Part shown: positions 1-64,000 of the stretch, in pieces
Numbering within the stretch: the stretch's first letter is position 1
Layout: the number at the start of each line of letters is the position of its first letter
Assembly (NCBI RefSeq): GCF_014644295.1
Contig: NZ_BMKK01000002.1
Coordinates: forward strand, 620,001-684,000
DNA from: Emticicia aquatilis
Lineage (GTDB): Bacteria; Bacteroidota; Bacteroidia; Cytophagales; Spirosomataceae
Length of the DNA: 64,000 nt
Direction: 5' to 3'
The notes under the pieces: generated by a model
Told to the model about the DNA's origin: nothing
Databases searched by the model: none
The model's input: the letters and a program-made list of their open reading frames with translations, nothing else
Position numbers and translations under genes: made by a program

Positions 1-1723
1 TATCACTAACCCTAAAAATACTATTTCTTCTATCAAGCGTTTCATGGGTAAACGTTATACAGAAGTTGGAAGTGAATTGAAAACAGTCGCTTATGATGTA
101 GAGCAAGGAGCAAACAACACTCCACGTGTACGCATCGGCGATAGATTATATACTCCACAAGAGATTTCGGCATCAATTCTTCAAAAAATGAAGCAAACTG
201 CTGAAGACTATCTTGGCACAACTATCACTGAAGCGGTTATTACAGTACCTGCATACTTCAACGATGCTGAGCGTCAAGCTACTAAAGAGGCGGGTACAAT
301 CGCTGGTTTAGATGTGAAACGTATCATCAACGAACCAACGGCTGCTGCTTTGGCTTATGGTCTTGACAAACAAGGAAAAGATATTACAGTTGCTGTATTC
401 GACTTAGGTGGTGGTACATTCGACGTTTCGATTCTTGAATTAGGTGACGGTGTATTTGAAGTAAAATCAACCGATGGTGATACACACCTCGGTGGTGACG
501 ACTTCGACCAAGTGATTATCGAATGGTTGGCAGATGAATTCAAGAAAGATGAAGGTATCGACCTCCGCCAAGATGCAATGGCTCTACAACGCTTGAAAGA
601 AGCAGCTGAAAGAGCTAAAATTGAGCTTTCGAGTTCGGCACAAACAGAAATCAACTTGCCTTATATCTTCCCAGTGAACGGAATCCCGAAACACTTGGTA
701 AGAAACTTGTCAAGAGCGAAATTCGAGCAATTAGCTGATAGTTTGATTCAACGTGCAATGGAGCCTTGCAAGCGTGCTATGCAAAATGCAGGTTTGAAAA
801 TCAGTGATATTGATGAAGTTATCTTAGTTGGTGGTTCGACTCGTATCCCGAAAGTTCAAGAAGAAGTTGAGAAATTCTTTGGCAAAAAACCATCTAAAAA
901 CGTAAACCCTGACGAGGCTGTTGCTATCGGTGCGGCTGTTCAAGGTGGAGTTTTGACAGGTGAAGTAAAAGATATTTTATTACTTGACGTTATTCCTTTA
1001 TCGTTGGGTATCGAAACTTTAGGTGGAGTATTCACAAAAATGATTGAGTCGAATACAACAATCCCAACTAAAAAGACTGAGGTATTCTCGACAGCGGCTG
1101 ATAACCAACCATCGGTTGAATTGCACATCTTGCAAGGTGAACGTCCAATGGCTACACAAAACCGTACATTAGGACGTTTCCACTTAGATGGTATTCCACC
1201 AGCCCCACGTGGTGTTCCGCAAGTAGAAGTAATGTTTGATGTTGATGCCAACGGTATCTTGAACGTTACAGCTAAAGATAAAGGCACTGGTAAAGAACAA
1301 AAAATCAGAATTGAAGCATCTTCAGGTTTATCAGACGCAGAAATCCAAAAAATGCGTGATGAAGCTAAAGCTAACGAAGAAGCCGATAAAGCTGAAAGAG
1401 AAAAAGTAGAGAAAGTAAATGCTGCTGATACCATGATTTTCCAAACTGAAAAACAGTTGAAAGAATATGGTGATAAACTTTCTGAAGGTAATAAATCTGC
1501 TATCGAAGGTGCATTAGCTGAATTGAGAGCTGCTCACGGCACAAAAGATTTAGCTGCAATTGACGCTGCAATGGAGAAAATCAATGCGGCATGGCAAGCT
1601 GCTTCGCAAGAAATGTATGCTGCCGGTGCAACTCCTGGTGCTGATGGTGGCCAACAAGCTGGTGGTAGCACAGCTACTGCTGACGAAGGTGTAACTGACG
1701 TAAACTTTGAAGAGGTAAAATAA
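1..1723 (+). CDS. dnaK: Chaperone DnaK (Hsp70), 5' end cut by window
   Basis: ATP-dependent Hsp70 chaperone of the cytoplasm, working with DnaJ and GrpE. The frame is open from base 2, so the gene enters from the left; roughly the first 60 residues are outside the window and the ATG at 44 is internal. Visible are the Hsp70 signatures: [12 protein letters not shown], the [17 protein letters not shown] stretch and [14 protein letters not shown] in the nucleotide-binding domain, then the substrate-binding domain and the helical lid. The C-terminus has an Ala/Gly-rich linker and ends VNFEEVK, close to the usual acidic EEVD-like tail. A strong hairpin terminator follows. Identification is secure. 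Confidence 0.98.
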
Positions 1724-1743
1724 TTTCTTTGAAGTAATATATC

Positions 1744-1780
1744 AAAAAGCCCCCTTTTCGAGAGAATTGGGGGCTTTTCT
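1744..1780 (+). terminator. Rho-independent terminator of dnaK
   Basis: An AGCCCCC / GGGGGCT stem about 20 bases after the dnaK stop is followed by TTTTCTATT. The A-run on the left side means it could also serve the leftward ABC permease, which stops at 1782. Confidence 0.85.
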
Positions 1781-1781
1781 A

Positions 1782-2897
1782 TTATGCTTGACGGAAGTAT
1801 TTCCTATAAAAAATGATATATGAAGTTAAAAGATAAATGAAACCCAAAAACTGACTTACTCCGAACTGAATAAAAATTACGCTCAGAAAAAGAGCTATAA
1901 AAATCGTATAAAGAAACGGCCTCATATTTTCTGAAACTATTAATAATATAGATTTTAAGCAAAGACTTAGGCTAATCAGAATTAACATAGAATAAAGAAA
2001 AGCCTCCCAATGAAAGATGTATTTTAATATAAAAATTTCTGGTAATAATAAGGTGGCAATGGTCAAAAACCAGTTCAAAAATGTGCGTGAGATTTTCGCA
2101 GGAAAATTTAAAGCAAAACTTAAATATTTCCGCTTAAAACGATAGATTTCAAAAATTAAAACTGCGTTTGATACTGACATTATTACAGCAATAAAAGCTG
2201 CTAAAGAGACTTGATTCATATCGGATAGAATTTCAATCAATCCAATCGGTAATCCAACCGCTATAAATTTTGTAATAAAAAGAGTTATGAGTTGTTTATC
2301 AAAAAGATGAAGTAATGGAATTGAGACAAGGTTTTTCTTCCATTTTCTCGTAAATTTTACCAGAATACCACTATTATAAGCCTTGATTGGGTCATTAACT
2401 AAATTTGTATATACAAATGCACAAAGCAAGTTTATGCCTATTACAAAGACAAGAAAAAGTAATGGAAGCAAATAAAAACCATACACCAAACCAACAATTA
2501 TCGAAAACAAAATATAAATAATTATCGGAAAAGATATGAGTATCTGACATATAAACCAGTTTTTCAACTGCTGAGATTTACTCAGTGAATTCGCACTATA
2601 AAACAAAAAGAAATTCGTTGGTTGGTAAATTTGGGCAGAAATATAGTTGAAGCTTTTAAGACTAAAAATCAAGAAAACAAACATCATTAATGCTCCCAAA
2701 ATTGGCGAACTAATGATGGTTAGAATAAAGCTGAGATTATAAAAAATAGTTTCTTGAGTTGTGATGTGGTCATCGCTAAGTACCTGAATATAAAACAAAT
2801 AGGTCAGGATTGTACCAAACAAAAACAGTAATTGCCCTGCATGTACTTTATAGAATCCTTTAACAAATATCTTATATAGAATTTTTGTAAGTGCCAT
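1782..2897 (-). CDS. ABC transporter membrane subunit (putative)
   Basis: Very hydrophobic protein of about 371 residues with roughly 10-12 predicted membrane spans and no recognisable catalytic motif. The ATPase gene directly upstream on the same strand ends TGATG, so its stop and this ATG share a base, which suggests translational coupling and a two-gene exporter. An alternative ATG six bases earlier (2903) is equally open. The substrate cannot be read from the sequence. The permease assignment rests mainly on coupling to the ATPase. Confidence 0.7.
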   Translation of the reverse strand: MALTKILYKIFVKGFYKVHAGQLLFLFGTILTYLFYIQVLSDDHITTQETIFYNLSFILTIISSPILGALMMFVFLIFSLKSFNYISAQIYQPTNFFLFYSANSLSKSQQLKNWFICQILISFPIIIYILFSIIVGLVYGFYLLPLLFLVFVIGINLLCAFVYTNLVNDPIKAYNSGILVKFTRKWKKNLVSIPLLHLFDKQLITLFITKFIAVGLPIGLIEILSDMNQVSLAAFIAVIMSVSNAVLIFEIYRFKRKYLSFALNFPAKISRTFLNWFLTIATLLLPEIFILKYIFHWEAFLYSMLILISLSLCLKSILLIVSENMRPFLYTIFIALFLSVIFIQFGVSQFLGFIYLLTSYIIFYRKYFRQA

Positions 2898-3535
2898 CAG
2901 CATTCAAGCAAATTAAGTGTACGATTTTCTACAAGTAATGTTTTTCGGGCAAGCGTTTCATCTAAATCAAGTGCTTGATGTGATGAAATCAGGAAACTTA
3001 CGCCTTCCTCAGTATATTTTTTTTCAATCCATTTATACAAAATCTGTAAGGAATCAGTATCAAGTGTAATCAGCGGTTCATCGAGCAAAATCAACTGCGG
3101 GTTTCCGAGAAAAGCCAAAACCAACGATAATTTCTTGAGCATTCCACTGGAATAAGCTCCTATTGGTTCATTGATATAAGTTTGCATTTTCATCTCGTTC
3201 AGATAAAATTCGGTTTGAAATGAGCTTGCGTTTTTGGCCTCTGCAAACAAATCAACCATATCTTTACCAGTCAAAAACTCAGGAAAAAGTGGTTCGGCTT
3301 CAGCAAAATTCACCAGTTTTCTAAATTCAACAGTCTTTCTTTGCGAGTTAAAATCATTTAATTTTATTTCACCCTCAAAATTAATAATTCCAGCAATTGA
3401 TTTCAATAACGTACTCTTTCCCGAACCATTCTCACCTTTTACCCAATAAATACTCGAATCAAGATATAAATTATTGATTTTCAGCACTTCAACCGCACCA
3501 AAAGTTTTCCGATAATTAGTAAATGATAACTGCAT
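2897..3535 (-). CDS. ABC transporter ATP-binding protein
   Basis: Nucleotide-binding subunit of about 212 residues. Walker A GENGSGKST lies near residue 35, the ABC signature reads AYSSGMLKK, Walker B is LILLDEP, and the switch histidine is in SSHQA. I place the start at the ATG at 3535 (MQLSFTNYRKTFG), which begins the ABC fold properly. The frame is open further upstream, but that stretch crosses a terminator hairpin and the 3' end of the DUF2147 gene. Partner permease is coupled downstream. The short size fits a simple efflux or resistance-type exporter; the cargo is unknown. Confidence 0.88.
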   Translation of the reverse strand: MQLSFTNYRKTFGAVEVLKINNLYLDSSIYWVKGENGSGKSTLLKSIAGIINFEGEIKLNDFNSQRKTVEFRKLVNFAEAEPLFPEFLTGKDMVDLFAEAKNASSFQTEFYLNEMKMQTYINEPIGAYSSGMLKKLSLVLAFLGNPQLILLDEPLITLDTDSLQILYKWIEKKYTEEGVSFLISSHQALDLDETLARKTLLVENRTLNLLEC

Positions 3536-3540
3536 ACAAC

Positions 3541-3583
3541 AAAAAAGCGAAGATTTATTTCGTTCAAAAATAAATCTTCGCTT
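3541..3583 (-). terminator. Terminator downstream of the DUF2147 gene
   Basis: AAGCGAAGATTTATT pairs with AATAAATCTTCGCTT (15-bp perfect stem) and, read leftward, is followed by TTTTTT. It lies 22 bases past the DUF2147 stop and only 5 bases before the ATPase start codon, so the ABC genes probably have a separate promoter within or near it, or depend on read-through. Confidence 0.8.
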
Positions 3584-3605
3584 CAAGAACTTTATATAAA
3601 ATGTG

Positions 3606-4031
3606 TTAATCGGCTTTGGTAAACTTTGAAGTGCGGCCAATAATCGAAATTCCGATAAATCCACGTACATCAAGCTGCGTTGGGCTAACCAAAGTCATTT
3701 TGCAAGAATAGGTTTTGCCATTTTTAGGGTCATATACTTCACCGTCTTCCCATGTTCCTTTACCAGTACTCACAAAATTCTTCAAATTCATCAAACCCAA
3801 CAAAGGGCGAGTCTTTAGTTTCGCATCAGGGTTTTCTTTATCAAGTCGTGGTTTACCATTTTCGTTAGGTTCTTTGAGCCACACAATTTTACCATTGATT
3901 TTATCACCTTGTTTGAAAAACTGAATTTTACCAGTTTTTTCCTCATTATACCACGTCCCTTGCGTTATATCTTGAGCATGAGATAAAGTTGAAATTAGCA
4001 AAAAAGTGACAATTGAAAGTACTTGTTTCAT
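3606..4031 (-). CDS. DUF2147 secreted protein
   Basis: 141 residues with a clear signal peptide (MKQVLSIVTFLLISTLSHAQ). The mature part is a DUF2147 domain: GTWYNEEKTGKIQFFK at its start, IVWLKEPN and a central PLLGLMNLKNF, then DGEVYDPKNGKTYSCKM and a closing GFIGISIIGRT. The family is a small lipocalin-like beta-barrel found in Bacteroidota and Proteobacteria. Its ligand and role are not established. The gene starts 15 bases after the stop of the PAP2 gene, so the two are probably co-transcribed. An AACCTA motif (4048-4053) precedes the ATG. Confidence 0.85.
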   Translation of the reverse strand: MKQVLSIVTFLLISTLSHAQDITQGTWYNEEKTGKIQFFKQGDKINGKIVWLKEPNENGKPRLDKENPDAKLKTRPLLGLMNLKNFVSTGKGTWEDGEVYDPKNGKTYSCKMTLVSPTQLDVRGFIGISIIGRTSKFTKAD

Positions 4032-4046
4032 AAAATTTGGAATTGA

Positions 4047-4622
4047 TTAGGTTATTGATGCTTTTTGTTTGATTAATTTAACAATTGGAAAAATGGCAAA
4101 CGGAATTAAAAAACCGATTAAACCTCCTACCAATATATCAGTCGGGAAGTGAACACCCACATAAATACGACTATATGACACAATTATTGCCCAAAAGAAC
4201 AAAAAAAGTGGCAATTTTGAATCTATTTTATAGTTTTTGAACAAAATAATTAGTGCTGCTACCAAGGCAAAACTATTGGAAGCGTGGCTAGAAACAAAAC
4301 CATATTGCCCACCACAATTGCCAACTACATGCACAATATGCTGAATCAGAGGGTCGTGGCATGGCCTAAAACGCTGAAAATAAGGCTTCATTAAACCAGA
4401 GGTTATCCTATCGGCCAATCCAACTGAGATTAACACAAATAATATACTCAACACAAAATCAGCTCTTATGTTCTTAAATAAATAATAAATAATGTAGAGA
4501 TACAGCGGAATCCAAGTAAACCTGTAAGTAACCCAAAACATTATCGTATCCCACAAAGGAGAATGGAAACTATTGAGCCACAAAAACCACTCGTATTCAG
4601 CGTACCTTATTGTTTCAATCAT
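4047..4622 (-). CDS. PAP2-family membrane phosphatase
   Basis: Integral membrane phosphatase of 191 residues with about five or six spans. All three PAP2 motifs are present: KPYFQRFRP (the KxxxxxxRP site), SSHAS in the position of PSGH, and SRIYVGVHFPTD with the catalytic histidine. Such enzymes dephosphorylate lipid phosphates such as undecaprenyl pyrophosphate or phosphatidylglycerophosphate outside the inner membrane. The exact substrate is not decidable here. It precedes the DUF2147 gene with a 15-base gap. Confidence 0.9.
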   Translation of the reverse strand: MIETIRYAEYEWFLWLNSFHSPLWDTIMFWVTYRFTWIPLYLYIIYYLFKNIRADFVLSILFVLISVGLADRITSGLMKPYFQRFRPCHDPLIQHIVHVVGNCGGQYGFVSSHASNSFALVAALIILFKNYKIDSKLPLFLFFWAIIVSYSRIYVGVHFPTDILVGGLIGFLIPFAIFPIVKLIKQKASIT

Positions 4623-4671
4623 TATTTATAAAAAACTTAGTGAAAGCTATCAAACCACAAATATGACTTAA

Positions 4672-5646
4672 TTATAAATAGCCTAAAACTCTTCTTGCAT
4701 CGTTTATTGTCTTTTCTGCTATTTCACGTGCTTTGGCTTCACCATGTTGAAGTTTTTCTTCTAAAGCCGAAGTATTTTCCATGTAATAGTTAAAAATCTC
4801 TCTTTCCTTCTCAAATTTTTTCCATAAAACCTCAAATAATGCCTGTTTGGCATGGCCATAACCAAAGCCACCAGCCAAATATTTCTGACGCATATCTTCA
4901 ATATCGCTTGGTTCAGCAACTAATGAAAATAATTTAAAAGTAATGTCAGTCTCTGGATTTTTCGGTTCTTCAAGTGGCGTACTATCAGAAATAATTGATT
5001 TGATTGACTTCAATAGTGGCTTCTCTGACAAGAAAATATTAATAAAATTATTGTACGACTTACTCATTTTCGTGCCATCAGTACCAGGAATCACCATTAC
5101 AGATTCATCAATCAATGGCTCGGGCAGTGTCAAAACTTCGCCATAAGTACGATTAAAGGCCGCTGCAATATCTTTCGACATTTCGAGATGCTGGCGTTGG
5201 TCTTTACCAACAGGCACAAAATTAGCTCCGTACAAAACAATGTCAGCTGCTTGCAACACTGGATACGTGAAAAGTCCAGCATTTACATCAGAAAGGCGGT
5301 CAGACTTATCCTTAAACGAGTGAGCATTTGCCAACATCGGATAAGGTGTTTGACAATTTAGGTACCACATCAATTCAGTATGAAAACCGGCCAAACGTGA
5401 CTGACGATAAAAATAGTTTTTTTCGGCATCAAATCCACAAGCCAACCATGCCGCTGCTACTGCACGGGTATTTTCTTGCATCAATTTTGCATCTTTGATG
5501 GTGGTCATTGAGTGCAAATCAGCAATAAAAAGAAATGATTCGTTTGCGGGATTTTGTGATAATTTAATTGCAGGCATAATCGCTCCTAAAATATTTCCGA
5601 GATGCGGAACACCGCTTGCTTGTATGCCTGTTAATATTCTTGCCAT
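4672..5646 (-). CDS. trpS: Tryptophanyl-tRNA synthetase
   Basis: Class I aminoacyl-tRNA synthetase that charges tRNA-Trp. 324 residues, the normal bacterial length. The HIGH-type motif reads PHLGNILG near residue 14 and the KMSKS loop is intact (TKMSKSYNN, about residue 195). Tryptophan-pocket features such as FLFIADLHS and the GKDQRQHLEMS stretch are also present. The gene stands alone; the preceding region (5647-5704) is a short divergent spacer shared with the DUF2461 gene. Confidence 0.97.
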   Translation of the reverse strand: MARILTGIQASGVPHLGNILGAIMPAIKLSQNPANESFLFIADLHSMTTIKDAKLMQENTRAVAAAWLACGFDAEKNYFYRQSRLAGFHTELMWYLNCQTPYPMLANAHSFKDKSDRLSDVNAGLFTYPVLQAADIVLYGANFVPVGKDQRQHLEMSKDIAAAFNRTYGEVLTLPEPLIDESVMVIPGTDGTKMSKSYNNFINIFLSEKPLLKSIKSIISDSTPLEEPKNPETDITFKLFSLVAEPSDIEDMRQKYLAGGFGYGHAKQALFEVLWKKFEKEREIFNYYMENTSALEEKLQHGEAKAREIAEKTINDARRVLGYL

Positions 5647-5704
5647 AATTTCTGATAAATAATAAAAAAAATGTAATTTTCCACAAAAATAGATAAAATT
5701 ACCA

Positions 5705-6376
5705 ATGCTAACCCATCATTCACTTCAATTTTTAAGTAACTTAGAGCAAAATAATAATAGAGAATGGTTTCATGCTAATCGTAAGGATTACGAACAAACA
5801 AAAGTTGAATTTGAAAATTTATGCCAAGAAATTCTAAATGGTGTTGCACAATTTCAAGAAAATTTAGTGAATACTTCAGTAAAAAGTTGTATTTTACGCA
5901 TTAATCGTGACATTAGATTTTCGGCCGATAAATCTCCTTACAAAAAGTACTTAGGTGCAGGCTTTGGGCCTGGTGGTAAGAGTTCTGGAAAAGTAGATTT
6001 CTATTTACACATTCAACCAAATAACGAATCTTTTTTAGGTGGAGGAATGTGGGCCCCGACTGGAAGTCAGTTGGCAAGTTTCAGACAAGAAATTGATTAT
6101 AGTCCGCACATTTTAAAAGGTATTATCGAAGAAGACACTTTTAAGAGCTATTTTAATGAAATTCATGGTGAAAGAGTAAAAAAAATGCCCAAAGGCTACG
6201 CCGCAGACCACCCTGATATTGAATTATTGAAATACAAACAGTTGTTTTTTGTTCATAAATACACTGATAGCGAAGTAATATCAGAAAACTTTGCCAGCGA
6301 GGTAATTAGCGGTTGTAAAATACTCAAACCTTACCTCGATTATGTAAATAATCTATTTTTCGGAGAAGAAGATTAA
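5705..6376 (+). CDS. DUF2461 domain protein
   Basis: 223 residues, cytoplasmic, with no signal peptide or membrane span. The sequence follows the DUF2461 pattern: an N-terminal LSNLEQNNNREWFHANRKDY, the central RINRDIRFSADKSPYKKYLG, then GGGMWAPTGSQLASFRQEID and a final PKGYAADHPDIELLKYK. The family is common in Bacteroidota and has no known biochemical function. Divergent from trpS; the short gap to the DUF1800 gene could allow read-through. Confidence 0.85.
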   Translation: MLTHHSLQFLSNLEQNNNREWFHANRKDYEQTKVEFENLCQEILNGVAQFQENLVNTSVKSCILRINRDIRFSADKSPYKKYLGAGFGPGGKSSGKVDFYLHIQPNNESFLGGGMWAPTGSQLASFRQEIDYSPHILKGIIEEDTFKSYFNEIHGERVKKMPKGYAADHPDIELLKYKQLFFVHKYTDSEVISENFASEVISGCKILKPYLDYVNNLFFGEED

Positions 6377-6423
6377 ACTTTTTGCTCCATTGATTGTCAA
6401 AAGTACAAAACCTAATCTTAAAT

Positions 6424-8040
6424 ATGACTCAATATTACTCTCCAACAGCCATTCAAGGTGGACTCGATGAGTACAAAGGCGAATGGAAAGTCGCTCAGAT
6501 TAGTCATTTACTGAAACGTACAATGTTTGGGTCAAGCCCCGACGACATTGCCTATTTTCAGAAAAAGACTGTTAGTCAGACCATTGACGAGCTTCTAATT
6601 ACACCTGCAAACCCAGAACCTCCGCTAAATTTCTACGATACTGCCGATTACAAAGACCCACAAGGTATCAAATTTGGTGAAACTTGGGTCAATGCTATTT
6701 ATGGAGATGGAACTGTTAATTCAAAACGGAGAGCGTCCTATAAATATTGGTGGGTGATGCAAATGGCTAATCAAAAACGAAGCATTCATGAAAAAATGGT
6801 TTTGTTTTGGCACAATCATTTTGCAACTGAAGTTAACGACGTAGATGATGCTCGTTTTTTGTATATCCATAATACAGTTCTTAGAAAATACGCTTTGGGG
6901 AATTTCAAAGACTTCGTTCGACAAATTACCCTCGACCCAGCCATGTTGAGGTATCTCAACGGTCGATTGAACACCAAAAATGCTCCTGATGAAAACTATG
7001 GACGAGAACTCCAAGAGTTGTTTACGGTTGGAAAAGGAAGTGGTTCAAAATACACTGAAGATGATGTAAAAGCTGCTGCAAGAGTGCTTACTGGCTTTAA
7101 TATTAATAATGATAGAATGGTTTATAATTTTACAATTAATAACCATGATACGACCGATAAGAAATTTTCTGCTTTTTATAATAACACTGTTATAAAAGGT
7201 GGAACAACGCAAGCTGGAGCAGAAAAAGAATTAGATGATATGCTCACAATGATTTTTTCGGTCGATGAAGTAAGTAAATTTATCTGTCGCAAGTTCTATC
7301 AGTTTTTTATATATTACGATATAACACCTGCCGTCGAAAAAGACATCATTGAGCCATTGGCTAAGATTTTCAGAGATAACAAATACGAAATCAAACCTGT
7401 AATTTCGGCATTGCTTAAAAGCCAACACTTTTTTGATGCAAATGTTTATGGGGCGATGATAAAAAGTCCTTTGGACTTGGTAGTAGGTACACTTCGTGAG
7501 TTTAATGTTGCATTTCCATCAGCAAAAGATTTTGTACAAGAATATTATAATCTTTTTGGTGAAATGATGCGACAAGGGCAAATCATGCAACAAGATATAG
7601 GCGACCCACCTAATGTTGCGGGGTGGCCTGCTTATTATCAATCTCCAATGTTTTATGAAATTTGGGTAAATTCGGATACGTATCCAAAGCGAAATCAATA
7701 TACCGATACTTTCATCAATACTGGTTTTACAAAAAATACAAGAAAAATTCAGATTGATGTAGTGGCGTTTGCGAAAAAAATGCCAACACCAAATGACCCG
7801 AATAAACTGATAAGCGATTCGCTTGATATTTTGTATAAAATCCCTGTCAGTAGTGAGCTTGTTCAGCAGGTAAAGAAGGATATACTTTTGAGTGGTCAAT
7901 CGACTGATTATTATTGGACAGAACTTTGGGATGCTATGATTAGTAAGCCAAACGATACCAATACGCTCAATATGGTTACAACTCGCCTCCGAAGTCTATA
8001 TAAATATCTGTTGGCCTTGCCAGAATATCAATTAGGTTAA
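6424..8040 (+). CDS. DUF1800 family protein
   Basis: About 538 residues matching DUF1800: HLLKRTMFGSSPDD at the start, MVLFWHNHFATE, YGRELQELFTVG and DPPNVAGWPAYYQSP. DUF1800 proteins are encoded next to DUF1501 proteins in many Bacteroidota and planctomycetes and are thought to act on the cell surface, but the activity is unknown. I choose the ATG at 6424 over a TTG ten codons earlier; an AACCTA motif (6409-6414) sits 9 bases before it. No convincing signal peptide is visible, which is odd given the secreted partner. The DUF1501 gene follows after 43 bases. Confidence 0.88.
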   Translation: MTQYYSPTAIQGGLDEYKGEWKVAQISHLLKRTMFGSSPDDIAYFQKKTVSQTIDELLITPANPEPPLNFYDTADYKDPQGIKFGETWVNAIYGDGTVNSKRRASYKYWWVMQMANQKRSIHEKMVLFWHNHFATEVNDVDDARFLYIHNTVLRKYALGNFKDFVRQITLDPAMLRYLNGRLNTKNAPDENYGRELQELFTVGKGSGSKYTEDDVKAAARVLTGFNINNDRMVYNFTINNHDTTDKKFSAFYNNTVIKGGTTQAGAEKELDDMLTMIFSVDEVSKFICRKFYQFFIYYDITPAVEKDIIEPLAKIFRDNKYEIKPVISALLKSQHFFDANVYGAMIKSPLDLVVGTLREFNVAFPSAKDFVQEYYNLFGEMMRQGQIMQQDIGDPPNVAGWPAYYQSPMFYEIWVNSDTYPKRNQYTDTFINTGFTKNTRKIQIDVVAFAKKMPTPNDPNKLISDSLDILYKIPVSSELVQQVKKDILLSGQSTDYYWTELWDAMISKPNDTNTLNMVTTRLRSLYKYLLALPEYQLG

Positions 8041-8083
8041 TCACACTGCAAATGAAATAACCCTTTCAAAACATCGGGATTCT

Positions 8084-9637
8084 ATGAAACGTAGAGATTT
8101 TATACAAAATACATTTGCAGGCGTAGTGATGCCTGCTCTATTAAACGGACTTTCTTTTAAAGCATTCGGCAATGTCGATGATGCTGCAATTGGAGACGAA
8201 AACGTGCTTGTTGTGATACAATTATCAGGCGGAAACGATGGTTTAAATACAGTTGTGCCAATTGATAAATATGCACTTTACCAGAATGCACGCACAAATA
8301 TTGCGATTCCTCAGGATAAACTTCTGACTATACCACAGACCGACACGCTTGGGCTAAACCCTGCAATGACTGCCATGCAGACTATGTTTAAGGAAGGGAA
8401 AGCAGCATTGATTCAGGCAGTTGGATATCCAAATCCTAATTTTTCACACTTTAGAGCAACCGATATTTGGAACTCAGCCTCTGATTCAAATGTGTTTGTG
8501 AATAATGGTTGGGCTGGAAGGTATTTGGCAATTGATAATCCAAATTACCCAACGGGTTATCCGAGTACGAAATACCCAGACCCTCTGGCAATTCAAATTG
8601 GGTCGGTTGTTAATACTGCTCTTCAAGGGCCGATTCAATCAATGGGGATGGCAATTTCAAACCCTTCGAGTTTCTATAATCTAATTTCCAATAAAGTAGA
8701 AACTACACCTAATACATTAGCGGGCAAAGAATTGAAGTTTTTAAGAGAAGTAGCTAATCAAACCAACTTATACGCTAATTCGATAAAGACTGCAGCATCG
8801 AAAGTAACCAAACAAGCAACATACCCAAATAACAGTTTGGCAAATCAACTAAAAATTGTTGCCCAGTTGATTGCTGGTGGTCTGAAAACTAAAGTTTATT
8901 TTGTTAGTATGGGTGGTTTCGATACACACAGCAGCCAAGTAAACACAAGCGATACTACCACCGGTACACACGCTAATCTTTGGAAAACGGTGAGTGATTC
9001 AATCAAGGCATTTTCGGATGATATAGTTGCCTTAGGCGTTTCCAAAAAAGTTTTAGGAGTTACTTATTCAGAGTTTGGGCGTCGAGTAAAATCTAATGCC
9101 AGTGGTGGCACTGACCACGGTGCAGCCGCTCCGATGTTTATGTTTGGCGATTTGGTAAACCCAATAGTTTTAGGAAAATCGGCTGATATTGCGGCTTCTC
9201 CAACAACCAACGACAACGTAACGATGCAGTATGATTTCCGTTCGATTTATGCCTCGATTCTTACTCAATGGTTTTGCCTCGACCAAGCCTACGTCGATGA
9301 TGTTTTACTAAAAGACTTCCAACCATTGCCTCTTGTGCAGGTACAGGCATGTGGCAAAATCACTGCTAATGAACCTATTGCGATTTCGGAAGACCTTATC
9401 AGCAATTATCCAAATCCATTTACTGATTCAACCACACTGACTTTTAATACAAGAGGAGGCCACACAATGATTCAAATTTTTGATAATGTAGGTCGAGTGA
9501 TTGCAGTACCAGTCGATGGGGAATACGATGCTGGCAAACACGAAGTGGTGCTAGATACTAAAGATTTTAATAGTGGAATGTACTTTGCTCGCCTGCAAAA
9601 TGGACAAATACAACAGGTAAGAAGAATGGCTAAATAA
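8084..9637 (+). CDS. DUF1501 secreted protein with T9SS sorting tail
   Basis: 517 residues. It begins with a twin-Arg-like/Sec leader (MKRRDFIQNTFAGVV), then the DUF1501 core: VVIQLSGGNDGLNTVVP near residue 45, YPNPNFSHFRATDIWNS, and SEFGRRVKSNASGGTDHG. DUF1501 belongs to the alkaline phosphatase/sulfatase-like fold. The last 75 or so residues form a type A T9SS C-terminal domain: NYPNPFTDSTTLTF, then IQIFDNVGRVI and a final SGMYFARLQ. It is therefore predicted to cross the outer membrane through T9SS and be anchored or released at the surface. Pair partner of the upstream DUF1800 protein. Confidence 0.9.
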   Translation: MKRRDFIQNTFAGVVMPALLNGLSFKAFGNVDDAAIGDENVLVVIQLSGGNDGLNTVVPIDKYALYQNARTNIAIPQDKLLTIPQTDTLGLNPAMTAMQTMFKEGKAALIQAVGYPNPNFSHFRATDIWNSASDSNVFVNNGWAGRYLAIDNPNYPTGYPSTKYPDPLAIQIGSVVNTALQGPIQSMGMAISNPSSFYNLISNKVETTPNTLAGKELKFLREVANQTNLYANSIKTAASKVTKQATYPNNSLANQLKIVAQLIAGGLKTKVYFVSMGGFDTHSSQVNTSDTTTGTHANLWKTVSDSIKAFSDDIVALGVSKKVLGVTYSEFGRRVKSNASGGTDHGAAAPMFMFGDLVNPIVLGKSADIAASPTTNDNVTMQYDFRSIYASILTQWFCLDQAYVDDVLLKDFQPLPLVQVQACGKITANEPIAISEDLISNYPNPFTDSTTLTFNTRGGHTMIQIFDNVGRVIAVPVDGEYDAGKHEVVLDTKDFNSGMYFARLQNGQIQQVRRMAK

Positions 9638-9651
9638 AAAAGTATGATTTT

Positions 9652-9727
9652 AGATTAACGATTTCAATATGTAGATTTTAGAATTTTGAAAAAACTTCTG
9701 CTACCACGTTTTTGAAATCGTTAATCT
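9652..9727. repeat. 16-bp perfect inverted repeat between convergent genes
   Basis: AGATTAACGATTTCAA (9652-9667) is exactly complementary to TTGAAATCGTTAATCT (9712-9727), with a 44-base AT-rich spacer. It lies between the convergent DUF1501 and aminotransferase genes. It may act as a bidirectional terminator or be a REP-like element; the long loop and lack of a clean T-run argue against a simple terminator. Confidence 0.6.
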
Positions 9728-9733
9728 TTAAAT

Positions 9734-10966
9734 TCATTCAATACAACTCAAAATCACATCACATGCAAATCTAATTTGCTCTTCGGTAATAATTAATGGC
9801 GGTGCAATCCTCATCGAGTTATCACAATACAAAAACCAATCGGTAATTACCCCTTTTTCGATGGCTCGGTCAATGATAGGTTTTAATACCTCAAAACTTT
9901 CAAATTCAGCAGCCAACATTAATCCTTTGCCACGCACTTCTTTGATTTTAGGATGAACCAATAATGTTTTGAATATCTGTCCTTTTTGCTCAACAAAATT
10001 ACATTCAAGCGAACGACATTTTGAAGGATTACAATCTGCTTTACAATTTTTTGAATCGAAAAGCATATTTTCATCAAAAATTGCATTTAAAGTAGCCAGA
10101 GATGCGGCACAACTTACGGGATGCCCTCCAAAAGTTGTGATATGTCCTAAAATAGGATTGTCTTTTAAAACGCCCATGATTTCGTGTGAGGCAATAAATG
10201 CCCCGATGGGCATTCCTCCGCCCATCCCTTTGGCACAGAGTAATATATCAGGTTTGACATCGTAGTGTTCAAATGCCCAAAACTTCCCTGTTCGGCCAAA
10301 TCCTGACTGAATTTCATCAAAAACCAATAATGCTCCAACTTCATCGCATCGACTTCTTAAAGCTTGCATATATCCATAATCAGCTTCTCGAACACCCGAC
10401 TCACCCCCTACTGGTTCAAAAAATACAGCCGCTGTTTGGTGCGTTATTTTTGATAAATCCGCAAAATCATTTCTCTCAATTTTATCAATCGAAGAAAGTA
10501 ATGGACGAAAGTTACGCTTAAAATGTTCGTCTCCGAGAGATAATGCCCCTTGTGTAGAGCCATGATAAGCCTTTTTGCATGAAACGATGTTAGTGCGACG
10601 AGTAAATCGTTTGGCCAACTTCATTGCCCCTTCTACGGCCTCTGTTCCTGAGTTTGTAAAATATACATTATCTAAACCTGTACCTACGAGAGTCTTACAA
10701 ATCGCTTCGGCTAAATTTACTTGTGGAGTTTGTACGTATTCGCCATAAACCATCAAGTGCATATAATTGTCCACTTGATTTTTGATGGCTTCAACAACTT
10801 TTGGGTGGCGATGCCCCACATTGCTAACGCCTATGCCAGAAATTAAATCAATATATTTGGTGGTTTCTCCGTATAGATAAATGCCTTCAGCTTTTTGGAT
10901 TTCGAGTGCAAGTGGAAAATCGGAGGTCTGGGCTACATTTTGAAGAAAAAGTTGACGAGTTGTCAT
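9734..10966 (-). CDS. Class III PLP-dependent aminotransferase
   Basis: 410 residues from the ATG at 10966 (MTTRQLFLQNVAQTSD); the frame is open 20 codons further but those cross a terminator hairpin. Family features: YFTNSGTEAVEGAMKLAKR, AYHGSTQGALSLG, LVFDEIQSGFGRTGKFWA with the PLP-ring aspartate, and the Schiff-base lysine in LLCAKGMGGGMPIGAF. This is the acetylornithine/ornithine/4-aminobutyrate aminotransferase superfamily; the amino donor is not identifiable. Unusual is a Cys-rich insert late in the protein (NCKADCNPSKCRSLECN) between the helices that normally follow LATLNAIFDEN. No operon partner is evident. Confidence 0.88.
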   Translation of the reverse strand: MTTRQLFLQNVAQTSDFPLALEIQKAEGIYLYGETTKYIDLISGIGVSNVGHRHPKVVEAIKNQVDNYMHLMVYGEYVQTPQVNLAEAICKTLVGTGLDNVYFTNSGTEAVEGAMKLAKRFTRRTNIVSCKKAYHGSTQGALSLGDEHFKRNFRPLLSSIDKIERNDFADLSKITHQTAAVFFEPVGGESGVREADYGYMQALRSRCDEVGALLVFDEIQSGFGRTGKFWAFEHYDVKPDILLCAKGMGGGMPIGAFIASHEIMGVLKDNPILGHITTFGGHPVSCAASLATLNAIFDENMLFDSKNCKADCNPSKCRSLECNFVEQKGQIFKTLLVHPKIKEVRGKGLMLAAEFESFEVLKPIIDRAIEKGVITDWFLYCDNSMRIAPPLIITEEQIRFACDVILSCIE

Positions 10967-11000
10967 AAAGTTTATGCTAATTTTCTTGCAAATTTGGCAT

Positions 11001-11033
11001 AAAAAAAACTCGCATGCAAAGCCCACGAGTTTT
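11001..11033 (-). terminator. Probable terminator downstream of the LytTR gene
   Basis: AAAACTCG pairs with CGAGTTTT around a 13-base loop and, read leftward, runs into TTTTTTTT. It sits about 210 bases beyond the LytTR regulator stop and just before the aminotransferase start, so it separates the two transcripts. Confidence 0.6.
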
Positions 11034-11245
11034 AAGTACTAACCTATTATTTATGAGTCGTTAATTACTCCAAAACTAAACTGTAAACAGAATCATTTAC
11101 TACATGCAAACTCCAACTACTAATCATTTTTCAAACCCGAAACCGCCTTATCTTTTCTTGATTAATAATCTATGACACGAAAATAATAGATAAAAGGGAA
11201 GTTGCAATACACATGAGACAAAAAGCCCAAATTCTGCGACTATAC

Positions 11246-11965
11246 CTATTTACTACCAATTCGGCGTAATAATTCATCAGAAAACTGCTCACTAACAGGT
11301 ATCAGATGCGTGCCGATACTTATTTTAAGATTTCTGATTGATTCAATTTTATTTAATGAAACTATATAAGATTTGTGTACTCGCATGAAAGGCATTGTAG
11401 CAAATTTCTCTTCGATGCTCTTCATTGTCATGCGTGTAATGATTGGTCTGGGCTGAGTACTAACATAAATTTTTATGTAATCTTTCAAGCCTTCGATATA
11501 CAAAATATCGGCATATTTAATTTTTACCAGTGAGTATTCGGCATTTACAAAGAAGTGTTCTTCTTGTAAAACCTTAGGAGTTTGGGAATTTTCTTTTAAT
11601 AAAAATAACTCATTTGCTCGATTACAAGCTTTCAAGAATCGCTCAAATGAAACTGGTTTAAGCAAATAATCAATTACATTGAGGTCGAAGCCTTCGAGAG
11701 CAAATTGGTCATAGGCAGTTATAAAAATGACCATCGGATTTGAAACCATACTCTTGACAAACTGAACACCCGTAATTCCAGGCATTTGAATATCAAGGAA
11801 AATCAAATCAATATTCCGATTTTCTGCTTTTTCTTTTTGTATTAGTTCTATTGCCTCAAAGGCATTTTTACATCTTCCAACAAATTCGAGATAAGGCACT
11901 TGGGTGATATTATCCTCCAATAAGTCAAGTGCTAAGGGTTCATCATCAACCGCTATACAACGCAT
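11246..11965 (-). CDS. LytTR-family response regulator
   Basis: 239 residues. N-terminal receiver domain with the acidic pair (AVDDEPLAL), the phosphoacceptor aspartate in LIFLDIQMPG near residue 57 and the conserved lysine in DYLLKPVSFERF. The C-terminal half is a LytTR DNA-binding domain (VKIKYADILYIEGLKDYIKI, MRVHKSYIVSLNKIES). It regulates transcription after phosphorylation by a His_kinase-type sensor, which is encoded 171 bases upstream on the same strand. Target genes are not evident; the neighbouring maltose locus is possible but unsupported. Confidence 0.93.
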   Translation of the reverse strand: MRCIAVDDEPLALDLLEDNITQVPYLEFVGRCKNAFEAIELIQKEKAENRNIDLIFLDIQMPGITGVQFVKSMVSNPMVIFITAYDQFALEGFDLNVIDYLLKPVSFERFLKACNRANELFLLKENSQTPKVLQEEHFFVNAEYSLVKIKYADILYIEGLKDYIKIYVSTQPRPIITRMTMKSIEEKFATMPFMRVHKSYIVSLNKIESIRNLKISIGTHLIPVSEQFSDELLRRIGSK

Positions 11966-12136
11966 ATTTATAAAAGCGAAATCGCTCGTTTTGATTAATA
12001 ATAGGTTTGTGTTCTAAACGTTCAGTTAAAAATTTCCTAATAATAACCTATACCATCTTCAAAAACTAAGACCTTTAAAATTATAATTAGTTTAAAATTA
12101 ATAAAAAAATATCTACAATTTCATTTAAAAAACATT

Positions 12137-13153
12137 CTATTTGAAATTTAGTTTCAAATCAGTCGTATAAAGATTTTCCGTTTCACTTACATTCAAAACA
12201 TATTGCTTAGGATAAAGCAGTTCTAATCGCCGTTTTACATTGTTCAAACCAATACCAGATGCTCCATCTTTTGCTTCTTTTTTGTCATAACTAAATTTAT
12301 TTGTAACCTTAAATCTTAGTTCATCATTGGTAGCTTCCAACTCGACCTTTATAAAAGGATTTTCAATCATTCCTACACCATGCTTAAAAGCATTTTCAAC
12401 AAAAGGAATCAATAACATCGGCTCAATGCTTTTGCTCGAACCCGTAGATTTTACATCAAAATCAATGTTTACGTAATCCCCAAATCGTACTTTTTGCAAG
12501 TCAATATAATTTGAAAGATACTTTACTTCATTTTCAAGTGAAATTCGTTTATCATCTTTTTCATAAAGCATATATCGAAGCAAATCAGCCATTTTCAATA
12601 AAACTGGCTCAACTAAATCTGATTTTTTGCGGTTTAATGAAACCAAACTATTCATCAGATTGAACATAAAATGCGGGGAAATCTGTGAACGTAAAAAAGA
12701 AAGTTCTGACTTCAATCGCTCATTTTCATTTTCACGCTGAATCTCCTGTTGTTTTTGATAATCAGAGAAAAAACAATAGGAAGCACTAATACCAAATACA
12801 TATAGATACTGAATGAAAGCATTGACATAAAATAAACTTTTATTGATGTCGCTGCCAACGAAAGTTACACGAACAAAAAAACGGCCCCATAATAGGACCA
12901 AAATGAGTGCAACGATACTTAAAAAATAGCGGATTGGCTGTTTTTTATATATTTTAGGAAATAAAACTTCTGAATTAATGTAAAATAGTATAATGGATGA
13001 AATGGAAACATACACCCAATAAGTAGTATTTGTATAAGGATTTACTCTCGTTCTTGACGAATCATTCTGAAAGGCATTCAATAATGGTAAAGCCGTGTAT
13101 CCAATCCACATGATTATGTGCAGGAATACATAAAGATATTTGTTTTTAAACAT
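12137..13153 (-). CDS. Sensor histidine kinase, LytS/His_kinase type
   Basis: 338 residues. Four membrane spans occupy roughly residues 8-130, followed by a short coiled coil and the His_kinase domain. The phosphoacceptor histidine is in SQISPHFMFNLMNSL. The ATP-binding part shows the N-box (LIPFVENAFKHGVG) and the G-box (GIGLNNVKRRLELLYP). There is no periplasmic sensor domain of any size, so the stimulus is probably sensed in the membrane. It partners the LytTR regulator downstream. A TACCTT variant of the leader motif found near other starts lies 16 bases before the ATG. Confidence 0.92.
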   Translation of the reverse strand: MFKNKYLYVFLHIIMWIGYTALPLLNAFQNDSSRTRVNPYTNTTYWVYVSISSIILFYINSEVLFPKIYKKQPIRYFLSIVALILVLLWGRFFVRVTFVGSDINKSLFYVNAFIQYLYVFGISASYCFFSDYQKQQEIQRENENERLKSELSFLRSQISPHFMFNLMNSLVSLNRKKSDLVEPVLLKMADLLRYMLYEKDDKRISLENEVKYLSNYIDLQKVRFGDYVNIDFDVKSTGSSKSIEPMLLIPFVENAFKHGVGMIENPFIKVELEATNDELRFKVTNKFSYDKKEAKDGASGIGLNNVKRRLELLYPKQYVLNVSETENLYTTDLKLNFK

Positions 13154-13276
13154 TGTTGTTAGAAAGTGTAAGGTAAGTTAGTAAGTGTATGATACAAGTA
13201 TAAATACTTATGATTAAACTTAAATTTTTATAAGATAAATCATTTAGAAGTCGAGACTTAGGAATGCTATTAAGCG

Positions 13277-13310
13277 ACAAAAGCCTTCATCGCTAAATGA
13301 AGGCTTTTGT
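13277..13310. terminator. Terminator after the MFS transporter gene
   Basis: ACAAAAGCCTTCAT pairs with ATGAAGGCTTTTGT, a 14-bp perfect stem with a 6-base loop. It lies 13 bases past the transporter stop and closes the leftward amylase-transporter transcript. No long T-run follows outside the stem. Confidence 0.75.
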
Positions 13311-13322
13311 TAATTTCAAAAA

Positions 13323-14657
13323 TCAATCGTTTTTATCTTCAACAAACCTAACAGACAATGCGGCTAATAAAAAACAGACGCCTCCGCCAACTACTGCAAA
13401 AATAGCTTGATTATTATATACATTCTTGACGATTGGCCCGCCAATGATTCCATTGATAATTTGAGGGATTGTTATGAAAAAATTAAAAATCCCCATATAA
13501 ATACCCATCTTCTTGGCAGGAATTGAACCTGCTAAAATTGCATAAGGCATGGCCAAGATACTTGCCCAAGCAAAGCCTACTCCAATCATTGGCAATACCA
13601 ACCAATGGTAATCGGTGATAAAATAGATAGAAATCAGACTTAAACCGCCAATGATAAGTGAATAAGCATGGGTATTTTTTCGGCCAAATTTGTTGGCCAT
13701 TTTTGGCAAGAAGAAAGCATATATAGCCGAAACTGCATTATAAACTCCAAAAATAACACCTACCCAGTTTCCTGCGGTATTGTATGCTTCAGAGCTTGAA
13801 TCAGAAACTGGGAGTTTGTAAATATGCTGAGCAATAGCAGGTGTCATGAAAACCCACATCGAAAATAGACCAAACCAAGAAAAAAACTGAACCAAGCCGA
13901 GTTGTTTCATTGTCTTTGGCATTTGCCCAAAATCTTTGAAAATATCAAAAAAACTACCCTTATCAGTTTCGAGTTCTTCGCCTTCAAATTCGGCTTGCTC
14001 TTTTGGAGAATATTCTGGTGTTTTGATAATTGTCCAAATAATACAACTTAATAAAAATACCGCCCCGATTATAAAAGACAATACCAAACTAAATGGTACT
14101 TTTCCTGCATCAGCACTTTTTTCAAAACCAAACCATTCTGTTAGCACATAAGGAAGCCAAGAACCAACCACAGCTCCAATACCTATTAAAACCGTTTGAA
14201 TTGAGAAACCAAGTGTTTGTTGTGTGCTATTCAATTTATCAGCAACCAACGCTCTGAATGGCTCCATTGCCACATTAAACGAAGCATCCATAATCATCAA
14301 AAAGCCAGCCCCTACCCATAATGCTGGTAAAATACTCACAAACATATCAGCATTGGGCATCAGAATCAAACCAATTGAGGCCAAGATTGCTCCTGTCAAG
14401 AAAAACGGTCTTCTGCGGCCAAGTTTAGTCCATGTTTTATCGCTATAATGCCCAATAATTGGCTGAATTACCATTCCTGTAAATGGTGCTACCAACCAAA
14501 ACCACGAAAGATGCTCTACGTCAGCACCGAAAGTTTGCAAAATACGACTGGCATTAGCATTTTGAAGGGCAAATCCCATCTGAATTCCTAAGAATCCAAT
14601 ACTCATATTCCAGATTTGCCAAAAGCTTAAAAGGGGTTTACTTTTTTTAGAAGTCAT
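13323..14657 (-). CDS. MFS sugar transporter (SLC45/GPH-like), probably maltose
   Basis: 444 residues with about 12 membrane spans. The N-terminal half carries FWLVAPFTGMVIQPIIGHYSD and the RRRPFF motif after span 2-3 (KLGRRRPFFLTG), typical of the SLC45/GPH group of disaccharide transporters. It lies 34 bases after the amylase on the same strand and next to maltose-processing enzymes, so import of maltose or short maltodextrins across the inner membrane is the likely job. The gap before its ATG holds the same 14-mer that precedes the amylase gene. Confidence 0.85.
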   Translation of the reverse strand: MTSKKSKPLLSFWQIWNMSIGFLGIQMGFALQNANASRILQTFGADVEHLSWFWLVAPFTGMVIQPIIGHYSDKTWTKLGRRRPFFLTGAILASIGLILMPNADMFVSILPALWVGAGFLMIMDASFNVAMEPFRALVADKLNSTQQTLGFSIQTVLIGIGAVVGSWLPYVLTEWFGFEKSADAGKVPFSLVLSFIIGAVFLLSCIIWTIIKTPEYSPKEQAEFEGEELETDKGSFFDIFKDFGQMPKTMKQLGLVQFFSWFGLFSMWVFMTPAIAQHIYKLPVSDSSSEAYNTAGNWVGVIFGVYNAVSAIYAFFLPKMANKFGRKNTHAYSLIIGGLSLISIYFITDYHWLVLPMIGVGFAWASILAMPYAILAGSIPAKKMGIYMGIFNFFITIPQIINGIIGGPIVKNVYNNQAIFAVVGGGVCFLLAALSVRFVEDKND

Positions 14658-14663
14658 TTTTTT

Positions 14664-14677
14664 GTAAGGTTAAAGTT
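14664..14677 (-). promoter_or_regulatory. Leader motif copy 1 (14-mer before the MFS start)
   Basis: On the coding strand AACTTTAACCTTAC ends 6 bases before the transporter ATG. The same 14 bases occur 5 bases before the amylase ATG. Because this copy is in a 34-base gap inside an operon, a role in translation is more likely than a promoter or operator. Confidence 0.5.
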
Positions 14678-14691
14678 GAATATATTTTTGC

Positions 14692-16536
14692 TTATCGAAT
14701 TTCTAAAACGGTCACACTGTTGGCAGGCAAAGTCAACCTGATTGCCTCTTTAGTTGAGATTGATTTCGTTTGCTGATTAATTACAGCAGAATTCATTTCT
14801 TTCTCAAATATGGTTTTTACCGAATAGCTCACGGGTTCATTGATGTTTATTTTCATCATTTCCCAAGCCCCTTGTGGAATAAAAACGCCCGTATCGTATG
14901 ATTTTTCTAAGTCAAAGTTGCAAACAAATAATAATCGGGAGTCGGCACTCTTTTGATTATCAGTGAATCTTAAATAACTAAATATTTTTTGGTCGTTGTA
15001 ATTTACTGTCTGGCCATTTCCGTTCACATATTGCAAATCGTAGAATTTACCCTCTTTCACTGCCTCATTTTCATTCGTAAACTTCAAAATTTCGGCATAA
15101 ATTTTACGCAAAGATTTTTGTTCGGCTGTCAATTTTCCGCCGTCGTATTGATGATTATTTGCCCAATTCTGAAACTCAGGCACACCCCAATAATCAAACA
15201 TTGTTGTTCGACCATCTTCACCGCTGAATCCTTCGGCAACTGTTGGTTTTACGCCAACTTCCTGTCCAAAATACAACATTACTGGCCCTGTGTGCAAAGC
15301 AGCACTAACTACCATTGAAGGAATGGCTTTGAATGGATTATTGGCAAAATATTTTGACGCAATGCGTTGTTCGTCGTGATTTTCTAAGAAACGAAGCATT
15401 CGGTTAGAAAACTCACCCGATTCGTTTTGCCAAACACGAGTGATGTCGTTGGCATTTCCGTGTCCTTCCATTAATCGACGGAGTGCATCATAAAGTCCAA
15501 CCTTATCGTACAGATAATCAAATTTGCCCTCAAAAAGATATTGACGATACGTTTGTGGATTATAAATTTCGGCAATAAAAATAATTTCTGGATTTACTTT
15601 TTTGATTTCTGGAATCACCCATCCCCAAAATTCAAATGGTACCATCTCGGCCATATCACATCTGAATCCATCAACACCTTTCTTTGCCCAATAGGTCAGA
15701 ATATCACGCATTTTAAGCCATGTATTTGGCACCGACTCGAAGTGTTTTGAGCGATTATTGAGGTAATCTACACCATAATTGAGTTTAATTGTCTCAAACC
15801 AATCATTAATACTCGGTTTGGCCGAAAACACATCATTACCTGTGGCTTTGGCAGGAATTTCGGTATAGTTTGTTTTTGGAACCACAGGCGGATTTACCTC
15901 ACTTGGCACAACAAACATTTGGTCTTTGATGTAGTAAAAATTATTATTTGGGTCAAATGCCTTAGTTTTATCGTCGTCTTCACCGAAATCTTTTATTCCT
16001 TTTGGCTTTTTATCAGAATGATAGCTTCTTGCTACGTGATTCGGCACACAGTCAATGATTACTTTCAAACCATTTGTGTGGCTACGTTTCACCAAAGCCT
16101 CAAATTCTTTCATTCGATTCTTTACATCAACAGCCAAATCTGGGTCAACATCGTAATAATCTTTAATGGCATAAGGCGAACCTGCAATTCCTTTCACAAC
16201 CAACGGGTTATCTTGCGGAATACCATTTTTAGAATAATCAGTCATGGTGGCGTGTTCGATAACTCCCGTAAACCAAACGTGCGAAACTCCAAACTTTTTT
16301 AGTTCTTGTAAAGCCTTATCATTGATGTCATTGAATTTTCCACATCCATTCTCTTCAATCGAACCATAAAATTTGTTTGTTGTTTTTAGATTACCAAAAA
16401 GGCGTGTGTAAATTTGATAAATTACTAATTTGTCGGTCTTAGGTAAGTTAGATTTTTCTTTGGTCATTTCTGTTGATTTTTGAGCTACTGCAAAATGGCA
16501 TATTGCCAAAAAGACAATCGCAATTATTTTATTCAT
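14692..16536 (-). CDS. Secreted alpha-amylase family GH13 enzyme
   Basis: About 614 residues. The start at 16536 opens a signal peptide (MNKIIAIVFLAICHFAVAQ); a frame extension nine codons upstream is not needed. GH13 conserved regions are visible in order: region I IDCVPNHVAR, region II GFRCDMAEM with the nucleophile aspartate, region III IFIAEIYNP with the acid/base glutamate, and region IV FLENHDEQR. The enzyme should hydrolyse alpha-1,4-glucans outside the inner membrane. It leads the leftward transcript with the sugar transporter and is divergent from the neopullulanase gene. Confidence 0.9.
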   Translation of the reverse strand: MNKIIAIVFLAICHFAVAQKSTEMTKEKSNLPKTDKLVIYQIYTRLFGNLKTTNKFYGSIEENGCGKFNDINDKALQELKKFGVSHVWFTGVIEHATMTDYSKNGIPQDNPLVVKGIAGSPYAIKDYYDVDPDLAVDVKNRMKEFEALVKRSHTNGLKVIIDCVPNHVARSYHSDKKPKGIKDFGEDDDKTKAFDPNNNFYYIKDQMFVVPSEVNPPVVPKTNYTEIPAKATGNDVFSAKPSINDWFETIKLNYGVDYLNNRSKHFESVPNTWLKMRDILTYWAKKGVDGFRCDMAEMVPFEFWGWVIPEIKKVNPEIIFIAEIYNPQTYRQYLFEGKFDYLYDKVGLYDALRRLMEGHGNANDITRVWQNESGEFSNRMLRFLENHDEQRIASKYFANNPFKAIPSMVVSAALHTGPVMLYFGQEVGVKPTVAEGFSGEDGRTTMFDYWGVPEFQNWANNHQYDGGKLTAEQKSLRKIYAEILKFTNENEAVKEGKFYDLQYVNGNGQTVNYNDQKIFSYLRFTDNQKSADSRLLFVCNFDLEKSYDTGVFIPQGAWEMMKININEPVSYSVKTIFEKEMNSAVINQQTKSISTKEAIRLTLPANSVTVLEIR

Positions 16537-16541
16537 TTTAC

Positions 16542-16555
16542 GTAAGGTTAAAGTT
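16542..16555 (-). promoter_or_regulatory. Leader motif copy 2 (14-mer before the amylase start)
   Basis: AACTTTAACCTTAC on the coding strand, 5 bases before the ATG, identical to the copy before the downstream MFS gene. Contains the AACCTT core seen before several other genes in the window. Confidence 0.5.
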
Positions 16556-16638
16556 AGTTTCAAATCTAAACAGGATTTTTTTATGAAAAAATAGTTTGTT
16601 TGTGTTATTTTGCCATATAAACGAATACTTTAACACTT

Positions 16639-18516
16639 ATGACAAAACTTCAACGACTGCTCCTTCTTGTTTTTGTACAATTAGGACTGCACTATCATGT
16701 ATTTGCACAAAAACCTGACATTCAACGCATTAACCCTACTAATTGGTGGGTTGGCATGAAAAACCCAAACCTCCAAATATTAGTTTATGGCAAAAACATA
16801 AGCTCAGCTAAGGTTAGTTTGAAACCGTATGCGGGTGTAAAACTTCTCAAAACTCAGAAGGTTGAAAACCCAAATTATGTTTTTATTGATTTAGACATCA
16901 CAAAAGCTGCAAAGGCAGGAAACCTGCAATTTATTTTCAATAACGGCACAGAATCTTCGACCGTAAATTACGAATTACGTCTGCGAACTGCCAAGCCTCA
17001 AGCCGTAAGTCAGGCCGATGTGGTATATTTATTGATGCCAGACCGATTTGCTAACGGCGATGAATCGAACGATAAATATGATGATATGTTCGATACGCAA
17101 GCCGACCGAAAAAGTCCATTTTTGAGACACGGTGGCGATTTACAAGGCATTATCGACCATCTTGATTATTTCAATGAACTGGGTGTAACCGCTCTTTGGC
17201 TAACCCCGATAATTGAAAACAATACACACCAAACCAACGAAGGCGGTACGATGCGTAGCTCTTATCATGGCTATCATTTTACTGACCATTACCAAATCGA
17301 CCGTCGATTTGGCGGGAATAATGCTTATCAAAAACTCATCAACGAAGCACACAAAAAAGGCATAAAAATTATTCAAGATGCAGTTTATAATCACGTTGGC
17401 GAAGACGCTTGGTTGGTGAAAGACCTTCCAGCAAAAAGCTGGTTGCATAACTGGGACAAATACACTAATACTTCATATAAAGACCAACCTTTGTTTGATG
17501 TGAATGGCTCTAAATTCGATAAGAAAGTAACCGAAGAAGGTTGGTTTACTTCATTTTTACCCGATTTGAATCAAAAAGACCCTTTACTGGCCAATTATCT
17601 GATTCAACACGCACTTTGGACGATTGAGTATTTTAATATTGATGCTTGGCGAATTGACACTTACATTTATAACGATATGGAATTCATGAATCGCTGTAAC
17701 AAAGCGATTCTCGATGAACACCCAAATATGCTTCTTTTTGGTGAATCTGCTGTGAATACCGTTATCAGTCAATCTTATTTCACCAAAAATAATTTGAATA
17801 TTCCGTTTAAATGCAATCTTCCTTCGAGTTGTGACTTTCAGGTGCAAGGAGCAATTAACACGGCTTTAAAAGAAAATTTCGGTTGGAACGAAGGCGTAAA
17901 TCGCTTATACACAACACTTTCGCAAGACCTTGTATATCAAAATCCAGAAAAACTTGTACCATTCGTTGAAAATCATGACACTGACCGATATTTTTCAGTT
18001 ATTGGTGAAGATTTTAATAAATACAAGTTAGGTTTAACTTGGCTTTACACGGTTCGTGGCGTTCCGCAGATGTACTATGGTACTGAGTTTTTGATGAAAA
18101 ATTTCAAAAATCCAACCGATGCTGAAGTGAGAAAAGATTTCCCTGGTGGTTTTAAAGGTGATACCGAGAATAAATTTTTAGCGTTTGGAAGAAATGCTCA
18201 AGAAAATGAAGCTTTTGAGTTTAACAAAAAATTATTGACCTATCGCAAAACTTCTGAGGCATTAACCAAAGGCAAATTTATGCAGTTTACGCCTTTTGAT
18301 GGGGGAATTTATGTATATTTCAGATATACCGACAAACAAACTGTGATGGTTGTGAGCAACACAAAAAATACAGAATCAACAGTTCCGACTGCTAATTTTG
18401 CCGAAATTTTAAAAGGTGCAAAATCAGCAAAAAATATAATGACTGGCGATACCATTAATGATATTTCGAGCATTAAAGTACCAGCAATGACGGCATTGAT
18501 TTTGGAACTAAAGTAA
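16639..18516 (+). CDS. Neopullulanase/cyclomaltodextrinase (SusA-like GH13)
   Basis: 625 residues with a signal peptide ending near residue 24 (VFAQ). An N-terminal cyclomaltodextrinase Ig-like domain (INPTNWWVGMKNPNLQILVY, about residues 30-125) precedes the barrel. Motifs: YLLMPDRFANGD, the YHGYHFTDHYQID segment, region I DAVYNHVG, region II AWRIDTYIY (nucleophile Asp), region III LLFGESAV (acid/base Glu) and region IV VENHDTDR. A short C-terminal domain follows. Periplasmic enzymes of this type cut oligosaccharides and cyclodextrins to maltose and glucose. It begins the rightward operon with beta-phosphoglucomutase and the GH65 enzyme. Confidence 0.92.
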   Translation: MTKLQRLLLLVFVQLGLHYHVFAQKPDIQRINPTNWWVGMKNPNLQILVYGKNISSAKVSLKPYAGVKLLKTQKVENPNYVFIDLDITKAAKAGNLQFIFNNGTESSTVNYELRLRTAKPQAVSQADVVYLLMPDRFANGDESNDKYDDMFDTQADRKSPFLRHGGDLQGIIDHLDYFNELGVTALWLTPIIENNTHQTNEGGTMRSSYHGYHFTDHYQIDRRFGGNNAYQKLINEAHKKGIKIIQDAVYNHVGEDAWLVKDLPAKSWLHNWDKYTNTSYKDQPLFDVNGSKFDKKVTEEGWFTSFLPDLNQKDPLLANYLIQHALWTIEYFNIDAWRIDTYIYNDMEFMNRCNKAILDEHPNMLLFGESAVNTVISQSYFTKNNLNIPFKCNLPSSCDFQVQGAINTALKENFGWNEGVNRLYTTLSQDLVYQNPEKLVPFVENHDTDRYFSVIGEDFNKYKLGLTWLYTVRGVPQMYYGTEFLMKNFKNPTDAEVRKDFPGGFKGDTENKFLAFGRNAQENEAFEFNKKLLTYRKTSEALTKGKFMQFTPFDGGIYVYFRYTDKQTVMVVSNTKNTESTVPTANFAEILKGAKSAKNIMTGDTINDISSIKVPAMTALILELK

Positions 18517-18517
18517 C

Positions 18518-18580
18518 ACAATTTAGAAAATTGTGGTGTAAAGATTAGAATTTTAACTATGAGACAATTTAGAAAATTGT
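18518..18580 (+). repeat. Two copies of a 17-bp palindromic repeat
   Basis: ACAATTTAGAAAATTGT occurs at 18518-18534 and again at 18564-18580, each followed by a similar TGGTGTAAA / TGTGCAAA tail. Each copy can fold (CAATTT / AAATTG). The pair fills the gap between the neopullulanase stop and the phosphoglucomutase start and may be a processing, attenuation or regulatory site. Confidence 0.6.
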
Positions 18581-18592
18581 TGTGCAAATAAT

Positions 18593-19243
18593 ATGATTAA
18601 AGGATTTTTATTTGATTTAGATGGTGTAATCGTAGAAACAGCCATATTTCATTATCAAGCATGGCGTAAAATGGCCAACGATTTAGGATTCGACATTTCG
18701 GAAGAGTTTAATGAAACACTAAAAGGTGTGAGCAGAATGGATTCATTAAATTTAATTCTCGCACACGGAAATGTGGTTTTATTGGAAGAAGAAAAAATTG
18801 AGTTGGCTACCAAGAAAAATGAGCATTATCTGACACTTGTTAGCAAAATGACAGCGGATGATATTTTGCCAGGCGTTCGTGAGTTTTTTGCTCAAATCAA
18901 GCAAACAGATATAAAAATAGCGTTGGGTTCGGTAAGTAAAAATGCTAAAATGATTCTTGAAGGAGTTGGCTTAATCAATGATTTTGATGCGATTATTGAC
19001 GGTACAAAAATCTCGAAAGGTAAACCCGACCCCGAAGTATTTCTAAAAGGTGCAGCCGAATTAGGCCTATCTCCCGAGGAATGTCTCGTTTTTGAAGATG
19101 CTGTGGCTGGGGTTGAAGCAGGTAAAAATGCAGGAATGAAAGTGGTTGGTATTGGTCATGCAGAGGTTTTGACAAAAGCAGATATTGTTCTTAAAGGATT
19201 TGAAAATATTGATTTAAGACAGCTTTTGAGTAAAATTCAATAG
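18593..19243 (+). CDS. pgmB: Beta-phosphoglucomutase
   Basis: 216-residue HAD-superfamily enzyme converting beta-glucose 1-phosphate to glucose 6-phosphate. The nucleophile motif is FDLDGVIVET (residues 7-16), with the cap-domain substrate loop LKGVSRMDSL typical of beta-PGM. The rest of the HAD core is the serine in LGSVSKNAK, the lysine in KGKPDPEVFL, and the acidic pair in CLVFEDAVAGV. The gene lies directly before the GH65 phosphorylase, whose product would be its substrate. This pairing is the standard maltose-phosphorolysis module. Confidence 0.93.
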   Translation: MIKGFLFDLDGVIVETAIFHYQAWRKMANDLGFDISEEFNETLKGVSRMDSLNLILAHGNVVLLEEEKIELATKKNEHYLTLVSKMTADDILPGVREFFAQIKQTDIKIALGSVSKNAKMILEGVGLINDFDAIIDGTKISKGKPDPEVFLKGAAELGLSPEECLVFEDAVAGVEAGKNAGMKVVGIGHAEVLTKADIVLKGFENIDLRQLLSKIQ

Positions 19244-19362
19244 AATTGAATTTTATTGTCTGTTCATATATTCCACCAAATCCATCGACTATTAGAAAAT
19301 TTAAAAATACTTTACCTACATATAAAAATGCTGGCTTTGGCCAACGAAAATTAAAATCAAAA

Positions 19363-21687
19363 ATGAAAAATTATATAACGCACGATGAATGGTGCATCGT
19401 AGAAAATGGTTTTCACCCAGAACACAACGAAATTACCGAAAGTTTGATGAGTTTGGGTAATGGACGTATGGGTGGGCGTGGAAATTTTGAAGAAAAATAT
19501 TCAGGTAAAACTCTACAAGGAAATTATGTGGCTGGAGTTTGGTTTCCTGACAAAACTCGTGTGGGTTGGTGGAAGAATGGGTACCCAAATTACTTTGCAA
19601 AGGTTATCAACGCTTGTAACTGGACTGGAATTGATGTAGAGATTGAGGGAGAAATTATTGATTTGAATACTGCCAAAGTGCATGAATTTACTCGTACGCT
19701 TGATATGCGAACTGGTGTTTTGGAACGTAACTGCACAATCGAATTATCAAGTGGCAAAACGCTAAAAATTCATTCTCAACGTTTTTTGAGTTTGGTAGAT
19801 GACGAATCGGGCGTAATTAAATACTCAATTACACCACTTAACTTTTTGGGTTCGGCAAAAGTAACTGTTTCGCTTGATGGCGATGTTTCAAATAAAGATT
19901 CGAATCATGGGGAAAAATTTTGGAATGAGATTTCAAAAGAAACTGGACATGGTGAAGGATATTTGACACTCGAAACAAAGAAATCAGTATGGGAAACCGT
20001 GCCAACATTCCAAGTTTGTACAGGAATGAAGTTTGATGTGTATCAAGCTGGAGAAAAGATTGACTGTCAGACCTTTCCTATTAAAAAAGAAAAATACGTT
20101 GCCAACGAATTCAAAATCAATCTTGAAGAAGGGCAAGAGGTTTCAATCATAAAATTTGCTGCAAACCTTTCATCAGAAAATCATTCAATTGCAGCATTAG
20201 GCGAAAATACAAAAGCTTACGTAGAAAAAGTTGCTAAGAAAGGTTTTGATGCAATGTTGGCTGAACAAAAAGCTGCTTGGGCAAAAAAATGGGAAGGAAA
20301 CGACATTCAGATTGAAGGAGATGTAGCTGCTCAGCAAGCGATACGTTTCAATATTTTCCAACTTCAACAAACCTATACTGGCGAAGATGCTCGATTGAAT
20401 ATTGGCCCAAAAGGATTTACGGGCGAAAAATACGGAGGTGTAACTTATTGGGATACTGAAGCGTATTGTTTGCCGTTCTATTTATCAACTTCTGAACAGA
20501 AAGTTGCTCGTAATCTATTGGTTTATCGCCACAATCATCTACAAAAAGCCATTGAGAATGCCGAAAAACTTGGTTTTTTTGGTGGAGCAGCTTTGTATCC
20601 GATGGTAACAATGAATGGCGAAGAATGTCATAACGAATGGGAAATCACGTTTGAAGAAATTCACCGAAACGGAGCAATCGCCTATGCAATTTTTGATTAT
20701 ATCCGTTATACAGGTGATTCTCAATATTTGGCAGAATATGGTTTAGAAGTTTTAACTGGGATTTCAAGATTTTGGGCTCAGCGTGTAAACTGGTCGGCCG
20801 ACAAAGCTAAATATGTGATGCTTGGCGTTACAGGTCCAAACGAATACGAAAACAACGTAAATAATAACTGGTACACCAATTATTTGGCGGTTTGGTGCTT
20901 AAAATATACACTCGAAAGCTTTGAATCATTGAAAGCTCAAGACCAATCTCGTTTCGACGAAATTATTGGCATAACCAGTCTTGATTACTCGGCCGAAACT
21001 CAGAAATGGCAGCATATCATTGAAAACATGTATTTCCCTTATGACGAAACTCGTAAGGTATTCTTGCAGCAAGATGGTTTCTTAGATAAAGAATTACTAA
21101 CGGTTGAAGATATAGCTTCTCAACGCCCTATCAATCAAAAATGGTCTTGGGATAGAATCTTGCGTTCGTGCTTCATCAAACAAGCGGATGTCTTGCAAGG
21201 AATGTATTTCTTTGAAGAAGATTTTACGGTGGAAGAATTACGCAGAAATTTTGATTTCTATGAGCCAATGACCGTTCATGAATCATCACTTTCGCCTTGT
21301 GTTCACGTAATTCAGGCTGCAAAACTGGGTATAAAAGAAAAAGCCTACGAAATGTATGTTCGCACGGCTCGCCTCGACCTCGATGATTATAATAACGATA
21401 CTGAAGATGGTTTGCACATTACATCAATGGCAGGTACCTGGATGTCGGTGGTGAAAGGCTTTGGAGGATTGAGAGTAAAAAATGATAAACTTTCGTTTGA
21501 GCCATTCTTGCCCGAACAATGGCAAGGTTTCTCTTTTAGAACAGGTTTCAGAGGAAACTCTTTAAATATTTCAATAAAAGGAAATACTATTGAAATCGAA
21601 AACATTTTTGGTAATGAGATTTCTGTATTAGTTTATGGAAAAGAGGTTGTGGTAGCTAAAAATTCTTCAACATCAGTTACTTACTAA
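19363..21687 (+). CDS. GH65 glycoside phosphorylase, probably maltose phosphorylase
   Basis: About 774 residues from the ATG at 19363 (MKNYITHDEWCIVENGFHP). The frame is open to a TTG at 19246 but that extension has no family character. GH65 features: ESLMSLGNGRMGGRGNFEE at the N-terminal beta-sandwich, YWDTEAYCLPFYL, ECHNEWEITFEEIHRNG, and the catalytic acid in VTGPNEYENN. HESSLSPCVHV and the C-terminal FRGNSLNISIKGN sheet follow. No signal peptide, so it is cytoplasmic. With beta-phosphoglucomutase upstream it most likely splits maltose with phosphate into beta-glucose 1-phosphate and glucose. Trehalose or kojibiose specificity cannot be excluded. Confidence 0.9.
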   Translation: MKNYITHDEWCIVENGFHPEHNEITESLMSLGNGRMGGRGNFEEKYSGKTLQGNYVAGVWFPDKTRVGWWKNGYPNYFAKVINACNWTGIDVEIEGEIIDLNTAKVHEFTRTLDMRTGVLERNCTIELSSGKTLKIHSQRFLSLVDDESGVIKYSITPLNFLGSAKVTVSLDGDVSNKDSNHGEKFWNEISKETGHGEGYLTLETKKSVWETVPTFQVCTGMKFDVYQAGEKIDCQTFPIKKEKYVANEFKINLEEGQEVSIIKFAANLSSENHSIAALGENTKAYVEKVAKKGFDAMLAEQKAAWAKKWEGNDIQIEGDVAAQQAIRFNIFQLQQTYTGEDARLNIGPKGFTGEKYGGVTYWDTEAYCLPFYLSTSEQKVARNLLVYRHNHLQKAIENAEKLGFFGGAALYPMVTMNGEECHNEWEITFEEIHRNGAIAYAIFDYIRYTGDSQYLAEYGLEVLTGISRFWAQRVNWSADKAKYVMLGVTGPNEYENNVNNNWYTNYLAVWCLKYTLESFESLKAQDQSRFDEIIGITSLDYSAETQKWQHIIENMYFPYDETRKVFLQQDGFLDKELLTVEDIASQRPINQKWSWDRILRSCFIKQADVLQGMYFFEEDFTVEELRRNFDFYEPMTVHESSLSPCVHVIQAAKLGIKEKAYEMYVRTARLDLDDYNNDTEDGLHITSMAGTWMSVVKGFGGLRVKNDKLSFEPFLPEQWQGFSFRTGFRGNSLNISIKGNTIEIENIFGNEISVLVYGKEVVVAKNSSTSVTY

Positions 21688-21709
21688 TTATTTTCTTCTC
21701 GAATTAGGT

Positions 21710-21745
21710 AAAAACGCTGTCAAATTAAATTTTGACAGCGTTTTT
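21710..21745. terminator. Bidirectional terminator
   Basis: AAAACGCTGTCAAA pairs with TTTGACAGCGTTTT and is flanked by A- and T-runs on both sides. It sits between the convergent GH65 and metalloprotease genes. Confidence 0.88.
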
Positions 21746-21759
21746 GTTGAGGAAAATTA

Positions 21760-24705
21760 TCAGTTACACCCTCCTATCTCAGCTTTGAAAATTGTGCCGT
21801 TGGCTGCTGAAAAACCAGCATTTAATTGAATATTTTTCGCTTGATAAGTTGCATTTGTCGCTGCTCCACTGATAGTATTTGTTGCTATAATCGTACCATT
21901 GGTAGCGGATGCTTGTTTGGTAACTGTACCAGTAGTAATATTATCAGTTGGACTAACCAAAGTTAGGCTCGAAGCACAAGGATTTGCTGTTACGTTCAAA
22001 AGTTTTTTATTATCACTCAAAAGAACGCAATTTGCTCCAACCACATCATTGATTGTTAAACCTACAAAATTTGAAGGGACAATACCATTTTTATACATTA
22101 AACCATAAACTTCATAAGTTCCGCCCGAAAGAGAGGTAAAGTTTGAAGTAGAGCTAACTGCTGAAATAATTCCTGTAACTGTATTCAAAGCGGTATATGT
22201 ATAGCTGTAACCCACAGGATTTGTTCCAATCTCATAAATATTGCCACTTCCTTGTAAGCTAAATGTAATACTTGTATTTACTCCGTTAATGTTGTATAAT
22301 AGAGCATAATAAGTTGTACAAGCATTTAAGGTAATTGTACGAGAACTTGTAGCACCAATTGCACCATAAGAGTTTCCAGCCACGAATGTACCACAATTAT
22401 ATGTATTTGAATTAAATATGCTGAAAGCTGTAAAATCTTGTCCTGTACTTGAAATAGTATAAGAGCCAGTCTCTGAAACACTAAATACTACTACGACAGC
22501 ACTTTCACTTCCCCAAGAAGAGACCTGACAAGTTGTAAATGTGTTATTGGTATTATTTATAACTGGAAAACTTCCAGCACCCGCTGTGCTATATACTTTA
22601 CTTCCACCGACCAATTTGGTCACTGGATTAGCACTTAAACCTAAATTTAAAGTTGAGCTTCCTGACTGAGCAGTTAGACTGGTGCTTGGACAAATAATCG
22701 TACTTGCAGGTTGACAAGTTGAGGTAATAGTAATATCAGCATCGTTTACATCGAAAAATTCTGCATTTGCATTAATAGTACATGCCACTTTAATTCTTCC
22801 TTTTGTCGTATTTAAAACATTTGCGGGAATTGTCACACTTTCACTTCCATCATTAGCAGTTGAAGCTAATAATACATAAGGAAATGAATTTCCTCCATCA
22901 CCAGAAAGTAGAATTTTAACATTTGCATTTAAAGCATTGGTACCATTAACGTTCCAAGTAACCGTTTGGTTGCTTCCAGCAGCAATTGATTGTGTAGTAT
23001 TAAATGCAGAAACCTGTAATGGCCCAGAATTAGCAACAGTTACAATAATTTCATCAGAATCGACACCTCCACCGCCAGTTTTATTATCACGAACTGTAAA
23101 GCGAAACTTCATAGTTCTGGCAACTTGCGGTAAGTCTTCTCCTTCATTATCAGCCGGATTATTTGCATTGGCAGTAATATAGGTCATTTTGGGAAATGTA
23201 CGAGAAGTAGAGCTACTTGATTGTTCACTTCTAAACAAAGGAGCTGTTGTACTATTTACTGCCGAATACCCTCCAACACCATTAATAGAAGTTCCCAAAG
23301 CTCCTTTATCATTTGCAGTTGCCACGTCATACTGTTCCCAAGTGTAGGTCATTGCATCTCCGTTAGCATCTGTTGCTGTACCATTTAATGTAAATGGAGT
23401 ACCTTTCGGAATGGTTATATCAGCTCCCGCATTTGCCACAGGAGCTGAATTACCAGTTGCCGTTGAGGTTATACATGTACCTGAAGAGCCATTTATTGCA
23501 TTAAATATAGATTCTAAAGATTTTGTATTGAAATATTGCAAGCCGTTATTCCCTGACAAAGTATAGTTAGTAGGGCTCACACAGTTATTTTTATAACTCA
23601 TCAACGTTGACCCACTACCGGGTTCTATTGCTGAAGTATTATCCCATCCTCCAGTACAAAAGGTTGGGCTTGAAACTGTACCGCCAATGGCGTTATAAGT
23701 GTGCCAAGCAGAAAACTGATGTCCAACTTCATGAACATAAACCCCTACAACCATACTTAAATAGGTGGGCATTGTAGCTCCCGAACTCCACTCTGTCCAA
23801 CCATTTGCTTTTGAAGCATTAATACAAGGCGTTGGTCCTGCTTGTCCACGAGACGATATGTTTGCGTTTGTATATACATTAAAAGTATGACCAACATCAT
23901 ACTTCGAATATGATAAAGTTCCATTTGTATTCATCACAGTAAATCCTGCTTGCGATGCTGCCGCACTTGCAAAGTTTGTATCAGGCGTGAATGGGTCAGT
24001 AGCTGCATTTGTAAATAAAATACTGAAATTGGTAGTTTCAGTAATTAATTGAAAAGTCATCGACGCCTCCAATTCATAAATCAAATTAGCAGCATTAATC
24101 ACATCAACAATTCGAGCGAGTGCAGTTGCTTGACTATTACCATAAAACGTAACAAATTCACCAGTTGCAGCTGCGGCCATGCGGTATTTTCTAAGTTGAG
24201 TTCCAACAGGAAACGGAGCAACACTTGCAATTCGTTTGTTATTTTCTATCATAAATTTCTTAGAAAAATCTTCTAAAACACCACATTCAATATTTTCAGC
24301 TTTAGTTTCGGACATTGAATAGATAAGGTATTGATTAGCTTTTTCATCCAATGGTTCAATAAAAAAATAGCCATCAGGCGTGTGAAAAATACCCGTCATT
24401 TTATCAGAAATAGTCAGTCGAATCTGCGTTTTTTTGTCATTTGAAAAGCCTTCAATCGTGGTAATCGAAGAAATTTTGGAAGTACCAATGAGCGTTTCTT
24501 TAAATTCTATTAATTCTGTTTTACCACTTGGCAATGGAAAATTTAATGAAATTGGCCGAATTAAACCATTCGTAAGAGGAGCATTTACGAGACTTCTTTT
24601 GAAATCTGAGAGACTAAACGTAACTGTTTGTTTAGATGGCGAAGCTTGTGCAAATGAATTATTCACCCAAAAGCACATTACAAGGAAAAGGAGAGTTTTT
24701 TTCAT
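21760..24705 (-). CDS. Secreted reprolysin-like metalloprotease, multidomain
   Basis: About 981 residues from the ATG at 24705, which opens a signal peptide (MKKTLLFLVMCFWVNNSFAQ). After a propeptide-like region comes the metzincin domain with zinc site HEVGHQFSAWH (near residue 330) and a Met-turn region TLMSYKN. Downstream is a PKD/cadherin-like domain (VANAGADITIPKGTPFTLNG), a beta-sandwich segment, then a C-terminal module ending IQLNAGFSAANGTIFKAEI and a final Cys. That tail is shared with two other secreted proteins in this window. It should act outside the cell or at its surface. Substrate unknown. Confidence 0.88.
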   Translation of the reverse strand: MKKTLLFLVMCFWVNNSFAQASPSKQTVTFSLSDFKRSLVNAPLTNGLIRPISLNFPLPSGKTELIEFKETLIGTSKISSITTIEGFSNDKKTQIRLTISDKMTGIFHTPDGYFFIEPLDEKANQYLIYSMSETKAENIECGVLEDFSKKFMIENNKRIASVAPFPVGTQLRKYRMAAAATGEFVTFYGNSQATALARIVDVINAANLIYELEASMTFQLITETTNFSILFTNAATDPFTPDTNFASAAASQAGFTVMNTNGTLSYSKYDVGHTFNVYTNANISSRGQAGPTPCINASKANGWTEWSSGATMPTYLSMVVGVYVHEVGHQFSAWHTYNAIGGTVSSPTFCTGGWDNTSAIEPGSGSTLMSYKNNCVSPTNYTLSGNNGLQYFNTKSLESIFNAINGSSGTCITSTATGNSAPVANAGADITIPKGTPFTLNGTATDANGDAMTYTWEQYDVATANDKGALGTSINGVGGYSAVNSTTAPLFRSEQSSSSTSRTFPKMTYITANANNPADNEGEDLPQVARTMKFRFTVRDNKTGGGGVDSDEIIVTVANSGPLQVSAFNTTQSIAAGSNQTVTWNVNGTNALNANVKILLSGDGGNSFPYVLLASTANDGSESVTIPANVLNTTKGRIKVACTINANAEFFDVNDADITITSTCQPASTIICPSTSLTAQSGSSTLNLGLSANPVTKLVGGSKVYSTAGAGSFPVINNTNNTFTTCQVSSWGSESAVVVVFSVSETGSYTISSTGQDFTAFSIFNSNTYNCGTFVAGNSYGAIGATSSRTITLNACTTYYALLYNINGVNTSITFSLQGSGNIYEIGTNPVGYSYTYTALNTVTGIISAVSSTSNFTSLSGGTYEVYGLMYKNGIVPSNFVGLTINDVVGANCVLLSDNKKLLNVTANPCASSLTLVSPTDNITTGTVTKQASATNGTIIATNTISGAATNATYQAKNIQLNAGFSAANGTIFKAEIGGCN

Positions 24706-24819
24706 AAATGATAGGAGTATTTTGTGCAAAAGTTTTAAATAAATATAGCGAGTTAAATTTATATTAATTTATAATAATACACAAAATACTCTCTACAATA
24801 TTATCAAAGGGAGCGACTG

Positions 24820-26424
24820 CTACGTCTGAATCACACCAACATTATATCGCTTCGTAATAGGAGCGTGATTAGCGGCCTCAATTCCCATTGAAATGATTTT
24901 TCGAGTTTCGAGTGGGTCAATTACGCCATCCACCCACAGATTTGATGCAGCGTAATATGGACTCAACTGAGAATTATATCGGTCGGTAATTTTATCCAAT
25001 AATTCTTTTTCTTCGTCTTCGCCAATCGTCACACCTTTTGATTTTAGCGTTGCTGTTTGAATCTGAACCAAAGTTTTAGCGGCTGATGCTCCACTCATTA
25101 CCGCCATTTGGCCAGTTACCCAAGAATAAATCAGACGTGGGTCATAAGCTTTTCCGCACATGGCATAATTTCCAGCTCCGTAAGAATTCCCGATGATAAA
25201 CGTAAATTTCGGCACAACCGAATTAGCCATTGCATTCACCATTTTTGCACCATCTTTAATGATTCCACCATGCTCTGAGCGACTACCCACCATAAAACCT
25301 GTTACATCTTGAAAGAACACTAATGGAATTTTCTGTTGATTACAGTTCATAATAAAACGTGCTGCTTTATCGGCAGAGTCAGAGTAAATAACACCGCCCA
25401 TTTGCATTTCGCCTTTTTTAGACTTCACAATTTTTCTTTGATTCGCCACAATACCAACTGCCCAACCATTGATTCTTGCCAATCCGCATAAAATTGTTTG
25501 CCCATAACCTTTTTTATATTGGTCAAATTCTGAATTATCGACGATTCTCTCAATAACTTCGAGCATATCATAAGGTTTTGTGCGGTCAGTCGGTAAGATT
25601 GAGTAAATTTCTTTTGGGTCTTTCGTTGGTAGAACTGCCTCTTTTCTATCAAAACCAGCCTTATCAAAATGCCCCATTTTATCAAAAATCTTACGAATTT
25701 CGTCTAAACAAGCTTCATCATTCGGAAACTTGTTATCTGTCACGCCCGAAATCTCACAGTGAGTAGTTGCACCACCGAGCGTTTCGTTGTCAATATCCTC
25801 TCCTATCGAAGATTTCACCAAATACGAACCAGCTAAAAAAACAGAGCCGCTTCCTTCAACAATCAAAGCATAATCAGACATAATTGGCAAATACGCACCA
25901 CCTGCAACACAACTCCCCATAATAGCAGCTACTTGCGGAATACCCATCGATGACATGTGAGCGTTATTCCTAAAAATTCGTCCAAAATGCTCTTTATCAG
26001 GAAAAACCTCAGCTTGCATAGGTAAATAAACTCCCGCCGAATCTACTAAATAAATAATCGGTAAATGATTTTCCATCGCAATCTCTTGAGCTCTAAGATT
26101 TTTCTTTGCAGAAATTGGAAACCAAGCTCCTGCCTTTACAGTAGCATCATTCGATACAATCACACACATTTTTCCGCTGACGTAACCAATTCCGCACACG
26201 CAACCACCATTTGGACAGCCACCTTCTTCTTCGTACATGCCGTCGCCCGCAAAAGTGCCAAACTCAACAAATTCGGCATCTTTATCAACCAAATATTCTA
26301 TTCTTTCACGAGCGGTTAGTTTTCCTTTGGCTTTGTGGGCTTGTATTTTTTTTATTCCTCCGCCTAATTTTAATTTCTCATACCGCTCAGTCAATTCCTT
26401 CAATAAATCTTCCATTTTTAGCAT
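24820..26424 (-). CDS. Acyl-CoA carboxylase, carboxyltransferase (beta) subunit
   Basis: About 534 residues from MLKMEDLLKEL (an ATG three codons later is equally possible; the longer frame is not needed). Carboxyltransferase features: HAKGKLTARERIEYLVDKD, the two CoA/carboxybiotin oxyanion loops around VDSAGVYLPMQAEVFPD and GSCVAGGAYLPIMSDY, and FFQDVTGFMVGSRSEHGG and GAGNYAMCGKAYDPR. The family includes propionyl-, acetyl-, geranyl- and 3-methylcrotonyl-CoA carboxylases. The neighbouring HMG-CoA lyase and crotonase favour 3-methylcrotonyl-CoA (leucine breakdown). The biotin-carboxylase alpha subunit is not in the window. Confidence 0.9.
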   Translation of the reverse strand: MLKMEDLLKELTERYEKLKLGGGIKKIQAHKAKGKLTARERIEYLVDKDAEFVEFGTFAGDGMYEEEGGCPNGGCVCGIGYVSGKMCVIVSNDATVKAGAWFPISAKKNLRAQEIAMENHLPIIYLVDSAGVYLPMQAEVFPDKEHFGRIFRNNAHMSSMGIPQVAAIMGSCVAGGAYLPIMSDYALIVEGSGSVFLAGSYLVKSSIGEDIDNETLGGATTHCEISGVTDNKFPNDEACLDEIRKIFDKMGHFDKAGFDRKEAVLPTKDPKEIYSILPTDRTKPYDMLEVIERIVDNSEFDQYKKGYGQTILCGLARINGWAVGIVANQRKIVKSKKGEMQMGGVIYSDSADKAARFIMNCNQQKIPLVFFQDVTGFMVGSRSEHGGIIKDGAKMVNAMANSVVPKFTFIIGNSYGAGNYAMCGKAYDPRLIYSWVTGQMAVMSGASAAKTLVQIQTATLKSKGVTIGEDEEKELLDKITDRYNSQLSPYYAASNLWVDGVIDPLETRKIISMGIEAANHAPITKRYNVGVIQT

Positions 26425-26525
26425 AATTCTTGTTATATTTCGTTGATGAAGCAAAATAGTTATATTTTCTCTAAGATTTAAACAATTTTTCTGCAAATAT
26501 GTTAAATAGTTGCCAAAACAATGAT

Positions 26526-26533
26526 TAGTTTTG
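26526..26533 (+). promoter_or_regulatory. Possible Bacteroidota -7 promoter element
   Basis: TAGTTTTG matches the TAnnTTTG -7 consensus of the Bacteroidota housekeeping sigma factor and lies 32 bases before the acyl-CoA dehydrogenase ATG at 26566. No good TTTG -33 box is seen at the right distance, so this is tentative. If real, it rules out translation from the ATG at 26521. Confidence 0.3.
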
Positions 26534-26565
26534 CAACTAATTTATCAACAAACCTAAAATTTAAT

Positions 26566-27720
26566 ATGACACACGTAGAATTTGAAATTGACGAACAATT
26601 GGAAATGATTCGTCAAAGTGCTAAAGACTTTGCAGAAAACTATATCCGCCCACACTTAATGGACTGGGATGAAGCACAGATTTTTCCAGTTGAATTATTT
26701 CATAAAATGGGAGAATATGGTTTCATGGGCATACTTGTGCCTGAAATGTATGGAGGCTCTGGGCTTGGTTATCAAGAATATATCACCATTCTGGACGAAA
26801 TCTCAAAAGTTTGTGGCTCAATTGGTTTATCAGTAGCGGCTCATAACTCGCTTTGTACTAATCATATTTTAACATTCGGCAACGAAGAACAAAAACAAAA
26901 ATATTTACCAAAACTGGCATCAGGCGAATGGATTGGGGCTTGGGGATTGACTGAAACGGGAACTGGTTCTGATGCTGGTGGAATGTCAACAACGGCAGTT
27001 GAAGATGGCGATTATTTTGTATTGAATGGTTCTAAGAATTTTATTACCCATGCAATTAGCTCAGAGGTGGCGGTAGTAATTGTAAGAACTGGAGCGAAAG
27101 GAGATTCTCACGGCATGACTGCTTTGATTATAGAAAAAGGCACTCCTGGTTTCACGGCAGGTAAAAAAGAAAATAAACTCGGCATGCGTGCCAGCGAAAC
27201 GGCTTGTTTATTTTTCGATAATTGCCGAGTACATAAAGAAAATGTATTGGGACACATCGGCGATGGTTTTGTGCAATCTTTGAAAATTTTAGATGGTGGA
27301 CGAATTTCTATTGCAGCACTTTCACTTGGAATTGCTCATGGTGCTTATGAAGCAGCTTTAAAATATGCCCAAGAAAGAGAACAATTTGGCAAAGCAATCA
27401 TTCATTTCCAAGGAATTAGCTTCAAACTGGCCGAAATGGCAACTAAAATTGAAGCAGCAGAATTATTGACCCGCAACGCAGGAACGCTCAAAAATCAAGG
27501 CAAAAAAATGACAAAAGAAGGAGCAATGGCCAAACTTTTTGCATCTGAAACAGCCGTTGAGGTAGCTACCGAAGGTATTCAGATACATGGTGGATATGGC
27601 TATACCAAAGATTTTCCAGCCGAAAAATTCTACCGTGATGCCAAACTTTGCACTATTGGAGAAGGAACTTCTGAAATTCAGAAATTGGTTATTAGTAGAG
27701 AGATTGTGAAGCACCCCTAA
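26566..27720 (+). CDS. Acyl-CoA dehydrogenase
   Basis: 384-residue FAD flavoenzyme making trans-2-enoyl-CoA, with electrons passed to ETF. Motifs: [19 protein letters not shown] and [10 protein letters not shown] for FAD/substrate binding, [12 protein letters not shown], and a C-terminal [19 protein letters not shown] followed by [10 protein letters not shown]. The Glu in GEGTSEIQ occupies the catalytic-base position of short- and medium-chain enzymes, unlike isovaleryl-CoA dehydrogenases, which have the base elsewhere. I start at MTHVEFEID, preceded by AACCTA at 26551. The present C-terminus (KHP-stop) is encoded by the palindromic element inserted here. Before insertion it would have read KHEIN and overlapped the lyase start. 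Confidence 0.92.
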
Positions 27721-28192
27721 CCCCTAAAGGGGAATACCTAATTCTCGATAAATTTAACTTAGAATTCAAATTAATCTTTAAAGCGGAGGTTTCAAAGCTA
27801 TGCAAGACAACATGGAAAATATGTTCTATGGAGCTAATCCAGAAATTTTTGAATTTGCTAAAAGGAACAGAGCGAATCCTACACCTGCTGAAGATTTACT
27901 TTGGAATTATCTGTGCAAAAATCAATTGGATGGTTTACGTTTTAAAAGACAACATCCAATAGGTCAGTACATAGCTGATTTTTATTGTCACTCAGTAAAA
28001 TTAGTCATAGAGCTTGATGGAAGTATTCATCGATTACCCCAAGTCCTTCAAAACGACTTAGAAAAAGAAGATTTTATCAAAGCAAATGGCTTAAAAATTT
28101 TAAGATTTACAAATCAAGAAGTTTTTATAAATATAAATGACATCCTAAATAAAATTAGAGAATCAGCAAATCCCCCTTTAGGGGTTAGGGGT
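27713..28192 (+). mobile_element. DUF559-bearing element bounded by inverted palindromes
   Basis: Left end ACCCCTAACCCCTAAAGGGG (27713-27732) and right end, in inverted orientation, CCCCTTTAGGGGTTAGGGGT (28173-28192) are exact complements over 20 bases. Each end itself contains the palindrome CCCCTAAAGGGG or its complement. Between them is one complete ORF, a DUF559 nuclease-like domain. Removing 27713-28192 joins AAGC to ATGAAATTAATTGA, giving a dehydrogenase ending KHEIN-stop that overlaps an intact HMG-CoA lyase start, so the boundaries look exact. No target-site duplication is obvious. That it is mobile is an inference from this structure. Confidence 0.65.
27785..27789 (+). promoter_or_regulatory. 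Shine-Dalgarno-like site of the DUF559 ORF
   Basis: GGAGG, 10 bases before the ATG at 27800, inside the putative element. Consensus Shine-Dalgarno sites are almost absent from the rest of the window, so its presence sets the element apart from its host genes. Confidence 0.45.
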
Positions 28193-29020
28193 ATGAAATT
28201 AATTGAATGTCCACGAGATGCGATTCAAGGAATAAAGCATTTTATTCCAACTGAAAAAAAAATAAAATACATCAATTTACTGCTTGAAAGTAATCTTTTC
28301 GATACCATTGATTTTGGGAGTTTTGTTTCGCCAAAGGCAATTCCACAAATGGCTGATACTGCTGAGGTTGTGCGAGGTTTAGATTTGAGCCAAACCAAAA
28401 CCAAACTTTTGGCAATCATCGCTAACGAACGTGGAGCAACTGAAGCTTGCCAATTTGAGCAAATTTCTTATTTGGGTTATCCGTTTTCAATTTCAGAAAC
28501 CTTTCAGCTTCGTAATACAAACGCAACTATAGCTGAATCTTTGGAAAGAGTAAAAGCGATTCAAGAAATTACAGAAAAAGCTGATAAACAATTGGTTATA
28601 TACATTTCGATGGGCTTTGGTAATCCTTACGGTGATGAATGGAATGCTGAAATTGCCATAAATTGGGTTGATGAATTGCAAAAACTGGGCATCAAGATTT
28701 TTTCTTTATCAGATACGGTTGGAGTTGCAACGCCTGAGTCAATTACATATCTTTTTGAAAACCTAATTCCCAAATATCCCAAACTTGAATTTGGAGCTCA
28801 TTTGCACACAACTCCTGATGCTTGGCAGGAAAAAGTAGATGCAGCTTATAACGCAGGTTGTAGAAGATTTGATGGTGCATTTTTGGGTTACGGAGGTTGC
28901 CCAATGGCGGCTGATGAATTGGTGGGTAATATGCCAATGGAGAATTTGATACCCCCGCCCCCTAAAGGGGAGTATAATATTGAACATTTCATATCAGCTT
29001 TTCAAGAATTAATAGCATAA
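27800..29020 (+). CDS. DUF559 nuclease-like domain fused to HMG-CoA lyase
   Basis: 406 residues in two parts. Residues 1-131 are a complete DUF559 domain of the Vsr/PD-(D/E)XK type: NPTPAEDLLWNYLCKNQLDG, RFKRQHPIGQYIADFYC, LVIELDGSIH, and LKILRFTNQEV, ending in NPPLGVRG encoded by the right palindrome. From Met132 (ATG at 28193) follows an HMG-CoA lyase of 275 residues: ECPRDAIQG, the TIDFGSFVSPKAIPQMAD stretch, SDTVGVATPES, the metal-binding GAHLHTTPD, and the active-site cysteine signature FLGYGGCPMAADELVGNMP. The lyase cleaves HMG-CoA to acetoacetate and acetyl-CoA. The C-terminal segment PPPPKGEY is encoded by a further palindrome copy. The lyase could also be made alone from 28193. It overlaps the crotonase start (TAATG). 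Confidence 0.85.
   Translation: MQDNMENMFYGANPEIFEFAKRNRANPTPAEDLLWNYLCKNQLDGLRFKRQHPIGQYIADFYCHSVKLVIELDGSIHRLPQVLQNDLEKEDFIKANGLKILRFTNQEVFININDILNKIRESANPPLGVRGMKLIECPRDAIQGIKHFIPTEKKIKYINLLLESNLFDTIDFGSFVSPKAIPQMADTAEVVRGLDLSQTKTKLLAIIANERGATEACQFEQISYLGYPFSISETFQLRNTNATIAESLERVKAIQEITEKADKQLVIYISMGFGNPYGDEWNAEIAINWVDELQKLGIKIFSLSDTVGVATPESITYLFENLIPKYPKLEFGAHLHTTPDAWQEKVDAAYNAGCRRFDGAFLGYGGCPMAADELVGNMPMENLIPPPPKGEYNIEHFISAFQELIA
28193..28195 (+). other. Inferred ancestral start codon of HMG-CoA lyase
   Basis: ATG directly after the right end of the element, in frame with the DUF559 ORF. The following residues MKLIECPRDAIQG are the usual N-terminus of HMG-CoA lyases, so this was probably the start before insertion and may still be used for internal initiation. 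Confidence 0.6.
28951..28974 (+). repeat. Palindromic repeat inserted in frame within HMG-CoA lyase
   Basis: ACCCCCGCCCCCTAAAGGGG, then AGTA: the same unit as the left end of the DUF559 element with three or four changes. It encodes PPPPKGE between NLI and YNIEHF near the lyase C-terminus and keeps the frame. It looks like a short, ORF-less copy of the element end. Confidence 0.65.
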
Positions 29021-29844
29021 TGTTTTATACAAATTCTGACATACAAAGATTTCACTCCGTTGAGTTTCAGTTGATAAAAACTCAGCAGGATGGTAATTTA
29101 TTTACAATCACGCTTAATCGTGCTGAAAAACGCAATGCCTTCACTCCTACCATGCTCCGAGAGTTGGCGTTTGCATTAGAATTTGCCCATCAATCAAATG
29201 ATATTTGGTGTGTTTTAATCCAAGCCGAAGGACCAGCGTTTTGTGCAGGTATGGATTTGACCATTTTTCAAAATCCAGCTTTAGATATTAAAAATGAGAG
29301 TTTGCCAAAGCCCACGAAAGAAATTACGATTGGTGATGCTTTCAAAAATCTTGAAAAACCTTGTATTGCCAAAGTTGAAGGAAGTGTTTTGGCGGGTGGA
29401 TTTTTAATTATTGGCGGATGCAGCTTCGTAATTTCAGTCGATGATGCTTTGTTTGGTTTACCAGAAGTAAAAAGAGGGATTTTTCCGATGCAAGTAATGG
29501 CGACTTTACTCAAAATCATGCCCCAGCGTAAAGCAATGGAAATGGCCATTTTGGGCAAAAACTATTTAGCAAAAGAAGCTTTTGAGCTGGGAATCGTGAC
29601 CCACCTTTCTACCAAAGAAACTATCAACCAAGACACAAATGACTTGATAAACAGCATTTTAGAAAACTCTCCATTTGCTATAAAGAAAGGTTTTGAAGCT
29701 ATCAATAATTTTCAAAACCTACCCGAAAACGAGCAACATCATTATCTTCTGGGTATTCTGCAAGAAATCAGAGAATCAGAAGATGCCAAAGAAGGAATTT
29801 TGGCCTTTAAAGAAAAAAGAAAACCTGATTGGCGAAATAAATAG
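29020..29844 (+). CDS. Enoyl-CoA hydratase/isomerase (crotonase) family protein
   Basis: 274 residues. Crotonase features: ITLNRAEKRNAFTPTML, the oxyanion-hole segment AFCAGMDLTIF, KVEGSVLAGGFLIIGGCS and LFGLPEVKRGIFP. In classical hydratases two glutamates act. The second is kept (LPEVKRG), but at the first position (GGGCE in the rat enzyme) this protein has a leucine (AGGFLIIGG). It may therefore be an isomerase, a thioesterase-like crotonase or a hydratase with altered chemistry. By position it would be the methylglutaconyl-CoA hydratase of leucine breakdown. It overlaps the lyase stop by one base, implying coupling. Confidence 0.82.
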   Translation: MFYTNSDIQRFHSVEFQLIKTQQDGNLFTITLNRAEKRNAFTPTMLRELAFALEFAHQSNDIWCVLIQAEGPAFCAGMDLTIFQNPALDIKNESLPKPTKEITIGDAFKNLEKPCIAKVEGSVLAGGFLIIGGCSFVISVDDALFGLPEVKRGIFPMQVMATLLKIMPQRKAMEMAILGKNYLAKEAFELGIVTHLSTKETINQDTNDLINSILENSPFAIKKGFEAINNFQNLPENEQHHYLLGILQEIRESEDAKEGILAFKEKRKPDWRNK

Positions 29845-29889
29845 AAATGACGAATTTCTCGAATGACGAGTGACGAATAAGCAAAATTG

Positions 29890-29924
29890 CACCCGAAAGT
29901 GATTTTCTTTCGGGTGTTTTTTTT
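29890..29924 (+). terminator. Terminator of the acyl-CoA operon
   Basis: CACCCGAAAG pairs with CTTTCGGGTG around a short loop, followed by eight T. It lies 45 bases after the crotonase stop, immediately before the convergent PhoPQ-related gene ends at 29925. Just upstream (29846-29880) is a small ATGACGAA-type direct repeat. Confidence 0.9.
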
Positions 29925-31280
29925 CTACAAAACCTTTTCTGTATCAGTCACATACACACGAGTACAAACACTATACGTTCCTCCATTTGGGTCTTTGTAT
30001 TTAGTTTCTACATAAAATGCTTGGTACCCCTTTTTGGGAAGCGGTAATGAAGCTGTAATTTTTGGTAAATCTTTCAACTTGATATTCTTACTTAGCCAAA
30101 GATTATTTCTAAAATCTCGGTCAGAGGAAGTCGTTTGCCATAAAGTTGCTTCAACCAAATTTTCAGGTATGGCATTAACCGTCAGTTCAGCAGTCACTTT
30201 ATTAGAATTTATTTCCCATGAATTTACTGGATACGGCTGATTCAAAACCGTAAGTCCGAAAAAAGCACTCAAAGTTTCAAAAGCTTGTTTTCCTCCGCCT
30301 AAATTATGGCCAACATTCGGCACATAATGAATCATATTTTTGCCAGGAATTTCGTCCAAATAGTGTTTAATGGCGTCAACTGTCCAATATTCATCGTTAG
30401 TACCTATAAAAATCATTTTCGGTACATTTAGCTTGCTTCTATATGAAAATGGGTCAATCATTGCCGTAATTGCTTTTCCATCTTCGGTATCAGTCCCTTG
30501 CGGAATGCCCAGTTTTACGTAGTCTTCTATCTCAATGCTATATTCGCCATAAGTTGTGTATTGATAATTAAGAGTAGCTGGCATATTAAGCATATCAATT
30601 ACCATCGGAGCAATCGCTTTCACACGTTTATCATCAATAGCAGCCGAAAGCCAAGTTGTCCAACCACGTTTTGATGCACCCGAAATCACAAAGCCATTTA
30701 CTTCATACTTTTGCTTTTGTTTCGTAAATTCCTGCACGGCATCCATAGCCCTAACAGCAGATTTTACCATCGGAAACAACAATGGCCAAGTGTAATCTTT
30801 GTCTTGTTTAAATTGATGGAGAGTATATGAAATAAGTGCATCTTCTGTCAAATTTCCATAAAGCGGTTGGTTTGGTACTTGACGAATCAAAGCCACTGTT
30901 GCCTTATTTTTTTCAGCCACTCCCGCCAATGAAGGCCATAAACCATCTGATTTACTCCAATTGGGTTGTTCGTCTTTATTTGAGCCACCAGTTATAAACA
31001 AAAGAGCATCATTATATTGTCGGTTTTTAGGAACAAAAACTGTTAGTTGGTGTCGCCAAGTATAGTTTCGCCATTTTTGCGAAGTGAGCAATAGCTGATA
31101 AATCATTACATTCCCCATTGCCGAGGAGTCTTTCAATTCCCACTGAAAACTTTTATCATTATTCAATAAATAACTTTTTAGTGCTGTCTGTGGTGTAACA
31201 GCTGCATTTTGAGCAAAAACATTAACATTAAAAAGGTAAATTAAAAAACAAATAAATGTCTTGATTGAAATAGATTTCAT
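29925..31280 (-). CDS. PhoPQ-activated pathogenicity-related (PqaA-type) hydrolase
   Basis: 451 residues with a signal peptide ending FNVNVFAQ. The body matches the PhoPQ-related family, an alpha/beta-hydrolase-like secreted protein: QHQL-like TWRHQLTVFVPK, ITGGSNKD, the nucleophile-elbow segment VISGASKRGWTTWLSAA with its serine, DKRVKAIAPMVIDMLNMP, and GTNDEYWTVDAIKHYLDEI with a late histidine in VGHNLGGG. A Ser-Asp-His hydrolase is likely, but no substrate is established for Bacteroidota members. It is transcribed convergently to the acyl-CoA operon and divergently from the sialidase-like operon. Confidence 0.85.
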   Translation of the reverse strand: MKSISIKTFICFLIYLFNVNVFAQNAAVTPQTALKSYLLNNDKSFQWELKDSSAMGNVMIYQLLLTSQKWRNYTWRHQLTVFVPKNRQYNDALLFITGGSNKDEQPNWSKSDGLWPSLAGVAEKNKATVALIRQVPNQPLYGNLTEDALISYTLHQFKQDKDYTWPLLFPMVKSAVRAMDAVQEFTKQKQKYEVNGFVISGASKRGWTTWLSAAIDDKRVKAIAPMVIDMLNMPATLNYQYTTYGEYSIEIEDYVKLGIPQGTDTEDGKAITAMIDPFSYRSKLNVPKMIFIGTNDEYWTVDAIKHYLDEIPGKNMIHYVPNVGHNLGGGKQAFETLSAFFGLTVLNQPYPVNSWEINSNKVTAELTVNAIPENLVEATLWQTTSSDRDFRNNLWLSKNIKLKDLPKITASLPLPKKGYQAFYVETKYKDPNGGTYSVCTRVYVTDTEKVL

Positions 31281-31467
31281 GTCTGAAAAGAGGCTTGATT
31301 TAGAAGGTTGAAAAAAGTCACGTAATATTCTTGATTTTTTTTAATAAATACTCAATAAAATCTAATAAATTTGAAATATGGGTAGTCCACAGTCGATAGA
31401 CCACGAGTCAACGGTTTGATTTACAGTTTATTCTCTTTCAAAACACTTATAACCTAAGCCATTAAAT

Positions 31468-32652
31468 ATGAGAAACTATTCTTTTTTGCAATTTTTTCTA
31501 CTATTCGCTACACAAGTCCTTTTTGCACAAAACCCTGCTATTCAATCATCTACACTTATTTTTCCGATTCAAGAAAAACATGTTCATGCCAGTAGTATTG
31601 TGTCATTACCTAATGGCGACTTTCTGTGTGTTTGGTTTCACGGCAGCGGTGAACGCACATCTGATGATGTAAAATTGATGGGTGCAAGACTTGAAAAAGG
31701 TAAAACAGCTTGGTCAGAACCATTTTTGATGGCAGATACGCCCAATATTCCCGATTGTAATCCAATACTTTTTTTGAACCACGAAAAAAAGCTTTTCTTG
31801 GTTTGGATTGCTGTTCAAGCCAATAAATGGGAACAATCAATTTTAAGGTTTCGTACCTCGACCGAATCTCAGAAAAGTGGTCCACCAATTTGGAATTGGC
31901 AAGATAATATTTTACTAAAACCCGATGATAATTTTGCAAAAGAAGTTGCCCAAAGACTGAAAGAAACACCACCCAGCACAGCAGGTTGGGCAGGTTACGC
32001 ACCAAAATATGATGAATCAATCATTGCTGCGAGTAACGACCCCGTAAAACGTAGTTTCGGCTGGATGACTCGCATAAAACCGCTCCTTTTGCCCAATAAA
32101 CGAATAATTTTACCATTATATTCCGATGGCTTCAATATGTCGATAATGGCGATTTCTGATGATGATGGCTCAACTTGGCGACCAAGTTTGCCTTTGGTGG
32201 GTCGTGGGCCGATTCAACCAGCCATTATTCAAAAGAAAAACGGCAACTTATATGCTCTCATGCGTGATAGCGGCGATGACCCCGCCAGAGTACACACAAG
32301 CGAATCAAAAGATAATGGTGAAACTTGGCAAGTAAGCGCCAAAACCACTATTCCAAATACTGCAAGTGTTGAACTTTTGGTGCTGCAAGATGGCCGCTGG
32401 GCTTTTGTTGGAAATGATATTGATGACGGTCGCTACCGCATTGGTTTATTTTTATCAGATGATGAAGGAAAAACTTGGAAATGGAAGACTTATCTCGAAA
32501 AAGTAGAACCTAACAAAGGAAGTTTTTCGTATCCTTCATTGATTCAAACTGCTGACGGATTATTGCATATCACTTATTCATATCATCTCGAAAAAGATAA
32601 AAAGTCTATCAAATATGTTGTTGTAAATCCTCAAAAAATTCCACTTAATTGA
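31468..32652 (+). CDS. Sialidase-like (BNR repeat) secreted protein
   Basis: 394 residues with a signal peptide (ending TQVLFAQ). It is a six-bladed sialidase-type propeller with Asp boxes SDDDGSTW, SKDNGETW and SDDEGKTW. Other family residues are the early SLPNGDFLCVWFHGSGE, ARVHTSESK, and a late EGKTW/FSYPSLIQTADG blade. These proteins are often annotated exo-alpha-sialidase, but many act on other uronic or deoxy sugars. First gene of a four-gene rightward operon that also has an aldolase of the DapA/NanA family, which favours release of a 2-keto-sugar-acid type product. Confidence 0.8.
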   Translation: MRNYSFLQFFLLFATQVLFAQNPAIQSSTLIFPIQEKHVHASSIVSLPNGDFLCVWFHGSGERTSDDVKLMGARLEKGKTAWSEPFLMADTPNIPDCNPILFLNHEKKLFLVWIAVQANKWEQSILRFRTSTESQKSGPPIWNWQDNILLKPDDNFAKEVAQRLKETPPSTAGWAGYAPKYDESIIAASNDPVKRSFGWMTRIKPLLLPNKRIILPLYSDGFNMSIMAISDDDGSTWRPSLPLVGRGPIQPAIIQKKNGNLYALMRDSGDDPARVHTSESKDNGETWQVSAKTTIPNTASVELLVLQDGRWAFVGNDIDDGRYRIGLFLSDDEGKTWKWKTYLEKVEPNKGSFSYPSLIQTADGLLHITYSYHLEKDKKSIKYVVVNPQKIPLN

Positions 32653-32676
32653 TTTCATATCAAATCCTCGCCTCAA

Positions 32677-34896
32677 ATGAAAAACATACTTTTATTCATA
32701 TTTTTACTAAAAATGAGTCTTGTTCTGGCTCAAACAAAACAACCAGTTTATCAAGACAAACCCTTTCTACAAGATTATAGCATCAAGTTTTACAGCAAAA
32801 ACGATGCAGTTTCACCGCAAAAAGCCTTTTCAGACCGAAATGGCAATATTAAAATATATTCCTCGGCAGGTTTATTAGTTCCGCACGATGGACAATTTCT
32901 TTATGCAGGAAATCTGATTGCAGATAATACTTACAGAACTATTCAAAATAAAAATATCAAAGGAATTAGTTTGTACGAAAAGCAATTCGTCTTCTTGGAT
33001 GATAAAACAGTTTTCAGCAATGCTTGGGCAGGAAGTTTATTTGCCAAACATGAGCTTTCTGATGCAAAATTATTTGTTGGAGGCAAAAATTTCAATTTTC
33101 TTATCTCAAATGGAAAAGCCCTTCAGTTGATTGATAAAACACAGACTTTATGGACATTATCCGATTTTAAAGATGAAATTATTGACCTAAAATTTCATCT
33201 TTCGACTAATCTTTTTTGGATTTTAGGTAGAAAGTCAGTTTCAACTTTTTCAGCCGAAACTAAGAAAACCGAACTGATTTTTGAAGGAAACGATTTTACT
33301 GCTTTTGATTTTTCAGCAGACGATAAAAACCTCTACATCGGTACAAATGATGGCTATTTCTTGGTAAATATTGCCACAAAAAAGCAGATTGGCATCATGC
33401 AAACAAAACTACCGACGACCGAAATTACGACCATTAAAAGTATTGGTGAAAAGGTTTGGTTTGGCACTACCAACGGAGCATTTGCCTTGAAAAAAGACGG
33501 AAAATTTGACTATTATAATGGTGAAAGATGGCTAACGAGTAATCTAATCAAACACATCTCCGACGGTCCAGAGCATTCTGTTTTAATTGTTAGCGATAAC
33601 GGACTATCTCAAATTTGTTTCAAACAAATGACCTTGCACGATAAAGCCGTTTTCTTTGAAAAACAAGTCAGAAGCCGACACATAAGAAACGGTTTCAATG
33701 CCTCGCTTGATAACATGGAAAAAGGAAATCTTGCAACTGGTTATTTGGCTGACTCCGATAATGATGGGCTTTGGACTTCGATGTATTTGGGGGCAGAGAT
33801 TTTTCGGTATGTGGTTACGAAAGAAGTGGATGCTTTACAAAACTGTCGAGAATCGCTTGATGCTATGGAAAGGCTTTATTCCATTAATCCGATTGCTGGC
33901 TTTCCTGCTCGTTCGTTTGAGCGAAGTGGATTTATTCAACAACTCGCCGACCCCGACCGCTGGCAACACTCGCCAAACAAAGAATGGGACTGGAAAGCAA
34001 CCACCAGCAGCGATGAGGCTATCGGACATATTTTTGTCTATGGTGCAATGGCCGAACTAATCAAAGAACCTGACCTCAAAAAACGTGCAGTTGCCCTCAT
34101 TGATACGCTCATGGGGCATATCGTGCGAAACGATTTGTATTTAATTGATTATGATGGAAAACCAACCGCTTGGGGGCGTTGGAATCCGAGTTATGTAAAT
34201 GCTTTCCCGACCAATGTTGGCGACCGAAAACTCAATTCATCGAATATTATTGCCATGCTTCAAACGGCTTATTATTTCACAAAAAAGCCGATTTATAAAG
34301 TAAAAGCATTGGAATTGATGAAAAAACATGGCTATTTTGAAAATTTGATGCGACCAATGAAACAAATTGGTTATGCCCCCGAAGATGCCGACGAACACAG
34401 CAAAAAAATGTCGGATGCGTGGAATCATTCCGACGATGAAATGTATTTTCTGGGTTATTGGGGTTTATATCGCTATACTTTAAATGACACGCTCAAAGCT
34501 CATTATAAAAAAGCAATTATCGACCATTGGCAAGCCGAACGCCCCGAAAAAGAAGGTTTGTGGAATATTTTTACTGCCGTGACAGGCACACAAAGTTTTG
34601 ATTTAAACGAAGCTACTTGGTATTTGAAAGAACACCCTCTCGACCTCATCGACTGGACAATTATGAATAGCCACAGGAAGGATATTGACAAAATTTCTAC
34701 TAACTTCCGCAGCCAAACCATCAAAGAAGTATTACCGCCTGATGAACGACCAATTCAGAGACATAATGCCAATATGTTTAATCTAGACCGAACAAAAGGA
34801 AACGGAACTTCGGAACATAGTGCGGGCGATATTTGGTTGCTCCCCTACTGGCTGGGCAGATATTTGGGGGTGATTAGCCAGCCACAAAACAAATAA
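32677..34896 (+). CDS. Secreted propeller plus alpha/alpha-toroid protein, function unknown
   Basis: 739 residues with a signal peptide (ending LVLAQ). The N-terminal 310 or so residues are a beta-propeller (repeated segments such as DDKNLYIGTNDGYFLV and GEKVWFGTTNGAFALKKDG). From about 330 the protein is helical and looks like an alpha/alpha-toroid: HIRNGFNASLDNMEKGN, DNDGLWTSMYLGAEIFR, ATTSSDEAIGHIFVYGAM and ENGL-like EKEGLWNIFTAVTG. Many Asp/Glu and Trp/Tyr residues are in the toroid, as in glycoside hydrolases and lyases of that fold. I do not recognise a named family. It lies 24 bases after the sialidase-like gene and 10 before the next, so it belongs to the same pathway. Confidence 0.65.
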   Translation: MKNILLFIFLLKMSLVLAQTKQPVYQDKPFLQDYSIKFYSKNDAVSPQKAFSDRNGNIKIYSSAGLLVPHDGQFLYAGNLIADNTYRTIQNKNIKGISLYEKQFVFLDDKTVFSNAWAGSLFAKHELSDAKLFVGGKNFNFLISNGKALQLIDKTQTLWTLSDFKDEIIDLKFHLSTNLFWILGRKSVSTFSAETKKTELIFEGNDFTAFDFSADDKNLYIGTNDGYFLVNIATKKQIGIMQTKLPTTEITTIKSIGEKVWFGTTNGAFALKKDGKFDYYNGERWLTSNLIKHISDGPEHSVLIVSDNGLSQICFKQMTLHDKAVFFEKQVRSRHIRNGFNASLDNMEKGNLATGYLADSDNDGLWTSMYLGAEIFRYVVTKEVDALQNCRESLDAMERLYSINPIAGFPARSFERSGFIQQLADPDRWQHSPNKEWDWKATTSSDEAIGHIFVYGAMAELIKEPDLKKRAVALIDTLMGHIVRNDLYLIDYDGKPTAWGRWNPSYVNAFPTNVGDRKLNSSNIIAMLQTAYYFTKKPIYKVKALELMKKHGYFENLMRPMKQIGYAPEDADEHSKKMSDAWNHSDDEMYFLGYWGLYRYTLNDTLKAHYKKAIIDHWQAERPEKEGLWNIFTAVTGTQSFDLNEATWYLKEHPLDLIDWTIMNSHRKDIDKISTNFRSQTIKEVLPPDERPIQRHNANMFNLDRTKGNGTSEHSAGDIWLLPYWLGRYLGVISQPQNK

Positions 34897-34906
34897 CCTC
34901 GAAGCT

Positions 34907-36277
34907 ATGCGAAGCTATTTTTCTTTAATTTTTCTTTTATTGACAAGTTGTAAAACCATGCGTTTTTTACCTGAAATACAATTAACCAACGACCTAAGCT
35001 ACCACCACGATTTAGATAATAACGATAATTTTTCGCCTGATAATCAATGGTTAGTGTATGATACCCGCACCGATGAAGGTGGAATTGCCGCATCGGCAAA
35101 GATTGAGAAAGTGAATGTAAATTCTGGAGAAAAGAGGTTAGTTTATGAAGTAAAAAATCATCAAATTTTCGGCCCTGGCGTTGGTGCAGCAAGTTATTCG
35201 CCAGTTGCCAATCAGATTATTTTTATTCATGGCTTAAACAATGTTACTGAGCAAAATCCATATCAACAATGGCGACGCACTGGAGTAATGATTGATGAGT
35301 CAAGAAACGAAAACCCGATTTTTGTTGATGCCCGAGACATAAACTTTCCATTTTCAAAAGGTGCATTGAGAGGCGGAACTCATCGACACGAATTTAGTGG
35401 AGACGGCAACTGGATTGGCTTTACCTACAACGACGCCATTATGAAGTCTCTCGAAGATGCTACGGTTCAAAAACAAAACTTACGCACGATTGGGGTTTCA
35501 AAGAAAGGAAAATCAGTAAACATTTCAGATAAAAATGATGGAGAAAACCTTTCGGGTGAGTGGTTTTCGGCCTTGGTAGTGAAAGTTGTGCCAAATCCGA
35601 AAAATGGTAGCGATGAAATAAGCCATGCAGCGGGTGATAGTTGGGTTGGTAAAAATGGTTATTTGAAATCAGATGGAACTCGCCAAATGGCTCGTGCATT
35701 TATTGGAACTATAAAAACAGAAAATGGAGAAAATGTTGATGAAGTTTTTATAGTCGATATTCCAGAAAACATTGAAATTGATGGCGAATTCGGTCCTTTG
35801 GAAGGTACGGAATCTCAATTACCTCAACCACCAAAGGGTGCTTCGCAAAGACGTTTAACTTTTACTGCCAAAAAGCTAAATGTAGGTTGTACGGGAATTG
35901 TCAGGTCAAACTCTGAAGGAAGTTTGCTTGCTTTTTTGGCAAAAGATGAAAAAAATATCAAACAAATATTCACAATTTCACCAAACGGTGGGAATCCAAA
36001 ACAAATTACTTTTCACGAATCTGATGTTGAAGGAAGTGTTCGATGGCATCCTTCGGGCAAAAGTATATTTTATATTTGGAATGGAAGTATTTGTGAAATT
36101 AAAATCAATGACCTTGATTTTGATACACGATTACGAATCATTTCAAAATCAAGCACACCATCGCCAACTAATTTAGTTATATCGCATGATGGAAAAACGA
36201 TTGCATTTAACAGACTTTTAGAAAACTTAGCAAATGGCATAAAAACCAAGCAAGTATTTTTGATAAAACTTGATTGA
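34907..36277 (+). CDS. DUF3748 (YidR/TolB-like) lipoprotein
   Basis: 456 residues. The N-terminus IFLLLTSCKTM is a lipobox, so a lipoprotein is predicted. The rest is a TolB-like beta-propeller with features I associate with DUF3748 (as in E. coli YidR): EIQLTNDLSYHHDLDNNDNF, GPGVGAASYSPV, ALRGGTHRHEFSGDGNWIGF, and late blades WHPSGKSIFYIW and VISHDGKTIAFNR. No enzymatic function is known for the family; histidine-rich segments may bind metal or sugar. Third gene of the sialidase-like operon. Confidence 0.68.
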   Translation: MRSYFSLIFLLLTSCKTMRFLPEIQLTNDLSYHHDLDNNDNFSPDNQWLVYDTRTDEGGIAASAKIEKVNVNSGEKRLVYEVKNHQIFGPGVGAASYSPVANQIIFIHGLNNVTEQNPYQQWRRTGVMIDESRNENPIFVDARDINFPFSKGALRGGTHRHEFSGDGNWIGFTYNDAIMKSLEDATVQKQNLRTIGVSKKGKSVNISDKNDGENLSGEWFSALVVKVVPNPKNGSDEISHAAGDSWVGKNGYLKSDGTRQMARAFIGTIKTENGENVDEVFIVDIPENIEIDGEFGPLEGTESQLPQPPKGASQRRLTFTAKKLNVGCTGIVRSNSEGSLLAFLAKDEKNIKQIFTISPNGGNPKQITFHESDVEGSVRWHPSGKSIFYIWNGSICEIKINDLDFDTRLRIISKSSTPSPTNLVISHDGKTIAFNRLLENLANGIKTKQVFLIKLD

Positions 36278-36341
36278 GTCTATAAAGGCAATTTTTTACT
36301 GAACTATATTCAACAAAACAATATTCAACCTTCCTTAAACA

Positions 36342-37274
36342 ATGAATTTATTACCCAAAGGGCTTTGGCCTGTGATGATTACGCCGTTCAAATCCAACAA
36401 TCAAATTGATATAGTTGGCTTAGAAAGGCTGACTAATATGTATCTTGATGCTGGTTCAAATGGTATGTTTGCCAACTGTCTTTCGAGCGAAATGTATCAA
36501 CTCACAACCGAAGAACGAATACTGCTCACGAGTAGTGTCGTTAAGTTTTGTCAAGATAAAGTGCCGGTTGTTGCCACTGGAACTTTTAATCGAGGCGGTG
36601 CTACAAATACAGATTTTATCAAAAAAATATACGATACGGGCATAAATGCTGTGATTTTAATTACAAGTATGCTTGTAGAACCCGATGAAAGTGATGATGT
36701 ATTAAAAATCCGTTTGGAGGAAATTATGAACGAAACAGGCAATATTCCTTTGGGAGTTTATGAATGTCCAGTTCCTTATAAACGTCTTTTAAGTACTGAT
36801 ATGCTCAAATGGATGGCTTCGACTGGGCGTTTTGTGTATCACAAAGATACAAGCTGTAACTCTATTTCACTCGAGCGAAAATCAGACGCCGTAAAAGGAA
36901 CAAATTTTGGACTTTACAACGCTGATACTGCCACTGCTCTCGACTCACTCGAATCTGGTGCAAGAGGTATTTCTCCAATTTCAGCCAACTTCTACCCTGA
37001 ACCTTACAGCTATTTATTAAATGAATTTTTCACGAATGGCCGAACAGAAAAATTGAATCAATTACACGCCATTCTGACAATGATGGATAGAGTGACGCAT
37101 ACTTTTTACCCTTTTTCGGCTAAATTGTTCTTACAAAAAAGAGGTTTAAAAATCGAAACCAATAGCCGTATTCCAACAGATATACTTACAAATGTAGATA
37201 AAATCAGATTTAATGCGTTGATGGATTCTTTTAAAGTAATTTCTGAAATGTATGATATAAAATCTGTATTGTGA
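36342..37274 (+). CDS. DapA/NanA-family aldolase
   Basis: 310-residue class I aldolase of the dihydrodipicolinate synthase/N-acetylneuraminate lyase superfamily. It starts GLWPVMITPFKSNNQIDIVG; the Schiff-base lysine is in RFVYHKDTSC and the catalytic tyrosine in LGVYECPVPYKR. The pyruvate-carboxylate loop reads CLSSE instead of the GTTGE of true DapA, so a lysine-biosynthesis role is unlikely. Its place behind a sialidase-like protein suggests cleavage or formation of a 2-keto sugar acid. No signal peptide, so it is cytoplasmic. An AACCTT motif lies 9 bases before the ATG. Confidence 0.85.
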   Translation: MNLLPKGLWPVMITPFKSNNQIDIVGLERLTNMYLDAGSNGMFANCLSSEMYQLTTEERILLTSSVVKFCQDKVPVVATGTFNRGGATNTDFIKKIYDTGINAVILITSMLVEPDESDDVLKIRLEEIMNETGNIPLGVYECPVPYKRLLSTDMLKWMASTGRFVYHKDTSCNSISLERKSDAVKGTNFGLYNADTATALDSLESGARGISPISANFYPEPYSYLLNEFFTNGRTEKLNQLHAILTMMDRVTHTFYPFSAKLFLQKRGLKIETNSRIPTDILTNVDKIRFNALMDSFKVISEMYDIKSVL

Positions 37275-37290
37275 GTTTTAAAATGCAACA

Positions 37291-37427
37291 GATTTATAAT
37301 GGCACGCTGATAACGCTGATAAATAAATTTAACGCTGATAATCGCTGATTTTAATTAAAAAATCCGTAAAATCAGCGTTGGTACATCCGCATAATCAGCA
37401 CGGTCCGCCGTTGCGGTGCCATAAATT
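37291..37427. repeat. REP-like palindromic intergenic element
   Basis: Outer arms GATTTATAATGGCAC (37291-37305) and GTGCCATAAATT (37416-37427) are imperfect complements. Inside, AACGCTGAT (37331-37339) pairs exactly with ATCAGCGTT (37371-37379), and GCTGATAA-type units repeat four times. A GC-rich knob GTCCGCCGTTGCGG lies near the right end. It separates the convergent aldolase and SAM-hydrolase genes. Confidence 0.7.
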
Positions 37428-37441
37428 TGCAGATAAATATT

Positions 37442-38359
37442 TCACAACTTCTTTAACTCAACTCGCCAATTTGTGCCACTGCCAACATTATATTTTTTTG
37501 AAAAATCATCCATATTGATTCCAAAAGACAAATTCAATAAACTATTCATGTAGCATAGAGTTTCTCCTTCTTTTACATCGCCAAATGTATGCACATAAGG
37601 CATTTGTCCTTCAAAAACCTTCTTTTCACCATCAAAAATTTTCACCGAAAGCTTATCACCAATCTTTAATCCAAGCTGATTCGTAGTTTTTGGGTCAATA
37701 TTTGTCCAAACATTTCCGTACTGAATATCCAAAATCGGAATTCCCCCCGAAATTAATCCATTTTCAAATTTAGGCTTTGGATATTCGAGCATAATTAACT
37801 TATTGTCAGGCACTTTCTCCCCTACTTCTTCAAAGTCAATTCCAGCAGAAGCCAATTTTGCTCCCGAATAAGCAAACACATCACGCCCAAAAAAAGTATA
37901 AGAATTTTGAGAATTAGGCAAACGATTAGCCGCCGAAATCTCTCGAATTTCTTCAACGCCTTCACTTTCAGCAACTAATGTAAAAAGTCCATTATCGGGG
38001 CCAACATAATAGTGGTTGGATTTGGTTTTCAGAATAATTGATTTACGCTCTGTCCCTACTCCTGGGTCAACTACACATACAAAAACGGTCCCAGTTGGCC
38101 AATAGGGAGCAGTTTGTTGTAACCTAAACGCACCTTCCCAAATATTGTAGGCAGGAATTTCGTGGGTAAGGTCATGAATAGTCAAATCAGGGGATAAATT
38201 CAATGCAACACCTTTCATGGCTGCTACTGCACCATCTTTTACCCCAAAATCGGTCATTAGAACTAATGGCGACGTTTGTGTCTTTGTTTTCGCATAAAAC
38301 ACTGATAATAAAGCTATTGCTAAAATAAAAACCAGCGAGATTATTACCTTTCTGGACAT
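37442..38359 (-). CDS. SAM hydrolase/halogenase-family (DUF62) protein, exported
   Basis: About 305 residues from the ATG at 38359 (MSRKVIISLVFILAIALLS). It opens with a signal peptide or anchor, then the DUF62 core: VLMTDFGVKDGAVAAMKG, the Asp-His-Arg triad region IHDLTHEIPAYNIWEG and VVDPGVGTERKSI, VGPDNGLFT, and FFGRDVFAYSGA. Most relatives hydrolyse S-adenosylmethionine to adenosine and methionine (SAM hydroxide adenosyltransferase); a few are fluorinases or chlorinases. Family members are usually cytoplasmic, so the export signal is notable, since SAM is not expected outside. An AACCTT motif is 9 bases before the ATG. Confidence 0.85.
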   Translation of the reverse strand: MSRKVIISLVFILAIALLSVFYAKTKTQTSPLVLMTDFGVKDGAVAAMKGVALNLSPDLTIHDLTHEIPAYNIWEGAFRLQQTAPYWPTGTVFVCVVDPGVGTERKSIILKTKSNHYYVGPDNGLFTLVAESEGVEEIREISAANRLPNSQNSYTFFGRDVFAYSGAKLASAGIDFEEVGEKVPDNKLIMLEYPKPKFENGLISGGIPILDIQYGNVWTNIDPKTTNQLGLKIGDKLSVKIFDGEKKVFEGQMPYVHTFGDVKEGETLCYMNSLLNLSFGINMDDFSKKYNVGSGTNWRVELKKL

Positions 38360-38443
38360 AAGATTGAAAAGGTTTGATTTTGTAGACACAAAATAACAAC
38401 GATACAGCTTTAAAATTGTATTTTTGTGTAAAAATTTAAGCAC

Positions 38444-38552
38444 TTAGCTATTAGCCATAAGCTTTTAGCATAAGTTGTTTATTGTTTTTAATCAAGATTT
38501 TAAAATATTCTAAAAAAAGCTAATAGCTAACGGCTAATAGCAAAAAGCTAAT
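38444..38552. repeat. Imperfect inverted repeat before leuS (GCTAATAGC family)
   Basis: The left arm 38444-38469 (TTAGCTATTAGCC, then ATAAGCTTTTAGC) is complementary, with few mismatches, to the right arm 38519-38544 (GCTAATAGCTAACGGCTAAT and on). About 50 bases lie between. Extra GCTAA units follow, ending 7 bases before the leuS start codon. Confidence 0.7.
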
Positions 38553-38559
38553 TCAAGAA

Positions 38560-41340
38560 ATGTCGGAGTTCAACCATCGTGAAATTGAAAAAAAATGGCA
38601 ACAGGTTTGGGAAGAAAACCAAACTTACAAAGTAGAAATCGACCACACAAAGCCTAAGTTTTATGTGTTGGATATGTTTCCGTATCCTTCCGGAGCTGGC
38701 CTGCACGTTGGGCATCCACTGGGCTACATCGCAACCGATATTTATTCAAGATACAAGCGTCTGAAAGGTTTTAATGTGCTTCACCCAATGGGGTTTGACT
38801 CGTTTGGACTTCCAGCCGAGCAATATGCCATCCAAACAGGACAGCACCCAGCAATCACAACCGAAAATAATATTTCGACTTACATTAGTCAGTTAAAGAA
38901 AATTGGTTTCTGCTACGATTGGAGTCGTGAAGTGCGAACTTCTGACCCAAAATATTATAAGTGGACACAATGGATTTTCATGGAATTGTTCAATTCTTGG
39001 TATAATAAAGAATCGGATAAAGCCGAAGCCATTGAAACCTTATACGCAAAATTTGAGCAGAATGGAACAACTGGTGTAAAAGCAGCTTGTAATGACGAAA
39101 CGCCAAGTTTTACAGCTGAGGAATGGAAAGCATTAAGCGAAACCGAAAAATATAAAATCTCACTTGATTATCGCTTAACTTATCTTTCTGATTCGGTAGT
39201 AAATTTCTGCCCAGCTTTGGGAATGGTTTTATCGAATGATGAAGTAAAAGATGGCGTTTCGGAGCGTGGTGGCTACCCAGTTATTCAGAAAAAAATGCAG
39301 CAGTGGGTAATGAGAATCACAGCCTACGCCGACCGCTTGATTAGTGGTTTGGATTTGGTTGATTGGTCAGATTCATTAAAAGAGCAACAAAAAAACTGGA
39401 TTGGTCGCTCGGTTGGAGCAATGGTAAAGTTTGCCCTTGAAAGCAATGCTGATTCGAAAATCGAAGTTTTCACGACTCGTGTCGATACCATTTATGGTGT
39501 TTCGTTCATGGTTTTAGCTCCTGAGCATGAATTAGTAGCTTCTTTGACAACACCCGAACAAAAAGAAAGCATCGAAAATTATATTTCTGAAACGCAAAAA
39601 CGTTCAGAACTCGACCGTATGTCTGATGTAAGAACGGTTTCGGGGGCATTTACTGGAAGTTATTGTATCAACCCTTTCAGTGGCGAAAAAGTGCCGATTT
39701 GGATTGCAGATTACGTATTGGCAGGTTATGGAACTGGAGCAGTTATGGGTGTACCTTCTGGTGACCAACGTGACTGGAATTTTGCTACCCATTTTGGTTT
39801 GCCAATTGTACAAATACTTGATGCTCAAGCAGATATTGAAACCCAAGCCGATGCTACCAAAGAGGGGAAATACATTAATTCGGGCATGATAAATGGCCTT
39901 GAATACAAGGGAGCAACCGCCAAATTGATTGCATGGTTGGAAGAAAGAGGTATTGGTAAAGGTAAAGTGAATTATCGTTTGCGTGATGCGGTTTTTGCTC
40001 GTCAACGCTATTGGGGCGAGCCTGTTCCTGTGTTTTTTAAGGATGGTCTTCCCTATTTAATTGATAAAGAAGATTTGCCATTGGTTTTACCAGAAATTGA
40101 CAAATATTTACCAACCGAAGATGGCGAACCTCCACTCGGCCGTGCCGAAGGTTGGAATTATAAAGGGAATGAATATGAGCTAAGTACCATGCCAGGTTGG
40201 GCAGGAAGTAGCTGGTATTGGTTCAGATACATGGATGCTCATAACGACCAAGAGTTTGCTTCAAAAGAAGCGATTGACTATTGGCAAAATGTTGACCTTT
40301 ACTTGGGCGGTACAGAACACGCAACTGGTCACTTGTTGTATAGCCGTTTTTGGAATAAATTCTTGAAAGATAGAGGGTATGTGCCGCAGGAAGAATACGC
40401 CATGAAGCTCATCAATCAAGGAATGATTATGGGGCGTTCAAACTTTGTTTATCGTTTGAAGGATTCTGAAAAAGTTACATTTGTTTCCTACGGTTTGAAA
40501 GACCAATATGAAACAACAAAACTTCATGTTGATGTAAATATTGTAGATAATGATGTTTTAAACGTAGAGAAATTCAAAGCTACACGAAATGATATTGGTG
40601 ACGACCCACAATTTATCTTAGAGGACGGAAAGTATGTTTGTGGTTCGGAGGTAGAAAAAATGTCAAAATCTAAGTTTAATGTTGTAAACCCTGATACAAT
40701 CGTTGAGCGTTATGGTGCTGATACATTCCGTCTTTACGAAATGTTCTTGGGGCCATTGACAGAAAGCAAACCGTGGGATACTCGTGGTATCGAAGGAACG
40801 TATAGATTTGTGCGTAAAGTATGGCGTTTGTTCTTCGACCAAAATGGTAAAAATTTGGTAGTTGATGCCGAACCAACCAAAGAAGAACTAAAGGCTTTGC
40901 ACAAAACAATCAAAAAAGTAAATGAAGATATTGAGTCATTTTCATTCAATACTTCGGTGAGTTCGTTTATGATTTGTGTGAATGAACTTTCTGACCTAAA
41001 ATGTCATAAAAAAGCAATTCTTGAGCAATTATTGGTTATTTTGTCGCCTTATGCTCCACACGTAACCGAAGAATTATGGCAAGTTTTAGGTCATACGGAT
41101 AGCATTACTGCACAACAATTCCCAATTTTCGATGCTAAACATTTGGTGGAAGACTCATTCGAGTATCCAATTCAAGTAAATGGCAAGGTTCGTGCAACAC
41201 TCAATTTCCCTGCTGACATGAGCAAAGAAGAAATTGAAAAATTAGTTTTAGAAAATGAATTAGTAGTTAAATGGTTGGAAGGTGCAACACCAAAGAAAAT
41301 CATTGTTGTTCCGAAGCGGATTGTAAATGTTGTAATATAA
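38560..41340 (+). CDS. leuS: Leucyl-tRNA synthetase
   Basis: 926 residues charging tRNA-Leu. The HIGH motif is in [20 protein letters not shown] (about residue 45) and the KMSKS loop reads [11 protein letters not shown] (about residue 700). The CP1 editing domain is present: [12 protein letters not shown] and [18 protein letters not shown], keeping the editing aspartate. The anticodon-binding domain and a C-terminal [16 protein letters not shown] end are complete. The insertion [13 protein letters not shown] before KMSKS is a normal leucine-specific domain region. The start is next to an inverted repeat. Confidence 0.97.
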
Positions 41341-41346
41341 TTTTGA

Positions 41347-41374
41347 AAGGCAGCAATAATTTGCTGCCTTTTTT
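41347..41374 (+). terminator. Terminator of leuS
   Basis: AAGGCAGCAA pairs with TTGCTGCCTT and is followed by TTTT, starting 7 bases after the stop codon. Confidence 0.9.
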
Positions 41375-41398
41375 AATTTACTTTAGACATAACCCAAA

Positions 41399-42712
41399 AT
41401 GAAAACTTTACTATTATTTATCTTTAGCCCATTGCTTCTTTTTGCACAATCACCCAATATTCAAGCAAATTTGGTTTCCAGTGCTTTTTCATCAATCGTT
41501 GACATTGCCCATGCAAACGACGAGCGACTTTTTATAGTTGATGGAAATCGGATAAAAATAATCGTAAATGGCCAAGTTTTACCAACTCCATTTTTAGATT
41601 TAACTAATCAAGTAAATTGGATTATGGCTGTTGCTTTTCATCCTAACTATGCCCAAAATGGTTATTTTTATGTAAAATACAAGGCAAATGATGCAAGTTG
41701 TGTTATTTCAAGATTTCAAAAATCAAGCTCAGATGAGAATTTAGCTGATATTAATTCGCAGAATATACTTTACAGTTATCCTGACAATAACGGTCATGAA
41801 GGTGGTGATTTAGAATTTGGAAAAGATGGATACCTTTACACCACTACTGGTGATGGTGCTTCGGGGGCGAGAAATACAGATGGTGATGAATTTGGCAATG
41901 CTCAAAATATGGCGTCAGTAAAAGGAAAAATTTTGCGTTTTGATGTTAATTCCCCAAATCTCATTCCAGTTGAAAACCCTTACCAACAACCAAATGATAA
42001 TATTCCCGATGAAATTATAGCCATTGGCTTGCGTAACCCTTGGAAATTTTCTTTCGACCGTCAAACGGGTGATTTATGGATTGGTGATGTGGGACAAGAT
42101 AGTTATGAAGAAGTTAGTTTTATACCTTTTGGTAGCTTTGAAGAAAGAAATTTCGGTTGGAGTTGCTATGAAGGCAACATGCTTCATTTAACTCAAAACT
42201 GTCCACCCAATCAAAATACACTCACCATGCCAATCATCGACTATGCTGGATACAATTTTAATGGAAATCAAGCAGCATCTGTGACTGGCGGATATGTATA
42301 TAGAGGTACAAAATACCCATCTTTATCTGGCTTTTATTGTTATGCCGATTACAATTCTGGAAAATTTTGGTTATTAAAACGGCTCCCAAACGGAACAATA
42401 AGCAATGATTTTAAGGGCGTTTTGATGAACTTTCCAACCACTTTTGGTGAAGATAAAAATGGAGAACTTTATGTAGCTACTTTTGACAAAATATATCAGA
42501 TTTCGGCTTGTGGAAATGAACAAAACTTAACTGTGAGCGGTCAAATAACTATACCAAGTTTTTATAATGCTCTCAATTCTATTACAAGTACAGCCACAAT
42601 CACTAACTATTCAAATGTAATATTTAGTGCAAGCAATAAGATTGAACTAAATGCTGGTTTTAAAGTCGATAATGGAAGCGTTTTTTATGCTCAAATTGAT
42701 AGTTGTCGATAG
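41399..42712 (+). CDS. Secreted PQQ-type sugar dehydrogenase-like propeller protein
   Basis: 437 residues with a signal peptide (MKTLLLFIFSPLLLFAQ). The propeller matches soluble aldose sugar dehydrogenases/HIPL proteins: MAVAFHPNYAQNGYFYVKY, the catalytic histidine in NNGHEGGDLEFG, IIAIGLRNPWKFSFDRQTG, DVGQDSYEEVSFI and NFGWSCYEGN. These bind PQQ and oxidise sugars at the cell surface. The last 65 or so residues are a separate module ending KIELNAGFKVDNGSVFYAQI and a Cys, the same tail as the metalloprotease at 21760 and the propeller protein at 59003. Confidence 0.85.
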   Translation: MKTLLLFIFSPLLLFAQSPNIQANLVSSAFSSIVDIAHANDERLFIVDGNRIKIIVNGQVLPTPFLDLTNQVNWIMAVAFHPNYAQNGYFYVKYKANDASCVISRFQKSSSDENLADINSQNILYSYPDNNGHEGGDLEFGKDGYLYTTTGDGASGARNTDGDEFGNAQNMASVKGKILRFDVNSPNLIPVENPYQQPNDNIPDEIIAIGLRNPWKFSFDRQTGDLWIGDVGQDSYEEVSFIPFGSFEERNFGWSCYEGNMLHLTQNCPPNQNTLTMPIIDYAGYNFNGNQAASVTGGYVYRGTKYPSLSGFYCYADYNSGKFWLLKRLPNGTISNDFKGVLMNFPTTFGEDKNGELYVATFDKIYQISACGNEQNLTVSGQITIPSFYNALNSITSTATITNYSNVIFSASNKIELNAGFKVDNGSVFYAQIDSCR

Positions 42713-42748
42713 AAATTGTTATTTTTGCTTTCGTTAAAATATATCAAA

Positions 42749-43339
42749 ATGGGAGAAGCAGCGTTGAAATATAAGTATTCGATTGAAGATTACCTCGAAA
42801 TGGAGGCCAATTCTTTAGAAAAACTTGAATATCATAATGGAGAAATATTCGCAATGGCGGATGGAACGCTCAATCATAGTTTGCTCTCAAGTAATATAGG
42901 AAGATGTATAAGTAATTCAATAATCGCAAAACGAAAAACTTGTAGAACCTATAATAGTGATGCCAAAATTGCGATTTCTGAAGAAAAGTTTGTTTATTCA
43001 GATAGTTTTGTAGTTTGTGGTAAAACAGAAGTTTTTCCTGAAATGCCACAGGCAGCCAAAAATCCGATTTTAATCGTTGAGGTTTTATCTGACTCAACAG
43101 CTTTGTACGACCGACAAGGTAAATTTCAAGCCTATCAAACAATCGATTCTTTTAGAGAATACGTACTTGTTTCTCAAAACGAAATTTTAGTTGAAGTTTT
43201 TTTTAAGCCCGAAAATGCAGTTTTCTGGCAATATCGTTCTTACAACAAACTCGAAGATGTTATTGAACTGAAATCTGTTGATGTTGAAATATCACTCAAT
43301 GATATTTATTTAGATTGGGAAAACGCCAATTTGTCATAA
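42749..43339 (+). CDS. Uma2-family (DUF820) nuclease-fold protein
   Basis: 196 residues from the ATG at 42749; an upstream TTG extension is unlikely. Uma2 features: YSIEDYLEMEANSLEKLEYH with GEIFAMADGTLNHS, VYSDSFVVCGKTEVFP with the acidic residue, and PILIVEVLSDSTALYDRQGKF with the E-x-lysine of a PD-(D/E)XK fold. Uma2 proteins are abundant in Cyanobacteria and some Bacteroidota and have no confirmed function; some are suspected mobile or defence nucleases. It is the only gene on this stretch without a pathway context. Confidence 0.85.
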   Translation: MGEAALKYKYSIEDYLEMEANSLEKLEYHNGEIFAMADGTLNHSLLSSNIGRCISNSIIAKRKTCRTYNSDAKIAISEEKFVYSDSFVVCGKTEVFPEMPQAAKNPILIVEVLSDSTALYDRQGKFQAYQTIDSFREYVLVSQNEILVEVFFKPENAVFWQYRSYNKLEDVIELKSVDVEISLNDIYLDWENANLS

Positions 43340-43374
43340 AAAAGGAAGACTCCGTTATAATCGAAGTCTTCCTT
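43338..43374 (-). terminator. Terminator of the pyrophosphatase gene (also usable by Uma2)
   Basis: AAGGAAGACT pairs with AGTCTTCCTT; read leftward it is followed by TTTT. It begins 19 bases past the pyrophosphatase stop and touches the Uma2 stop codon. Confidence 0.85.
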
Positions 43375-43392
43375 AAATTCTCTCTTAATATT

Positions 43393-46026
43393 TTACTTCT
43401 TTCTAACACTCACCGCAATTCTACGGTTTTGAGAGCGTCCTTCTTCTGTGTCATTGCTCGCTGCTGGGTGTTGTTCGCCATAGCCTTCAGCCTCTAAACG
43501 AGCGTCAGCTATACCCAATCCAACTAATGCTGCTTTTACCGCTGCTGCTCGCTCGCTCGAAAGTTTCAAGTTTGCTGCATCATCGCCAGTATTATCAGTG
43601 TATCCACCAACTTTGATATTCACATTTGGGAATGCTTTCAAGATTTCAGCGATATTTTTTACTTCATTCATTGAAGTTGAGTCAATCACATTACTTCCTG
43701 AAGCAAAATTTAAAGCTTTGAAGTTGAACCAGTTGTCTTTTCCTGCTTCAGCACTTGGGTCTTCGATAAACTTAATAACTTGGTCTTCGATTCCTCCTTC
43801 CAAAAAGTTAAGGTTTGCACCTGTTGATAACACTTTGTTGATACTTGTTGGTAGAGGAGCTTCAACAATAGTAGCCTCTTCAGCACTTGCAGTTTCAGAT
43901 GAAGTGACAGCAATATAAGGAGCAATTACCAACGAAACAATTGACATCAATTTAATCAAGATATTCATTGATGGCCCAGAAGTATCTTTGAATGGGTCAC
44001 CTACTGTATCACCAGTTACTGATGCTTTGTGTGGCTCAGATTTTTTGTAATACGTTTCTCCACCAATTACAACACCTTTTTCAAATGATTTTTTTGCGTT
44101 ATCCCATGCACCACCAGCATTTGATTGGAAAATCCCCATCAATACACCTGATACAGTTACTCCTGCCAACAAACCACCCAAAATTTCAGCCGAAGATGTA
44201 TCTGCAAATACTCCTCTAAATCCAAAACCGATTAAAACAGGCGTAACCAAAGCAATTGCACCTGGCAAAATCATTTGTTTTATTGAAGCTTCTGTCGAAA
44301 TCGCTACACATTTTTCGTACTCAGGTTCAGTTTTGTATTCCATGATTCCTGGAATTTCACGGAACTGACGACGAACTTCATTCACCATTTCCATCGCAGC
44401 TTTACCAACGGCAGAAATACACAAAGCCGAGAAAATAAATGGAATCATTCCACCCACAAACAAACCTGCTAAAACTGGAGCTTTATAAATATCAATTGCT
44501 TTGATACCTGCAATACCCACAAAAGCGGCAAATAAAGCCAATGAAGTCAAAGCCGCCGAAGCAATCGCAAAACCCTTACCTGTTGCTGCGGTTGTGTTAC
44601 CTACTGCATCTAAATTATCTGTACGTTCACGAACTTCTGGAGGTAATTGAGACATCTCAGCAATACCACCTGCGTTATCAGCAATCGGACCGAAAGCGTC
44701 AATTGCCAATTGCATGGCAGTTGTAGCCATCATACCAGCAGCAGCAATCGAAACACCATAAAGACCAGCAAAATAATATGACATAATAATACCGGCAGCC
44801 AAAGTCAAGATTGGAAGAACTGTTGACTCCATACCAACCGCCAAACCGCCAATGATATTGGTAGCGTGACCAGTACCAGATTTTTCAATGATTGAAAGTA
44901 CTGGACGTTTACCCATCGCAGTGTAATATTCTGTGATGATTGACATCAATGCACCTACAATTAAACCTACAACGATTGACATAAACACACCATTCGATGT
45001 AAATTCATGACCACGTAGCGAAAGTGTTTCTGGTAAAATATGTTTTACTAAGAAATATGAAGCAACAAATGTAATGATGATTGAAGCCCAGTTACCGATA
45101 TTTAAAGCGGCTTGTACTGAAGATGTTTCAGATTTGATACGTACAAAGAATGTAGAAACCAAAGAAGCCAACAAACCAACACCAGCAATCAACATCGGAA
45201 GTAATACTGGCGAGAAACCACCATAATTATCAGTAACGTTGATTTCTTGACCGAGTACCATTGTTGCTAAAATTGTGGCAACATACGAGCCAAATAAGTC
45301 AGCACCCATACCTGCTACGTCACCTACGTTATCACCTACGTTATCGGCAATTGTTGCGGGGTTACGAACGTCATCTTCTGGAATACCAGCTTCTACCTTA
45401 CCAACAAGGTCAGCACCTACGTCGGCAGCTTTTGTGTAAATACCACCACCTACACGAGCAAAAAGAGCGATTGATTCAGCACCTAATGAAAAACCAGCCA
45501 AAACTTCGATGGCGATTCTCATATTTTCTGAAGTCAGAGCTTCACCTTTTGCGAAATAGTTATAAAAAACAATAAATAATAAACTTAAACCTAAAACTGC
45601 CAAACCAGCAACTCCCATTCCCATTACCGAACCACCAGTAAATGAAACTTGAAGTGCTTTAGCCAACGATGTACGAGCCGCTTGTGCCGTACGAACGTTT
45701 GCTTTGGTTGCAATTTTCATCCCGATATATCCTGCCACAGCCGAAAACACAGCTCCGATAATAAAGGCAATAGAAATAATCCAAGATGAATTTGGTGAAG
45801 ACGAACCTAACCAAGCCAAAAGAATAGCCGTTGGAATAGCAAAGTACGCCAAAATTTTCCATTCTGCTTTCAAGAATGCAATCGCTCCGTCGGCAATATA
45901 GCCTGAGAGTTTTTGCATATTGGCATCGCCAGCAGGTTGGCTCGATACCCAACTGAATCGCCAAGCTGTGTAGAGCAAGCCAATTACGCCGCATAATGGA
46001 ACAAGGTAAACAATCATAGAATCCAT
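43393..46026 (-). CDS. hppA: Membrane-bound ion-pumping pyrophosphatase fused to an OmpA domain
   Basis: 877 residues. Residues 1 to about 695 are a complete 16-span membrane pyrophosphatase that hydrolyses PPi to pump H+ and/or Na+. Visible motifs: [56 protein letters not shown] and [25 protein letters not shown] has alanine at the position that marks K+-dependent enzymes. After a low-complexity Ala/Ser/Glu linker comes an OmpA-C/peptidoglycan-binding domain (about 763-877): [35 protein letters not shown] and [10 protein letters not shown]. Both termini of such pumps face the periplasm, so the OmpA domain would be placed to grip the cell wall. Confidence 0.93.
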
Positions 46027-46326
46027 AAGTAATTGTATTTGAGTTTAGTGATTACTGTAGTTTTAATTTTCGCAAATTTAAGTTAATTGAGTTGTTAAAA
46101 AAAGCCAAAACACAATTTTAGTATTTTTTTGATAAAAAACATTATTTTATCGGTTTTAATATGACGAAAAGCAGATAAATTTGGCTATTTTGTCGAATAA
46201 TGTGGCCCAGTCATAGATGACAACAATAATTTCTTTCTGATTCGGGGTTTCTTTACTAATTTCGGCTGGCCAATAAAAAACTTCAAAAATATTAGAATTA
46301 AACTATTGACTCTTAAACCTTACTCA
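46027..46326. other. 300-base divergent intergenic region
   Basis: AT-rich spacer between the leftward pyrophosphatase and the rightward PIG-L gene. I see no ORF, strong hairpin or repeat. It must hold the promoters of both. On the right, CTTAAACCTTAC (46312-46323) stands 3 bases before the PIG-L start and belongs to the AACCT leader motif group. Confidence 0.5.
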
Positions 46327-48795
46327 ATGAAAAAAATATCGTTACTGCTCATTTCTCTAATTTCATTTTCGGTTTTTGCCCAAACTAAACAAATGAATAC
46401 GGGTGAAATCCTTCAAGCAATTAAAAGATTAAATGTAGTTGGCAATGTACTTTACGTTGCGGCTCACCCAGATGATGAAAATACCTTGTTCATCACTTGG
46501 CTTTCTAAAGAAAAAATGGTGCGTGCAGGTTATATTGCCATGACTCGTGGCGATGGTGGACAAAACTTAGTTGGTTCTGAACAAGGAGAATATGTAGGTT
46601 TATTACGCACTCACGAACTTCTCGGTGCAAGAAGTATCGACGGTGGCGAACAATATTTCACTCGTGCGAATGACTTCGGTTTTACCAAAACAACCGATGA
46701 AGCTCTTGCAACTTGGGGAAAAGACCAAATTCTGGCCGATTTAGTTTGGCGTATTCGCAATTTCCAACCTGATGTAATAGTTAATCGTTTTCCACCTGAT
46801 GCACGTGCTGGACATGGACATCACTCAGCATCGGCCGTTTTGTCAGAAGAGGCCTTCAAAGCAGCCGCTGACCCAAATCGCTTTCCTGAACAGTTAAAAT
46901 TTGTGAAAACTTGGCAAGCAAAACGTTTGGTTTGGAATTCGTTCTCACCAAATTTTCAGAATAACCAACCAGAAGGCAGTTTTATAAAAATTCCGTTGGG
47001 AGATTATAATCCCCTACTCGGAAAATCATACACCGAAATTTCGGCCGAGGCTCGTTCAATGCACAAAAGCCAAGGTTTTGGCTCGGCAAAAACTAAAAAT
47101 CAACGCACTGACTATGCTCTTCACAAAGCTGGTGAAGAAGCTAAAAACGATTTATTTGATGGAATTGATATTTCGTGGAAAAGAATCAATGGCGGAGAAA
47201 AAATTGAAAAGATGGTAAACGACGTGTATAACAATTTTAAAGCACAAAATCCCTCAGCATCTGTTCCAGCCTTGATTGAAGTTTATACAGCAATTAGTAG
47301 TTTAGAAGATAATGTTTGGACAAGTTATAAGAAGAAAGAAGTACAAGAATTGATTTTGGCTTGTACTGGACTTTGGTTAGAAGCTAATCCAACAGATTAT
47401 TCGGTTTCGCCCAATGATAAAATCAAAGTAAATGTGAATGTGGTTAGTCGTAGTAATTCAAATATTACACTCGAAAAACTAACTTTCAAAGGAGCAAACA
47501 AAGATACCACTATCAATAAGAAACTTGTTTATAATGATGGTTTAAATATTACGACTGAATTACAAATCCCTGCTAATCAACCGATTACTCAGCCTTACTG
47601 GTTAGTTGAGCGTAAAGAAAATGGTTTTTATAAAGTAAATGACCAGCTATTGCGTGGTTTACCAATGAAACCCGCAGATTTGGTTTGTGAATATAGTTTT
47701 ACTATCGAAGGTAAGCCATTTACATTTCAAACACCTCTAACCTACAAATTTGTAGAACCATCAGACGGTGAAATTTATCGCTATTTCGAAGTTCGTCCAG
47801 AAGTAACAGCAACTATTGCCGAGAAGGTTTATTCATTTGGAGACAATAGCCCGAAAGATGTGGTAGTGACTTTGAAAGCGGGTAAAAAAGGCGTAACAGG
47901 TACAGTTAAATTAGATGTACCAAGCACTTGGAAAGTAGAACCAGCCATTATCAATTTTGAATTAAAAGAAAAATACGAAGAGAAAAAAGTAACATTCAAG
48001 GTGTTCCCGTCAGCTACGGCCTCTGAAATTACAATTAAAGCAATTGCTCAAACAACATCTGGTTCGTATGATAGAGGTATTGCCAGTATTGAATACAAGC
48101 ACGTACCAACGCTTACACTTTTCCCATTTGCTGAAGCCAAAGCACTTCGCATCGACTTAAAGAAAAAAGGCAATAAGATTGCCTACATTGCAGGAGCGGG
48201 CGATGAAGTTCCGGCAGCTTTACAACAAATAGGCTATCAAGTAACGATGCTAACACCCGTTGAACTTGCCAAAGATTTAAGCCAATTCGATGCTATAATT
48301 GTTGGTGTTAGAGCATATAACACCGAAGAACACTTGAAATATTTCCAAGAGAAACTCATGGAATATGTCAATAATGGTGGAAATGTAGTGACACAGTATC
48401 AAACCAATGCCTTTTATGGTGTCTCGAAAGTAAAAGAAATCGGGCCTTTCCCGATGGGAATTGGGCGGGGCCGTGTAACAGATGAAAATGCTACAATGAA
48501 GATATTGAAACCACAACACTCATTATTAAATTCACCAAACAAAATCACAGCAAAAGACTTTGAAGGTTGGATTCAGGAACGTGGTTTGTACTTTGCCGAC
48601 AAATGGAGTGATAAGTACGAAACTATTTTTGCTATGAATGATGCCAACGAAACCGAGCTCGAAGGCAGTGTTTTGTATGCTAAATATGGTAAAGGGAATT
48701 TTGTTTTTACAGGATTGGCATTCTTCCGTCAGCTTCCTGCGGGTGTTCCTGGTGCTTATCGCCTATTTGCTAATATGATTTCCGTTGGCAAATAA
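46327..48795 (+). CDS. PIG-L family deacetylase with C-terminal ThuA/amidotransferase-like domain
   Basis: About 822 residues from the ATG at 46327, which opens a signal peptide (ISLLLISLISFSVFAQ); a TTG seven codons upstream is less likely. The PIG-L deacetylase domain (about 35-290) shows the zinc motif AAHPDDEN, TRGDGGQN, LLRTHELLGARSIDG and the late AGHGHHSASA. The middle (about 360-610) is a beta-sandwich region like NEW3. The end (from about 630) resembles ThuA/class I amidotransferase folds: KIAYIAGAGDEVPAALQQIG, FDAIIVGVRAYNTEE, and GNFVFTGLAFFRQLP. It should de-N-acetylate a sugar or glycoconjugate in the periplasm or at the surface. The substrate is unknown. Confidence 0.85.
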   Translation: MKKISLLLISLISFSVFAQTKQMNTGEILQAIKRLNVVGNVLYVAAHPDDENTLFITWLSKEKMVRAGYIAMTRGDGGQNLVGSEQGEYVGLLRTHELLGARSIDGGEQYFTRANDFGFTKTTDEALATWGKDQILADLVWRIRNFQPDVIVNRFPPDARAGHGHHSASAVLSEEAFKAAADPNRFPEQLKFVKTWQAKRLVWNSFSPNFQNNQPEGSFIKIPLGDYNPLLGKSYTEISAEARSMHKSQGFGSAKTKNQRTDYALHKAGEEAKNDLFDGIDISWKRINGGEKIEKMVNDVYNNFKAQNPSASVPALIEVYTAISSLEDNVWTSYKKKEVQELILACTGLWLEANPTDYSVSPNDKIKVNVNVVSRSNSNITLEKLTFKGANKDTTINKKLVYNDGLNITTELQIPANQPITQPYWLVERKENGFYKVNDQLLRGLPMKPADLVCEYSFTIEGKPFTFQTPLTYKFVEPSDGEIYRYFEVRPEVTATIAEKVYSFGDNSPKDVVVTLKAGKKGVTGTVKLDVPSTWKVEPAIINFELKEKYEEKKVTFKVFPSATASEITIKAIAQTTSGSYDRGIASIEYKHVPTLTLFPFAEAKALRIDLKKKGNKIAYIAGAGDEVPAALQQIGYQVTMLTPVELAKDLSQFDAIIVGVRAYNTEEHLKYFQEKLMEYVNNGGNVVTQYQTNAFYGVSKVKEIGPFPMGIGRGRVTDENATMKILKPQHSLLNSPNKITAKDFEGWIQERGLYFADKWSDKYETIFAMNDANETELEGSVLYAKYGKGNFVFTGLAFFRQLPAGVPGAYRLFANMISVGK

Positions 48796-48805
48796 GACTA
48801 TTGCA

Positions 48806-48855
48806 AAGATTAGACAATTTTACGAATCATTTTATCGTAAAATTGTTAAATCTTG
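48806..48855. repeat. Hairpin-forming inverted repeat after the PIG-L gene
   Basis: ACAATTTTACGA (48814-48825) pairs exactly with TCGTAAAATTGT (48835-48846), and the pairing extends outward (AGATT / AATCT) with mismatches. It lies between convergent PIG-L and infC genes and may end the PIG-L transcript, although no T-run follows. Confidence 0.6.
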
Positions 48856-48894
48856 TCTATGAAAATTATCGTAGTATAGGATTTCGATAAAAAC

Positions 48895-48931
48895 ACAAAA
48901 AGGGCTGAATTGAGATTTCAATTCAGCCCTT
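48895..48931 (-). terminator. Terminator of the thrS-infC transcript
   Basis: AAGGGCTGAATTGA pairs with TCAATTCAGCCCTT (14 bp); read leftward it is followed by TTTT and more U-rich sequence. It lies 17 bases after the infC stop. Confidence 0.9.
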
Positions 48932-48948
48932 AAATATTTCTACGAAAA

Positions 48949-49506
48949 TTATTTCTTAGGTTTCGGAGCAAGAAATACAATCATTCTCTTACCTTCAAGT
49001 TTCAATTCACCTTCTGGTTTACCGTATTCTTCCAGACCCGCAATAAAACGTTTCAACAATTCTACTCCTTGGTCTTTGAATACAATCTGACGGCCAACAA
49101 AGTGAACGTAAGCCTTAACTTTTGCATTTTCTTTCAAGAATCCAATTGCGTGCTTTAATTTGAAATCAAAATCATGGTCATCGGTTTGTGGGCCGAATCT
49201 AATCTCTTTGATTACTGTTTTAGCCGCTTTGGCTTTTATTTCCTTTTGCTTCTTCTTTTGGTCATACTTAAACTTAGAATAGTCAATAACTCTACATACT
49301 GGCGGATTGGCCGTTGGTACAATTTCAACTAAATCTAAACTTTGAGCTTGTGCCATAGCAAGAGCTTGGGCGGTGTCAAAAATACCCTGCTCTACGTTAT
49401 CACCTACTAAACGAACCTGTGGTACACGAATGCGTTGGTTGATTCGGTGTTCGTCTTCCTTCTGTACTGGTTTTCTGAAATTACGATTGAATGGTTGTTG
49501 TGCCAT
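48949..49506 (-). CDS. infC: Translation initiation factor IF-3
   Basis: 185 residues. N-domain INQRIRVPQVRLVGDNVEQG, the linker FKYDQKKKQKEIKAKAAKT, and C-domain KEIRFGPQTDDHDFDFKLKH with FLKENAKVKAYVHFVGRQI. It keeps initiation accurate by binding the 30S subunit. The start is ATG, with no sign of the rare AUU start that autoregulates infC in E. coli. It follows thrS after about 100 bases. The usual downstream rpmI and rplT genes are missing; a terminator comes instead. An AACCTT motif is 11 bases before the ATG. Confidence 0.97.
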   Translation of the reverse strand: MAQQPFNRNFRKPVQKEDEHRINQRIRVPQVRLVGDNVEQGIFDTAQALAMAQAQSLDLVEIVPTANPPVCRVIDYSKFKYDQKKKQKEIKAKAAKTVIKEIRFGPQTDDHDFDFKLKHAIGFLKENAKVKAYVHFVGRQIVFKDQGVELLKRFIAGLEEYGKPEGELKLEGKRMIVFLAPKPKK

Positions 49507-49607
49507 TTAACGATTTTAAGGTTGCTAAAAATTGATTTTTACGAAAGTACTATTTTTTTTTGTATAAAACAAATATTAATACTTCAAATATTGCGAAACC
49601 GAGACGA

Positions 49608-51554
49608 TTATGCCTTAAACTGAGGTATATTTTTGTATATTTCAGTTTTTGCGTAGGCTATAAACTCTTCGATTGTCATTGAGCCCAAATCGCCTTCGCC
49701 CTTTCTTCTGACCGAAACTTTGCCTTCTTCGGCTTCTTTTTCACCTACAATGAGCATCAAAGGCAGTTTATTTACCTCCGCATCACGGATTTTTCTGCCA
49801 ATTTTCTCATCACGATGGTCAACGTAGCCTCTGATGTCTTGTTCTTGTAAAGTCAAGAATACATCGTTGGCGTAGTCTTCGTATTTTTCAGAAATCGGCA
49901 AAATAGCTATTTGGTCAGGCGATAACCACAATGGGAAATTACCTGCGGTTGTTTCAATCAAAATCGCAATGAAACGTTCCATCGAACCAAATGGAGCTCG
50001 GTGAATCATTACTGGACGATGTTTTTGGTTATCTGAGCCTACATATTCGAGTTCAAATCTTTGTGGTAACTGATAATCTACCTGAATAGTTCCGAGTTGC
50101 CATTTACGCCCCAAAGCATCTTTCACCATAAAGTCGAGTTTCGGGCCATAGAAAGCGGCTTCACCGAGTTCTTCAACAGTTTTTAGCCCTTTTTCGGCAG
50201 CTGCACGACGAATTGCATTTTCAGCTTTATCCCATGCTTCATCCGAACCAAAATACTTTGTTTTATTTTCTGGGTCACGTAAAGAAACTTGGGCAGAAAA
50301 TTCTTCAAAACCAAGTGATTTGAATACATAAAGTACCAAATCAATTACTTTTTTGAATTCATCTTCAACTTGGTCATCAGTACAGAAAATATGGGCATCA
50401 TCTTGCGTGAAGCCACGCACACGAGTTAAACCATGCAATTCACCACTTTGTTCGTAGCGGTAAACTGTACCAAACTCAGCCAAACGTAAAGGTAATTCAC
50501 GATAACTACGTGGTCTGGCACGGAAAATTTCACAGTGATGAGGGCAGTTCATTGGTTTCAACAAAAACTCCTCTCCTTCTTCGGGTGTTGTGATTGGTTG
50601 GAATGAATCTTTTCCGTATTTTTCCCAGTGACCTGAAGTTTGATATAACTGTTTGCTACCGATATGTGGCGTTACAACTTGCTGATAACCAGCTTTTACT
50701 TGTGCTTTACGCAAGAAATTTTCGAGTCTTTCACGCAACATCGCTCCTTTTGGCAACCACAACGGTAAACCTTTGCCTACTTTTTCAGAAAATGTAAACA
50801 AATCGAGTTCTTGACCTAATTTACGGTGGTCACGGCGTTTGGCTTCCTCTAAAAGTGTTAGGTAATCTTCTAACTCTTTTTGTTTTGGGAATGTCACCCC
50901 ATAAATACGAGTCAACATTTTATTGTTTTGGTCGCCTTTGAAGTACGCACCCGCCACATTCATGATTTTTGCTGCTTTGATAAAACCAGTATTCGGAATA
51001 TGCGGCCCACGACATAAGTCTGTGAAATTTCCCTGCTTGTAGAAAGTAATCGAACCGTCTTCTAAGCCTGAAAGTAAATCTAACTTATATTCGTCGCCTT
51101 TTTCTTCAAAATATTTGATTGCATCAGCTTTGGCCATCGGAATCCTTACGTAATCATTCTTCTGACGAGCCAATTCCAACATTTTATCTTCGATTTTCTT
51201 GAAATCGTCATTCGAGATGCTTTCGCCATTTGTATCTACATCATAATAGAAACCGTTTTCGAGCGGCGGACCAACCCAAAATTTCACTTTAGGATAAAGA
51301 GCTTCTAAAGCCTCAGCCATTAGGTGAGCTGACGAATGCCAAAATGTTGATTTCCCGTCGGTATCATTCCACGTCAAAAGTTGTACGGTTGAGTCGGTTT
51401 CGATTGGCAAATTGGCATCTTGAACCGTGCCATTCACTTTGGCAGCCAATACATTTCTTGCGAGGCCTTCACTAATTGAAAGGGCCACGTCATAACTCGA
51501 ACTCCCTTTTGGATATTCTCTTACACTTCCGTCGGGCAAAGTAATTTTAATCAT
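49608..51554 (-). CDS. thrS: Threonyl-tRNA synthetase
   Basis: 648 residues from [17 protein letters not shown]. An N-terminal TGS domain, then the editing domain with its zinc-type histidine cluster ([13 protein letters not shown]), and a class II core: motif 2 region [30 protein letters not shown] with the zinc-binding cysteine and histidine, motif 3 [17 protein letters not shown], then the anticodon-binding domain. The TTG five codons upstream is not needed. It heads the thrS-infC transcript. Confidence 0.97.
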
Positions 51555-51636
51555 AAAAAAATCTGTCAACTATTACCTAATATAATATATACTTCTTTTT
51601 ATCTCTTAAAGTTTCAAATGAAACTAATATAATATT

Positions 51637-52863
51637 TTACAATTTCAAACGTCTTGAAGAATCGGTTTTAATATTTACTTTTTTCTTCGGTGCAATGATG
51701 TTTACCCTAACTCTCGAAGTATCTAAAAGTTTTTTAGGCTCTTCTACTACAACTGGTTTAGCTACCGGAGCTGGGGCTTTCTTCACAGGAATCGGAATTG
51801 GTGCTTTGTAAACCCCCAAAGCTGAATTTATTTGACCAGAAACTCTATTCAACGCAATAATCGCTTGGGTATCATTCGGGTCTTTTTCAACTTCAGCCTT
51901 CAAAAACTCTTCGGCTTTTGTCAAAGAGCCGAGTTGTTCAAGCGTGAGGGCAATAGAGTAATTGATTTTAGATGTTTCTGGATTTGCATCCAAAACCTTC
52001 TCATAAAACTCCAATGCTTTTGTATAATTTTTCCATCGAAAATAAATCGATGCCGAATATAACATTGCATCAATTCTACGGGCATCCATTTTAGATGCTC
52101 TGTCATAATAAACAAGAGCAGAATCTAAGCGGCCAAATTTATTATAAACTAAGCCTCTATCAACCAAAAATTCAGCATTCTTGGGAAACTGCAAAATTGC
52201 AGTATTATTGACTGCCAAAGCCGAATCATATAATCGGCGATTTTTCAAGATTTCGGTCAAAGTTGAGTAACCTAATTTGAAAGAAGGCTTCATATCAATG
52301 GCCTTGTTCATTTTTAAAATAGCAGTATTGGTATCGCCTTTTCGGGCGGCCAATGTTCCTTGATAAAAGTAAGTTTCACCGTCGTAAGGAGCTATTTGCA
52401 AAGATTTTGCCAAATATTGTTCGGCATTTTTTAAGTCGTTGCGTTGCTGCGACAAATCACCTAACAAAGTATATAATTCGGGCGTATCAACATTTAAGAT
52501 TTCGGCACTTTGAGCGAAGGCATAGGCATCACGATATTGCTTCATATCACGCAATATCAATGCTTTTACATAAAGGTATTTGCCAGTATTTTGTTTCAGG
52601 CGGTCGGCTCTATTAATATCCTCCAAAGCTTTCTGACTATCACCCATTTTGTGCAGAATAATTGCTCGCTTGTAGTAGTTTTCTGCCAAACTTGGGTTAC
52701 TTCTGATGGCATCAGTCAGAGCTTCCAGCGATGCAGTATTTTGAATACTTTCTGTTTGGAATGGGGTTGGTGGAATTTTAGAACGTTCACGGTTATCTTG
52801 TCCGCACGCATACAAGAGAACTGAAATGGAAATAAATAGGTAGATTTTCTGATTATTAGACAT
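51637..52863 (-). CDS. TPR-repeat lipoprotein
   Basis: 408 residues. The signal sequence ends in a lipobox (VLLYACGQ), so it is probably a lipoprotein. From about residue 45 to 350 there are eight or nine tetratricopeptide repeats (for example NYYKRAIILHKMGDSQKALE and GETYFYQGTLAARKGDTNTA). A Pro/Ala/Lys-rich tail (IPIPVKKAPAPVAKPVV) ends the protein. Likely a protein-interaction scaffold at the envelope, of a type often found with gliding or secretion machinery; no specific role can be read. It precedes thrS by 82 bases on the same strand. Confidence 0.85.
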   Translation of the reverse strand: MSNNQKIYLFISISVLLYACGQDNRERSKIPPTPFQTESIQNTASLEALTDAIRSNPSLAENYYKRAIILHKMGDSQKALEDINRADRLKQNTGKYLYVKALILRDMKQYRDAYAFAQSAEILNVDTPELYTLLGDLSQQRNDLKNAEQYLAKSLQIAPYDGETYFYQGTLAARKGDTNTAILKMNKAIDMKPSFKLGYSTLTEILKNRRLYDSALAVNNTAILQFPKNAEFLVDRGLVYNKFGRLDSALVYYDRASKMDARRIDAMLYSASIYFRWKNYTKALEFYEKVLDANPETSKINYSIALTLEQLGSLTKAEEFLKAEVEKDPNDTQAIIALNRVSGQINSALGVYKAPIPIPVKKAPAPVAKPVVVEEPKKLLDTSRVRVNIIAPKKKVNIKTDSSRRLKL

Positions 52864-52995
52864 CCGTTTTTATTCACAATTTTGAAAGGTAATAGTAAAT
52901 TGCCTAATCGTGAGATATTTTTTCACAAAAATCCGAATTTTTTCTTAGAATAAAAACGAAAATTTAAGTTAATGGTCTGTCTGTTACTTTATAAT

Positions 52996-53247
52996 CTATT
53001 CCAAACCTCTTGACTTCAACTCTTTATTTATTTCTTTAATAGAATTGAAATTGATAATTGCAATAGGAATCAATGCTAATGGCACTGTCAGAGCAGTCCA
53101 ATTTTGTTTGCCATTGATAATATTTACTATATTCAGAATAACCAAAAGCGTAAGCATACCAAGAAGCAGCCCAGTCACAAACTTAGTGGTCTTTTTTCTT
53201 TTGAGTAATTCTTCGTTAGATAATTCGGTTAGTTTTTTGTTTTCCAT
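52996..53247 (-). CDS. Small two-span membrane protein, unknown function
   Basis: 83 residues: a charged N-terminus (MENKKLTELSNEELLKRKKT), two membrane spans (VTGLLLGMLTLLVILNIVN and a second around ALTVPLALIPIAIINF) and a charged tail. No cysteines or catalytic motif. It follows the DUF3667 gene by 26 bases on the same strand and is probably co-transcribed. An AACCTT motif lies 8 bases before the ATG, inside the operon. Confidence 0.75.
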   Translation of the reverse strand: MENKKLTELSNEELLKRKKTTKFVTGLLLGMLTLLVILNIVNIINGKQNWTALTVPLALIPIAIINFNSIKEINKELKSRGLE

Positions 53248-53273
53248 TGTTATACAAGGTTAGTTTACAGGTG

Positions 53274-53990
53274 TCAAAGTTTCATTATTGCATCAACAGA
53301 AAAACCTATTAGAAATGCAAGAATTGTAAAAGTTATCATTCCTAAAATGTAAGCCAAAAAGGCTTTACCATAATTTATAAGTTTGGTTTTATCAAAAAAC
53401 TGCCCAATCGCCCACGAGATATAGATAAACCCAAGTATTCCACCAATAAACATTAATGGGAGTTTTGTAAGTCCTACAATCAAAGCAAATAACGCATAAA
53501 TTAGCATTGCAATCCCAATAATGAAACAAAGTAAAATTAGAATTTCAAAAAAATTATATTCGTACTTTTTAAAGAACACTTTTATCCAAAATGCAATAAA
53601 TACAGCCATCATTATATTTCCGTATCCGTAATGGTCTTGATACCATTTAAACATCTTGCTCGTGAATACGGCTTCAGGAGCATTTAGTTTAACGTATCCG
53701 TCCTCTACATGAAAATAATGAATCGTTAGAGTATAAATTAATGATGTAACAATTATAAAAATAATAGGTTTTACGAGTCGAGCCCTATTATCAGCAATGA
53801 ATTCTCTAATACTTTGCCCTGGTCGAAGCAATAACTCCCTGATAGTAAACAATATACCACGTTCAAAGTGCAAAATATGCTCCATTTCATGTTGAATATA
53901 GTGTCCATCAATTCGATGAAGTTTTGCTGGTTGTCCACAATTTGGACAATAGTTTAGTGTTACTTCAGTATTACAATTTTTACAAATCAT
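53274..53990 (-). CDS. DUF3667 zinc-ribbon membrane protein
   Basis: 238 residues. An N-terminal zinc ribbon (CKNC near residue 3, CPNC near 15) is followed by HYIQHEMEHILHFERGILFTI, the RPGQSIREFIADNRARLVKP segment typical of DUF3667, and about five membrane spans. The family is found mainly in Bacteroidota; function unknown. Probably in an operon with the 83-residue membrane protein downstream. Confidence 0.85.
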   Translation of the reverse strand: MICKNCNTEVTLNYCPNCGQPAKLHRIDGHYIQHEMEHILHFERGILFTIRELLLRPGQSIREFIADNRARLVKPIIFIIVTSLIYTLTIHYFHVEDGYVKLNAPEAVFTSKMFKWYQDHYGYGNIMMAVFIAFWIKVFFKKYEYNFFEILILLCFIIGIAMLIYALFALIVGLTKLPLMFIGGILGFIYISWAIGQFFDKTKLINYGKAFLAYILGMITFTILAFLIGFSVDAIMKL

Positions 53991-54094
53991 ATTTTATTGC
54001 AAATCAATATTTTAATTTGCTTCAATTTATACACATCTTAAATATTATCAATGGTTTTTGATTAGTATTTCAAAATATACTGAATCTTTATGGC

Positions 54095-55006
54095 TTAAAT
54101 AGTTGAGAAACGATAAAAAACACCCAGAGGGAGCTTCTTCTGAAAGGAATCTTGCAGCACCAATTCTCCCATTTCTGGGTTTTGAACGTTTGCGTAATTT
54201 TGCTTAATAATTGTTTCGGCAATGACTGCCGAAAAGCCCATAGAGTAGAGGTTCAGAATAAAAAAATGATGCTTTTCGTCGAGAAGTTCGAGGCAGTTTT
54301 TCAATAATTCGTTCAAACCTTCTTCTAAAACCCATTTTTCGCCATCGGGGCCACGTCCGTACGCTGGTGGGTCAAGAATAATTCCATTATACTTTTTTCC
54401 ACGTTTTACTTCTCTCTTAACAAATTTCAGAGCATCTTCAATCACCCAACGAATATCAGTCAAGCTACTTGCTTCCATGTTTTCTCTTGACCACGAAATC
54501 ACTTGTTTTACAGAATCTACGTGCGTAATATCAGCTCCATTTGCTTTAGCAATCAATGAAGCTCCGCCAGTGTAGGCAAAAAGATTCAATACTTTTGGCA
54601 GTTGCAGCGAAGCATCACTCGATTTCATTGACGTTAGTTTATCCTCAATATAACGCCAGTTGGCTGCCTGCTCAGGAAAAATGCCAACGTGCTTGAATGA
54701 CGAAAGTGATAATTTGAACTTGAGTTTGGTTTTGCCTTGCTCATAATTCATGTACCATTTTTCTGGCATTTTCTTTATGTTATGCCATTCGCCTCGCTCT
54801 TCTGGACTTAATTGGTCACGACCTTTGGTTTTCTTGAAGATTGCCGATGCTTTCCGTTGCCATACTTCCTCAGAAAGAGATTTATCCCAAACGGCTTGTG
54901 GTTCTGGACGAGCTAAAATAAAATCGCCGAAGCGTTCGAGTTTTTCGTAATTACCCGAATCGAGTAATTCATACGAACTAATATTTGGAGTAAGTAAATT
55001 GTACAA
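54095..55006 (-). CDS. Class I SAM-dependent methyltransferase (RlmI/YccW-like)
   Basis: 303 residues. Rossmann-type methyltransferase with motif I LNLFAYTGGASLIAKANGA, the acidic VDSVKQVISWSREN and motif IV IILDPPAYGRGPDG, as in rRNA cytosine-5 methyltransferases of the RlmI group. The N-terminal part (about 1-100) is short and lacks a recognisable PUA domain, unlike RlmI. An rRNA substrate is therefore likely but not certain. Single gene with a repeat immediately upstream. Confidence 0.85.
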   Translation of the reverse strand: MYNLLTPNISSYELLDSGNYEKLERFGDFILARPEPQAVWDKSLSEEVWQRKASAIFKKTKGRDQLSPEERGEWHNIKKMPEKWYMNYEQGKTKLKFKLSLSSFKHVGIFPEQAANWRYIEDKLTSMKSSDASLQLPKVLNLFAYTGGASLIAKANGADITHVDSVKQVISWSRENMEASSLTDIRWVIEDALKFVKREVKRGKKYNGIILDPPAYGRGPDGEKWVLEEGLNELLKNCLELLDEKHHFFILNLYSMGFSAVIAETIIKQNYANVQNPEMGELVLQDSFQKKLPLGVFYRFSTI

Positions 55007-55008
55007 AA

Positions 55009-55122
55009 TGAGTTTTGAGTGCTTAGTTCAGAACTCTGAGTAGAAATTTGGTTTCAAGTAAAAATTGCCATGACAACTCGCCGCTATTGCGGACTTGATT
55101 AAAACTCAGAACTCAGAATTTT
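55009..55122. repeat. Inverted repeat of TGAGTTCTGAGT type overlapping a gene end
   Basis: Left arm 55009-55040 (TGAGTTTTGAGTGC, with internal GAACTCTGAG) and right arm 55101-55122 (AAAACTCAGAACTCA and on) are imperfect complements. Between them is a GC-rich stem CCGCTATTGCGGAC resembling the GTCCGCCGTTGCGG of the element at 37291. The right arm encodes the last residues (ILSSEF) and stop of the gene at 55099. Confidence 0.6.
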
Positions 55123-56655
55123 TGAAATGTAAATAATTTTCTTTACGTTGGTTTCTGGGATTTGCTGCTGCCCTCTTTTCCTTCTTGAAGGTTTCTCTTT
55201 AGGAGCAGACATTTCTTTTATGACTTCAAATTTAATACGACTTCCATCAGCAATGAAATAATTTTCGTACCAATTTCTCACATTACGGTATTTTGCAATG
55301 TATTGACTATTCTTTGGGTCGTCATTTTCGGAAGAAAGTTTATAGACATCAGGCTCGGCATAGCCTTTGGGTTTTGAAACAACTAAGTTTCCTTTCACAC
55401 AGTATGCTACCGAATTTTGCTTATTTATGGCCACAACTTCATCAATATCAGATGAGGTTTGTTTTAAATCTATTTTTTGTTGTTTTAACAAATTTCCATC
55501 TAAATCAAAAATTGCGGTAAAAGCATTCTGATAATTATAACCTGCTAAAACCTGTTTTGTTCGGTTGCGTTGGTTGCTATAATTTAAACTAAAGTTATAA
55601 CCCACATAATCAGGATTATCTACGCTAACCACTTGATAGGTGGGCTGATAAAAACTACCTCCAAATGCGATTTGATTTTCAGTAAAGGTAGTTTGTGTAG
55701 GTAAAAATGTATAAGTACTTGAAACCTTTTTCAGTTGCTCATCGGTTAATGCCTCGATTCCTTTCAAGAGTTTTCGATAATCATAAAACTTTGTAAAAAT
55801 GGTTTTATCGTGTTCGAGTTTTGAAAAATATATCCCTTTTACACCATTATTTGACTGATAAACGCCTGTTACGATGCTAACTAATGAGTCAACTTTCGTA
55901 AGTTGAGCAGTTAGCGGGAAATTTCCCGCATTGGATTGTATCGCACTTTTTGAAATTAACTTTCCGAGCGTATCATATTTTGCATAAACAACATACGCAT
56001 TTTTTATAAACTCACCTTTTTTCTTCTTTTCGTTGGTATAACCTGGCTCTTTTATTGACCAAAGAGATTCAATAATATGAGTTTTTTGATTATAATTGAT
56101 AAACTGAATCTGGGCTTTACCATTTAAATCAGCAGAAGTAAATTGGCCTTCATTCGTTTTAAAATCAAAATCATAAAAAGTTCCTCCTTTTTCATTCATC
56201 CCTGCTATCAAAATTCTATCTTTAAAAGCAACATAGCTTTGGTCTTGAAAGAATTCTCGAAGTTCAAAACCCTTGTTTTCTGCTTTACCATCTTTCAAAT
56301 CAAAGCTAAACAACTGATAATACATTCCTTGGCTTTCGCTAAACAAAAAAGTAACTTTCTGATTATCAAGAAAATATGCGGTTGGTTTTCGTTCTACATC
56401 TAATAAAACTTCATTTTCCCATACTTTCCGTAACTCTGTATCAAATTTAACAATGACCGCTTTTGTAATATCTTTTTTAATGAACAGTAAGAGACCGTCT
56501 TTACCGAGTGAAATTACCTTCTGCCAAGTTGGATTTCCACTAATTTCTATCTCAACAGTTTTTAGAACTCCTGAGGCAGGGTAAATGGTATTTGTTTTTT
56601 GAGCATGTAAAGAATTAGAAAGAATGAGTAATAGAATGAAAAAATATTGTTTCAT
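55099..56655 (-). CDS. Secreted propeller-like protein, paralogue A
   Basis: About 518 residues with a signal peptide (MKQYFFILLLILSNSLHAQ); the ATG at 56655 is preferred to a TTG two codons earlier. I recognise no named domain. The sequence looks like beta-propeller blades (for example VISLGKDGLLLFIKK and VIVKFDTELRKVWENE). It aligns over its length with the next gene on this strand: Q.VI.LG..G.L, the KFD..L...W pattern, and near the end NWYENYFIADG and KKIIYISKI. A basic stretch (PSRRKRGQQQ) precedes the C-terminus. The last residues are encoded by a repeat arm. Function unknown, probably periplasmic or outer-surface. Confidence 0.75.
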   Translation of the reverse strand: MKQYFFILLLILSNSLHAQKTNTIYPASGVLKTVEIEISGNPTWQKVISLGKDGLLLFIKKDITKAVIVKFDTELRKVWENEVLLDVERKPTAYFLDNQKVTFLFSESQGMYYQLFSFDLKDGKAENKGFELREFFQDQSYVAFKDRILIAGMNEKGGTFYDFDFKTNEGQFTSADLNGKAQIQFINYNQKTHIIESLWSIKEPGYTNEKKKKGEFIKNAYVVYAKYDTLGKLISKSAIQSNAGNFPLTAQLTKVDSLVSIVTGVYQSNNGVKGIYFSKLEHDKTIFTKFYDYRKLLKGIEALTDEQLKKVSSTYTFLPTQTTFTENQIAFGGSFYQPTYQVVSVDNPDYVGYNFSLNYSNQRNRTKQVLAGYNYQNAFTAIFDLDGNLLKQQKIDLKQTSSDIDEVVAINKQNSVAYCVKGNLVVSKPKGYAEPDVYKLSSENDDPKNSQYIAKYRNVRNWYENYFIADGSRIKFEVIKEMSAPKEKPSRRKRGQQQIPETNVKKIIYISKILSSEF

Positions 56656-56690
56656 CAGCAATGAGTTGGTTGAATTTTAGGCACAAAAAT

Positions 56691-56722
56691 ATGCCACACC
56701 TTTTTATATAACGGTGTGGCAT
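56691..56722 (-). terminator. Terminator between the tandem paralogues
   Basis: ATGCCACACC pairs with GGTGTGGCAT; read leftward it runs into ATTTTT. It lies 15 bases past the stop of paralogue B and before the start of paralogue A, so the two are partly insulated. Confidence 0.85.
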
Positions 56723-56737
56723 AAATAATTTGATATT

Positions 56738-58342
56738 TTAGAATGCAATTTTATTTAAATAAAATACCCTCCTACTCCCTTCGGTTCGGTTGGCGATTCG
56801 TTGGTATCCCCACGCCAAATAATAATTCTGATGCCAATATTCTATGTCGTCGGTGGCAGTATCTCTTACTTTATCACCTTCTTTTTGAGTGTCAATGTCA
56901 ATAGTTTTTGTACCTTCAACCACATCATTTCCTCTAACAATTTTACTGGCGAGTTTTCCTTTATTGCTATAAACCAACGAAATATCGTCTCCTTCGGAAT
57001 GAATTTTTACTTTCTCTTTTAGCTCCATACTTTTTACATTATCGAAGCTAAAACTATTATCCCAAATTAGTTTTCCGTTTAAATCAAACCCTGCAACAAC
57101 GGCGTGCGTATATTTGAATCCATCGAATTGCTGATTATTACTACCATAATTTGAATACATCCAAGGATTCCAAGCCCAAGAGTTTAGTCCATAATAACGA
57201 GAATAACGCAACATACTCAATGAATTATACCCTCCGTACCCAAATCCAAACGGAGAACCAAATGCACTACCATAATATGGATAATTATTATTAGTTCTGA
57301 ATTCGGGGTAGAATACTTCCGCAACTAATATATATTGATTGTCTTTTTTTATAATATCATGTACTAAAACTCTGTAATTGAGTTTTAAGTCGTCGCCTTT
57401 ACCTTTTTTCTTTTTTATCTTTTTTTCAATCTTTTCTTGTTGTTTTGGAGGCAGAAATTTGAAAAAGTTTTTGAAATCTGTAAAACTGTGCATTTTCAGA
57501 TATTCGGGAGTTTCGCCATCAACTTTACTTATATAAAGCCCCTGCGACATTGGTCCACCATTCGACTGATAACCTTTAAATCCATAATTACCAATCATTA
57601 GCTGCGTTCCATCATTTAATGAGAAAAGTTTTCCTGTCAATAAACCATAGTCTTCTTCTGGTTCAACGGTAAGTTGCTCTACAATTTTTCCATTTGGATT
57701 GATTCGTTTGACTGCCATATAACTCGAACGCCCCTTTTTTACCGAATAAGAAACTATCAATAATCCATTAGCATCATCGTAATCTAATGACGAAATACTG
57801 GCAGTTCCTTTAATTCCTCCTGCCAAAATTCGAGGTTGCATTTTACTAAAGTTGACACTCATCAAAACGGGTTCTTCTTTTACCATTCCTGCTAAATAGG
57901 CCACGTCGTTATAGACCTTAAATTCTGAAACCTCAAATCTGCGAATATTCTCAAAGAAGAATTTTTGCATGATACCAATGCCAGTAGAGACTTTGATAAT
58001 TTGATACAAATCAGAATTGTATTTACTAAACAGGAAATAGACATCACGGCCATCTCGATGAAAATCTACCATGGATTGGTTTTCTTCAAGTTCACCATTA
58101 GCCGACCATGCTTGTTGTAATTGGGCATCATACTTAGTTATATTGAAACTCAGTTTACCCGTTTTGGTAAGCACCAAAACCCCTTCTTCTCCTAATGTAA
58201 TTACTTGAAAACTTTGGTCTTCGCCACGAGTGGGTATTTCGATTCGACGCACACTTTGGCCGTTTAATTGAACCACACTCAAGAAAGCAATGATTAAGAA
58301 ACAAATTTGTAATAAAAACTTTTTCGATTTTCTAATTTCCAT
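56738..58342 (-). CDS. Secreted propeller-like protein, paralogue B
   Basis: About 534 residues from MEIRKSKKFLLQICF, which opens a signal peptide ending QLNGQ. The start overlaps the last codons of the EVE gene by 11 bases. It is a paralogue of the gene at 55099 (FQVITLGEEGVLVLTK, ITKYDAQLQQAWS, and the late YWHQNYYLAWG and RRVFYLNKI). It differs by a Tyr/Asn/Gly/Phe-rich low-complexity segment (about residues 320-380, with YPYYGSAFGSPFGFGYGGY) and a Lys-rich stretch before it. No named family. Envelope localisation is inferred from the signal peptide. Confidence 0.75.
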   Translation of the reverse strand: MEIRKSKKFLLQICFLIIAFLSVVQLNGQSVRRIEIPTRGEDQSFQVITLGEEGVLVLTKTGKLSFNITKYDAQLQQAWSANGELEENQSMVDFHRDGRDVYFLFSKYNSDLYQIIKVSTGIGIMQKFFFENIRRFEVSEFKVYNDVAYLAGMVKEEPVLMSVNFSKMQPRILAGGIKGTASISSLDYDDANGLLIVSYSVKKGRSSYMAVKRINPNGKIVEQLTVEPEEDYGLLTGKLFSLNDGTQLMIGNYGFKGYQSNGGPMSQGLYISKVDGETPEYLKMHSFTDFKNFFKFLPPKQQEKIEKKIKKKKGKGDDLKLNYRVLVHDIIKKDNQYILVAEVFYPEFRTNNNYPYYGSAFGSPFGFGYGGYNSLSMLRYSRYYGLNSWAWNPWMYSNYGSNNQQFDGFKYTHAVVAGFDLNGKLIWDNSFSFDNVKSMELKEKVKIHSEGDDISLVYSNKGKLASKIVRGNDVVEGTKTIDIDTQKEGDKVRDTATDDIEYWHQNYYLAWGYQRIANRTEGSRRVFYLNKIAF

Positions 58343-58742
58343 ATCCTTTTGATACAATGATGTCGAACTCTTCTTTTTTAAGTTGTTGGACAGAGAGGCG
58401 AGACTGACGAATAAGAGACACATCCTGTAGTCGTACGTCAGCTTTAATGGCTTTGAGCGTAACAGAATTAGGAAGTTTTTCGACTGGAGCTAAATCAACA
58501 ACCACCCAACGAGTATCATCTGTAGTTGGGTCTTGATACGCTTCTTTTACTATTTTAGCGATACCGACAACCTCAACTCCTTCGTTTGAATGATAAAATA
58601 AAACCAAATCATTCAGTTTCATGGCAGCCAGATTATTGCGTGCTTGATAGTTTCTTACGCCATCCCAAGTGCCTACGCCTTGATTAACGAAATCGTCCCA
58701 AGAATATTTGAAAGGTTCTGATTTTACGAGCCAGTAATTCAT
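58332..58742 (-). CDS. EVE-domain protein
   Basis: 136 residues, a complete single EVE domain: MNYWLVKSEPFKYSWDDFVN, GTWDGVRNYQARNNL with the conserved Trp and Asn-Tyr, DLVLFYHSNEGVEVVGIAK, and the C-terminal LSVQQLKKEEFDIIV. EVE domains are PUA-like modules thought to bind modified bases in DNA or RNA, and appear in modification-dependent defence and RNA metabolism. Here it stands alone as the first gene of the transcript with paralogue B, which shares no obvious function. No restriction gene is nearby. Confidence 0.92.
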   Translation of the reverse strand: MNYWLVKSEPFKYSWDDFVNQGVGTWDGVRNYQARNNLAAMKLNDLVLFYHSNEGVEVVGIAKIVKEAYQDPTTDDTRWVVVDLAPVEKLPNSVTLKAIKADVRLQDVSLIRQSRLSVQQLKKEEFDIIVSKGYGN

Positions 58743-59002
58743 CTAATATTGATTAAATTTTGATTAATATTTAGTTGCCATTGAAACAATGACGCAAAAT
58801 TAAAGTAAAATTGAAATTAAGCTAAGTATTATTGAATATTGTCTTGGATACCATTCAATAAAAATATGCCAAATGATGCTTTATTTTTGAAAGATTTGAT
58901 TCAGAAATAGTATCTTTAAGAAACTATTTACCACTAAATAAGTTATTTAGAATTATTCTAAATTATTAAACAAAAAGTATTTCCTTTGTGAAAAAGAGAA
59001 TT

Positions 59003-60517
59003 ATGAAGAGCATGAAGGGAATTTTAATCTACATACTTATACAATTTATTATTCATGCTTCACTTGCACAAAGTCCTAACATCCTGTGGCAAAAATCTTT
59101 AGGTGGTAGTTTCTATGATAAAGCTGAATCTGTGATTGAATTAGAAGATGGTGGATATATCATAGGTGGTCACTCCCAATCAAACAACTATGATTTATCT
59201 ATTAATCATGGTGGATTTGACTGGTGGATTGTTAGGCTAAGTAATACTGGAAATATCATTTGGCAAAAAACTTTAGGTGGCGGTGCTGATGACTATCTTC
59301 GTGGTATAATAAAAACTCCAGACGGTAATATTCTTTGTGTTGGAGATACCCAATCTAACAATGGTGATATTAGTGGTTTAATCGGTCAAATTGATTTTTG
59401 GGTTGTAAAAATTAATTTATCAGGGAATGTAATCTGGGAAAGGTGTTATGGTGGAGAAGCTCTTGATAGGGCTTATTCAGCATGTGTAACCGATGATGGA
59501 AACATCCTGATTGCAGGTTCAACCGAATCTCAATATCCATATATTGAAGATAATCATGGTTTATCTGACTTTCTTCTAATCAAAATTGATTCACAAGGCA
59601 ACAAAATCTGGCAAAAAACTTACGGTGGAAGCAGCAACGAAACCTGTAAATCAATAAAAAAATCAAACAATGGCGGTTATCTGCTTATAGGAAATAGCAC
59701 ATCTAATAATGGAGATTTAAGCAATAACTATGGGCAACAAGATGTGTGGGTTTTAAAAATTGATAATATTGGAGGAATCCAATGGCAACAATCATTTGGA
59801 GGAAGTAACGATGACTTCACTACTACTTTTACGGAAGACCAAAATGGAAATTTTTTAATAGTTGGCGAAACTTATTCGTTCGATTATGATGCCATAGAAA
59901 ATCATAGTAGTTATGGTTCGAGAGATTATTTCATACTGAAAGTTTCTTCACAGGGTCAAAAAATTTGGACTCATTGCTATGGTGGCAGTGGAAATGAATA
60001 TGCAAGAGGCGTAGTGGAAAGCAATAGTAATGAGTATATTATTGTAGGAGAGTCATACTCGAATGATGGGCAAGCACCCAATAATATTGGCAGTGCAGAT
60101 ATTTGGCTCATCAAATTAAATCCAACAATTGGCAATATAATTTGGCAAAGAAAATATGGTAGTGAAGGCCATGACGAACCCAATGACTTAATTTTGACTT
60201 TCGATAATAACTTTCTAATTGTAGGTAATACTTTTCCAGTTAATAATTACAATGATGTCACGCAACATTATGGTGATGACGATTTTTGGGTTGTAAAACT
60301 TCTCAATAATGATTGTGTAAAAAATCTATCTCTAAAAAAAGATATGCTCTACGGAAATAAAAATTTCGTTTCTTCTGAAAGTTTATCAAGTAGTGTAAAA
60401 AATCAAAGTTCGTCTTCAAACATTATCTATTCAGCAGGAAAAAGTATTCTTTTGCAAAGTGGTTTTTCGATTAAAGCAGGAGCTGTTTTTGAGGCTAAAA
60501 TTGAGGGATGTAACTAA
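59003..60517 (+). CDS. Secreted seven-bladed propeller protein with shared C-terminal tail
   Basis: About 504 residues. I use the ATG at 59003 (MKSMKGILIYILIQ), which opens a signal peptide ending SLAQ; a GTG five codons upstream also fits. The body is seven repeats of about 56-60 residues, each with IxWQKxxGGS, a middle DGNxLxxGxTxSN and a final DxWVxKI. It is therefore a near-perfect seven-bladed beta-propeller. After a Ser/Asn-rich linker comes the tail ILLQSGFSIKAGAVFEAKI ending with Cys-Asn, shared with the proteins at 21760 and 41399. A surface-binding or scaffold role is likely; no catalytic residues are evident. Confidence 0.8.
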   Translation: MKSMKGILIYILIQFIIHASLAQSPNILWQKSLGGSFYDKAESVIELEDGGYIIGGHSQSNNYDLSINHGGFDWWIVRLSNTGNIIWQKTLGGGADDYLRGIIKTPDGNILCVGDTQSNNGDISGLIGQIDFWVVKINLSGNVIWERCYGGEALDRAYSACVTDDGNILIAGSTESQYPYIEDNHGLSDFLLIKIDSQGNKIWQKTYGGSSNETCKSIKKSNNGGYLLIGNSTSNNGDLSNNYGQQDVWVLKIDNIGGIQWQQSFGGSNDDFTTTFTEDQNGNFLIVGETYSFDYDAIENHSSYGSRDYFILKVSSQGQKIWTHCYGGSGNEYARGVVESNSNEYIIVGESYSNDGQAPNNIGSADIWLIKLNPTIGNIIWQRKYGSEGHDEPNDLILTFDNNFLIVGNTFPVNNYNDVTQHYGDDDFWVVKLLNNDCVKNLSLKKDMLYGNKNFVSSESLSSSVKNQSSSSNIIYSAGKSILLQSGFSIKAGAVFEAKIEGCN

Positions 60518-60519
60518 AA

Positions 60520-60549
60520 AAATAGCGAAGAGTTTATTCTTCGCTATTT
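60520..60549. terminator. Bidirectional terminator
   Basis: AAATAGCGAAGA pairs with TCTTCGCTATTT between the convergent genes ending at 60517 and 60570. Poly-A/T flanks on both sides. Confidence 0.85.
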
Positions 60550-60569
60550 AATTTATCATAATAAACTCA

Positions 60570-63500
60570 TCAGTTTATATCTTTTTTCTTAACAACATTT
60601 ATTGCTGGAATCTGATTTTCGAGTACCATTTTATTGAATGCTGGTACATCTTCGTCAATTACCTTTTTGAGTTTGTCAGTTGTTTTTTCCATTTTCTTGC
60701 TCAAATCATCAAGAGCTTCATAAGCACCTTTGGTTGGTTTGGCATCAGCACTCGAAACTACACTGGCTACACCAGCAATTTTATCATTTAATCGAATAGG
60801 ATAAGCCAATAAATCTTGTGTTGCACGGGCTTTATTCTGAACTAAAGATTGCTCTAAATCTTCTAAATTTTTAAGCATTGGTTTCGTTAGCTTCTGAAAC
60901 TTAGCAATTAAAACAGTATCTTTCACGCTCTTCATATATTCAGAAACAGCTTTTTTGATTTCACGCATTTGATTGATTGCTTTATGATTTTCATCCAATT
61001 TCTTATGAATCTTCAACAATAAATCAAATTGTTCTTTCAATTCTGCATCAGTAGCTGGATTACGTGGGTCTTTTCTGATTTCAGCAATTTCTTCTTTTAC
61101 AACATCTTTGCCAACAACCAATCTAACTTTGTAGTTTCCAGGTACAACTTTTGGTCCTGTTAGGCTACCAGCCCACATTGGCGAACGTTCGCCTTGAATC
61201 TCAGTTGCATCAGCATAACGCATATTCCAAACAAAGTGATTTAAACCTTCATTGGCCGAAAGAAGACCTGATTTTGTTTGTTTTGTATCTTCGTAGAAAT
61301 CCTTAGAAGCTTTTTGTTCTTCACCTTTTACATCTTTTTTGCTCGAATAAGTCACTATAGTATCATTTGCCATGGTCAAGAATTGCAATTTTACTTCATC
61401 TTTCGGAGCATTTTTTAGATAATAATTTACTAAAACACCATTTGGAGCATTCTGACCTTCATCTTTTGGAGCTCCACGGCGGCCACCACCATCTCCTCCT
61501 TGCATACGATAAGAATGACGTGGCTTAAATAAGTGAATATCAGCAATGGCATTATCTTTTATTTCATATAATGGAGTTAAATCATCTAAAATCCAGAATG
61601 AACGTCCGTGAGTTGCTACAACTAAATCTTTTTCACGCTTTTGTACCTGCAAATCACGAATCGAAGTGATTGGAAGATTATTATTCATCAGATTCCAAGA
61701 AGCTCCATCATCAAATGAAACATAAATTCCTCTTTCTGTTCCAGCATATAATAAACCTTCTTTGTTAGGGTCTTCACGAACAACACGTGTGTATTCATCG
61801 GCAGGAATACCACTTATGATACTCGTCCAAGTTTTTCCATAATCACTTGTCTTGAATAGATAAGGCTTTCTATCTCCAAACATATAGCGAGTAGCAGCTA
61901 CATAAGCTTTTCCTTTGACAAAATCTGATGTATGAATAGTTGAAATCAAAGCAAAATCGCCGAGTTGAGAAGTTGGAATCGTAATATTTGACCAGTTTTT
62001 GCCATTATCACGGGTTACATGAATAAAACCATCATCCGAACCTGCCCAAATATTACCTTTTTCGATAGTAGATTCTGCCAAAGCGAAAATCGTGGCGTAT
62101 ATTTCAGCACCAGTTTGGTCAAGTGTGATAGGGCCACCAGTTGCCCCAGTCGTTTTAGGGTCGTTTCTGGTCAAATCGGGGCTTATCGTTTCCCAAGAAT
62201 GTCCGCCATCGTGTGTTACATGTACATATTGAGATGTTGCATAAAGGCGAGTATCATCGTGCGGTGAAAAAATAATTGGATACGTCCACTGAAAACGGTA
62301 TTTCTTTTCAGCAGAAGTGTGTCCCATATTATTTTCGGGATATACCATGATATTTTGTTCTTGGTTATTTTCAGCATTAAGTTTTGTCATATAACCATCG
62401 TACGACCCACCATAAGTAATCTTAGAGTTTTTAGGGTCAATGGCAATATAACCCGATTCACCACCTGCTACTGGGTACCAATCACGAATACCAATTGAAT
62501 TTCCATCTGTACGACTTGCGATTCTAACCGTACTGTTATCTTGTTGAGAACCATAAATATTGTATGGAAAATCATTGTCGAGATGAACATGATAGAACTG
62601 TGCAGTTGGAATATCAATATCTGAAAACGTAAAACCATCATTGAATGTTACCTCGGCTCCACCATCATCTCCAATGATAAAATTAGATGGATTTTTAGGG
62701 TTTATCCATACATCATGCGTATCTCCATGATGAACATTCAAAGTTCTGATTGTTTTTCCTCCATCATTAGATTTGAATGAGTTTACATTCAGAATAATCA
62801 AAGCATTTTCATTCAATGGGTCAGCTTGAAGATTCATGTAGTACCAAGGGCGTTGCCAAAGGTTTTTATTATCATTTACAAGCGTCCAATGTTCGCCCGC
62901 ATCATACGAAGTGTATAGGCCACCTTTAGCATTTTCAATCATTGCATAAAGACGGTTAGAATTGGCAGGAGAAACGGCGATACCGATTTTTCCTAAAAGT
63001 CCTTTTGGCATACCTGGTTTTTCATTCAATGATTCCCAAGTATCACCTCCATCTACTGATTTATATAGACCGCAACCAACGCCACCACTACTCATGCTAT
63101 GGCCATTTCTGTATGCTTGCCAAAGGGTCGCATAAATTACTCTTGGGTTATTGGGGTCAAGTCTTACATGATAAGCACCAGTGCTATCATTTTTGGCCAA
63201 GATATGTTCCCAAGTTTTTCCGCCATCTTTACTTCTGAAAACCCCTCTTTCTTTGTTTGGTGCAAACGGATTTCCGACAGCAGCCACATAAACTAAATTG
63301 TGGTCTTTCGGATGAACTTCTATTGTTGCAATGGCATCGGCTTTCGGCAATCCAATATGTTTCCATGTTTTTCCTGCATCAGTCGATTTATAAACACCAT
63401 CGCCGTAGCTAATATTACTACGCATATCGGCTTCGCCCATACCCACATACACAACATTTGGGTCAGATGGAGCAACGGCAATAGCTCCGACCGAGCTTGA

Positions 63501-63812
63501 TTTAAAAGTACTATCACCGATGTGGTTCCAGTTTGCACCGCCATCGGTAGTTTTCCAAACGCCTCCACCAACTGCTCCAAAATAATAGGTTAATGGTTGG
63601 TCGGCATGACCAGCAACTGCCAAAGAGCGGCCTGCACGGAAAGGGCCGATATTTCGCCAAGATAGCTCACTATACAAACTTTTATCAATTTTTGATGAAA
63701 CTGTATTTGTAGATGTCTGCGGAGAAGGAGAAGGCGTATTTACTTTCTTTTTTTGAGAAAAAGCTGAAATTGCCAACCCACATCCCAAAAGTAGAAGGGA
63801 GAATTTCTTCAT
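60570..63812 (-). CDS. Secreted VPS10/sortilin-like BNR-repeat protein
   Basis: 1080 residues with a signal peptide (MKKFSLLLLGCGLAISAFSQ). From about 50 to 760 it is a long series of Asp-box blades (TDGGANW, TDAGKTW, KDGGKTW, VDGGDTW, DDGASW) with WRNIGPFRAGRSLAVAGH at the front, as in VPS10/sortilin-like proteins of Bacteroidota often annotated as glycosyl hydrolases. The rest is a Gly-rich loop (GGDGGGRRG), a beta-sandwich segment (PGNYKVRLVVG) and a helical C-terminal region (about 960-1070). Activity is not established. An AACCTT motif lies 14 bases before the ATG. Confidence 0.85.
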   Translation of the reverse strand: MKKFSLLLLGCGLAISAFSQKKKVNTPSPSPQTSTNTVSSKIDKSLYSELSWRNIGPFRAGRSLAVAGHADQPLTYYFGAVGGGVWKTTDGGANWNHIGDSTFKSSSVGAIAVAPSDPNVVYVGMGEADMRSNISYGDGVYKSTDAGKTWKHIGLPKADAIATIEVHPKDHNLVYVAAVGNPFAPNKERGVFRSKDGGKTWEHILAKNDSTGAYHVRLDPNNPRVIYATLWQAYRNGHSMSSGGVGCGLYKSVDGGDTWESLNEKPGMPKGLLGKIGIAVSPANSNRLYAMIENAKGGLYTSYDAGEHWTLVNDNKNLWQRPWYYMNLQADPLNENALIILNVNSFKSNDGGKTIRTLNVHHGDTHDVWINPKNPSNFIIGDDGGAEVTFNDGFTFSDIDIPTAQFYHVHLDNDFPYNIYGSQQDNSTVRIASRTDGNSIGIRDWYPVAGGESGYIAIDPKNSKITYGGSYDGYMTKLNAENNQEQNIMVYPENNMGHTSAEKKYRFQWTYPIIFSPHDDTRLYATSQYVHVTHDGGHSWETISPDLTRNDPKTTGATGGPITLDQTGAEIYATIFALAESTIEKGNIWAGSDDGFIHVTRDNGKNWSNITIPTSQLGDFALISTIHTSDFVKGKAYVAATRYMFGDRKPYLFKTSDYGKTWTSIISGIPADEYTRVVREDPNKEGLLYAGTERGIYVSFDDGASWNLMNNNLPITSIRDLQVQKREKDLVVATHGRSFWILDDLTPLYEIKDNAIADIHLFKPRHSYRMQGGDGGGRRGAPKDEGQNAPNGVLVNYYLKNAPKDEVKLQFLTMANDTIVTYSSKKDVKGEEQKASKDFYEDTKQTKSGLLSANEGLNHFVWNMRYADATEIQGERSPMWAGSLTGPKVVPGNYKVRLVVGKDVVKEEIAEIRKDPRNPATDAELKEQFDLLLKIHKKLDENHKAINQMREIKKAVSEYMKSVKDTVLIAKFQKLTKPMLKNLEDLEQSLVQNKARATQDLLAYPIRLNDKIAGVASVVSSADAKPTKGAYEALDDLSKKMEKTTDKLKKVIDEDVPAFNKMVLENQIPAINVVKKKDIN

Positions 63813-63935
63813 GTTGATGATTAGTTAAGGTTTATCGGTAAAAATACGGGCAATGTAATAACAAAACAAAAAAAAAAACGAAATTTGTAAACAAAATCAC
63901 CTTACCAAATCAATATAATAAAATTTTCCCAAATT

Positions 63936-64000
63936 ATGAATTTAATAATGTTCACTCCTACAGATAGCTTTGCAGCATTTGTGGAGCAGTGGTCGCAGTT
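63936..64000 (+). CDS. Start of a gene cut by the right edge (unidentified)
   Basis: An open frame from ATG 63936 (or 63948) runs off the window: MNLIMFTPTDSFAAFVEQW. It is divergent from the VPS10-like gene with a normal promoter-sized gap. Too short to identify. Confidence 0.35.
   Translation, partial: MNLIMFTPTDSFAAFVEQWSQ

Follow-up and report, generated by a model that had tools for sequence, protein, structure and literature searches.

Architecture of the locus

The window, i.e. the whole stretch of 64 kb that was analyzed, belongs to a genome of 6.75 Mb and contains an acyl-CoA dehydrogenase gene and a gene for an HMG-CoA-lyase-like protein with a unit of 480 bp at their junction. The unit consists of a DUF559 nuclease frame between two inverted palindromes (Table 1).

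Table 1. Features of the unit and of the adjacent genes in the window
Feature	Positions	Strand	Remarks
Acyl-CoA dehydrogenase	26566..27720	+	Pfam Acyl-CoA_dh domains; in relatives, own stop at nearly the same residue
Whole DUF559 unit, 480 bp	27713..28192	.
Left terminal inverted repeat, head ACCCCTAA plus palindrome CCCCTAAAGGGG	27713..27732	+	Imperfect likeness to the right end until about 27756
GGAGG, possible ribosome-binding site for the DUF559 frame	27785..27789	+
DUF559 nuclease coding part, 131 aa, without own stop	27800..28192	+	Domain proper 27851-28162; PF04480, E 8.9e-30
In-frame fusion of DUF559 and HMG-CoA-lyase-like protein, 406 aa	27800..29020	+
Right terminal inverted repeat	28173..28192	-	Lyase ATG immediately after
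HMG-CoA-lyase-like gene, native start	28193..29020	+	HMGL-like, PF00682
Single palindrome, in frame close to the lyase C-terminus	28951..28970	+

The sequence-only reading had described exact inverted repeats of 20 bases at both ends, each with the palindrome, and sequence comparison agrees. The left repeat (ACCCCTAACCCCTAAAGGGG) is the exact reverse complement of the right one over 20 nt, and the likeness of the two ends extends further inward with mismatches (about 44 bases at 82%). With these terminal inverted repeats the unit resembles a MITE or a TIR transposon; a target-site duplication was not found at the window copy, which is bordered by AAGC and ATGA. When up to one mismatch was allowed, CCCCTAAAGGGG matched three times in the window, compared with 0.06 expected matches.

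The head of the left palindrome now supplies the stop codon of the dehydrogenase gene (TAA, 27718-27720). The DUF559 frame starts with the ATG at 27800, 10 nt behind the GGAGG, has no stop codon, passes the right palindrome and continues into the lyase gene, which is thereby lengthened in frame by 131 residues. Both effects on the neighboring genes had been proposed before. The description of the frame as a complete DUF559 ORF with its own GGAGG site was correct with respect to the domain, which is complete (PF04480), and to the GGAGG, but the frame lacks a stop codon of its own and is read as a fusion.

The dehydrogenase-lyase junction in relatives

Homologues of the lyase were found in 45 of the 58 genomes searched, including the genome of the window itself, and ten junctions of relatives were read. 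None of them has a DUF559 gene at the place of the unit. Counted from the K of REIVK in the window, the dehydrogenase stops 0-2 residues later, with the endings REICK*, RELIKK*, REICKNI*, REITR*, REITRK*, REISL* and REISK*, and 0 to about 85 bases separate this stop from the lyase start in nine of the ten junctions (in the tenth, L136, the start was not placed). With the dehydrogenase ends of the relatives so close to one another and the lyase soon after in nine of ten cases, the unit is situated at a tight gene junction, and both genes were retained. It had also been claimed that deletion of the unit restores a dehydrogenase that ends with KHEIN and a stop. The joined flanks indeed read VKHEIN-stop, but this ending would lie four residues after the K of REIVK (two for the present VKHP*) and is absent from all ten junctions, and therefore the exact KHEIN ending was dropped as the ancestral state.

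Palindromes were also observed elsewhere in these genes. A congener (G404) contains an in-frame inverted pair of about 70 bp in the lyase C-terminus, with a partly eroded right arm and without DUF559, and remnants of this type of pair are present in the lyase C-terminus of a second congener (G398) and of the window, where the single palindrome, which the sequence-only reading had not noted, is located. At the dehydrogenase-lyase junction of G398 (L129, around 1420-1490) a different inverted repeat, with arms like ACCACGTAGTCAT.AAGAACAC, is situated exactly at the junction.

The palindrome is a dispersed repeat at gene edges

Genome-wide, CCCCTAAAGGGG occurs in 89 exact copies, versus none for the pattern read backwards, and the same genome has a single DUF559 copy. 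The sequence context was read for all 89 palindromes (L001-L030, L040-L085). For 35 of them a convergent partner was found within 700 nt, and none had a divergent or direct partner. With gene edges taken from ORF calls, not annotation, 59 of the 82 copies with an outer frame had their outer head no more than 15 nt away from the start or stop of a gene (median 2 nt), whereas the inner side was this close in only 4 of 81 copies (median 81 nt). The repeats thus line gene edges, with their heads toward the gene. At least 11 copies include the stop codon of the neighboring gene (offsets -8 and -15).

Some short units of the genome have 32-55 nt of end sequence in common with the DUF559 unit. A search for retained DUF559 codons gave no clear remnant (best tblastn E 0.16), and the ends alone are shared; the short units are therefore not regarded as deletion derivatives of this kind, but could be non-autonomous relatives that are moved by the same or by another agent. 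A structured RNA at the palindromes was also considered; the search yielded one sub-threshold snoRNA match, which is located inside the lyase gene instead.

The sequence-only reading had compared the unit with RAYT/REP pairs. The genome has ten matches to Y1 transposases (RAYT-like), and exact CCCCTAAAGGGG was found at none of these ten loci when about 1.2-1.5 kb was examined on each side. As none of these ten loci has the palindrome beside its Y1 gene, the unit was not assigned to the RAYT/REP systems. Three RAYT-like loci (L034, L037 and L039) carry other C-G palindromes. At one of them (L037, contig 3 of the same genome) the RAYT-like gene has CCCCATTCGGGG on both sides, which is distinct from the palindrome family of the window.

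DUF559 units in other genomes and host genes

DUF559 was detected in 222 of the 395 sampled genomes of the phylum, with 221 of the 395 over the family cut-off. The first loci fetched had DUF559 frames within MetH, LeuRS, HsdR and HsdS. Units were found in frame inside MetH (three sites), LeuRS, IleRS, MetRS, UvrA, MnmE, HsdR and a CoA-transferase, as well as fused ahead of HisF and ahead of the HMG-CoA-lyase-like protein; these host names were read from conserved motifs of the frames and do not come from annotation. The best 80 loci of a scan of named genomes comprised 45 with a long host frame and 35 that stand alone. The hosts were MetH site 1 (21 loci), HisF (9), MetH site 2 (4), IleRS (4), HsdR, MetH site 3 and MetRS (1 each) and others (4), in proportions that are biased by a query alignment rich in MetH. 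The family of the window (19 loci) further contributed two units each in MnmE, IleRS, MetH site 1 and a glycosidase-like gene, and one each in UvrA, a CoA-transferase and MetH site 3.

Quantification of the inverted ends among these best 80 loci gave a clear result. Inverted repeats with a score of at least 12 surround DUF559 in 48 loci, compared with 6 of 480 control positions at the same loci; the other 32 loci have no inverted repeat with a score of 12. Under a strict definition, head-out palindromes are present at both ends in 28 of the 80 loci versus 0 of 480 controls, which bears out the proposal that DUF559 lies between inverted copies beyond chance, and the wrong orientation at both ends was never observed in the 80 loci. 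Single ends carry a head-out palindrome in 36 (left) and 35 (right) of the 80 loci, and in 5 and 6 of the 480 controls, respectively. Inverted repeats are equally common around stand-alone genes (21/35) and around fused genes (27/45). Inverted ends were also found at loci of a cyanobacterium (L193), Methylomonas (L203), Kiritimatiellae (L227) and Magasanikbacteria (L215).

Several loci were conspicuous in other respects. A contig binned as Candidatus Nitrotoga contains a Flavobacterium-like MetH with a DUF559 unit (L226) and is perhaps mis-binned. At L299 (G418) the DUF559 gene is situated between very long nested inverted repeats (score 81). Both DUF559 copies of a congener (L301 and L306, G400) have an in-frame stop, as if they were decaying after insertion. 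An origin of the protein from phages was rejected, as it matches 3 of 50,697 phage records with at most 39.6% identity.

Occupied and empty MetH alleles in Flavobacterium

Of 150 Flavobacterium genomes, 138 yielded MetH, and 50 loci were read. These were the 30 best matches and 20 loci picked by hand, mostly by frame length, and therefore the share of occupied alleles is not a frequency. The site was readable in 48 loci, of which 13 were occupied and 35 were empty (L281 and L286 gave no reading). Empty alleles have LLPYIEASKQAGDKQGNGKILMATVKGD, occupied alleles LLPFIEASKRPPAPKGG..DUF559..APPSGAGGAGKILMATVKGD, so that the unit stands in place of about eight linker codons between the cap and B12 domains of MetH.

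On a host tree built from the flanks of the 48 alleles alone, the supported branches force at least seven changes of state, a count that by itself does not separate gain from loss. The presence of the unit is patchy, and one and the same host site has switched repeatedly between occupied and empty among relatives, as is expected for homing. An example is an occupied Flavobacterium allele (G324) with empty nearest relatives on the MetH tree. Right up to the insert, its flanks differ from those of the nearest empty alleles no more than these differ from each other, which indicates that gain or loss concerned the unit itself and not a long part of MetH; transfer of a long MetH stretch along with the insert is thus unsupported for this allele. 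Gain is likelier than loss because the empty alleles retain the native linker. Flank identity around this insert is flat, with no co-conversion tract, and a single pair (L268/L279) gives a faint hint of one.

Comparisons of unit and flank DNA did not yield uniform results. The unit is nearer than the flank in two close pairs (90.4 vs 85.4 and 86.4 vs 80.1), and this is the case in 21 of all 78 pairs. In the same two close pairs dS is lower in the unit (0.47 vs 0.84 and 0.61 vs 1.27), while it is higher for L272/L280 (1.64 vs 1.02), and a fourth pair was unusable. Fourfold sites showed no significant difference (best pair 18/25 vs 73/138, p 0.08), and dating by these sites was abandoned because they are too few. 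The DUF559 tree was computed from 122 rows and 105 columns (121 of the rows differ, as some loci entered twice), and 46 of its 118 inner branches have good support. It requires 18 host changes compared with 62.7 in shuffles, i.e. the nucleases cluster by host site, and switches between sites occur within MetH. Judged from these alleles and trees, horizontal movement of the unit is likely.

The nuclease is conserved and related to a homing endonuclease

The window protein belongs to DUF559, with a PF04480 match of 103.2 bits (curated cut-off 20.6), and has the PD-(D/E)XK residues D43, E54 and D56. All 122 of the 122 copies compared have these three residues as well as H60, Q34 and R85; the set was collected by similarity searching and does not contain the broken pair of G400. 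For the closest two pairs, dN/dS values of about 0.07 and about 0.11 were obtained, and these sequence comparisons show purifying selection on the nuclease.

The AlphaFold model of the window protein has a pLDDT of 81.8. Its best fold match in the PDB is an endonuclease-like protein from Neisseria (3hrl), followed by the catalytic domain of the homing endonuclease I-Bth0305I (3r3p, E 1.6e-3), and a profile search placed the same two on top (8.5e-30 and 1.1e-5, respectively). The nuclease is thus homologous to a known family of homing nucleases, and the earlier comparison with homing endonucleases was apt. The EDxHD family, to which I-Bth0305I belongs, is Vsr-like. The domain alone has about 104 aa, which is short for the recognition of a long homing site. 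A model of a part of MetH with the insert was modest (mean pLDDT 72, pTM 0.44); two of its five low-confidence segments are the palindrome-coded stretches 173-191 and 308-315. Inside host genes, the palindromes would be expected to encode linkers rich in Pro and Gly.

Palindrome abundance, DUF559 and Y1 transposases

Counts of the motif CCCCN{3,5}GGGG were compared with those of its reversed pattern in the 395 genomes of the phylum and in 33 relatives. A strong DUF559 match was defined as E below 1e-15; the cut-offs were chosen in this analysis, and related genomes are not independent. Across the phylum, 40 of the 53 genomes with a palindrome excess of z>=3 had strong DUF559, compared with 122 of the 342 others (Fisher 5.8e-8), and the association was also found at z>=2 (3.5e-5), at z>=4 (1.9e-4) and in a rank test (5e-6). 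Within one class of 83 genomes strong DUF559 was present in 14 of 15 palindrome-rich genomes versus 22 of 68, and within one genus (g15) an excess was found in 5 of 9 genomes with DUF559 versus 0 of 14 without. The association was not significant at z>=3 in an order of 15 genomes (p 0.60) or in the 33 relatives (7/12 vs 7/21, p 0.27).

Exceptions occur in both directions. Strong DUF559 is lacking in 13 of the 53 palindrome-rich genomes of the phylum and in five palindrome-rich relatives, which include three of the four congeners without DUF559 (71/11, 98/11 and 78/18, forward/control). Conversely, two of the seven DUF559-bearing genomes of the genus of the window are not palindrome-rich. On a broad scale, DUF559 thus accompanies abundant palindromes, but a genome can be rich in palindromes at a given time without it. 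For the idea that the nuclease drives the spread of the palindromes, the outcome is mixed: DUF559 tracks the excess across the 395 genomes, but palindromes also spread independently of it, as in the palindrome-rich congeners and in the genome of the window with its ratio of 89 to 1, and this had been named in the sequence-only reading as evidence against a nuclease-driven element.

These exceptions would be explained if DUF559 were passive cargo, i.e. if the palindromes were spread by another agent, be it a RAYT or some other trans-acting enzyme, and two of them happened to flank a nuclease gene so that the pair moved together occasionally. The ten Y1 transposase-like matches in the genome of the window are in line with this, and in 80 of the 83 genomes of the class the rank test favored Y1 (p 0.012) over DUF559 (p 0.041). 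However, the presence of Y1 is not associated with a strong excess in the same genomes (z>=3, 11/15 vs 33/65, p 0.15), and the RAYT-like loci lack the exact palindrome, some of them having other palindromes instead. A RAYT as the mover is therefore weakened. The invariant catalytic residues and the low dN/dS indicate a working enzyme and not an inert passenger, and units recur at the same host sites. Taken together, we regard the passive-cargo explanation as unlikely.

Further alternatives and the favored explanation

A second possibility is that DUF559 is a useful Vsr-like domain for repair or defense that was fused to host enzymes to the benefit of the host, its patchiness being due to loss. 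The nuclease is under purifying selection, and in Caulobacter the DUF559 protein VsrA is described, in the accessible part of the report, as a Vsr-like factor (PMC12907096). A weak PADLOC match to a restriction model (E 5.4e-4) also points this way, but the two PADLOC matches were both weak, and a defense system was rejected. A benefit is not evident inside MetH, LeuRS, IleRS, UvrA or MnmE or ahead of HisF, loss would have to restore the native linker that the empty alleles possess, and inverted palindromes are found at many borders. This explanation is thus improbable. A third possibility is that the unit in the window is a conventional TIR element or an insertion of the MITE type in which a nuclease frame is present by chance. 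This would be compatible with its terminal inverted repeats (20 exact and about 44 imperfect bases) and with the short related units of the genome, but is very improbable, because the window copy has no target-site duplication (AAGC / ATGA) and the survey found the same nuclease family between such ends in 28 of the best 80 loci.

The best explanation takes the 480 bp as a single copy of a nuclease unit that is widespread, mobile, non-splicing and homing-like, and we assign it a probability of about 0.55. Such a unit consists of a DUF559 frame (PD-(D/E)XK, Vsr-like) between two palindromes with their C-rich heads outward. With an open frame and open palindromes, it can reside at gene junctions as well as in frame within host genes, where the nuclease would be kept as an extra domain of the host protein and not be spliced out. 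It is highly probable that the palindrome-bounded DUF559 unit is mobile, in frame and unspliced, and the earlier proposal of a compact mobile unit with a nuclease between inverted palindromes that is tolerated by its host genes is thus supported. Whether the nuclease itself drives the spread through homing is an even bet. Homing would be the likeliest route of persistence: we infer that the nuclease cuts alleles without the unit and that repair from an occupied allele copies the unit in. Copying by repair would tie nuclease lineages to their host sites (MetH, LeuRS, IleRS, HsdR and HisF), and jumps to new host sites would be rare. Somewhat more doubtful is the notion of a distinct homing class without self-splicing, which might invade soft linkers in frame, stay as a host domain, use the same sites across species and have ends that seed short non-autonomous units at gene edges.

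Comparison with known systems

Several known systems share single properties with the DUF559 unit. I-Bth0305I (PDB 3r3p) has a homologous catalytic domain, and its nuclease is likewise tied to particular places in host genes. It is listed among the endonucleases of group I introns and has a long DNA-binding region, according to the portion of PMC3943268 consulted, whereas the DUF559 unit has no intein splice motif and no visible intron, encodes a short protein, is bounded by palindromes and leaves its frame in the host. Inteins are also site-specific, in-frame insertions with an endonuclease in conserved enzymes, but 13 of 13 MetH units lack the motif HN[CST] in the last 30 residues before the C-terminal border, and an intein was therefore rejected.

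The palindromic elements of Rickettsia are, as here, palindromic and situated in frame in unrelated metabolic genes; as far as PMC10969869 was accessible, they have about 150 bp and a conserved peptide, whereas the DUF559 units have a conserved nuclease and fixed host sites. REP/BIME with RAYT (TnpA-REP) have dispersed palindromes with a directional head and convergent pairs, as in the genome of the window; in contrast, no Y1 gene was found beside a palindrome of the window type, and the three RAYT-like loci named above carry other C-G palindromes. VsrA of Caulobacter has the same domain but is encoded by a separate, SOS-linked gene, and the accessible text of PMC12907096 mentions no palindromes. 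DUF559 as a mobile in-frame unit was not described in the literature searched, which comprised titles and abstracts and left most subscription journals outside its coverage, and no such units are described in the available sections of PMC6006769, PMC12907096, PMC3943268 and PMC10969869.

The persistence of homing endonucleases in conserved genes is attributed to introns or inteins that conceal them (PMC3943268, in the part available). Here, a nuclease that is kin to homing enzymes appears to remain without splicing in MetH, aminoacyl-tRNA synthetases, UvrA and further proteins, and its active site is under purifying selection. The existence of empty and occupied alleles in close relatives makes this a directly testable system. 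If the favored explanation is true, it would provide a role for DUF559, a common domain of unknown function, would explain odd fused frames and would link dispersed palindromes to a candidate mover.
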